NCBI GenBank assembly: GCA_031270395.1
Contig: JAISXU010000079.1
Location: forward strand, 1-35,518
DNA length: 35,518 bases
From: Oscillospiraceae bacterium
Lineage (GTDB): Bacteria > Bacillota > Clostridia > Oscillospirales > Oscillospiraceae
Direction: 5' to 3'
Shown here piece after piece: positions 1-35,518 of the stretch (position 1 is its first letter; the number at the start of each line of letters is the position of its first letter). The notes beneath the pieces are model-generated. The model ran no database searches. It was not told the DNA's origin and worked only from the letters and a program-made list of their open reading frames with translations. The translations under genes were made by a program, and so were the position numbers.

Positions 1-37
1 TTACGGCAAAGCCGCTCGGGACTTTTCTCGCTCATAT

Positions 38-118
38 GCGCATGTTTCTCGCCGCCTTTGGCGGCAACCGAAACATTTGCGCGCTATTAATTCGGCACGA
101 CATATCGTGCGAATTAAT
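38..118. repeat. Two hairpins upstream of murA
   Basis: The first 159 bases hold no gene. A compound hairpin at about 38-82 has an inner stem GCCGCC/GGCGGC (51-56 and 60-65, loop TTT) inside an outer stem ATGTTTC/GAAACAT (42-48 and 70-76). A second hairpin at 86-118 pairs 86-100 with 105-118 around a CATA loop, with one bulged G. Neither is followed by a clean T-tract, so they are not clearly terminators. The motif at 1-14 recurs inverted at about 3876-3889 before murC. No convincing murA promoter was found here. Confidence 0.6.
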
Positions 119-177
119 ATTTGTCTTTTTTTGTAAACAAATTGCCGGGATTATAAAAAATGCTTGTCAAATTGGAT

Positions 178-307
178 AAAATATGTTACAGTTTGTCCGG
201 ACGGCTCGAGGGGCATACTATTTCTCAGAAATACACACTTTGTGAGTCGCGCGCGGCGGGAACCAAATTCCCGCAACACGTTTGCAATAGATGCGCCAAT
301 GCAAACG
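178..307 (+). repeat. Diverged copy of the family 1 multi-hairpin element
   Basis: The string CACACTTTGTGAGTCGCGCG near 233 aligns with ACACTCTGCGAGCCGCGCAC in the better copy at 3724. It is preceded by a small hairpin (TATTTC/GAAATA) and followed by GCGGGAA/TTCCCGC (256-262 and 268-274) and CGTTTGCA/TGCAAACG (279-286 and 300-307). The order of stems matches the full copy although the sequence has drifted. It ends 26 bases before the chosen murA start and would lie in the murA leader. Calling it a family member is an inference from short matches plus the same layout. Confidence 0.45.
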
Positions 308-333
308 CAAAATGTTCCGGTGGTGTTGGATTC

Positions 334-1626
334 GTGACAAAATATGTCATTCGCGGCGGAAGACCGCTATCCGGCGAGTTGGAGGTCAGCGGCGCGAAGA
401 ACGCCGCGGTCGCTATCATTCCGGCGGCGCTGCTCGTGGACGGGACGTGCCGAATTGAAAATATACCGCGCATATCCGACGTGACCATGCTGCTGGGAAT
501 ATTAAAGCAGATGGGCGCGCGGGTCGTCGTCGTAAATAAAAATACCGTCGATATCGACTGCTCGCGCATCTCCGGTACGCGGGCGACGTTTGACGACATG
601 CGCCGGATACGCGCCTCATATTATCTGCTCGGGGCGCTGCTCGGGCGGTACGGCAGCGCGAGCGTCGCGATGCCGGGCGGCTGTAATTTCGGCGGTGTCC
701 GCCCGATCGACCAGCATATCAAGGGCTTTACGGCGATGGGCGCGTCCGTAAGCGTCAAAAACGGTATAGTCACCGCGGAGACGGCGGGGCGGGCTGCGGG
801 CGCCGCCGTATATATCGACATAGTATCGGTGGGCGCCACGATAAACATAATGCTCACCGCCGCGCTAGCCGAGGGGCGCACGGTTATCGAGAACGCGGCA
901 AAGGAGCCGCATATCGTGGACTTGGCAAACTTCCTCAACTCTATGGGTGCCGACGTGAGAGGCGCGGGCACAAACGTGATAAAAATCAACGGAGTCCGGC
1001 GGCTGTCCGGCGGCACATACTCCATCATACCGGATCAGATCGAGGCCGGGACGTATATGGTCGCCGCGGCCGGAGCGGGCGGGAGCGTCGCAATCAAAAA
1101 CGTGATTCCAAAGCACCTCGTCAGCATATCGGGCAAGCTCAGGGAGATGGGCGTAGACGTCTTTGAGGGCGAGGACGCCGTCCTCGTCGAGCGGAAAACG
1201 CCGCTGCGCAGAACTAATATAAAGACGCAGCCGTACCCCGGCTTCCCGACGGACATGCAGCCGCAGATTTCGACCATACTGTGTCTCGCCAGAGGCACGA
1301 GCGTCGTCACGGAGGGCGTCTGGGACAACCGCTTCCGATATGCGGGCGAGCTCGCGAAAATGGGCGGCAGTATACAGGTGAGCGGCAGGACGGCGATCAT
1401 CGAGGGCGTGTCCTCGCTGACGGGCGCGCCGCTGCGGTCATGCGACCTGCGCGCGGGCGCGGCTATGGTGATTGCCGGGCTCTGCGCGGACGGCGTGACG
1501 GAGATTGAGGGCGTGGAGTATATCGAGCGCGGTTACGAGGATATAGTGGGGAAGCTGCGCGGGCTGGGGGCGGATATCAGGAGCGTTTACTCGCCTGACA
1601 GACGTAAGCTCCCGCGCCGCGCGTGA
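334..1626 (+). CDS. murA: UDP-N-acetylglucosamine 1-carboxyvinyltransferase (MurA)
   Basis: MurA transfers enolpyruvate from PEP to UDP-GlcNAc in the cytoplasm, the first committed step of peptidoglycan synthesis and the target of fosfomycin. The EPSP-synthase fold is recognisable throughout: SGAKNAA near the N-terminus carries the conserved lysine, and MPGGCNFGGVRPID carries the catalytic cysteine at residue 117, so the enzyme should be fosfomycin-sensitive in principle. The C-terminus RGYEDIVGKLRGLGADI is typical. The frame is open from 160, but residues before GTG 334 do not resemble MurA and overlap a repeat. Starting at 334 gives 430 residues, the normal family length. The ribosome binding site is weak, so the start is probable rather than certain. 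It converges with the ABC-F gene 33 bases downstream. Firmicutes often have two murA paralogues; which one this is cannot be told. Confidence 0.93.
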   Translation: MTKYVIRGGRPLSGELEVSGAKNAAVAIIPAALLVDGTCRIENIPRISDVTMLLGILKQMGARVVVVNKNTVDIDCSRISGTRATFDDMRRIRASYYLLGALLGRYGSASVAMPGGCNFGGVRPIDQHIKGFTAMGASVSVKNGIVTAETAGRAAGAAVYIDIVSVGATINIMLTAALAEGRTVIENAAKEPHIVDLANFLNSMGADVRGAGTNVIKINGVRRLSGGTYSIIPDQIEAGTYMVAAAGAGGSVAIKNVIPKHLVSISGKLREMGVDVFEGEDAVLVERKTPLRRTNIKTQPYPGFPTDMQPQISTILCLARGTSVVTEGVWDNRFRYAGELAKMGGSIQVSGRTAIIEGVSSLTGAPLRSCDLRAGAAMVIAGLCADGVTEIEGVEYIERGYEDIVGKLRGLGADIRSVYSPDRRKLPRRA

Positions 1627-1659
1627 TTTGCGCCATTTGGTGAGAGCGCTGGCGCCGGT

Positions 1660-3531
1660 TCATTTTTCTTCTTCATCAGCGAGCTCCAGCCAGAGTGAGT
1701 ACATCGCGTCGAGACGGGCGAGCAGCGCAGCTTCGACGCCGCCGAGCTCCATCAGCTTCACATAGTCCGTGGAGGACGCCTCTTTTTCGAGGGTGAGCTC
1801 GCGCAGCTCCGTCTCCGCGCCGGCTATCTCGCGCGCAAGACGCTCCGCGCGTTTTTTTGTTGACGCCCCGGTTTTTGAGGGCGCTTTTTTGCGTCCGACA
1901 CGCTCACGCGACTGTTTTTCACGGTGCTCGCGCTGTTTGCGCCGGTCTTCCGCGTACTCCCCAAACGTCCCGAGAAAATCCGTGAACGCGCCGTCGCGCA
2001 ATTCCCACACGCGCGTGGCGAACATATCGATAAAATATCTGTCGTGCGACACGAAAAGCATTGCGCCCTCGTAGCCGCCGAGCGCATCCTCTATCCATTC
2101 GCGTGACGCGACATCGAGATGGTTTGTCGGTTCGTCGAGAACGAGCAGATTAGTCGGCCCGCACATGAGCGAGCACAGCCGCAGCCGGCTCTGCTCTCCG
2201 CCGGACAAATCGCCGGCGGGCTTGAATACGTCGTCGCCGGAAAATCTAAACGCGCCCAAGCGGTCGCGCGCCGCCTGCGGCGTGAGGCCGGTCTCGTCTA
2301 TCAGCGTTTCGAGCGCGCTCAGGCGCGGATTCGCGAATTCTACCCTCTGCGGCAGATACGCGGGTCTTACAGACGGGCCAAGCCGGCAAAACCCGCTGTC
2401 GGGGCGCTCGCCGCCCATTATTATCCTGATAAGCGTCGATTTGCCCGAGCCGTTGTCGCCGATCAGCGCGACGCGCTGCCCGCCCGTGACGGTTACGCTC
2501 ACGTTCTCAAACAGAGTCCGCCCGTCGTACGACTTTGAAATGTTTTTTGCCGCGATTACCTCGTCGCCCCGGAAATCGAGCTCGCCGAAACGCGCGCCGA
2601 GCTTTTTTTCGCCGCGCGGACGCTCTGTCGTCGCCACGCGCTCTATCCGCTTCTCAATCGCGAACGCCTTGTGCATGAGCCGCTTGTTCCCCGTACCCCA
2701 CTGGCGCAATCTGTCCGCCGCGGCCTGGAGCCGCTTCGCCTCCGCCTGCTCGCGATCGTAGCGCGTCATCAATTCCTCGCGCCGCCTCCGCTTTTCCGCC
2801 GCGTAAAAGGTATAGCCGCCGCCGTAGAATTCCGCCTTGCCCGCGTCTATCTCGATTATACGCGTAACGGCGCTGTCGAGGAAATATCTGTCGTGTGAGA
2901 CGATGAGCGCCGTTCCCTTGAATTTTGACAGGTATTCCTCCAGCCATTCGACGGCGCGCATGTCCAGGTGGTTCGTCGGCTCGTCTAGCAGCAGGACATC
3001 TGTTTTTTCCAGAATCATGCGCGCGAGGTTGACGCGCGTCATCTCGCCGCCCGAGAGCGTGAGAAACGGCTGGGAGCGCTGTTTCTCCGTTATGGACAGT
3101 CCGTTGGCCACGCGCTCCAGCTCAAAATCCGCGTCATACCCGCCCAGACGCTCGAATTCAAAGGCCAGCGCGTCATATTCCGCGAGCGAGTCCGCGCCCG
3201 CCTCCATAGCCCTCTCCAGCGACTCCATCCCGGATTTTATTCCGCGCAGACGCGACTGTCCCGACCGCAGGACATCCTCCGCCGTGAATTCCGGCGGATA
3301 TTTTGGTATCTGCGATATGAGGCCGAGCTTTTTGACCGACGGGACGGCGACGGCGCCCTCGTCGGGTTCGAGTTCGCCCGTTATGAGGCGAAAGAGCGTC
3401 GTCTTGCCCGCGCCATTGCGCCCGAGCAGACCGACGCGCTCGCCCTCGTATATTTCAAAAGAGAGTCCGTCGAGGATGTTGTTCCCTTCTTCAAACGCCT
3501 TTACGACGCCTTGTACGGAAATATCGATCAT
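1660..3531 (-). CDS. ABC-F family ATPase (Uup/YdiF-like)
   Basis: This soluble protein has two ABC ATPase domains and no membrane segment, which defines the ABC-F class. Members act on ribosomes, for example in relieving stalled translation or protecting from antibiotics. Domain 1 has Walker A GRNGAGKTT, signature LSGGEMTRV and Walker B VLLLDEPTNHLD. An arginine- and lysine-rich linker follows. Domain 2 has GDNGSGKST, LSGGEQSRL and LLVLDEPTNHLD. The last 90 residues form a charged, coiled-coil-like tail typical of the Uup/YdiF branch. Length is 623 residues, close to that branch. ATG at 3531 begins directly with MIDISVQGVVKAF, as expected. A possible promoter lies at about 3576-3548 on the minus strand (TTGAAT, 17-base spacer, ATAAAA). 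Whether it confers resistance or is a housekeeping factor cannot be decided from sequence. Confidence 0.9.
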   Translation of the reverse strand: MIDISVQGVVKAFEEGNNILDGLSFEIYEGERVGLLGRNGAGKTTLFRLITGELEPDEGAVAVPSVKKLGLISQIPKYPPEFTAEDVLRSGQSRLRGIKSGMESLERAMEAGADSLAEYDALAFEFERLGGYDADFELERVANGLSITEKQRSQPFLTLSGGEMTRVNLARMILEKTDVLLLDEPTNHLDMRAVEWLEEYLSKFKGTALIVSHDRYFLDSAVTRIIEIDAGKAEFYGGGYTFYAAEKRRRREELMTRYDREQAEAKRLQAAADRLRQWGTGNKRLMHKAFAIEKRIERVATTERPRGEKKLGARFGELDFRGDEVIAAKNISKSYDGRTLFENVSVTVTGGQRVALIGDNGSGKSTLIRIIMGGERPDSGFCRLGPSVRPAYLPQRVEFANPRLSALETLIDETGLTPQAARDRLGAFRFSGDDVFKPAGDLSGGEQSRLRLCSLMCGPTNLLVLDEPTNHLDVASREWIEDALGGYEGAMLFVSHDRYFIDMFATRVWELRDGAFTDFLGTFGEYAEDRRKQREHREKQSRERVGRKKAPSKTGASTKKRAERLAREIAGAETELRELTLEKEASSTDYVKLMELGGVEAALLARLDAMYSLWLELADEEEK

Positions 3532-3583
3532 TGGTACGCATATCCTTTTTTATGTGTTTTATGTGATTGGATTCAATTCCCCA

Positions 3584-3798
3584 GAATAATTTCGTATGTA
3601 CCCATTTTCGCTCTTACGTCCTTTTCGCTGTGGCGAAAAGAATTTTTGCGAAAGAGTGCGCCCCGTGCGACGGAGCAAAAATTGTTATATCTCCGTCAGT
3701 GTCGGTAATTCATTTACCGACACTGACACTCTGCGAGCCGCGCACGGCGAGATCCATCCCTGCGTAACTCGTTTGTTACGACACAGTCGTAACAAACG
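3584..3798 (+). repeat. Family 1 multi-stem intergenic element, full copy
   Basis: About 215 bases between the divergent ABC-F gene and murC, with several stems in order: CTTTTCGC/GCGAAAAG around TGTG; GACGGAG/CTCCGTC (3669-3675 and 3691-3697); a perfect 14-bp stem GTCAGTGTCGGTAA (3695-3708) with 3714-3727, loop TTCAT; and a perfect 13-bp stem CGTTTGTTACGAC (3770-3782) with 3786-3798, loop ACA. The second and third stems share three bases, so they compete at their junction. A second near-full copy lies at 35344-35518, a 3' part at 33836-33907 and a diverged copy at 178-307. No open frame in it resembles a protein. Confidence 0.85.
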
Positions 3799-3810
3799 AC
3801 ACAATTCGAC

Positions 3811-3839
3811 TTGTAATCGCCCGGAGGCGGTATTATAAT
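3811..3839 (+). promoter_or_regulatory. Probable sigma-A promoter of murC
   Basis: TTGTAA at 3811-3816 and a perfect TATAAT at 3834-3839 are separated by exactly 17 bases. The promoter follows directly after the family 1 element and points at murC, giving a leader of roughly 90 bases. Confidence 0.65.
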
Positions 3840-3934
3840 ATCCGCGGGCGGCTGTTATGCGTCGCCGTCCCAATCGGCTTTGCCGTAAGGATAAGACTTT
3901 TCGAGCGGATTAGTATTTGGCGTCGGGGGGATTT

Positions 3935-5329
3935 ATGGCTCTGGGAAATTTTGATTCGTATATCAAATCGGGCGGACGGTGCCATCTCGTCGGAATAGGC
4001 GGCGTGTCGATGTCACCCCTCGCGGAGGTGCTGCGCGGAATCGGGCTGCGCGTCAGCGGCTCCGACGTCTGCGACGGGCCGGCGATCGAAAGACTGCGCT
4101 CGCTCGGGATAGATGTCTCAATAGGACACAGCGCCGCCAATGTCGCCGGAGCGGACTTTGTGATACGCACGGCCGCCGCGCGCGACGACAACGTGGAAAT
4201 CGCGTACGCGCGCGAGACGGGCGTACCCGTGTTTGAGCGCTCGCAGGCGTGGGGATATATAATGAGAGGCTACGCGGATGCCGTCTGCGTGGCCGGCACG
4301 CATGGCAAGACTACAACGACGTCGATGGTGACGCACATCCTCATGGCGGCCGGCGCCGACCCCACCGTCATGATAGGCGGCACTCTGCCGATACTCGGTT
4401 CGGGCTACCGTGTCGGGAGCGGCGACGTCATAGTGCTGGAGTCGTGCGAGTATTACGACTCGTTCCTCAACTTTTCCCCGACCGTAGCCGTCATAGTGAA
4501 CATAGACGCCGACCACCTCGATTATTTCCATAATTTAGAGAACATAAAGGCGTCTTTCCGTAATTTCGCCGCGCTGGTCCCGCCGGACGGCGCCATAGTC
4601 TGCTGCGCGGACGACAAAAACACGATGGACGCGCTGACGCCGCTCGGACGGGAGCTCTTTACCTTTGGAACGTGCGCCGGGGCGAGACTGCGCGGCGTAA
4701 ACACGCGTCTGGACGGAAAAACGTCCTCGACCGACGTACTGCTCGACGGCAAAAACCTGTGCCGCCTGACTCTCCGCGTCCCGGGCGCGCACAACGTACA
4801 CAACGCGCTTGCGGCGACCGCGGCCGCCGTGGCGCTCGGACTGTCCGCGGACGCGATAACGCGCGGACTGCAATCGTTTGAGGGCGCGGGCAGGCGTCTC
4901 GAGTACAAGGGCAGCATAAACGGAGCGGACATATACGATGACTACGCGCATCACCCGAGCGAGCTGCGGGTTGTGCTTGACGCCGTGGAGCGATTCGGGT
5001 ACAAGCGCGTCATACTGGCGTTCCAGCCGCACACGTTCACACGCACAAAGGCGCTGTTCGACGATTTCGTCGCGCAGCTCCGCAGGGCGGACGCGCTCTT
5101 TCTCGCCGAGATATACGCCGCGCGGGAGAAAAACACCGTCGGCATATCGTCAAGGTCGCTTGCGGACAAGATAGACGGCGCCGAATTCTGCCCCGATCTG
5201 GCGCAACTGCGCGGGCGCGTCGCCGAAACCGCGTCGCCGGGCGATGTCATTCTCACGGTCGGCGCCGGCGATATATACAAGGTAGGGGAGTCGCTTGCCG
5301 CCGCAGACGGTGAGGGGATTGGCATTTGA
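3935..5329 (+). CDS. murC: UDP-N-acetylmuramate--L-alanine ligase (MurC)
   Basis: MurC joins L-alanine to UDP-MurNAc with ATP, the first amino-acid addition to the peptidoglycan stem peptide. The N-terminal Rossmann domain begins CHLVGIGGVSMSPLAE. The ATP loop is AGTHGKTTTTSM. The middle domain contains VNIDADHLDYF, and the C-terminal domain contains DDYAHHPSELR and FQPHTFTRTK, all hallmarks of MurC rather than MurD, E or F. Starting at ATG 3935 gives 464 residues, normal for the family, with a G-rich ribosome binding site 4 bases upstream; a TTG at 3917 is an in-frame alternative. The gene has its own promoter and is followed by a 680-base gap rich in hairpins, so it is probably monocistronic. 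Confidence 0.95.
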   Translation: MALGNFDSYIKSGGRCHLVGIGGVSMSPLAEVLRGIGLRVSGSDVCDGPAIERLRSLGIDVSIGHSAANVAGADFVIRTAAARDDNVEIAYARETGVPVFERSQAWGYIMRGYADAVCVAGTHGKTTTTSMVTHILMAAGADPTVMIGGTLPILGSGYRVGSGDVIVLESCEYYDSFLNFSPTVAVIVNIDADHLDYFHNLENIKASFRNFAALVPPDGAIVCCADDKNTMDALTPLGRELFTFGTCAGARLRGVNTRLDGKTSSTDVLLDGKNLCRLTLRVPGAHNVHNALAATAAAVALGLSADAITRGLQSFEGAGRRLEYKGSINGADIYDDYAHHPSELRVVLDAVERFGYKRVILAFQPHTFTRTKALFDDFVAQLRRADALFLAEIYAAREKNTVGISSRSLADKIDGAEFCPDLAQLRGRVAETASPGDVILTVGAGDIYKVGESLAAADGEGIGI

Positions 5330-5354
5330 CACCACGCCGCCGCCGACGGTATTG

Positions 5355-5489
5355 TATCATAAATTGCTTTGCAATTTATGATATAGCGCCATGCGGCGCG
5401 TCCCGCGCCGCGGCTCAAAGTTTTAGCGCGCGCCCGCACAGCGGGCGCATGCGCGTGATATAATATCCGCTCTGCGGATATTATATCAC
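5355..5489. repeat. Cluster of four perfect hairpins including a family 2 repeat
   Basis: Four perfect stems follow murC in 135 bases: 5355-5367 with 5371-5383 (TATCATAAATTGC, loop TTT); GCGGCGCG/CGCGCCGC at 5393-5411; GCGCCCGC/GCGGGCGC at 5430-5448; and a 16-bp stem GTGATATAATATCCGC (5455-5470) with 5474-5489, loop TCT. None has a proper T-tract. The first two stems and the following CGGCTCAAAGTTT recur at 26776-26843. Confidence 0.85.
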
Positions 5490-5496
5490 AACACAT

Positions 5497-5725
5497 GTGC
5501 AAAGGGCAACTCACGCTTCTACTATTTTGCGCGGTCTCGCTGCGCGTCGTCCGTCCTGTAGGGGCGACCGCCCTCGGTCGCCCGCGGTTTCGCGTCCCCG
5601 CCGCGCCCCCGTCCAAAACCGAATCGCAACCGGGGCGTAGCGGTTGCGATTCGGAGAGGACGCACGACGGAGCGGGCGAGCTTAGCGCAGTCCGCCCCGA
5701 CGACAACAGCCTATTGCCCTTTTGA
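5497..5725. repeat. Family 4 repeat block (GTAGGGGCGACC type)
   Basis: The block contains CCTGTAGGGGCGACCGCCC, then a CGTCCAAAACCGAATCGCAA-like stretch and a 13-bp hairpin CCGAATCGCAACC/GGTTGCGATTCGG. Its ends are inverted (CAAAGGGCAA near 5498 and TTGCCCTTTTG near 5714), and inner arms GCGCGTCGTCCGTC and GACGCACGACGG also face each other, as in a folded miniature element. A relative lies at 20440-20590. The short frames inside look like translated repeat, not genes. Confidence 0.6.
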
Positions 5726-5742
5726 GCGGATTGCTGTATAAT
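5714..5742 (+). promoter_or_regulatory. Probable promoter of the hfq transcript
   Basis: TTGCCC at 5714-5719 and a perfect TATAAT at 5737-5742 are 17 bases apart. The -35 lies in the right end of the family 4 block. Transcription would start near 5749 and run through a 260-base leader into hfq. Confidence 0.6.
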
Positions 5743-6012
5743 CAGCGCGTATATCGCAAGCTACGCCCGGCGATGGGCTCCCGGTTTCGACAGTATATTC
5801 CAAGACGCGTCCGCTATAATATGGGTGTTCGGTGAAGCCAATCCGTTATTGGGACGAGCAGTCACGGCGCGGGCGCCGGGGCGCTGTACGGGCGTTTCGG
5901 AGCTCAGCGCGGCGCGCCGTGCCTGTCCGGCAGGCGGACAAGGCTCCCGCCGTCTCAGCACCGGGCGTTACGGGAAAGGAATTGGAAAGGAATATAGAAA
6001 GGACGGTACATA
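5743..6012 (+). other. Long untranslated leader before hfq, no gene recognised
   Basis: About 260 bases between the promoter and hfq. A second TATAAT occurs at 5815-5820 without a well-spaced -35. The stretch from 5820 to 5975 is GC-rich and can form local hairpins, for example TGTCCG/CGGACA around GCAGG near 5927-5943. The open frames here lack protein-like composition. It may be an autoregulatory Hfq leader or a small RNA, but no known RNA family was recognised. Confidence 0.35.
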
Positions 6013-6279
6013 ATGGCAGGCATACAGAACTTACAGGAGAATTTTCTCAATCAGGCGAGGAGCGGGAAGCTGATGCTCACTGTTTTTCTGGTGAACGGCT
6101 TCCAGCTTCGCGGTACGATCACCGGGTTTGACAATTTCACGGTCGTACTTGACTCGGAGGGCAAGCAGCAGCTCATTTACAAGCACGCGATATCGACGAT
6201 AATCCCGATATACCCGATTGACCTGGGCGCCGAACCGGCGCCTCAGCGGGACGCGTACTCCGCGGGACAGGACGTCTAG
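6013..6279 (+). CDS. hfq: RNA chaperone Hfq
   Basis: Hfq is an Sm-like hexameric ring that binds A- and U-rich RNA and helps small RNAs pair with messages. The 88-residue protein carries the whole Sm fold: [14 protein letters not shown], the Sm1 stretch [24 protein letters not shown], and the Sm2 motif [10 protein letters not shown]. It then has a short acidic, alanine-rich tail, typical of Gram-positive Hfq rather than the long proteobacterial tail. The start ATG is preceded by GAAAGGACGG. The gene leads a plus-strand run and sits 33 bases before the HlyD-like gene. This differs from the frequent mutL-miaA-hfq arrangement, which is mildly unusual. Confidence 0.95.
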
Positions 6280-6312
6280 CGCGCGGCGGCGAGGCGGAGG
6301 GCATAGCCGGGT

Positions 6313-7497
6313 ATGAGACGCAGTGATCTTTTTATCAAGCTGGTATCGGCGGCCCTCTTTGTCGCCGTCTTATGTTACATAGGGTTATACGCCTACAGCG
6401 CCTTGAAAAATCCGTTTCAAACCGTATCGGCGGAACACGGAGCCCACTCGTCCTCCGCGAGCGCTCAGGGATATATCATCAGAAGCGAGCGCGTCGTTCA
6501 GGGCGGCGGCGGCGAGATAACGCCCGCCGTGGACGAGGGCGAGAAGGTGGCGGTCGGTGCGCTGATTGCGAACGGATACAGCGGCGAGCAGGCGATAGCC
6601 CGGGCGGACGAGGCGCGCGCGCTGCGCCTCCGGATCGCCCAGCTTGAGCAAAACCAGGAGCCCGCAGACGCGCGCGGGGAGACGACGCCCGCCTTTGACG
6701 CGGCGTTTGCGCTCTCGCTTGCCGTACAGCGGCGCGACTTTGCGGAGCTTGAACAGCTGTGCCTGAGGGCAGGGAGCGCGGTTTTTGCGGCCGCAAAAAC
6801 CGCCGGGGATACGTTGCCGGAGCTGCGCGCCCGGCTGGATGCGCTGGAGGCGTCGCAGACAGGCGCGTCACGCGTATACGCGCCCGTAAGCGGCGTGTTT
6901 TCATCGGAGGTAGACGGCTTTGAGCGCGTCGGCCCGGAAGCTCTGGAGCTCGTACTGACGCCGGGCGCGCTGTCGGACATGTTCTCATATGCCGAACCGT
7001 ACGACGGCGCCGCGGGCAAGCTCATAACCGGGATCACATGGTATTACGCCGCCGTAATCGACGAGGAGGACGCGCCGAAGCTCGAAGCGGGAGCGGACGC
7101 GGTGATCAGCTTTACGGGGGCGCGCAGAATGACCGCAAGCATGCGCGTGGACGCGATATATCCGCCGGACGGCGGCAAATGCGTCGCCGTATTTTCGTGC
7201 AGGAGCGGTATGGAGAAGGTGACCTCGCTGAGGTACAGCGAAGCCGACGTCGCGCTTTACTCCGTGACGGGCCTGCGCGTTCCGAAGCCGGCGATGCATC
7301 TGGACGACGACGGCAGGACGTATGTGTACGTCTACTCCGGAGGGCGGGCGCATCTGGAATACGCGGAGATATTGGGAGAGTCCGACGACGTGTATATCGT
7401 GCGCGATAACGCGCCGGAGGGCGGCGCGCTGCGAAAGGGCGCGGAAATAATAGTCAAGGGAAACGGACTCTACGACGGCAAGGTGATACGCAGATGA
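6313..7497 (+). CDS. HlyD-like membrane-anchored envelope protein
   Basis: A 394-residue protein with a short basic N-terminus and one membrane segment at about residues 9-28, followed by an extracytoplasmic body. The body has a lipoyl-like beta region around GYIIRSERVVQ and VDEGEKVAVGALIAN, a coiled-coil hairpin (ARADEARALRLRIAQLEQ to about residue 180), and a second half barrel beginning RVYAPVSGVFSSEVDG. This is the plan of HlyD/RND-type periplasmic adaptor proteins. No transporter gene accompanies it. It overlaps yggS by four bases (ATGA), so it is translationally coupled to the division genes. An efflux role is therefore not supported here; a structural envelope or division role is an inference from context. 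Confidence 0.7.
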   Translation: MRRSDLFIKLVSAALFVAVLCYIGLYAYSALKNPFQTVSAEHGAHSSSASAQGYIIRSERVVQGGGGEITPAVDEGEKVAVGALIANGYSGEQAIARADEARALRLRIAQLEQNQEPADARGETTPAFDAAFALSLAVQRRDFAELEQLCLRAGSAVFAAAKTAGDTLPELRARLDALEASQTGASRVYAPVSGVFSSEVDGFERVGPEALELVLTPGALSDMFSYAEPYDGAAGKLITGITWYYAAVIDEEDAPKLEAGADAVISFTGARRMTASMRVDAIYPPDGGKCVAVFSCRSGMEKVTSLRYSEADVALYSVTGLRVPKPAMHLDDDGRTYVYVYSGGRAHLEYAEILGESDDVYIVRDNAPEGGALRKGAEIIVKGNGLYDGKVIRR

Positions 7498-8192
7498 GTA
7501 TAGCGGACAATGTGAGGCGAGTGCGCGCCGAAATAGCCGAGGCGGCGATAAGCGTGGGGCGTGACCCGGGCGGCATAACGCTTGTGGCGGCGGCGAAGCA
7601 AAATACGGCGGAGCGTGTGCGCGAGGCCGTGCTGGCCGGCGTTGACGCCGTGGGCGAAAACCGCGTTCAGGAATTAACGGAGAAAAAATCGCGGGGCGCG
7701 TACGGCGCCGCGCCGCTGCATTTTATAGGTCATCTGCAGACGAATAAGGTCGGCGCCGTCGTCGGACAGTGCTCGCTCATCGAATCGGCGGACTCACAGC
7801 GGCTTCTGGAGGCCATTTCGCGGCGCGCCCTGGCACTCGGAATACGGCAGGATGTCCTGCTTGAAGTAAATATAGGCGCGGAGAACTCGAAATCGGGCGT
7901 TTTACCCGGCGAGCTTGAGCCATTGCTCGAATTTGCCGCCGTTTTACCCGGCCTGAGAGTGGCGGGACTCATGGCAATACCGCCGTTTTTTTCGCAAAAT
8001 GGGAGCAGCAGACATTTTTTTGATAAAATGTATAGGCTTTTTATTGACATAGGGGAGAAAAAATACGATAATGTCGATATGTTGTTTTTATCGATGGGTA
8101 TGAGTTCGAGTTTTATCGACGCTATCCGCTCCGGTTCAAACATGGTTCGGGTGGGAACCGCGATCTTTGGGGAGAGAATTTATACTGCGTAA
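7494..8192 (+). CDS. yggS: YggS family PLP-binding protein (YlmE)
   Basis: A 232-residue member of the conserved PROSC/YggS family, which binds pyridoxal phosphate and keeps vitamin B6 and amino-acid pools balanced; no clear catalytic activity is known for the family. The PLP lysine is at residue 35 in VAAAKQNT. The motifs GENRVQE, HFIGHLQTNK and LSMGMSSSFIDAI are all present. The start overlaps the upstream stop as ATGA. In Bacillus the equivalent ylmE lies immediately upstream of sepF in the ylm-divIVA cluster, and the same order is seen here. Confidence 0.93.
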   Translation: MSIADNVRRVRAEIAEAAISVGRDPGGITLVAAAKQNTAERVREAVLAGVDAVGENRVQELTEKKSRGAYGAAPLHFIGHLQTNKVGAVVGQCSLIESADSQRLLEAISRRALALGIRQDVLLEVNIGAENSKSGVLPGELEPLLEFAAVLPGLRVAGLMAIPPFFSQNGSSRHFFDKMYRLFIDIGEKKYDNVDMLFLSMGMSSSFIDAIRSGSNMVRVGTAIFGERIYTA

Positions 8193-8284
8193 CGGCGCAG
8201 AGTCACGGCGCAATATTGCGGCGGCCGGGAGCGCAAGCCTCGCCGTCTGCGGCATTTGTGATTTGCTTTAGGGGGAGCCATTTG

Positions 8285-8752
8285 ATGGGTTGGTTTAATG
8301 AACTGAAAAAGCTGACGAGAGCGTACGACGAGGACGATGAGATAGAGGACTTCAAGCCGGCACGCGCCGCCGCGGATCTGCCCGCGACTCCGAGAGCGTC
8401 GGCGCAGACGCGCGGCGCTTACGGCGGCTTGGACGAGCGGCGCGGCGGGAACAAGGTCGTCAATATCCACGCCACGGCCCAGCTGCAGGTCGTTCTGGTA
8501 AAGCCGGAGCGGTTTGAAAACGCCGCGGAAATCGCCGATCATCTGCGGGAGCGGCGCACCGTTGTGCTCAACCTCGAGCAGACGCACAAGGATATAGCAC
8601 GCCGACTGATAGATTTTCTCAGCGGCGTCGCGTACGCACAGGAGGGCAAGATAAAAAAAGTCGCCGTCAACACATATATCATCACCCCGTACAACGTCGA
8701 TCTTCTGGGCGACTTAATTGACGAGCTGGAGAACAACGGACTGTACTTTTAA
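8285..8752 (+). CDS. sepF: Cell division protein SepF
   Basis: SepF polymerises on the membrane and tethers FtsZ filaments to it during septum formation in Gram-positive bacteria. The protein begins MGWFNELKKL, a short amphipathic membrane-binding helix, followed by an acidic variable linker. The C-terminal globular domain runs from about residue 58 with VVNIHATAQLQVVLVKPERF, LRERRTVVLNLEQ and NTYIITPYNVDL. Starting at ATG 8285 gives 155 residues, normal for SepF, and GGGGGAG lies 8-9 bases upstream. The frame is open further upstream, but that part has no SepF homology. It follows yggS after a 92-base gap. Confidence 0.94.
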   Translation: MGWFNELKKLTRAYDEDDEIEDFKPARAAADLPATPRASAQTRGAYGGLDERRGGNKVVNIHATAQLQVVLVKPERFENAAEIADHLRERRTVVLNLEQTHKDIARRLIDFLSGVAYAQEGKIKKVAVNTYIITPYNVDLLGDLIDELENNGLYF

Positions 8753-8756
8753 TGCC

Positions 8757-8787
8757 GCGCTTGCCGCGGTCTCGCCGCGACAAGCGC
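8757..8787. other. Hairpin in the sepF-divIVA gap
   Basis: GCGCTTG-C-CGCGG and CCGCG-A-CAAGCGC form a 12-bp stem with one mismatch, starting 5 bases after the sepF stop. There is no T-tract, so it is more likely a message-processing or stabilising hairpin than a terminator. The remaining 110 bases to divIVA hold no gene. Confidence 0.5.
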
Positions 8788-8896
8788 AAGGACGGGGAGA
8801 GCTCTGGCGTTCAGGCGTTCTGAAAAGATGATAATAACACGCAAATATCCAAAAATAGAGGGTAGTCGCTATAAAGTGGGAAAGGATTGAGGGATA

Positions 8897-9553
8897 GTGC
8901 TGACACCGCAGGAGATCACCGATAAAGAGTTTGCAAAGGCTGTTTTCGGCGGGTACGTAATGGCGGGCGTAGATGGTTTTCTCGAGTCTCTGACGGAGGA
9001 TTATTCCGCGCTGTACAAGGAAAACGCGATACTAAAGAGCAAGATTAAGGTGCTGGTCGAAAAGGTGGAGGAGTACCGTTCCACGGAGGACTCCATGCGC
9101 ATGGCGCTTCTCACCGCGCAGAAGATGGGCGACGACATACTCGCCGACGCCAATAAGACGAGCGCCGACATAATCAAGCGCGCCGAGACGGAGTCCGAGG
9201 ACAAGATGAACCGTCTCAAGGCGCGTATGGACGACGAGGAGGAGCGCCTCAGAGCCGCGATAGCGCAGACGGAGCAATATGTAAACGCCTCGCGCGAGCT
9301 TATACGCGCGCATCTGGAATTCCTCACCCGGTTGGAGCAGATACACAAGGAGCCCCCGCCGCCCGAGCCGGAGCCGGAACCGTCGCGCGAGGACCGCATA
9401 GAGAGCGCGGTGAGGGAGATCGACAACAACGTCGAGAGGCTGGTCGGCGGCGGGACGCCCGAACCGGCGCGCGAGTATGACGACGACGACGAGCCAACCT
9501 CGCCGCGCCCGAAATTCAACTTCGGCGATCTGGGCGAGCATTTCGGAAAATGA
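8897..9553 (+). CDS. divIVA: DivIVA/GpsB-type cell pole and septum protein
   Basis: DivIVA proteins bind curved membrane at septa and poles through a conserved N-terminal domain and assemble by coiled coils. The first 35 residues, MLTPQEITDKEFAKAVFGGY with VMAGVDGFLESLTEDY, match the family membrane-binding domain, with GY and VD as in known DivIVA. Residues 35-155 are a long charged coiled coil. The last 60 residues are proline- and acid-rich and end FNFGDLGEHFGK. Length is 218 residues. The start is GTG with AAAGGA upstream. It lies between sepF and ileS as in other Firmicutes. Confidence 0.92.
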   Translation: MLTPQEITDKEFAKAVFGGYVMAGVDGFLESLTEDYSALYKENAILKSKIKVLVEKVEEYRSTEDSMRMALLTAQKMGDDILADANKTSADIIKRAETESEDKMNRLKARMDDEEERLRAAIAQTEQYVNASRELIRAHLEFLTRLEQIHKEPPPPEPEPEPSREDRIESAVREIDNNVERLVGGGTPEPAREYDDDDEPTSPRPKFNFGDLGEHFGK

Positions 9554-9568
9554 ATTGAGTGATGTAAT

Positions 9569-12385
9569 TTGTCCGGCGATTACAACGATACTATCTGTCT
9601 CCCAAAAACTGATTTTCCTATGCGGGCCGGTCTGCCAAAGCGCGAGCCGGATATGCTCGCGTCCTTTGTCGAAAATGATATTTACGGCGGATTGATGGAG
9701 AAAAACGCGGGCAAGCCGCTTTTTATCCTTCACGACGGCCCGCCTTTTCCCAATGGCGATATCCACATCGGGACGGCGTTGAACAAAATTTTGAAGGATA
9801 TCATCGTGCGGTATAAGAATATGTCGGGCTTTCGCTCGCCGTATGTCCCCGGCTGGGACGCCCACGGATTGCCCATAGAGTCCGCGATAATCAAAAAGAA
9901 CAAGCTCGACCGCAAGAAGATGTCCGCCGGGGAGTTCCGCGACGCCTGCCGCGCTTTCGCGGAGGACTTTATTGACCGCCAGCGCGGGCAGTTCAGGCGC
10001 CTCGGCGTCATTGGCGACTGGGACAGGCCGTATCTGACGATGGCTCCGGAGTTCGAGGCGGAGGAAGTCCGTGTGTTCGGCGCGATGTACGAAAAGGGGT
10101 ATATTTACAAGGGGCTCAAGCCCGTATACTGGTGCCCCGCTGACGAGACGGCGCTGGCGGAGGCGGAGATCGAATACACCGACGACCCCTGCGAGGCGAT
10201 ATTCGTAAAATTCAAGGTCAAGGACGACCTCGGCAAGCTCCAAAAGCTGTCCGTCGATATCGGAAGCGCGTACTTCGCCATCTGGACGACGACCGCGTGG
10301 ACGCTGCCGGGTAACCTCGCCGTGTGCCTGAACCCCGAGCTCGAATACTCGCTCGTCAGAGCCGGGGGACAGACGTATATCATAGCCTCCGCTCTCGTCG
10401 AAACCGTCTGCGAAAAGGCGGGTATCGGCGCTTACGATATCGCCGGTAAGATGACGGGGCGCGAATTTGAGCTGATGACGGCGGAGCACCCGTTTTACGA
10501 CCGCGAGAGTCTCGTGATCGTCGGCGGCCACGTGACGACGGACGCCGGTACGGGCTGTGTCCACACCGCCCCCGGCTTCGGCGCGGACGACTACAACGTC
10601 TGCCGCCGGTACGATCAGATAGGCATGACCGTGCCCGTGGACGCGCGGGGGATAATGACGGCGGACGCTCTGCAATACGAGGGTATGCACTATTCCAAGG
10701 CCTCCGCCGCGATCATAGAGGATATGAGGGCGTCCGGCGCGCTGCTCGCGTCGGAGGCTATAACGCACAGCTATCCCCACTGCTGGCGGTGCAAGAAGCC
10801 CATCATATTCCGGGCGACCGAGCAGTGGTTCGCGTCCGTGGACGCGGTGAAGGACCTCGCCGTCAGCGCCTGTGAGGATATAGCGTGGATACCCGCGTGG
10901 GGACGGGAGCGTATGGAGTCCATGATACGCGAGCGCAGCGATTGGTGCATCTCGCGCCAGCGGCAGTGGGGACTGCCCATACCGGTATTTTACTGCGAGA
11001 CGTGCCATAAGCCCGTGTGCGGACAGGAGACGATCGAGGCCGTCGCGGAGCTTTTCGGGGAAAGGGGCTCGAACGCGTGGTTCGAGCTAGACGCGGCGGA
11101 AATTTTGCCGAAGGGATATGTCTGTCCGCACTGCGGCGGGGAGCATTTTACGAAGGAGACGGACACGCTGGACGGGTGGTTCGATTCGGGCTCCACTCAC
11201 GCCGCCGTGCTGGAGCGGCGCGGAGAGCTCGCTTCTCCCGCCGATATATATCTCGAGGGCGGCGACCAGTACCGCGGTTGGTTCCAGTCCAGTATGCTCA
11301 CGAGCATAGCGACGCGCGGACGCGCTCCGTACAGGCGCGTAATCACGCACGGCTGGACGGTGGACGGCGAGGGGCGGGCGATGCACAAGTCGCTCGGAAA
11401 CTCCGTCACTCCGGAGGAGATAATAAGGGAGTATGGCGCGGATATTCTCCGCCTGTGGGTATCCTCCTCCGATTACACGACCGACGCGCGCATGTCGAAG
11501 GACATTTTGAAGCAGCTCTCGGATATCTATCTGAAGATACGCAACACCGCGCGCTATATTCTGGGCAACTTAAACGGCTTTTTCCTCTCGGAGCGCATAC
11601 CCTTTGACGAGATGGAGCCCCTCGACAGGTGGGCTGTGGCGCGCCTGAACGAGCTCGTGCGGCGCGTGCGCACATCGTACGACAATTACGAATATCACCC
11701 GATATACCACGGCATCCACAACTTCTGCGCGGTGGATATGTCGAGCTTCTACCTCGACATAATAAAGGACAGACTCTACTGCGACGGGGAGACGAGCCGC
11801 CCGCGGAGAAGCGCGCAGTCGGCCATATATACGATTTTGGACGGCCTCGTCCGGATGCTGGCGCCGATACTCGCGTTCACCTCAGAGGAGATATGGGCGG
11901 CGATGCCGCACGGCCCCGAATGTGACGCCGGAAGCGTCCTGTACAACGATATGCCGGAATACTCGCCGTCGCTCTCCCTGACGCCGGAGCAGACGGCGCG
12001 CTGGGATGCGCTTGCGACGCTGCGCGCGTGCGTAAATAAGGCGCTCGAGCTCGCGCGGGCCGACAAGCGGATAGGAAAATCCCTTGACGCCGAGGTGACG
12101 GTATATCTCGGAGAGGGGACACAGGCACTGCGGGAGGTCATAGACGGTCAGCGGCTCGATACGCTCCTCATAGTTTCAAAGGTGAACGTCGTGAGCGGCG
12201 CCGGCCCGGGCTACGCTCCGGACGAGCTGTCAGGAGTCACGATTTGCGTTGAGCAGTCGGCTGAACCGATGTGCGCGCGGTGCTGGACGCACGGCGACGG
12301 CGTGGGAAGCGACGCGCGGTATGGCGATCTGTGTCCGCGCTGCGCGGACGTCGTATCAAAACGTCATTACGGGGCGGAGGAGTAG
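9569..12385 (+). CDS. ileS: Isoleucyl-tRNA synthetase
   Basis: This enzyme charges tRNA-Ile and edits mischarged valine. The 938 residues begin MSGDYNDTICLPKTDFPMRA, the usual IleRS start. The HIGH-type motif is PNGDIHIGTALNK. The CP1 editing domain includes TTTAWTLPGNLAV and GTGCVHTAPGFGADDY. The KMSKS loop reads RAMHKSLGN, so the first serine is replaced by histidine while the catalytic lysine stays. The C-terminal zinc knuckle CARCWTHG...CPRCADVV is intact. It is the bacterial IleS1-like form, which is normally mupirocin-sensitive. The start is TTG 9569, 15 bases after divIVA. The gene ends 4 bases before lspA, suggesting one transcript. Confidence 0.96.
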   Translation: MSGDYNDTICLPKTDFPMRAGLPKREPDMLASFVENDIYGGLMEKNAGKPLFILHDGPPFPNGDIHIGTALNKILKDIIVRYKNMSGFRSPYVPGWDAHGLPIESAIIKKNKLDRKKMSAGEFRDACRAFAEDFIDRQRGQFRRLGVIGDWDRPYLTMAPEFEAEEVRVFGAMYEKGYIYKGLKPVYWCPADETALAEAEIEYTDDPCEAIFVKFKVKDDLGKLQKLSVDIGSAYFAIWTTTAWTLPGNLAVCLNPELEYSLVRAGGQTYIIASALVETVCEKAGIGAYDIAGKMTGREFELMTAEHPFYDRESLVIVGGHVTTDAGTGCVHTAPGFGADDYNVCRRYDQIGMTVPVDARGIMTADALQYEGMHYSKASAAIIEDMRASGALLASEAITHSYPHCWRCKKPIIFRATEQWFASVDAVKDLAVSACEDIAWIPAWGRERMESMIRERSDWCISRQRQWGLPIPVFYCETCHKPVCGQETIEAVAELFGERGSNAWFELDAAEILPKGYVCPHCGGEHFTKETDTLDGWFDSGSTHAAVLERRGELASPADIYLEGGDQYRGWFQSSMLTSIATRGRAPYRRVITHGWTVDGEGRAMHKSLGNSVTPEEIIREYGADILRLWVSSSDYTTDARMSKDILKQLSDIYLKIRNTARYILGNLNGFFLSERIPFDEMEPLDRWAVARLNELVRRVRTSYDNYEYHPIYHGIHNFCAVDMSSFYLDIIKDRLYCDGETSRPRRSAQSAIYTILDGLVRMLAPILAFTSEEIWAAMPHGPECDAGSVLYNDMPEYSPSLSLTPEQTARWDALATLRACVNKALELARADKRIGKSLDAEVTVYLGEGTQALREVIDGQRLDTLLIVSKVNVVSGAGPGYAPDELSGVTICVEQSAEPMCARCWTHGDGVGSDARYGDLCPRCADVVSKRHYGAEE

Positions 12386-12389
12386 GCAG

Positions 12390-13100
12390 ATGGCGTTCTT
12401 CATTTTTGCGGCTCTTGTGGTTTTGCTCGATCAGTTGTTCAAATACTGGGTGACCACGGCGGTCAGCCCGGGCGAGCAGCTTGAGATATTGCGCGGCGTC
12501 ATCCATATAACGAACATCAGGAACTCCGGCGCGGCGTTCGGTCTGTTCTCGGATATGCGGTGGGTCCTGATTGCGATATCGGGTGTTTGTATTGCCGCGC
12601 TTGTGACGTTTCTCGTCTATTACAGGGATAATTCGTGGGGTAAGCTCGGTCTGGCGGCGGTGCTCGGCGGCGCTCTCGGCAATTTTATTGACAGACTCGC
12701 GCTCGGCGACGTCCTCGATATGTTTGAATTTGAGTTCGTCAGGTTTGCGATATTCAACGTTGCGGACATATTTATAACGGTGGGCGGCATCGTTTTTTGT
12801 CTGGCGTTTATCATACGGCCGTCGTCGCGCGGGACGGCGGCGACGGAAGTGGGCAGACTGGTTTCGGAGCACACGGAAATGCCGGACGCCGCGGAGCCTC
12901 CGGTACGCCGCAGGAGGCCGCCGGAGGGTCCCGCGCCCGCAGAGCCGCGCCCTGCGCCGACCCGTGCAGCGCCGCCCCGCGCCGCCCCGCGCGAGTACGC
13001 GGACGCGGACGTCGGGCAGTTCACCGTGGAGTCCATTTTGGAGGAGTATCACAGAGAAAAGCTCGCCTCCGAGTATGACGACGGCACGGATGCGTTTTGA
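12390..13100 (+). CDS. lspA: Lipoprotein signal peptidase with an unusual C-terminal tail
   Basis: LspA is the membrane aspartyl protease that removes signal peptides from diacylated prolipoproteins. Four membrane segments lie at about residues 3-18, 48-70, 76-94 and 118-142. The catalytic aspartates are D101 in GALGNFIDRL and D126 in FNVADIF. The start ATG 12390 has GGAGGAG upstream; earlier in-frame residues overlap ileS. The family is normally 150-170 residues, but this protein has 236. The extra 85-90 residues are cytoplasmic, rich in proline, arginine and alanine, and end with a conserved-looking helix QFTVESILEEYHREKLASEY. The 3' end overlaps the rluD start. Its lipoprotein client within this window is the ABC binding protein at 32.5 kb. 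Confidence 0.93.
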   Translation: MAFFIFAALVVLLDQLFKYWVTTAVSPGEQLEILRGVIHITNIRNSGAAFGLFSDMRWVLIAISGVCIAALVTFLVYYRDNSWGKLGLAAVLGGALGNFIDRLALGDVLDMFEFEFVRFAIFNVADIFITVGGIVFCLAFIIRPSSRGTAATEVGRLVSEHTEMPDAAEPPVRRRRPPEGPAPAEPRPAPTRAAPPRAAPREYADADVGQFTVESILEEYHREKLASEYDDGTDAF

Positions 13101-14013
13101 ATCCGAACGGGACGGCGTCAGGCTGGACGCGCTTCTGCCGGAGCTGCTGCCAGGATGCAGCAGAAGCGCCGCCGCGCGTCTGATTTCCGAAGGACGCGTC
13201 ACAAAGGGCGGCGCTCCCGTGAGTAAAAGCTGCCGCGTGTCGCGCGGCGACGTGTTCGACGTCGAGCTGCCCGAGCCCGAGACGCCGTATATAGAGGCGC
13301 AGGACATCCCGCTCGACGTCGTATTCGAGGACGGAGACGTCATAGTCGTAAACAAGCCCAGAGGCATGGTGGTGCACCCGTCGCCCGGACACCGGGACGG
13401 CACGCTCGTCAACGCGCTGCTCGGCCGCTGCGGGGACAGTCTCTCGGGTATAGGCGGTTTCCGGCGTCCGGGGATAGTCCACAGGATAGATAAGGACACC
13501 TCCGGACTGATAATCGCGGCTAAAAACGACGCCGCGCACCTCGCGCTCAGCCGGCAGCTCCGGGAGAGGACGCTGGGGCGCGTATATGAGACCGTCGTAC
13601 ACGGCGTAGTCAAGGACGATTCCGGCACGGTGGACGCGCCGATAGGCCGCCATCCGTCCGACAGGAAGCGGCAGGCCGTCGTCACGCGCGGCGGCGCGGC
13701 GCGCAGCGCGGTGACGCGCTACGAGGTGGTCGAACGCTACGCCCGCCACACGCGTCTGCGCTGCCGTCTGGAGACGGGCAGAACGCACCAGATACGCGTA
13801 CATATGGCGTACATCGGCCGCCCCGTGCTTGGCGATCGCGTCTACGGACACCGCCGCCCGGAGCTCGGGCTCCACGGCCAGTGTCTGCACGCGCGGGAGC
13901 TGTGCTTTGTCCACCCCGCGACGGGTGCGCCTGTCTCGCTCACCACGGAGCTGCCGGAGTATTTTGTCGAAATATTGCGAAAGCTGGCGGGCGGAGGCGG
14001 GTTTTCCGTTTGA
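13090..14013 (+). CDS. rluD: RluD-family 23S rRNA pseudouridine synthase (YlyB)
   Basis: A 307-residue RluA/RluD-type pseudouridine synthase acting on 23S rRNA. The N-terminal S4 RNA-binding domain spans RLDALLPELL to SRGDVFDVELPEPE. The catalytic domain follows with VVNKPRGMVVHPSPGH, and the catalytic aspartate is D134 in HRIDKDTSGL. RTHQIRVHMAYIGRPVLGD is the conserved C-terminal motif. The start is taken as ATG 13090, inside the end of lspA; ATG 13075 is an alternative, and both imply translational coupling. Adjacency of lspA and this gene is the usual Firmicute order (lspA-ylyB). Exact target uridines cannot be assigned from sequence. Confidence 0.92.
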   Translation: MRFESERDGVRLDALLPELLPGCSRSAAARLISEGRVTKGGAPVSKSCRVSRGDVFDVELPEPETPYIEAQDIPLDVVFEDGDVIVVNKPRGMVVHPSPGHRDGTLVNALLGRCGDSLSGIGGFRRPGIVHRIDKDTSGLIIAAKNDAAHLALSRQLRERTLGRVYETVVHGVVKDDSGTVDAPIGRHPSDRKRQAVVTRGGAARSAVTRYEVVERYARHTRLRCRLETGRTHQIRVHMAYIGRPVLGDRVYGHRRPELGLHGQCLHARELCFVHPATGAPVSLTTELPEYFVEILRKLAGGGGFSV

Positions 14014-14067
14014 AGCGGTCATATCATTTCGGTCAACGCCGTATTATATCGGAAGGGAGCGGGCGGC

Positions 14068-16020
14068 TTGAATTTTAATTATTTCGCGGTGGTGTTTCCC
14101 ATAGCCGCTTTGGTGTGTCTGACACTGTTCTTCCGCTATTACGTCAATTCGTCGCGCTCGGCGGGCGTCGCGCTCGACTGGATCGATCAGGCTCTGGGCA
14201 AGCGGCGCTTCGAGCTGCGGCTTCACCGCCATCCGATGGAGGCGAGGAAGGACCTGCCGCCGATTGCCGCCATAACCGCGCTGTTCGCCGCGCTCGCTTT
14301 TCTGGGACTCGGTGATACAAAGGCGCCGCAGAGTTATTACCGGTTCACATCTGAAAGCGGCCAGGCGCTCATCCGGCTTGGCGAGGCTGTCGAGCTCGGG
14401 GACGTCATGTTCTACACGGGGCTGTGGACCGGCGGCTATACTCTCGAGCTGTCGGCCGACGGCGAGCGCTGGCTGGAGCAGCTTCCCGCGGAGGAGCGCA
14501 AATACGCGATGGATCAGCCGCACTCGCATCTGTTCAAGTGGCGCCTCGCCGACCTGAACGAAGATAACCCGCCCGTGAGCTATATTCGAATAACCGCAAA
14601 AGCCACGCCTATTGAGCTCGGCGAGCTCGCCCTGCTCGACTCGTCGGGCGGCGTAATCCCGCCGGGCCGCATCTCGTTTGCGCCGGAGCTCGGAGCGCTT
14701 TTCGACGAACAGGAACTTGTCCCGCCGTACCCGACGTACCTCAACAGCATGTATTTTGACGAGATATACCACGGCCGCGCCGCGTTTGAGAATCTGCGCG
14801 GCGTCTATTCGAACGAAAATTCACATCCGCCGCTCGGCAAAGCGATAATATCGCTCGGCGTGACGCTTTTCGGCATGACGCCGTTCGGCTGGAGGTTCAT
14901 GGGCGCTCTCTTCGGCGTCCTGATGCTGCCCGTCCTCTACGTCCTGCTGAAAAATATGTTTGGGAAGACACCCGTCGCCGTGTGCGGCACGCTGCTGTTC
15001 GGCTTCGATTTTATGCGGTTCACGCAGACGCGTATAGCGACTATAGACACCTATGGCGTTTTTTTCATTCTACTTGCATATCTTTTAATGTTCCGGTATA
15101 TAACATGTAATGCGGACGGCGAGAAGGGAGCGCTGCGCGACTCGCTTCGACCGCTCGCGCTGTGCGGACTGTCCTTCGGCGTGGGGTGCGCGTCGAAATG
15201 GATAGTCATATACGCGGGCGCCGGTCTCGCGGCGCTGTTCGTATTGCGGCTCGTCGCGGTATACCGCGAGTTCCGGCGCGATGGGACGCCCGGTTTTGGC
15301 GAGTATCTCGTAAAAACGCTGCTGTTCGCGGCGCTGATGTTCGTCGTCGTTCCGGGAGCGATCTACGTACTGAGCTATATACCCAACGGCGCGGCAAGCG
15401 GCATGACTGTCAGGACGGGAATGTTAAAAAATCCCGCGTATTACAAGATGATATGGGAAAACCAGAAATTCATGTTCTCGTATCACAGCAAGCTCGTGGC
15501 GGAACACAGCTACTCGTCGATGTGGCTCCAGTGGATAACGGACGCGCGCCCCATACTGTATTTCAGGCAATACTTTGACGGAAGCGGCGCGGTGTCCGCG
15601 TCGCCCGTCGCCGGCGGCGCGAAATCGGCGTTCGCGGCGTTTGGCAACCCCGTCGTGTGGTGGGGCGGCTTTATGGCGCTGGTGGCGATGGCGGTACGGT
15701 TTGCGCGGCGGCGCGACCCGGCGGCGCTGTATATATTGATAGGTTACATGTCGCAGCTCGTCCCGTGGCTGCTCGTATCGAGGATCGTATTTATATACCA
15801 CTACTTCCCGAGCACGCTGTTTCTGATCCTCGCGACGGCGCACGTCATGAATACGTTGCTCGAACGCGGGCGCGGGAGATACAAGGAGGCCGTGTACGGG
15901 TACACAGCCTCGGCGGGCGCGCTGTTTATGATGTTCTACCCGGCGCTTACGGGCGTACCCGCGCCCGAGTGGTATTTCAAGTATTTTCTGCGCTGGATAC
16001 CCGGCGCGTGGCCGTTTTGA
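14068..16020 (+). CDS. PMT-type membrane glycosyltransferase (GT39-like)
   Basis: A 650-residue polytopic protein related to dolichyl-phosphate-mannose protein mannosyltransferases, which transfer a lipid-linked sugar to extracytoplasmic targets. The family signature is in the loop MYFDEIYHGRAAFENL, with the acidic DE pair, followed by NSHPPLGKAIISLG. About nine further membrane segments follow, ending near the C-terminus. Two N-terminal membrane segments (residues about 4-22 and 70-86) enclose a cytoplasmic loop. Between segment 2 and the DE loop is an inserted extracellular domain, residues about 88-205, with strands resembling a discoidin/F5-8C fold. The start is TTG 14068 with AAGGGAG well placed. 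It precedes an SLH cell-wall protein, so surface-protein glycosylation is a reasonable inference, but the acceptor is unknown. Confidence 0.83.
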   Translation: MNFNYFAVVFPIAALVCLTLFFRYYVNSSRSAGVALDWIDQALGKRRFELRLHRHPMEARKDLPPIAAITALFAALAFLGLGDTKAPQSYYRFTSESGQALIRLGEAVELGDVMFYTGLWTGGYTLELSADGERWLEQLPAEERKYAMDQPHSHLFKWRLADLNEDNPPVSYIRITAKATPIELGELALLDSSGGVIPPGRISFAPELGALFDEQELVPPYPTYLNSMYFDEIYHGRAAFENLRGVYSNENSHPPLGKAIISLGVTLFGMTPFGWRFMGALFGVLMLPVLYVLLKNMFGKTPVAVCGTLLFGFDFMRFTQTRIATIDTYGVFFILLAYLLMFRYITCNADGEKGALRDSLRPLALCGLSFGVGCASKWIVIYAGAGLAALFVLRLVAVYREFRRDGTPGFGEYLVKTLLFAALMFVVVPGAIYVLSYIPNGAASGMTVRTGMLKNPAYYKMIWENQKFMFSYHSKLVAEHSYSSMWLQWITDARPILYFRQYFDGSGAVSASPVAGGAKSAFAAFGNPVVWWGGFMALVAMAVRFARRRDPAALYILIGYMSQLVPWLLVSRIVFIYHYFPSTLFLILATAHVMNTLLERGRGRYKEAVYGYTASAGALFMMFYPALTGVPAPEWYFKYFLRWIPGAWPF

Positions 16021-16059
16021 AGTCGTTTGCGGCGGCTTTACAATAACTGTTTTCGCTGT

Positions 16060-18132
16060 ATGCGAAAAGGACGATGGGGTGGTTTTTTGCGGAGGATCAC
16101 GGGTAAAATTTGTGCGGGAGCCGTAGCGCTGACGCTGTTGCTGGGGGCTCGGGGAGGCGCGCATGCGGCTTGGGAGGACTTTACCGATACAGCCGGACAC
16201 TGGGGACACGACGTCATGCGCCGCGCGTACGACGCGGGAGTGATAGAGGGCTACGGCGACGAGCTGCGCCCGGACTCTCCGGTCACGGGCGCGCACATCG
16301 CCGTGATATTGGCGCGCGCGCTCGGCGCGGCCGACGCCCCGGATGACGGCGAGCCGGATTCCGCGACGGGGACATGGTACGGCGACTCCGTGGCCTTCGC
16401 GCGCGAGATGGGATTTTTACCTGATGCTCTGACGCCGGACTCGCCCGTGACGCGTGAGACGGCGTTTCGGGCGCTGCTGGACGCCTTCCAACTCCCGCGC
16501 GCGCTGCCGTACACCTCCTCGCTCGACGCTTTTTCCGATACGTTCGCGTACTCCGCCGACACGCGCGCGACGATGGCCTCGGCGGTCGAGGCGGGCATAG
16601 CGACAGGCCACGCCGGGCGGCTGCGGGCGTCGGACACGATCACGCGCGCCGAATTCACGGCGGCGCTGTTTCGCGCCGTCCCTCTCGATTCGGAGGACGG
16701 CGGCGTCATACACGGCGACGCGGAGCTTGAGGACGTCGCGTTCGACGGCGACGTGTGGTTTGCGCACGACGCGAACAGGATAAGTCTGCGAGGCGTCACG
16801 GGCAAGACGGCGGTCGTCAGATCGGGTGGTCTGGAGCAGTTGGAGCTCTCGGACGGCACGCGGTTTTCGCGTCTCGTGCTCGCGGCCCGCGGCGACGTCG
16901 AGCTCGATATGGGCGACCGGGCCGCAGCGAGTACGCTGGTCATAGGCGACGGCGACGGCGACGTGACGGTTGCGGGCGCGGCCGAGACGGTGGAGGTATC
17001 GGGCGCGGGGCGCGAGGTGGCGATAACGGGCGAGGCGCGCAGCGTCGTCATATCCGGGCGCGACTGCTCTGTGCGCATAACGGAGGACGCGGATGTCGGA
17101 GAGATAACGGTTTACGGCGGCAATAACGCGATAGCCCTCGAGTCGGACGCAGACACGCTGGAGCTGTTCGGCTCGGGCAACACGATCAGCGGAAAAGGGC
17201 GCGTAGGCGACGCCGTGATCCATGACCTGAAATTTAATATTAAAAAGCCAAAATTCGAGGCCGATAATATATCGGAGAAGCGCGACTTTGGCCTCGACGC
17301 AAAGGAGACTCCCGTTCTCGCCGCGCCCGGTACGCTGCCCATCGGCGATACACTGAAGGCGACCCTCACGCTGGCCGCGCCGCTTAAACGCGACTGCCGC
17401 GTCGTCTGGAGTCTCAACGGGACGCCCGCTGGCGAGGAGACTATTGCCGCCGGAGACGTTAAGGCGGTGTTTACGCGCGCTTTCGAATACTCGAAGGAGA
17501 CGCCGGAGACCGCCGCCGTCACGTGCGAGCTCTTCTATGTGACAGCGGACGGCGTCGCGCAGACGCGCTCTCTTGCCGTATCGGCCGCGATCGAGAATTA
17601 CAGCGATGAATACTACGACAGGCGCGCCGCCGAGCGCGTGCTCGCTCTTGTGACGACGAAATACGTGGGCGACTACACGACGCAGTACGCCATTGACAAC
17701 GATTATCAGGACTTTGAAAAGGAGATCTGGATCAACGCGCAAGGGTATGGGAGCGACACAAAATATCTCATGTGGGTGAATATCGCCACGCAGCACGTGA
17801 ATATTTTTGAGGGCGTCGCCGGGGAGTGGAAGCTCGTCCGAAGCGGTCTCGTCGCGACCGGTTCGAGCAGCCCGACGCCGACGGGCGTGTGGAAGACGAC
17901 GTACAAGCAGGAGAACGGCTGGACTACGGGCACGTACACCGTCCGGCCCGTAGTGAGATTCAAGGGCGGCGGATACGCGTTCCACTCGCGGCTGTACCGC
18001 CCGGGTACATGGACGCTGTCGGATCCGAGCATAGGGTTTCCCGTCAGCCACGGCTGCGTGCGGATGCTCCAGGACGATATACAGTGGGTGTTCGACACCA
18101 TCCCCGAGGGCACGACGGTAGTAGTCTTTTAG
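16060..18132 (+). CDS. SLH-domain L,D-transpeptidase (YkuD family)
   Basis: A secreted cell-wall enzyme of 690 residues. The N-terminus has a basic region and hydrophobic signal segment (CAGAVALTLLLGARGGAHA). Three SLH domains follow at about 36-90, 105-150 and 160-212 (for example WEDFTDTAGHWGHDVMRRAY and TITRAEFTAALFRAV), which bind pyruvylated secondary wall polymer. Residues 220-400 are short beta-repeat-like strands, then an Ig-like linker. The C-terminal YkuD domain (about 560-690) holds the catalytic site FHSRLYRPG...SHGCVRM, with the nucleophile at Cys666. It should form or remodel 3-3 cross-links or attach proteins. The start is uncertain: ATG 16060 has no good ribosome binding site, and TTG 16027 or 16087 are alternatives. 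It converges on the kinase gene 24 bases away. Confidence 0.88.
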   Translation: MRKGRWGGFLRRITGKICAGAVALTLLLGARGGAHAAWEDFTDTAGHWGHDVMRRAYDAGVIEGYGDELRPDSPVTGAHIAVILARALGAADAPDDGEPDSATGTWYGDSVAFAREMGFLPDALTPDSPVTRETAFRALLDAFQLPRALPYTSSLDAFSDTFAYSADTRATMASAVEAGIATGHAGRLRASDTITRAEFTAALFRAVPLDSEDGGVIHGDAELEDVAFDGDVWFAHDANRISLRGVTGKTAVVRSGGLEQLELSDGTRFSRLVLAARGDVELDMGDRAAASTLVIGDGDGDVTVAGAAETVEVSGAGREVAITGEARSVVISGRDCSVRITEDADVGEITVYGGNNAIALESDADTLELFGSGNTISGKGRVGDAVIHDLKFNIKKPKFEADNISEKRDFGLDAKETPVLAAPGTLPIGDTLKATLTLAAPLKRDCRVVWSLNGTPAGEETIAAGDVKAVFTRAFEYSKETPETAAVTCELFYVTADGVAQTRSLAVSAAIENYSDEYYDRRAAERVLALVTTKYVGDYTTQYAIDNDYQDFEKEIWINAQGYGSDTKYLMWVNIATQHVNIFEGVAGEWKLVRSGLVATGSSSPTPTGVWKTTYKQENGWTTGTYTVRPVVRFKGGGYAFHSRLYRPGTWTLSDPSIGFPVSHGCVRMLQDDIQWVFDTIPEGTTVVVF

Positions 18133-18156
18133 GCGCCGCCCGGGAGTCTTTCGGCC

Positions 18157-19581
18157 CTAAGAATCGCGCGTAGACTCGCCGTATACGCCGGCAGTCTTGT
18201 CGCCGCGCGGCAGCGTCACGGTAAATCTGCTGCCGCCGCCCGGACGGTTCTCCGCCATAACCGTTCCGCCGTGCGCCTCGACGACGCTTTTCACGATTGA
18301 CAGTCCGAGCCCCGCGCCGCCCGTGCCGCGATTGCGCGACTTATCCGTACGGTAGAACCGCTCGAAGACAAGCGACAGCTCATCCTCGGGAATCCCTATA
18401 CCGTCGTCCTCAATGATAAACGCCGCCGCGTCCGGGAGTTCCCTGATGAAAATATTGATTTGCCCGTCCGCCGGCGTGTATTTGACCGCGTTTGAAACCA
18501 GATTCGTGATAACTCCGCTTATCCTGTCCCTGTCGGCGTCCGCCTCCGCTTCCGAGCCGCTTATTTCCAGCCGCAGACCGCCCGCAGCGAGCTGCCCGGC
18601 GAAATTGTCGCAGACGGCTTTCGTCAGCGATTTCAATTCGACGCGGGACTTATTCAACTTCAATGCCTCGCTCTCGGCGCGTTCGAGCCGCTCCAGATCC
18701 GCGACCATATTCCCCAGACGCAGAATTTCATCGTAACAGCTTTTCAGGCGCTCCGGCGACGGCGTCCACAGTCCCTCGATCATAGCCTCAATATGCGAGC
18801 CGAGCGTAGTGAGCGGCGTCCGCAGCTCGTGCGCGACGTCGGCGGTGAGTTGTCTGCGCAGGCGCTCCTGTCCGGACAGCGCTTCGGCGAGGTGATTTAT
18901 GGCGGACACGAGCTCGCGCAGCTCCCGCGTCCTCGTCCTGCTTTCAAATCTCACGTCGTAGCGCCCCTGTGCGATACGCCGCGCGATATCGGCCGTTTTG
19001 CGCAGCGGGTCGGCGATTCTGCGCGCCGAAAACCAGCCCGTCGCCAGAGAAAAGATCAGCGCCAGCGCGCCTATCGCGGTGAATATGATGTTCATGGCGG
19101 CCAGGAAGGAAAAATCGGCGTCGCTCAGGAAAAAAGGCCCGTAATACTTGACCGTCACGGCTCCGATTTTTTGCCCGTCCTGCGTGACGTCGTACGTCTG
19201 CGACGCGAATTCACCGACCCTGCCGTGACCGGACATGCGATCCGATATTTCACCCATGATCTGCCTGCACATCCCCATATCATGGTTCTCGGTATCCCAT
19301 ATGACGCCGTCCCGGCCGTCCTCAAGCCTTATGATATACCCGTCGTAAAGCGATAACATGCTGAGCGCGTGAATGGACGCCAAATCCCACCCCGCGCCGG
19401 AGCCGTCGTAATACTGCCCGACGTTTTCCGCTATGTCCTCCGCTCGCGTTTGCTGTCTCCGCGCGACGTATGCCTCAAACTGAGCGCGTATCAGCGAATT
19501 GGAAACAAAGCTGATAAGCGCTACCGTACCCAACGCGACGAGCCCGATCGTAAACGAAAGCTGCGTCCGCAAGCTGCGCAT
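18157..19581 (-). CDS. Sensor histidine kinase (BaeS/PhoR-like)
   Basis: A 474-residue membrane kinase that senses an extracytoplasmic signal and phosphorylates the adjacent regulator. Two membrane segments at about 10-31 and 161-184 flank a sensor domain of about 130 residues with no recognised fold. A HAMP domain follows (ARRIADPLRKTADIARRIAQ). The phosphoacceptor motif is DVAHELRTPL. The ATPase core has the N box ITNLVSNAVKYT, G1 DDGIGIP, F box FERFYR and G2 GGAGLGLSI. It begins on the base after the regulator stop, so the pair is co-transcribed and probably coupled. The pair lies between two SLH-protein genes, suggesting control of the envelope; this is inference only. Confidence 0.93.
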   Translation of the reverse strand: MRSLRTQLSFTIGLVALGTVALISFVSNSLIRAQFEAYVARRQQTRAEDIAENVGQYYDGSGAGWDLASIHALSMLSLYDGYIIRLEDGRDGVIWDTENHDMGMCRQIMGEISDRMSGHGRVGEFASQTYDVTQDGQKIGAVTVKYYGPFFLSDADFSFLAAMNIIFTAIGALALIFSLATGWFSARRIADPLRKTADIARRIAQGRYDVRFESRTRTRELRELVSAINHLAEALSGQERLRRQLTADVAHELRTPLTTLGSHIEAMIEGLWTPSPERLKSCYDEILRLGNMVADLERLERAESEALKLNKSRVELKSLTKAVCDNFAGQLAAGGLRLEISGSEAEADADRDRISGVITNLVSNAVKYTPADGQINIFIRELPDAAAFIIEDDGIGIPEDELSLVFERFYRTDKSRNRGTGGAGLGLSIVKSVVEAHGGTVMAENRPGGGSRFTVTLPRGDKTAGVYGESTRDS

Positions 19582-20298
19582 CTATGTGCCTCCGAATTTG
19601 TAGCCGACGCCGTGGACGGTCAGTATATATCTCGGATTTTTAGGATCGGTCTCAATTTTCTGCCGCAGATTTTTCACATGGCTGTCAACGGCGCGGTCAT
19701 AACCGTCAAAGTCCTCGCCGAGCGCGGCGGCGATAAGCTTTTCGCGGTTGAATATCTTACCGGGATACTTGATGAGCGCGGCAAGTATTTTCATCTCGCT
19801 GGGCGTGAGATACACCTCCGCGCCCCGCTTCCTCACGGCGCCCGTCTCAAAATTGACTGTCAGATCGCCGCCGTTAAAGCTGCTTTTCGCCGCGAGAGGT
19901 ACGACGTCGTCCGACGCCCGGCGCAGCGCGGCCTCCGCTCGCGCGCCTAGCTCGCGCAGAGAAAACGGCTTGCGTATGTAGTCGTCCGCCCCCAGCTCCA
20001 GTCCCTCCAGCATGTCCTCCTCCTCGATTTTCGCGGTGAGCATTATGAGAGGTACGCGCGACCTTCTGCGGATAGCACGGCAGACGTCCTCCCCGGGCAT
20101 GTCGGGCAGCATGAGATCGAGCAGGACAAGCGCGATGTTCTCGCGCTCGAATATTTCGAGCGCCTCCCTGCCCGTCGCGGCGGAGAACACCTCAAAGCCG
20201 CAGCGCCCCATAAACGCCGACACGACTTCAAGTATCTTTGGTTCATCGTCCACAACGAGCACGCTTCCCGCCCTCGCCGACGCTCTGTGAATACTCAT
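19582..20298 (-). CDS. OmpR/PhoB-family response regulator
   Basis: A 238-residue DNA-binding regulator. The receiver domain has acidic residues D17 and D18, phosphoacceptor D61 in LLDLMLPD, T88 and K110 in IRKPFS. The winged-helix domain begins near residue 138 (TPSEMKILAALIKYPGKIFNRE) and includes YDRAVDSHVKNLRQKI, the recognition helix region, ending GVGYKFGG. ATG 20298 is preferred because AGAGG lies 10 bases upstream and it begins close to the receiver domain; an upstream GTG at 20319 is in frame. It precedes its kinase without a gap and has a good minus-strand promoter at 20388-20416. Confidence 0.94.
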   Translation of the reverse strand: MSIHRASARAGSVLVVDDEPKILEVVSAFMGRCGFEVFSAATGREALEIFERENIALVLLDLMLPDMPGEDVCRAIRRRSRVPLIMLTAKIEEEDMLEGLELGADDYIRKPFSLRELGARAEAALRRASDDVVPLAAKSSFNGGDLTVNFETGAVRKRGAEVYLTPSEMKILAALIKYPGKIFNREKLIAAALGEDFDGYDRAVDSHVKNLRQKIETDPKNPRYILTVHGVGYKFGGT

Positions 20299-20387
20299 AC
20301 CACCGAAACCTCTGTTCACGTCAAAATTTTGCCCGCAGATATAACCGCACCTGCTTGCCGCAACCGGGGCCGTGTTTTTGCAATGAG

Positions 20388-20416
20388 AGTATACACTGAA
20401 TCATTTCGTTTGTCAC
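20388..20416 (-). promoter_or_regulatory. Probable promoter of the two-component operon
   Basis: Read on the minus strand, GTGACA (20416-20411) and TATACT (20393-20388) are separated by 17 bases. Transcription would begin near 20381, about 80 bases before the regulator start. The -35 lies inside the 27-bp box shared with the MATE leader. Confidence 0.6.
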
Positions 20417-20429
20417 GGCTTGAGGCGTA
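20403..20429 (-). promoter_or_regulatory. 27-bp box shared with the MATE leader
   Basis: The minus-strand reading of 20403-20429 is identical over 27 bases to plus-strand 33881-33907. It begins TACGCCTCAAGCC and continues GTGACAAACGAAAT. Here it covers the -35 and part of the spacer of the two-component promoter. Outside these 27 bases the two loci differ. It may be a shared operator or a fragment of a family 1 repeat. Confidence 0.6.
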
Positions 20430-20439
20430 TCGTCCTCAC

Positions 20440-20590
20440 GCGCTACGCTTCGTCCGCACGGACTGCGTTCCAATCCCCGCGTCCAAACCCGAAACGAAGC
20501 CGGGGCGCGTTTCCCCGTCCTGTAGGGGCGACCGCCCCTACAGGACGGGGAAACGCGCCATATTTCCGCAGAAACGCGTTGTTTCTTGGG
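20440..20590. repeat. Family 4 repeat with a perfect 27-bp-stem palindrome
   Basis: Bases 20504-20530 are the exact reverse complement of 20533-20559, separated by only AC. The arms contain GTTTCCCCGTCCTG and TAGGGGCG. The stretch before it (CGTCCAAACCCGAA near 20481, then GCCGGGGCG) matches the family 4 block at 5.5-5.7 kb. The 750 bases between the regulator and the SLH gene contain no gene; the small frames here are translated repeat. Confidence 0.8.
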
Positions 20591-20701
20591 GCTTCTAGGC
20601 ACTATTTTGCCCCAATCTCCCACGTATAGCCGTACGTTTCGTCAAAAATTAAAAACAACCGTTACAAGAACAGTCGTTACAAAAATGGTTTCTCGGCTAA
20701 T

Positions 20702-20890
20702 GGATAAAAATCTACAGTTTTTTAACCGGCGCTTTTGCCGATCTTCCGCGCCATTGTGAAGCGCTGTAAACCTATGCCAAAAATCGACAGAACCCATACT
20801 GGAAGCGGAAATTTCTGCCTTTTAAGGTATTTTCTCATATAGGCTCAGAATTGTCAAGCCACTTGGATAAAAAACTGTAGATTTTTAACC
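20702..20890. repeat. Inverted 26-bp repeats 137 bp apart
   Basis: 20702-20727 and 20865-20890 are inverted copies with 24 of 26 positions matching. The core is TCTACAGT in the left copy and ACTGTAGA in the right. Because the flanks (GGATAAAAA and TTTTTAACC) are nearly palindromic, the outer parts also read as direct repeats. The right copy by itself folds as ACTTGG...CCAAGT (20861-20894). The enclosed 137 bp has no gene. It resembles a tiny element with terminal inverted repeats or a double operator before the SLH gene. Confidence 0.65.
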
Positions 20891-21072
20891 AAGTAGGGCG
20901 GTGTCACCATTACGCGCCCCTCTGAAAACGGGAGTGTCGTCCGGGCGCCAACGCCGGCTGCATACTATGCCGTCAAATCCGGGTCCGCCGCCGCAAAACC
21001 GCACGCCACCGCTTACATCCTCGGTTCCACGCGAAGATAAAATATTCACAAATCGAAAGGAAGTACAAAACT

Positions 21073-24000
21073 ATGCTGCGAAAATTTGCGAAAAAACTCA
21101 TCTCCATCGCAATGGCGCTGGCGCTCATGCTGCCCGCCGCCATAACCCCGCTTGCCGCCGCCACGGATGTGCAAGGCCACTGGGCGGAGGAAACTCTGAG
21201 GGAATGGATTGACCTCGGAGTATTAAACGGCGACGGCGCCGGCGTTTACAGGCCGGACGACGGCGCGACGCGCGCGGAGTTCATAAAGCTTGTAAACTCC
21301 GTTTGGGGCTACGCCGACGCGTCCGCCGATCTGTCGCGGTACACTGACGTCTCTGAGGACGCGTGGTACTACGGCGATGTAGCGGCGGCCGTGAGCGCCG
21401 GGTATCTGAACGGAACAAGCGGCTCCACGATGTCGCCAGGGGCGCCCATAACGCGCGAGCAGGCTATCACGATAGTCAGCCGCATTGAGGGACTGTCGGG
21501 CGCGGACACTTCCATCCTGTCCGCCGCGCGTGACGGAACAGACGTGTCGCCCTGGGCGGCGCAGGCCGTCGCGGCGTCCATCGGCGCCGGCTTTGTAACG
21601 GGCGCCGACGGCAAAATCAACCCGGGGGCCGGCATAACGCGCGCCGAAATAGTAGTCCTGCTCGACAGAGTGAAAAAAGACGATCGCGTATACGCGTTCG
21701 CGGGAACATACGGACCCGGCGACGGCAGTGAGAGCGTCGGCGGCAGCGTGACTGTCGCGTCGCCCGGCGTGACTCTTCAAAATCTGGCGGTCGCAAAGAA
21801 CCTGACCGTCGCCGCGAGTGTCGGCGAGGGCGACGCACACATAAACGGCGTAACGGTAAAGGGCGACGTGTATGTCGAGGGCGGGGGCGGAAATTCCCTG
21901 TATCTCGCGGACTTCCGTGTTGAGGGAAGCATGATCGTGCGCAAATACGAGGGCGAAAACAAGGTGCGCATCGTCGTCTCCGGCGAGAGTAATTTCACCG
22001 TCGTTATTCTCGAAACGGGCGCCGTTCTCATGACGCAGGAGCTCGCCGACGGCGTGAAAATAAACGTCGAGATACCCGCCGAATTCCTCGACGGATCTGA
22101 GTTTGAGTTCATAGGCGATTTCGATAACATAGTCAATAACGGCAAGGACGCCGACATCACCGTAACAGGCAGCGTCAACAAGCTCACGCTCAACGAGTCG
22201 GCGAGCGTAGGCGGCGAGGGCAAAATCGTAACGGCCGAGGTCAGCGCCGAGGCCGGAGAGGGTACGAGCTTTGAGACCGCGCCTGTCAGTGTGACGGGCG
22301 ACGGAAAAGGCGACGTGACGCTGCCGGCGCAGACGACGCCGGGCAGTAACACCGGCACGCCCGGCGGTACGCCATCCACCCCGCCGACCACGCAATACAC
22401 GGTGGCGAGCGTCGCTCCCTTAACCCCTGAGGTCGCGCACAACGGCACGTACACGCTGCCCCCGAGCGTGACGGCGACTCTCAATAACGGTTCCACAAAG
22501 AGCTTCGCCGTCGTATGGACGCCCGCCACCGCCGATACGTCCGCGTGCGGCGTGTTCGAGTTCACGGGCGCTCTCACGATGGAGACAAATTATACAAATC
22601 CGAACGGCATCACAGCGTCGCTGACGCTCACCGTAACGCCCGTGCTGTCGTCCATTGCCATAACGCAGCTCCCGGCGAAAACGCTCTATCTCGTGGGCGA
22701 CGAGCTGGATATCGCGGGCCTTGTTGTGACGGGTGCATACTCAGACGGCTCCACAGGGGCACTGACGGTCTCCGCCGGGGACATAACGGACTTTGACAGC
22801 GACGCAGCCGCGGCGCAGCAGACGCTCACGGTCACAGTCGAGGGCAAAACCGCCACATTTAACATTGCGATTTACGCCGCCGTTGAGAGCGGGGAGCTCG
22901 TCTCCGTCGAGCAGCCCGCCGCCGCCACGGCGCTAAACGGCGCGGCGCCGACCGCGGCGGGACTGAATCTGCCGTCGCAGGTCGCGATAACCGTCGATAC
23001 GGACGGCGAGGAATCAGGCGAGAATTCCGTCACGCTCGCCGATGTCACGTGGGACTTGGAGGACGAGGATATCACCTACAACCCCGAGACAAAGACGGAA
23101 CAGACGTTTAACGTCTCCGGTGAGATAACACTGCCGGAGGATATTGAGAATACAGACTCGGTATCGCTTGAGGTCACGATCTCCGTAACCGTGTCCGCAG
23201 CGAAATACACTGTGAGCTTTGACCGCAACGGACAGCCCGGCGCGTCTGTCGCGCCGCAGACTGTCACGCACGGCGAAAAAGCGACCGCGCCGGCCGCGCC
23301 TACGTCGGTCTCGCACGATTTTATCGGCTGGTACGCGAGCGCGGTCGGCGATGGCGAAGCGTGGGATTTCTCCGACGACGAGGTACCAGGCGACCTCACG
23401 CTTTACGCGATATGGGAGATCAAGACGTACACCGTCTCATTCGCCGCGGGTACGCATGACCCCGCGCTGACCGGCGACCCGGAGCTGCCGGTCAGCCCAA
23501 CCGTCAACCACGGCGCCGCCGCCACGAAACCCGCCGACCCGACGCTCGCGGGCTACGCGTTCGCGGGGTGGTACACGGACGCGGCCCTCACGACACCTTA
23601 CATCTGGACGACGCCCGTGACGGCGGACATCACGCTCTACGCGAAGTTTGCCGATACACTCTCGCAAGCCAAAGACGCGCTGACGTTTGACATCATCAAA
23701 GGCACGAACACGAGCGAGCAGGGCATAATGACGAATCTCGCGCTGCCGGCGAGTCTCATATCCTTCCCCGGTGTTGCGATAACGTGGACGTCGAGCAACA
23801 CGGATGTCATAACCGTCAACGACGCCATCGGGACGGTCACACGCCCGGAGTCCGACGCCGCCGACGCGGAGGTCGCGCTCACGGCGACGCTCTCTCTCGA
23901 TGGCAAAAATACAGACAAGACATTCACTCTGCTTGTCCGCAAGCAAGGGATAGCGGACATCGAAGTAGAGGGCGGCGACGAGCGCTTCGCTCCCGGGTAT

Positions 24001-25467
24001 CCGGTGGTCAGCTTCGACAACGAGGGTAAGGCGACAGTGAAAATCAAGCTGAACCCCGGCGTCGCGACGACGCAAAACCCGGTCGTCGCGTATCTCGTGT
24101 TCAGTTTCAACACCGGCGACGACTATACGCTCAATAAAGACTCGATTCTTTACGGATATTCCATCGCGAAGACCGACGGATCGGACGATAAACACTCAAT
24201 ATGGAATCCCAACTCCGCCGTGGAGATGATTATAACAGGCGACGACGAATGTACACACACCGCATCTGCTTACTTGAGTACCGGGATGCAGAGCCATAAA
24301 ATCGGAATTGTGATGCTGGCAAACGATGATATCTACGATCCGGACGCCGAGGCGACAGTGATTACGCTAACGCTAACAGCCGCCGAGGGCAGCTACATCG
24401 ACGAAATGCCGCCACGCTGGATGACGCCGTATCTGAGCGCGAACGGCGGCACGATCTACGCTTATTTCGATGAGAAGCTGTCCGCCGCCGGAGGGAACAC
24501 GCCAGAACCCACAGATTTCACACTGGGCGGCAACGGCGCTTCCGGTATCACGGTGACCGGCGTCACGATTGACAACAACCCGGACGAAATGTCGGGGTCT
24601 CTTCCCGGCTGCGTCACGCTGACGCTTAACGGAAACATAACAAACCTGGAAAATCTGACACTCACATATACCCCGGGCAACAATGTAATCGCGGACATAA
24701 ACTCTAACCCGGTAACAGTAGCGATCGAAAACGCAGATATAATCGCGGAGCCCCCGGGCGCGACGGCGTATATCAATCCCACGGCGGGAACAATGAGCAT
24801 AGAATTCACGCCGGGGCTTCACTATTGGTTTATAAGTGAAAATATTGGAACGCTCAGCGCAGCCGTATCACTGAAGTACAACAATGAAGATGTGAGCAAT
24901 CTTGCATACAGCACCGGTTGGTGGTTGTCTGGGTCTTGGACGGAAATCTTCTTCACGTTCGAACCGCTGGCTTCCGGGAGCTATAGCGCGGGTGATTTCG
25001 CTTTCAGCATAGCGACGGGATTGAAATTCTTGAATCTGCAAACTATTGTAGTGACCAACGAAACGGCGCGCCGGGTATTGCCCGAGGTGACGACAGAGGG
25101 CATTACGGCGGAATACGACGAGGTGAACAGCCGGATTGTCTTAACGCTGCCGGATGGCACGGATTTGACCGGTCGATCTGACGGTGCCAGCGCTGCGGCG
25201 TGCAGCTTCACGCTCAAGCTCGGCAATACGCGTCTGCTCTACCGTCAGCCCGCGACTTCGGATTGTCCCGTGACGGACAATGACAACCGCGTTTATCTCC
25301 CGCTGACAGAGCGACTGAATGCCGCCATATCCGAAAGCGGCGAGGCGTTAACGCTGAGCTACGCTCCGTACGCGGCGCACAGTATGCAAATGTACACACA
25401 TCTCTCCGATATGACGGGCGCGTTTATCCCCGCGTTCGGGACCGTTACGGTGGCGCGCGGTTCCTGA
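21073..25467 (+). CDS. Large SLH-anchored multidomain surface protein
   Basis: A 1464-residue secreted protein. A signal peptide (LISIAMALALMLPAAITPLAAA) leads into three SLH domains (about 34-75, 85-135 and 148-202). Then come a beta-helix-like stretch to about 420, a Pro/Thr/Gly linker, Ig-like domains (about 441-525 and 526-610), two InlB/Flg_new-type repeats ending IGWYASAVGDGEAWDFS...LYAIW and FAGWYTDAALTTPYIWTTP...LYAKF (about 712-860), and an Ig-like domain with WTSSNTDVITVN (862-955). A cohesin-like segment follows from 958, then a SwmB-like segment (PPRWMTPYLSANGGTIYAYF, from 1112) and further beta domains. It should bind the wall polymer and display adhesive modules. GAAAGGAAG precedes ATG 21073. 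There is no catalytic domain; the ligand is unknown. Confidence 0.88.
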   Translation: MLRKFAKKLISIAMALALMLPAAITPLAAATDVQGHWAEETLREWIDLGVLNGDGAGVYRPDDGATRAEFIKLVNSVWGYADASADLSRYTDVSEDAWYYGDVAAAVSAGYLNGTSGSTMSPGAPITREQAITIVSRIEGLSGADTSILSAARDGTDVSPWAAQAVAASIGAGFVTGADGKINPGAGITRAEIVVLLDRVKKDDRVYAFAGTYGPGDGSESVGGSVTVASPGVTLQNLAVAKNLTVAASVGEGDAHINGVTVKGDVYVEGGGGNSLYLADFRVEGSMIVRKYEGENKVRIVVSGESNFTVVILETGAVLMTQELADGVKINVEIPAEFLDGSEFEFIGDFDNIVNNGKDADITVTGSVNKLTLNESASVGGEGKIVTAEVSAEAGEGTSFETAPVSVTGDGKGDVTLPAQTTPGSNTGTPGGTPSTPPTTQYTVASVAPLTPEVAHNGTYTLPPSVTATLNNGSTKSFAVVWTPATADTSACGVFEFTGALTMETNYTNPNGITASLTLTVTPVLSSIAITQLPAKTLYLVGDELDIAGLVVTGAYSDGSTGALTVSAGDITDFDSDAAAAQQTLTVTVEGKTATFNIAIYAAVESGELVSVEQPAAATALNGAAPTAAGLNLPSQVAITVDTDGEESGENSVTLADVTWDLEDEDITYNPETKTEQTFNVSGEITLPEDIENTDSVSLEVTISVTVSAAKYTVSFDRNGQPGASVAPQTVTHGEKATAPAAPTSVSHDFIGWYASAVGDGEAWDFSDDEVPGDLTLYAIWEIKTYTVSFAAGTHDPALTGDPELPVSPTVNHGAAATKPADPTLAGYAFAGWYTDAALTTPYIWTTPVTADITLYAKFADTLSQAKDALTFDIIKGTNTSEQGIMTNLALPASLISFPGVAITWTSSNTDVITVNDAIGTVTRPESDAADAEVALTATLSLDGKNTDKTFTLLVRKQGIADIEVEGGDERFAPGYPVVSFDNEGKATVKIKLNPGVATTQNPVVAYLVFSFNTGDDYTLNKDSILYGYSIAKTDGSDDKHSIWNPNSAVEMIITGDDECTHTASAYLSTGMQSHKIGIVMLANDDIYDPDAEATVITLTLTAAEGSYIDEMPPRWMTPYLSANGGTIYAYFDEKLSAAGGNTPEPTDFTLGGNGASGITVTGVTIDNNPDEMSGSLPGCVTLTLNGNITNLENLTLTYTPGNNVIADINSNPVTVAIENADIIAEPPGATAYINPTAGTMSIEFTPGLHYWFISENIGTLSAAVSLKYNNEDVSNLAYSTGWWLSGSWTEIFFTFEPLASGSYSAGDFAFSIATGLKFLNLQTIVVTNETARRVLPEVTTEGITAEYDEVNSRIVLTLPDGTDLTGRSDGASAAACSFTLKLGNTRLLYRQPATSDCPVTDNDNRVYLPLTERLNAAISESGEALTLSYAPYAAHSMQMYTHLSDMTGAFIPAFGTVTVARGS

Positions 25468-25525
25468 TCCGGAGGCTGACACAGCGAAGCACGCCGGGGG
25501 CTGTTTCCCCGGCGTGCTTCGCAAA

Positions 25526-25570
25526 AAAACGGCTGTGACGTTCCAATATATAGGTCGTCACAGCCGTTTT
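25526..25570. terminator. Bidirectional intrinsic terminator after the SLH gene
   Basis: A perfect 15-bp stem AAAACGGCTGTGACG (25526-25540) pairs with 25556-25570, loop of 15 bases. It is preceded by seven As and followed by TTTTCGTT. It should end the SLH transcript and also block transcripts entering from the LysR side. Confidence 0.75.
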
Positions 25571-25572
25571 CG

Positions 25573-25602
25573 TTGACACCTGCAAGTATGGCGTGATAAA
25601 AT
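25573..25602 (+). promoter_or_regulatory. Strong-looking promoter inside family 3 repeat, copy 1
   Basis: A perfect TTGACA (25573-25578), an 18-base spacer and TAAAAT (25597-25602) with an extended -10 TGA. It points rightward, into the 3' end of the oppositely oriented lysR gene, so any transcript would be antisense to lysR. Confidence 0.55.
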
Positions 25603-25624
25603 AGCGCCGCCGATACTTCAATCT

Positions 25625-25735
25625 TCACTCGCGGCTGGCGATAATTTGATCGACATCATTGTAGACAACGCCTTCCCCTCGCTCAATTTGCGCGATGCTT
25701 TTTTTCACCCACTCCACATTGCACTCGGCCTTCAT
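25625..25735 (-). pseudogene. Short ORF resembling an antitoxin C-terminus
   Basis: Thirty-six residues starting at ATG 25735, containing VEWVKKSIAQIERGEGVV and ending YNDVDQIIASRE, with a real-protein look (amphipathic helix, acidic tail) similar in style to C-termini of small type II antitoxins. The frame continues upstream into lysR in another frame with no plausible sequence. There is no good ribosome binding site and no toxin gene beside it. It lies between lysR and the family 3 repeat, as a leftover cut off at a junction would. It could also be chance. Confidence 0.3.
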
Positions 25736-25760
25736 CGCGTCGAGGATGCCGCGTCCGCGT

Positions 25761-26663
25761 TCAATTTTGTGCGTGTTCACTTTCGAGTGTGTGCCAGATG
25801 AACTCCTTTGTTGTGATTTCCAGCGTCTCATACTCTTGAAAAATAAACGCGATGCAGTAATCGAACGTCCGTTCGGCGAGAGGTACGAGTACCGCCTCCC
25901 GCAGCGACGACTCCTCGTAGACCTGTCTGATACATGGCAGGACGCCGACGCCCCTGTTCGCCAATTCGATGAGCTCCATGACGTCGCCGCTCTCAAAATA
26001 CGGTTCAATTGAGAAGTGGTAAGGCGCCACGGCGCTGTTGAGCACCTCCTGAAAGTACAATTTCCTGTTCATCGCGAGTACGCGCTCATTTTTCAGCGCC
26101 GCGAGCGAGACGACCGGCAGGTTGGCGATCGGATTATCCCTGTGCACAAGCAGATATGACGGTTCAGTCTTTATCATTATGTAGCCGTGCTTACGCGCGT
26201 GCAACCATTCCGGACCCGTCATCAGCCCGAAGCGTGTCTTGTCAGCTCCGATATACAACTCGCTTTGCGCGTCCGACATCTCCAATACGTCCATCTCCAA
26301 CTCCGGGTGGCGCTCGCGGAAGCTCAGTAGAAGTCCCGGCGAGAGATTCCTGATGATCCCGGGCGCGCTGGAAAACTGCAGACGGCGTTTATGAGGGCTT
26401 ACCCCGATTTGAGTCGTCGCCTGAGCGGCGGCCTCATGGAAACCGGAAACAATAGGTCGAAATTTGTTGAATAAATACTGTCCCGGCTTTGTCAGCGTTA
26501 TACCGCGCGCCGTCCGCTCGAAAAGCGCGCAGCCGAGCTCCCGTTCCAGCAGACGGATGCTGCGGCTGAGCGCCTGCTGCGTGATAAACAGATTCTTAGC
26601 CGCCTCCGACAGGCTGCGGCAGCCGCATGCCCTGACAAAATATTCTATATGCCTGAATTCCAT
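25761..26663 (-). CDS. LysR-family transcriptional regulator
   Basis: A 300-residue LysR-type regulator. The N-terminal winged helix reads EFRHIEYFVRACGCRSLSEAAKNLFITQQALSRSIRLLERELGCALF when joined, with helix-turn-helix at about residues 17-37. The rest is the two-lobed effector domain from about residue 92 (LQFSSAPGIIRNLSPGLLLS). It diverges from the reductase gene 221 bases away with an 8-bp dyad 28 bases upstream of its own start, the classic arrangement for autorepression and activation of the divergent operon. The effector is probably the compound imported by the adjacent ABC system or its reduction product; this is inference. Its length is normal and it has no broken motif. Confidence 0.92.
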   Translation of the reverse strand: MEFRHIEYFVRACGCRSLSEAAKNLFITQQALSRSIRLLERELGCALFERTARGITLTKPGQYLFNKFRPIVSGFHEAAAQATTQIGVSPHKRRLQFSSAPGIIRNLSPGLLLSFRERHPELEMDVLEMSDAQSELYIGADKTRFGLMTGPEWLHARKHGYIMIKTEPSYLLVHRDNPIANLPVVSLAALKNERVLAMNRKLYFQEVLNSAVAPYHFSIEPYFESGDVMELIELANRGVGVLPCIRQVYEESSLREAVLVPLAERTFDYCIAFIFQEYETLEITTKEFIWHTLESEHAQN

Positions 26664-26690
26664 ACCGCGCTTACCCCCTCACAGTCCCGT

Positions 26691-26715
26691 ATAATGTCCG
26701 CTATGTAGACATTAT
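26691..26715. promoter_or_regulatory. Candidate LysR operator
   Basis: A perfect dyad ATAATGTC (26691-26698), a nine-base spacer and GACATTAT (26708-26715) lies 28 bases upstream of lysR. It overlaps TATAAT read on the minus strand (26716-26711), the likely lysR -10. The T-rich/A-rich dyad fits the LysR-box form. Confidence 0.55.
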
Positions 26716-26775
26716 ACAATATTTTGTTGTGGCTTGCACAATTTTTTGACCATTTTCAAAGGACCTGCGCCATTA

Positions 26776-26843
26776 TATAATAAGTTGCTTTGCAATTTAC
26801 TATATAGCGCCATGCGGCGCGTCCCGCGCCGCGGCTCAAAGTT
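26776..26843. repeat. Family 2 hairpin repeat, copy 2
   Basis: Matches 5355-5423. The first stem here has GU/AC differences (TATAATAAGTTGC with GCAATTTACTATA), while the second, GCGGCGCG/CGCGCCGC, is identical. It lies in the lysR-reductase gap, 42 bases before the reductase start. A TATAAT at 26776 with TTTTCA 17 bases upstream (26753-26758) could serve the reductase operon. Confidence 0.7.
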
Positions 26844-26884
26844 TCAATTCATGATTACAGCACAAGGAACGGAGCGGTCGAAGT

Positions 26885-28846
26885 ATGTACAAGTGTAAGT
26901 ACCCGAACCTCTTTTCACCGATCACGCTGGGGGACGTACTGTTTCGCAACAGGATATTCGCGTCGCCGACGGGAGTTTTTTATGCGGACCCGTTGCACAG
27001 GCCGCTGTATGAAACGATGTGCTATTACGAACGCAAGGCGAAAGGCGGCGCGGCGTCCGTCTGCGTCGGGGACGCAACGGTTGACGGGGCGCACGGCGCG
27101 CACGGCGCGTACTCTATTCTCATGGAGGATGAGGGACTCGCGCCCGCGCTGAACAAGCTGGCGATGACGATCAACAGACACGGAGCCGTCGCCACACTTG
27201 AGATGTTCCACGCCGGTTCCGCCGCGTCGGTTTCTTACCACGCCGGCAATGAAATTTACGGTCCGCAGGACGAGGAGGTCGCCGGGGCGCTCGGACAGCC
27301 GCCCGTGCGCGTTCGCGCGATGACGCGTGACATCATGAATACGGTCATAGACAAGCATGTCGCCGGGGCGCTCAAAGCGAAGGCTTGCGGCTTCGGAATG
27401 GTCACGCTCCACTTCGCCCATGGATTTCTGATGCACCAGTTCATGTCTCCGACGCTGAACCATCGCACAGACGAGTACGGCGGCTCGTTTGAAAACCGTA
27501 TGCGCTTACCTCTGGAGACGCTGCGCGCCGTGCGCACGGCCGTAGGCCCTAAGTTCCCGATCGAGGTGCGCATCTCGGGAAGCGAGGTATATGACGGAGG
27601 CTATGATGTCGATTACGGCTGCCGCATCGCCGCGGAACTTGACGGCATAGCCGATCTGATACATGTATCTGCCGGCTCGCATGAGGACGCGCGCGTATTC
27701 ACGGTTACGCATCCGTCGATGTTTCTGGAGGACGGAGTTAATGTCAAATACGCGGCTGAAATCAAAAAGCGCGTAAAATACTCCAAAGTCGCCACAGTCG
27801 GCGCGCTGTCGGATCCGGAGATGCTTCAGGAAATAATAGCCTCCGGCAAGGCGGACGTAGTGGAGATGGCGCGCGGCCTTATCTGCGACCCCGATCTGCC
27901 GGACAAGGCCAGAGACGGCAGAGCGGACGAGATAACGCGGTGTGTCAGGTGCTTTACCTGCTTTTCCACTCTCCTGACGCACGGTCATATTGTCTGCGCG
28001 CTAAATCCGGAAATCGCCGACGAGGCGGAGCATAAATTCGCGCGCCCGCCCGCAAAGCCGCTCCGCGTACTCGTCGCCGGCGGCGGCGTCGCCGGGATGG
28101 AAGCCGCCGCCGTGTGCGCAGCGCGCGGGCACGAGGTCACTCTCTGCGAAAAGTCTGAAAGGCTCGGCGGAGTGCTGCGTTGTGAGGACGGCGTTCCGTT
28201 CAAACGGCATCTGCGCGAGTACCTCGACCGGCAGGCGGCACGTGTGCGTAAGTCGGGCGTGCGCGTCATGCTGAATACGCCCGTAACAAAAGCGCTCGCG
28301 GAGGAAATAGCGCCGGATGCTGTAATCGCGGCGATCGGCGCGGCGCCCGCCTCCTTAAAAATCCCGGGTGGCGAGTCGGCTTTGGTCGCCGAGGACGTAT
28401 ACATATCGCCGGAGAGGGCCGGCCGGCGCGTCGTGATACTCGGCGGCGGACTTGTGGGGTGCGAGCTCGCGATCTATCTGGGAAAGCTTGGCCGTGACGT
28501 GACGGTGCTTGAGATGATGCAACGACCGAATTTCGGCGACAACATCCTTCACGGGCAGGCTGTCGGAATAGAACTCGAACGCGCGGGCGTAAAATTGCGT
28601 TTTGACGTAAAGGCCGATGAAATCACGCGGAACGGCGTGTGGGGCGTAAGCGAGTCTGAGAGGACGTTTTTCGAATGTGACGCCGTAATATCCGCGGTCG
28701 GTCTCCTTCCACGGCGTGCGGAGGCGGATGAGCTGCGCTTCACAGCGTCATATTTTTATCAAATCGGCGACTGTCTCGCGTCCAAAAATATCTACGAGGC
28801 GACGCGCGCGGCGCATCAGATCGCTCTGGACATCGGGGAGCGCTGA
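26885..28846 (+). CDS. Old-Yellow-Enzyme-type flavo-iron-sulfur ene-reductase
   Basis: A 653-residue NADH:flavin oxidoreductase of the 2,4-dienoyl-CoA reductase/enoate reductase/BaiH class, which reduces activated C=C bonds. Residues 1-350 are the FMN TIM barrel (LFSPITLGDVLFRNR, HFAHGFLMHQFMSPTLNHRT, DEYGGSFENRMRLPLE). Four cysteines for a 4Fe-4S cluster are C353, C356, C359 and C371 (CVRCFTC then C). The C-terminal FAD/NADH domains have VAGGGVAGMEAA near 397 and ILGGGLVGCELA near 517. A ribosome binding site GGAG lies upstream of ATG 26885. It leads the ABC operon, so its substrate is probably the imported compound. Candidates include plant phenolics, unsaturated acids or steroids, but sequence does not choose. 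Confidence 0.88.
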   Translation: MYKCKYPNLFSPITLGDVLFRNRIFASPTGVFYADPLHRPLYETMCYYERKAKGGAASVCVGDATVDGAHGAHGAYSILMEDEGLAPALNKLAMTINRHGAVATLEMFHAGSAASVSYHAGNEIYGPQDEEVAGALGQPPVRVRAMTRDIMNTVIDKHVAGALKAKACGFGMVTLHFAHGFLMHQFMSPTLNHRTDEYGGSFENRMRLPLETLRAVRTAVGPKFPIEVRISGSEVYDGGYDVDYGCRIAAELDGIADLIHVSAGSHEDARVFTVTHPSMFLEDGVNVKYAAEIKKRVKYSKVATVGALSDPEMLQEIIASGKADVVEMARGLICDPDLPDKARDGRADEITRCVRCFTCFSTLLTHGHIVCALNPEIADEAEHKFARPPAKPLRVLVAGGGVAGMEAAAVCAARGHEVTLCEKSERLGGVLRCEDGVPFKRHLREYLDRQAARVRKSGVRVMLNTPVTKALAEEIAPDAVIAAIGAAPASLKIPGGESALVAEDVYISPERAGRRVVILGGGLVGCELAIYLGKLGRDVTVLEMMQRPNFGDNILHGQAVGIELERAGVKLRFDVKADEITRNGVWGVSESERTFFECDAVISAVGLLPRRAEADELRFTASYFYQIGDCLASKNIYEATRAAHQIALDIGER

Positions 28847-28874
28847 AATATAGGAAAACGGACGGTGAACGGCT

Positions 28875-29825
28875 TTGAAAGAGGGTTCTAAGTTTCTAAA
28901 ATCAAAGATGTTTGCGCTGCTTGTTTTGTTGCTGCTGATAGTCGTTTTCTTCACTATAGCGTCAAAAGGCACGTTTTTTAGCCTTGTCAACGCCAGAAAT
29001 ATACTGAATGCAATAGTGATCGTCGCGCTGCTCACGGTCGGCGCCGGGGCGCTTATGATCTCGGGCCAGATCGACCTGTCGACCGGCGCGAGCGGTACCA
29101 TGTGCGGCATTCTCATGGCAATACTGCTGGTCAACGGCTGGCCGTGGCCCGTGGCCGTAGTGGTCGCGCTCGCGGCGGGCGGGTTTGTGGGCGCTATAAA
29201 CGCGCTGTTGATAAACGAGCTGCATTTTCAGGGCTTTATTGCGACAATGGCAATGGCGTCCGTGACGCAGGGACTGTCCTACGCGCTCGGCGGCGCCGCG
29301 TCGATACCCGTCGATAACAAGGTGGTGGTATACATGGGCACGGGCAGGATAGCCGATGTAGTGCCCGTCTCAATTATAGCGGCGCTGCTGATTTTCTTCG
29401 TCTACGGCATAATGCTCAACAAAACGAAATTCGGCAGAAGCATATATCTAGTGGGCGGCAATCCGGCTGCCGCGTCGCTTGTGGGCATAGACCCTAAGCG
29501 CATCTCTTATATACTGTTCATAAATTCCGGCGTGCTCGGTTCGCTCGCGGGCTGTCTGTTTGCCGCCAGACTAAAATCCGCGACCACCACCGGTATAGTG
29601 AGCAGCCAGTTTGCCGGCATGACGGCGGCCATACTCGGAGGCGTGTCGTTTGGCGGAGGCTCGGGCGGCATGTTCGGCGCGTTTGTCGGACTGCTGATAC
29701 TCAACTCGTTCAGCAACGGCATGACGCTTATAAAAATCAGCCCCTACTGGCAGACGTTCGCGTCGGGCGCTCTGCTGCTTTTTGCGCTGGCGCTCGATTT
29801 TTCCGGCGCGAAAAAGAAGAATTAA
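28875..29825 (+). CDS. ABC importer permease (RbsC-like), first
   Basis: A 316-residue BPD_transp_2-family permease of the ribose/galactose/autoinducer importer class. About nine hydrophobic segments are visible, beginning FALLVLLLLIVVFFTIAS. Typical family sequences are GQIDLSTGA, ALLINELHFQGFIATMAM, GRSIYLVGGNPAAASLVGI (the loop that contacts the ATPase) and AAILGGVSFGGGSGGMFG. The start is TTG 28875; the ribosome binding site is weak. It lies 28 bases after the reductase and 13 before the ATPase, within one operon. It differs from the second permease, so the channel is probably a heterodimer. Confidence 0.9.
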   Translation: MKEGSKFLKSKMFALLVLLLLIVVFFTIASKGTFFSLVNARNILNAIVIVALLTVGAGALMISGQIDLSTGASGTMCGILMAILLVNGWPWPVAVVVALAAGGFVGAINALLINELHFQGFIATMAMASVTQGLSYALGGAASIPVDNKVVVYMGTGRIADVVPVSIIAALLIFFVYGIMLNKTKFGRSIYLVGGNPAAASLVGIDPKRISYILFINSGVLGSLAGCLFAARLKSATTTGIVSSQFAGMTAAILGGVSFGGGSGGMFGAFVGLLILNSFSNGMTLIKISPYWQTFASGALLLFALALDFSGAKKKN

Positions 29826-29838
29826 CGGAGGCGCCGTC

Positions 29839-31332
29839 ATGGATACGTATCTTGAGTTCAGAGGTATCGGAAAGTCATTTCCGGGAGTTCAGGCGCTCGA
29901 TGATATAAGCTTCACGGTGAGCGGCGGCCGTGTGTGCGCCATTCTGGGAGAGAATGGCGCGGGAAAGAGTACCCTTCTGAAAATATTGAGCGGGGATATA
30001 CAGCCCGGCGCCGGAGGGGTTTATATCAACGGCGCGGAGCAGCGCTTCACTTCACCGTATCAGGCGATACGCTCCGGTATAAGCGTGATATATCAGGAGC
30101 GGCAGCTTATACCCGCGATGAACGTCATGGAAAATATCTTTCTGGGCGATATTCCCGCAGGCAGAGCCGGGTTTGTGGACAGGGCGGAATTGCGTGGGCG
30201 GACACAGGAGATAATCGACAGCTTCGGTCTGCCGATACATCCGCTGGAGCTTGTCGGAAGATTGCCCGTCGCCTACCAGCAGATGGTGGAGATAATGAAA
30301 GCGTACCGCAGAAACTCAAAAATAATAGCGTTTGACGAGCCGACGGCGAGCCTCACCGATTCGGAGATATCGATTCTCTTTGAGCTTATCGGAAAGTTGC
30401 GCAACGACGGCAAGATAGTACTCTACGTATCACACCGCCTTTCCGAGATTTTTCAGATTACAGACGAGATCGTCGTATTGAAGGACGGACGCTTCGTGAA
30501 GACGCTCGAGACGCGGGAGACAGATGAGCAGGAGCTTATCACCGCGATGGTCGGGCGGGATATAGGCGACACCTACTCCGGGCTCAAGCGCAACGACAGG
30601 TACGGAGAGACGCTGCTTGAGGTCAGCCATCTTGAGACCGCCGCCGTACACGACATCAGCTTTGAACTGAAAAGCGGCGAGATCCTCGGATTATCGGGAC
30701 TCGTTGGCGCCGGTAGGACGGAGGTCGTCCGCGCTATTTTCGGCGCCGACGCCATAATATCAGGCGAAATCAAGCTGGAGGGCAAGCCTGTCCATTTCAA
30801 AAAACCCGGGGACGCCATAGCCGCCGGTATAGCCCTCTGCCCGGAAGACCGCAAGGAACAGGGACTCGTGCTGTTGCGTTCTATCAGGGATAATATAACC
30901 GCCCCCGTGCTGGACAAGGTGCGGAAGGGACTCTTTCTGGACAAAAAAGCCGAGGACGAGGTTGCCGGCGACGCCATCAAAAAATACTCTATTAAGACTC
31001 CGTCCTCCGACAAGCCCGTATTGGAGCTGTCGGGCGGTAATCAGCAAAAAGTGATACTCGGGCGGTGGACCTCGTCAAAAATGGTCACAAAGGTTCTGAT
31101 TCTCGATGAACCGACTAAGGGCATAGACGTTGGGACTAAGGCGGAGGTTTACCGTATCGTATGCGACTTTGCCCGGGACGGTATCGGAGTGATATTTATA
31201 TCATCCGAGCTTACGGAGGTCATAAATGTCGCAGACAGGATAATTGTCATGCGGAACGGACGTATTACAGGAGAGGTGAGACGTGAGGAAGCCTCGGAGG
31301 AGAGCGTTCTCGCGCTCGCCATGAGCGAATAA
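29839..31332 (+). CDS. ABC importer ATPase with two domains (RbsA/MglA-like)
   Basis: A 497-residue double ATPase powering the two permeases. Domain 1 has Walker A GENGAGKST, Q-loop region YQERQLIPAMNVMENIF, and Walker B IIAFDEPTAS. Its signature region LPVAYQQMVEI is the loose form usual in this family. Domain 2 has the degenerate Walker A GLVGAGRTE, signature LSGGNQQKV and LILDEPTKGIDVG. Asymmetry of the two sites is normal for sugar-type importers. ATG 29839 follows GGAGG by 6 bases; earlier in-frame residues overlap the permease gene and are not homologous. Confidence 0.94.
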   Translation: MDTYLEFRGIGKSFPGVQALDDISFTVSGGRVCAILGENGAGKSTLLKILSGDIQPGAGGVYINGAEQRFTSPYQAIRSGISVIYQERQLIPAMNVMENIFLGDIPAGRAGFVDRAELRGRTQEIIDSFGLPIHPLELVGRLPVAYQQMVEIMKAYRRNSKIIAFDEPTASLTDSEISILFELIGKLRNDGKIVLYVSHRLSEIFQITDEIVVLKDGRFVKTLETRETDEQELITAMVGRDIGDTYSGLKRNDRYGETLLEVSHLETAAVHDISFELKSGEILGLSGLVGAGRTEVVRAIFGADAIISGEIKLEGKPVHFKKPGDAIAAGIALCPEDRKEQGLVLLRSIRDNITAPVLDKVRKGLFLDKKAEDEVAGDAIKKYSIKTPSSDKPVLELSGGNQQKVILGRWTSSKMVTKVLILDEPTKGIDVGTKAEVYRIVCDFARDGIGVIFISSELTEVINVADRIIVMRNGRITGEVRREEASEESVLALAMSE

Positions 31333-31374
31333 CCGCTTTGCGTCTGCAGCAGTACGAAAGGAGGGGTCATAGAT

Positions 31375-32358
31375 ATGGAAAATATGTCCGCCGCGAAAAG
31401 ATTGCTTCGCTCTAAGCTTTTTTCGCTTGCTGCCGTCACAGCGGTCGTCGTCCTCATATTCTATTTGATCCGGAGAAGTTATCTCGGCGTCGATAACATC
31501 CGCGGCATCCTCAACTCAATGAGTCTGTCCGGTACGATAGGCGTCGGAATGGCGTGTCTCCTCATAGGCGGAGGAGTCGATCTCGCGGCGGGCGCCGAAG
31601 GGTGCTTCGGGGGCGTTATGGTCGCCTTGTTGATCAGCAAGGCGGGGGCGCCGTGGCCGGTCGCTCTTGTCGCCGTCATACTCATCGGAGCGGCTATAGG
31701 AGCGTTCAACGCTTTTTTGATAAATGTTCTCAACTTTATGGGGTTTATCGCGACTATTGGCGTCTCATCAATGCTCCAGGGTATTATCAATATTATTACG
31801 AAAGCGAGGAACATCTCGATAAGCGACAGGGGCTTCTGGTCCATAGGAACTGTCGCCGTCGCGAATTTGTTTACGCTTCCTTTTATGATCATGGCGGCGC
31901 TGGTAGTAGTCTATGGGATCATACTCTCGCGAACCAGATTCGGCAGAACGGTATATATGTGCGGCGGAAATCGCCGGGCGGCGCGGCTGTCCGGCCTCAA
32001 TCCCAAAAAGATAAGCACGATTTTATACATCAACTGCGGCGCGCTCGCCTCGCTCGGCGGCGCGATACTCGCCGCGCGTATGCACTCCGGCTCTCCAAAG
32101 GCCGTACTCGGATCGGAGCTTGACGCGATAACCGCGGCCGTTCTCGGCGGGGTTTCATTTATGGGCGGCGCCGGCAATATGGGCGGATGCTTCATCGGAC
32201 TGCTATTGCTGTGCAGCTTCAATAACGGACTGATCTCTGTGAAGTTGGCATCGTACTGGACGATTGTGGCGCAAGGGGTACTGCTGATAGCCGCGCTGAT
32301 AGCCGACTATTTTAACGTCAGGGCGCGCGCGCGCGAGTTAAAGGCCGCGGGCGCGTGA
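31375..32358 (+). CDS. ABC importer permease (RbsC-like), second
   Basis: A 327-residue second permease of the same family, with about nine hydrophobic segments starting FSLAAVTAVVVLIFYLI. The family motifs are GGGVDLAAGAEG, FLINVLNFMGFIATIGVSS, GRTVYMCGGNRRAARLSGL and AAVLGGVSFMGGAGNMGG. AAAGGAGGGG lies upstream of ATG 31375, the strongest ribosome binding site in the operon. The presence of two different permeases with one fused ATPase is the arrangement of the autoinducer-2, nucleoside and some sugar importers. It ends with an arginine-rich tail. The 93 bases to the binding-protein gene contain a hairpin. Confidence 0.9.
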   Translation: MENMSAAKRLLRSKLFSLAAVTAVVVLIFYLIRRSYLGVDNIRGILNSMSLSGTIGVGMACLLIGGGVDLAAGAEGCFGGVMVALLISKAGAPWPVALVAVILIGAAIGAFNAFLINVLNFMGFIATIGVSSMLQGIINIITKARNISISDRGFWSIGTVAVANLFTLPFMIMAALVVVYGIILSRTRFGRTVYMCGGNRRAARLSGLNPKKISTILYINCGALASLGGAILAARMHSGSPKAVLGSELDAITAAVLGGVSFMGGAGNMGGCFIGLLLLCSFNNGLISVKLASYWTIVAQGVLLIAALIADYFNVRARARELKAAGA

Positions 32359-32390
32359 GCTTGAAGCCAAAGTAAAACAGCTCATTTCTG

Positions 32391-32415
32391 TTTGCAAACG
32401 CGCAACGTTTGCAAA
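32391..32415 (+). other. Hairpin before the binding-protein gene
   Basis: A perfect 10-bp stem TTTGCAAACG and CGTTTGCAAA with loop CGCAA, 36 bases upstream of the binding-protein start. No T-tract follows. In other importer operons hairpins like this mark processing and protect the more abundant binding-protein message; that role is inference here. Confidence 0.55.
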
Positions 32416-32451
32416 TAAAATTATTCAAACATATCGAAGGGGGAAAATTCA

Positions 32452-33684
32452 ATGAAAAGATCATTAGCAGTCCTGTTGTCCGCGCTTCTGTGCATGTCCG
32501 CCGTATCATGTGCCGGCGGAAACCCGGGCGAATCGCCGCCTCCATCCGTTTCGTCCGGCGGCTCTCCGACCGCGGAGGCGCCGCCGTCCGGCGGAGAGCC
32601 GTCTGCGCCTCCGGATGCCTCGACCCCGGCCGCTGCCACGCCGGCGGAACCGACCGCAACAGGGAGCGTTGTAGGGCGCTACGCCGACAAGAGCGTTGAC
32701 TACTTTTCGAGAGAACCGTATGAATTTGTCTATATGGTAAATGGTATGCTCGTAATACATCAGCTGCTTGGCGAGGCATTGGCCGATTGGGGAGGCCGCG
32801 TGAACTACAACTATTCCGAATACGATTCCGGCAGTGACATGAACGCATTCCTCACCACGATGGAGACGTACGCGACACAGGGGTACGACGGCTTCTTTGT
32901 AGACCCCGACGTCACTGTCGCGCAGCGGACGGCGGAGCTTGCGGAGGATCTCGGGATTCCCATCTTTCCCGTACTTGTCCCAATGCGTGATAACGACGGC
33001 AAGCTGATTACACCCGGCCTGCACCTCGACAGCATAATGGTCGGCGGACTTCAGACACAGTGGCTTATCGACAACTACACGAACTACTGGGGAGACGTTG
33101 ACCCCGCGGAAATAGGCTACCTGTTCCTGTACGCCAGCTTTAACAAGAATCTTGTCGATAATATGGTCGGAGCGAGAGATAAATTCCAAGAGACCTGGCC
33201 GGATACGTTTGAAAAAAATTATTACGACGGCGACTGCCTTGCGCTCGGCGTCAGCATTGAAGCCGGTTTTGACTACACGAGTTCAATATTCACGGCTAAC
33301 CCGGATGTCAAGTACTGGTTTGTATCCTCGTGCCTTGAGGATTACGGACAGGGCGCGGCGCGTGCGGCGGAGGACCTGAACATGGAGGATCGCGTGCTTA
33401 TACTCAGTAACGGCGCGAACACCCTGATTCCGGACTGGCAGGGCGGTTATGACGGCTGCTGGGTAGCGGCGCTGCACTATGCCAACGAGATTTTCACCGA
33501 ACCCATCGCGTGCGGTCTCGTGGCGCTGGCCGACGGTCGCGCAAAGCCCGAAGATCTGTGGCCGGAATACAAGCAGCCCGGTGAGAAGTACGCGCTGTAC
33601 GTCGTGCCGACTGTCATCATAACAAAGGACACATATCAGGATTACCTCCAGTATGTAGAGGACTTCGTGAGCGGTCTCGACTGA
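32452..33684 (+). CDS. Lipoprotein substrate-binding protein of the ABC importer
   Basis: A 410-residue secreted lipoprotein that captures the imported ligand. The signal peptide MKRSLAVLLSALLCMSAVSC ends in a lipobox (AVSC), with lipidated Cys20, so it needs LspA. A low-complexity linker of about 55 residues, rich in Pro, Ser, Ala and Gly, spaces it from the membrane. From about residue 75 it has the two-lobed periplasmic-binding-protein-4 fold (EFVYMVNGMLVIHQLLGEALADWG, GYDGFFVDPDVTVAQRTAEL, IPIFPVLVP when read in order). Many aromatic residues (W, Y, F) are present, suggesting a ring-containing or sugar ligand. AGGGGG precedes ATG 32452. The gene is last in the operon and ends 12 bases before the family 3 repeat. 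Confidence 0.9.
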   Translation: MKRSLAVLLSALLCMSAVSCAGGNPGESPPPSVSSGGSPTAEAPPSGGEPSAPPDASTPAAATPAEPTATGSVVGRYADKSVDYFSREPYEFVYMVNGMLVIHQLLGEALADWGGRVNYNYSEYDSGSDMNAFLTTMETYATQGYDGFFVDPDVTVAQRTAELAEDLGIPIFPVLVPMRDNDGKLITPGLHLDSIMVGGLQTQWLIDNYTNYWGDVDPAEIGYLFLYASFNKNLVDNMVGARDKFQETWPDTFEKNYYDGDCLALGVSIEAGFDYTSSIFTANPDVKYWFVSSCLEDYGQGAARAAEDLNMEDRVLILSNGANTLIPDWQGGYDGCWVAALHYANEIFTEPIACGLVALADGRAKPEDLWPEYKQPGEKYALYVVPTVIITKDTYQDYLQYVEDFVSGLD

Positions 33685-33741
33685 CAGGCGTACGATGCGA
33701 AGCACGCCGGGGGCTGTTTCCCCGGCGTGCTTCGCAACAAA

Positions 33742-33786
33742 AAAACGGCTGTGATGTTCCAATATATGGACCGTCACAGCCGTTTT
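33742..33786. terminator. Bidirectional intrinsic terminator of the ABC operon
   Basis: AAAACGGCTGTGA (33742-33754) pairs with TCACAGCCGTTTT (33774-33786), extended by a T-G wobble and a G-C pair. It has an A-tract before and TTTTCGTT after. Confidence 0.72.
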
Positions 33787-33788
33787 CG

Positions 33789-33818
33789 TTGACACCTGCA
33801 AGTATGGCGTGATAAAAT
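33789..33818 (+). promoter_or_regulatory. Strong-looking promoter upstream of the MATE gene
   Basis: TTGACA (33789-33794), an 18-base spacer, then TAAAAT (33813-33818) with extended TGA. It points at the MATE gene and would give a leader of about 110 bases containing the family 1 fragment. Confidence 0.62.
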
Positions 33819-33835
33819 AGCGCCGCCGATACTTC

Positions 33836-33907
33836 TTGCGAGCCGCGCACGGCGAGATCCAACCCTCGTAACTCGTTTGTTACGCCTCAAGCCGTGACAA
33901 ACGAAAT
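33836..33907 (+). repeat. 3' fragment of a family 1 element
   Basis: Matches the 3' end of the copy at 3584-3798, from GCGAGCCGCGCACGGCGAGA through CGTTTGTTACG. Its closing stem is CGTTTGTTACG (33874-33884) with CGTGACAAACG (33893-33903), keeping pairing through one T-G wobble. Its last 27 bases equal the box at 20403-20429 inverted. Confidence 0.75.
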
Positions 33908-33934
33908 TATACAAACTATGGAGCACCAAAGACA

Positions 33935-35326
33935 TTGCTTAAAGACATACTAAAGCAGCCGCGCGGGTTTTATCGCGGCGTGTTCTCGCTCATGGCGCCG
34001 ATGATACTGCAAAACGTTATCTCGCAGTCCGTCGCGCTGGCGGATGCGTTCATGGTCGGGCTGACGGGTGAGGAGAGTCTGGCGGCCGTGACGTTGGCGA
34101 ACACGCCCTTTTTTGTGCTGATGGTGCTGACGTTTGGCATACAGAGCGGCGTGGGCATACTCATAGCCCAATACTGGGGACGGCAGAACCGGGGGGCGAT
34201 AAGCCGCGTGGTGGGCGTTGGGGTGTACGTCGCGCTTGCCGCGTCCGCCGCCGTCGCCGCGCTGATGATCGTCATGCCGGAAAAAATACTTGCATTGGTC
34301 ACGGATGAGGCGGGACTTGTGGATACCGCGGTCAGGTACGCCCGGATCGTGGGAGTATCCCAGGTGTTCGCGTCGGTCACGCAGATATATATGGCGGCTC
34401 AGCGGAGCTGTGAGAACCCTAAGCTCGGCGTCATCGTGCTCGGTTCCTCCTCGCTTATCAATATTTTCGGGAACTGGCTGCTCATATTCGGCAGCGCGAC
34501 GCTGGGAGTGGCGCCTATGGGCGTCGTCGGCGCGGCGGTGGCCACGCTGATCGCAAGGATCGTGGAGTTTACGATAGCCGTCGTGTACGCCGTCGTAAAC
34601 CGGCATTTGAGGCTCGATTGGAGACTGTTTTTCAGGCCGGGCATGCTCATAGTGAAGGATTTTGTGAAATACTCGCTGCCCGTCGTCATAAACGAGGCGC
34701 TGTGGGGCGTATCGCTCATGCTGTATCCCGTCATACTGGGGCATATGCGCTCGGCGACGTCATTACTGGCGGCATATAACATAGCGGGCAGCATCGAAAA
34801 GCTCTTCACCGTCGCCGTGTTCGCGACAGGCAGCGCCGTCGCGGTCATAATAGGCAAGGAGTTGGGCGCGGGAAACGTAAAAGAGGTGTACTCAAAAGCA
34901 AAATCGCTGGCGGCGATGGGCTTGCTGCTCGGACTCGGCGCCGGAGTTCTGCTGCTGATCGCCACTCTCACGGTCATGGAACCGCTGGTGTACCCGCTGT
35001 TCGGCATGTCGCCCGACGCCGTCGGCGCGGCGAGAGCTATGCTGCTGATTCTAGCGGCGGTGGTACCGCTGCGCAACTGCGGCTTTGCCGTGGGTATAGG
35101 CGTATTGCGCGGAGGCGGCGACGTCAGGGCGGTCATGCTTATAGACTGCCTCTCGCTGTATGTGCTGGCGCTGCCGATGGCGGCCGTGTCCGGACTCGTG
35201 CTCGGCGCGGGTATTGCCGTGGTCTATTCGAGCGTGCTCCTTGAGGAGGTCGCGAAGACGGGTATACTGCTCGCGAGGTTGAAATCGCGGAAATGGATTA
35301 AAAACGTGACGCGCGACACGGTTTGA
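33935..35326 (+). CDS. MATE family multidrug/metabolite exporter
   Basis: A 463-residue membrane antiporter with twelve hydrophobic segments in two repeated halves, the MATE plan. Recognisable motifs are the N-terminal FSLMAPMILQNVISQSVALADAFMVG (split here in two parts: LMAPMILQNVISQSV and ADAFMVGLTGEESLAAV), GVGILIAQYWG in the first half, and YNIAGSIEKLF with VIIGKELGAGNVKE in the second. MATE proteins export cationic compounds with Na+ or H+. The start TTG 33935 has GGAG 11 bases upstream. Its own promoter in the family 3 repeat separates it from the importer operon. A role in exporting the product of the neighbouring reductase is possible but unsupported. Confidence 0.92.
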   Translation: MLKDILKQPRGFYRGVFSLMAPMILQNVISQSVALADAFMVGLTGEESLAAVTLANTPFFVLMVLTFGIQSGVGILIAQYWGRQNRGAISRVVGVGVYVALAASAAVAALMIVMPEKILALVTDEAGLVDTAVRYARIVGVSQVFASVTQIYMAAQRSCENPKLGVIVLGSSSLINIFGNWLLIFGSATLGVAPMGVVGAAVATLIARIVEFTIAVVYAVVNRHLRLDWRLFFRPGMLIVKDFVKYSLPVVINEALWGVSLMLYPVILGHMRSATSLLAAYNIAGSIEKLFTVAVFATGSAVAVIIGKELGAGNVKEVYSKAKSLAAMGLLLGLGAGVLLLIATLTVMEPLVYPLFGMSPDAVGAARAMLLILAAVVPLRNCGFAVGIGVLRGGGDVRAVMLIDCLSLYVLALPMAAVSGLVLGAGIAVVYSSVLLEEVAKTGILLARLKSRKWIKNVTRDTV

Positions 35327-35343
35327 GTATTTTCACCACATGA

Positions 35344-35518
35344 GAATAATTTCGTTTGCACACGTATTCGCTCTTTCGTCCTTTTCGCCTGTCCGCCGAC
35401 AGGCGGGCTGTGGCGAAAAGAATTTTTGCGAAGGAGTGCGCCCCGTGCGACGGAGCAAAAATTGTTATATCTCCGTCAGTAGATGGAATTCATTTCCATC
35501 TACTGACACTCTGCGAGC
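35344..35518 (+). repeat. Family 1 multi-stem element cut by the window end
   Basis: Starts 18 bases after the MATE stop and aligns with 3584-3740 over its whole visible length. It differs by an extra 20-base hairpin (CGCCTGTC/GACAGGCG) set inside the loop of the CTTTTCGC/GCGAAAAG stem. The third stem is GTCAGTAGATGGAA (35475-35488) with 35494-35507, again 14 perfect pairs and loop TTCAT, but with five positions changed on both arms relative to the first copy. Confidence 0.85.

Follow-up and report, generated by a model that had tools for sequence, protein, structure and literature searches.

Bacterial MITEs are usually regarded as passive folded leftovers. Several mobile intergenic repeats that fold are already known, among them BOX, RUP, YPAL and CIR (PMC3049150, PMC2229807, PMC10969869). 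YPAL (RU-2) of Yersinia is about 168 bp long, with target duplications that vary from 3 to 26 bp and targets that span or adjoin dyad symmetry (PMC2229807). For IS1272, a member of the IS1182 family, stem-loop targets and their loss have been published, and duplication of the whole stem-loop has been proposed as an alternative pathway (PMC5678879, PMC4923244).

Here we describe a gene-less element of about 224 bp, bounded by terminal inverted repeats (TIRs) and composed of five hairpins in a row on the plus strand, in a 35,518-nucleotide stretch of DNA from an Oscillospiraceae bacterium (the whole stretch is called the window below). Its copies are numerous and scattered through the genome; they have TIRs and target duplications, one site is apparently empty in a sister species, and the fold covaries across genera. 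It is best read as an unusually structured MITE-like intergenic repeat, to be compared with BOX and YPAL, and we consider it quite probable that it is mobile, non-autonomous and selected for its structure.

Anatomy of the element in the window

The copies and fragments in the window, and the parts of copy 1, are as follows.

3584-3807, plus strand: full element, copy 1 (genome search, covariance-model match of 158 bits), in the intergenic site between two divergent genes, one for an ABC-F type ATPase (complement 1660-3531) and one for a murC-like Mur ligase (3917-5329; Pfam)
3584-3598, plus strand: 5' TIR GAATAATTTCGTATG, consensus GAATNATTTCGTTTG (copy alignment, TIR scan, TSD analysis)
3621-3640, plus strand: hairpin H1, CTTTTCGC..GCGAAAAG (alignment; sequence nearly invariant)
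3641-3683, plus strand: hairpin H2, stem AATTTTTGC/GCAAAAATT (two-sided changes in 5 of 9 pairs)
3695-3727, plus strand: hairpin H3, variable 14-bp stem, loop TTCAT (two-sided changes, phylogeny-aware test)
3737-3748, plus strand: small hairpin H4, GCCG CGCA CGGC, in other copies GCGC CGCA GCGC (2 pairs significant)
3769-3799, plus strand: terminal hairpin H5, TCGTTTGTTACGAC/GTCGTAACAAACGA (also occurs alone as 47-bp palindromes)
3793-3807, plus strand: 3' TIR, consensus CAAACGAAATNATTC (overlaps the 3' arm of H5)
35344-35518, plus strand: copy 2, ended by the contig end at 35518, with an extra hairpin in the H1 loop
35475-35507, plus strand: H3 of copy 2, GTAGATG type
33837-33912, plus strand: 3' fragment (H4, H5, 3' TIR) upstream of the MatE gene 33935-35326 (blastn, 90% identity; Pfam)
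20398-20429, plus strand: end fragment, TIR GAATCATTTCGTTTG and half of the terminal hairpin
120-281, plus strand: weak, doubtful diverged 3' remnant before or within the start of a murA-like (EPSP synthase family) frame, 160-1626 (covariance model, 19 bits only; Pfam)

In the copy alignment the order is 5' TIR, H1, H2, H3, ACTYTGCG, H4 (CCG/CGG or CGC/GCG) and H5. Some copies carry insertions in the H1 loop or within H2, where the insertions are apical and the inner motif TGCGYYCCGTG is conserved. The 3' TIR is the 3' arm of H5, and the 5' TIR could alternatively pair with that arm. The first bases of the 5' TIR (3584-3594, GAATCATTTCG) resemble the H3 tip (GAATTCATTTCC, 3706-3716) save for one inserted base, a likeness that may be due to chance.

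A first-pass annotation of the window had pointed to a stem compensated between copies 1 and 2, and closer analysis bears this out. The H3 arms are GTCAGTGTCGGTAA/TTACCGACACTGAC in copy 1 (3695-3727) and GTCAGTAGATGGAA/TTCCATCTACTGAC in copy 2 (35475-35507); each has 14 of 14 pairs and the loop TTCAT, and they differ exactly at stem positions 7, 8, 9, 10 and 12, with the opposite arm matched. Folding-energy z scores are -7.3 and -7.6 for the two copies, and 0 of 200 shuffles folded as well. The same annotation called the copies nearly identical outside this stem, which is incorrect: their first 46 nt are only 87% identical, and copy 2 has an extra hairpin of about 20 nt in the H1 loop. H4 and H5 are missing from copy 2 because the contig end cuts it. 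Nor is drift confined to one stem; H2, H4 and H5 also vary with pairing kept, and among the copies of one genome the variants act like interchangeable cassettes. Copy 1, thought to end at 3798, extends to 3807. A diverged copy and a 3' fragment had been placed in the leaders of two genes; the 3' fragment before the MATE gene (33837-33912, 90% identity) holds up, and the murA copy is weak (19 bits, overlapping the first codons of the open frame). Absence from Rfam is supported: its 4227 families gave 0 matches in the window at the gathering threshold, and when six loci were compared at the looser limit of E<=1, no family matched over the element. The earlier interpretation is thus only partly supported; the element is a mobile repeat, which had not been stated.

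The window contains other repeats as well. Long direct repeats at 25473-25619 and 33686-33835 are 89-96% identical and comprise two hairpins, one of them a terminator, and a stretch resembling a promoter. A second dispersed repeat of 73 bp with a hairpin lies at 5351-5423 and 26772-26844, its pairing broken in one copy, and a perfect 27-bp palindrome, GGCGCGTTTCCCCGTCCTGTAGGGGCG, with a 2-nt spacer lies at 20504-20559.

Distribution, insertion and target duplication

The genome to which the window belongs spans 2.17 Mb in 95 contigs; a DNA search of it returned dozens of matching places, and many of the contigs break inside the repeat. With a covariance model (R1) built on the core, about 45-55 places stood above noise. 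The element is also present in two other genomes of the same genus; the genome's close relatives are termite-gut MAGs. A scan of the family gave strong matches (E below 1e-10) in Papillibacter cinnamivorans DSM 12816, Sporobacter termitidis, Flavonifractor/Pseudoflavonifractor and further termite-gut MAGs, and in all, relatives of the element are present in six or more additional genera and in two other families of this order. With a second model limited to H3-H4 (R2), matches were obtained in further Oscillospirales families, most of them in f2 and f26; the rest of the class sample gave only one weak match. Covariance-model matches scoring less than about 35 bits were set aside, since the antisense strand of a true copy can reach that score; the tally of 17 genera is therefore an upper bound. 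The relatives are spread over an order whose members are mostly gut bacteria. At the sensitivity of the searches, phages, plasmids and viral contigs gave no element.

Two further groups differ in composition. One genome of family f2 (G519; L318, L321, L324, L329) holds at least 12 near-identical copies with H3, H4 and H5 and other H1/H2. At seven loci of family f26 (L317, L320, L323, L326, L347, L348, L361) a long multi-stem domain, CGCTRTCGGCGCAGC..GCGTGAGGGTAACG..GCCGAYGCAGGA..GTTCGGGGTGTCCCCGTGAAGTG, is conserved directly after the same H3 hairpin, with several copies per genome and no Rfam match; this is possibly another new structured RNA.

Within the window's genus, 6 of the 25 copies with both ends have exact 5-bp target duplications just outside the TIRs, compared to 0.08 expected (0.3% per copy), and no other duplication length stands out. 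At the ABC-F/murC site the window's genome has the insertion, the sister genome G002 has a 5'-deleted copy (the 3' part) and a further sister species, G001, has none. The site therefore seems to be filled in two species and empty in the third, the empty call resting on one diverged G001 intergenic region. The partial copy at this site carries G002's own H3 type, so exchange between copies contributes within a genome. As in MITEs, the element is shorter than 500 bp and without a gene (no recurrent ORF or neighbouring transposase gene), and has both TIRs (GAATNATTTCGTTTG..CAAACGAAATNATTC) and target duplications. We found no recurring transposase gene adjoining the copies, and no transposase with exactly these ends in the window's genome or in Papillibacter. 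Two candidate partners were discarded: a long TIR pair on contig C27 of genome G000 proved to be two separate palindromes around an ABC transporter gene, and an IS1182 element of G002 has different ends.

G002 contains more than 400 TIR matches, and 47-bp solo palindromes (L237 and L233-L236) consist of the TIR and H5 only. In another locus (L232, G002 C1:2307-2590) a tRNA gene, Trp-like by eye, lies between two inverted, TIR-bounded 3' halves of the element.

In Papillibacter the TIR is TCAGNCTGTCGAAAAA. Here 17 of 24 copies lie directly between two direct copies of a 22-47 bp hairpin whose sequence differs at every site, and alignment scores of the flanking hairpins are 16-45, compared to a 99% control quantile of 13. 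Sequence following the right hairpin copy is T-rich (p 0.007), and that preceding the left one is A-rich (p 0.0006). The pattern resembles that of a single terminator hairpin, active in both directions, which was doubled so as to enclose the insert. The remaining seven copies do not show this duplication, and Papillibacter has no known empty site; no solo TIR hairpins were found in 400 kb of Papillibacter. IS1182-family transposase loci (PF13751) in the same bacterial family also end in TCAGNCTGTCGAAAAA and mostly adjoin strong hairpins. One of them, L306 in another Oscillospiraceae genome, has an identical 29-bp hairpin at both ends (near 399 and at the opposite end), which looks like a stem-loop target duplication by an autonomous element; other IS1182-family loci have different hairpins at the two ends. 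Papillibacter has no PF13751 gene, so there we infer the mobilising enzyme.

The most likely sequence of events in Papillibacter is that a DDE transposase acting in trans inserts the element at the foot of terminator stem-loops, and that gap repair would then duplicate the whole stem-loop. Insertion at gene ends would leave a stem-loop with a T-tract downstream, so that transcription would still stop and the element would be harmless, while becoming part of an untranslated RNA. In the window's genus a different transposase would leave the 5-bp duplications. The TIRs differ between genera, and therefore one mobilising enzyme cannot explain all.

Constraint on the fold and its possible causes

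Among the 34 sequences of alignment A1, 98.1% of cells pair compared to 81% in shuffles, the covariation is 0.425 compared to 0.120, and 12 of the 14 H3 pairs show two-sided changes. When 27 sequences drawn from two families and several genera were compared, two-sided changes were seen at 13 of 14 H3 pairs, and the H3 tip GGAAUUCAYUUCC is unchanged across genera. We then applied a phylogeny-aware test of our own making, after R-scape (FastTree, Fitch substitutions, simulated null, G-test with APC). Eleven of 36 pairs were significant at E<0.05 (9 in H3, 2 in H4) and none outside the structure. The fold is therefore constrained, with pairs covarying beyond phylogeny, as the first-pass annotation had supposed from two copies.

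Departures from Watson-Crick pairing were unequal: 42 tree events led to G-U and 21 to A-C (share expected from unpaired sites 0.52, p=0.011), and a simple event count gave 44:18 (p=0.0006). The covariation and G-U tests both assume a tree, which is only approximate because copies recombine; hairpin versions reassort among the copies of one genome. Symmetric palindrome repair would not be expected to give an excess of G-U over A-C, which points to selection on one folded single strand, the plus strand, as RNA or single-stranded DNA, the asymmetry fitting both alike. We propose that this fold, most likely as RNA and possibly as single-stranded DNA, would be kept by selection because recognition of the plus strand would depend on the invariant H3 tip, a putative recognition site for a protein. 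The whole-stem differences between the window copies would arise because copies in one genome exchange hairpin versions.

One possibility is that the element is a true non-coding RNA family, with a function in trans or in cis, that is merely carried between transposon-like ends, its mobility being secondary. We regard this as tenable but doubtful. The core H1-H4 is conserved despite different ends across genera and in low-copy lineages, the tip and linker motifs are conserved, and the same H3 is joined to another long domain in a third family; the G-U excess is also as expected. Several Flavonifractor-type genomes have one copy next to murG (gene names read from the sequence by eye), and these few, partly fixed copies fit a resident function equally well. 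However, there is no consistent neighbouring gene or promoter, neighbouring genes in the window's own genus lie in all orientations relative to the element, as if at random, and both the number of copies and the target duplications are typical of a mobile element. In other genera, the gene at the element's 3' end points towards it in 32 of 36 cases. That the element has an RNA function of its own is for us a tentative suggestion. Equally speculative is a broader view of an Oscillospirales-wide RNA class, with an invariant tip on a freely rewritten stem, as a mobile module adopted by several unrelated transposon ends, some inserting at and duplicating whole terminator stem-loops, where the fold would act as RNA in mobility or in the host.

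Alternatively, selection on the plus strand may act not on RNA but on single-stranded DNA, in the course of transposition at the replication fork. G-T is tolerated in DNA too, and Papillibacter copies on the same contig are all co-oriented (42 of 42 pairs) despite a coding bias of only 0.56-0.59 on the three contigs with most copies and a location mostly at convergent gene pairs (15 of 24). This orientation is probably linked to replication. Against the explanation, contig GC skew gave no consistent leading/lagging assignment, target duplications imply a double-strand DDE reaction, and strand concordance of same-contig copies is weaker in the window's own genome (13:4). We consider this explanation rather unlikely.

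Pairing could also be kept by DNA-level processes alone, such as template switching in palindromes and gene conversion, with no selection on the fold. Whole stems are swapped and cassettes reassort, the partial copy at the murC site has the local species' H3 type, and even a solo palindrome, L237, has its TIR change matched on the other arm. Such processes treat the strands alike and predict equal G-U and A-C, not 42:21; moreover, conservation across genera extends to unpaired motifs and to the tip, and the hairpin order is kept across families. These data weaken the explanation to the point of making it improbable. Finally, an ordinary tandem of transcription terminators is very improbable: hairpins lie at gene ends and many copies outside the own genus adjoin stop codons, but no T-tract follows H1-H5, the element covaries as a unit with fixed order and loops, and it also occurs upstream of genes (the window copy lies between divergent genes).

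Comparison with known systems

Our literature search returned no work on these hosts and none describing MITEs that duplicate terminator hairpins. The fold described here is conserved strand-specifically across genera and families while ends and sequence change, so that the purpose of a mobile repeat's structure can be put to the test in hosts that grow in culture (Papillibacter, Sporobacter, Flavonifractor). In the duplicated terminator hairpins we seem to see naturally occurring examples of stem-loop duplication, hitherto only a hypothetical pathway for IS1182-type transposition.

With the IS1182 family, for example IS1272 (PMC5678879, PMC4923244), the element shares stem-loop targets, often terminators, and the ends of the Papillibacter copies match those of IS1182-type elements of the same bacterial family. 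In contrast to IS1272 it has no transposase gene, and can therefore be an IS1182 passenger but not a member of that family; IS1272 deletes the stem-loop, whereas here it is apparently duplicated (hypothetical pathway b, PMC5678879).

BOX, RUP and SPRITE of pneumococcus (PMC3049150) are likewise dispersed, folded, TIR-bearing intergenic repeats, and BOX is modular. In BOX and RUP the fold pairs one TIR with the other, and these repeats occur almost exclusively in S. pneumoniae and S. mitis (PMC3049150), whereas the present element is a linear hairpin row that covaries across genera and families. CIR of Caulobacter (PMC2229807) also has an RNA fold conserved between genera and an exposed conserved loop motif, but it has two arms only, another sequence and a host in another phylum.

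YPAL/RU-2 (reviewed in PMC2229807), compared by description only, is similarly folded, gene-less and flanked by target duplications. It differs in sequence and host, the review describes no cross-genus covarying core, and the Papillibacter duplications are whole hairpins of 22-47 bp. What is new here is the covarying core shared across genera, its association with different ends and the whole-hairpin duplications.
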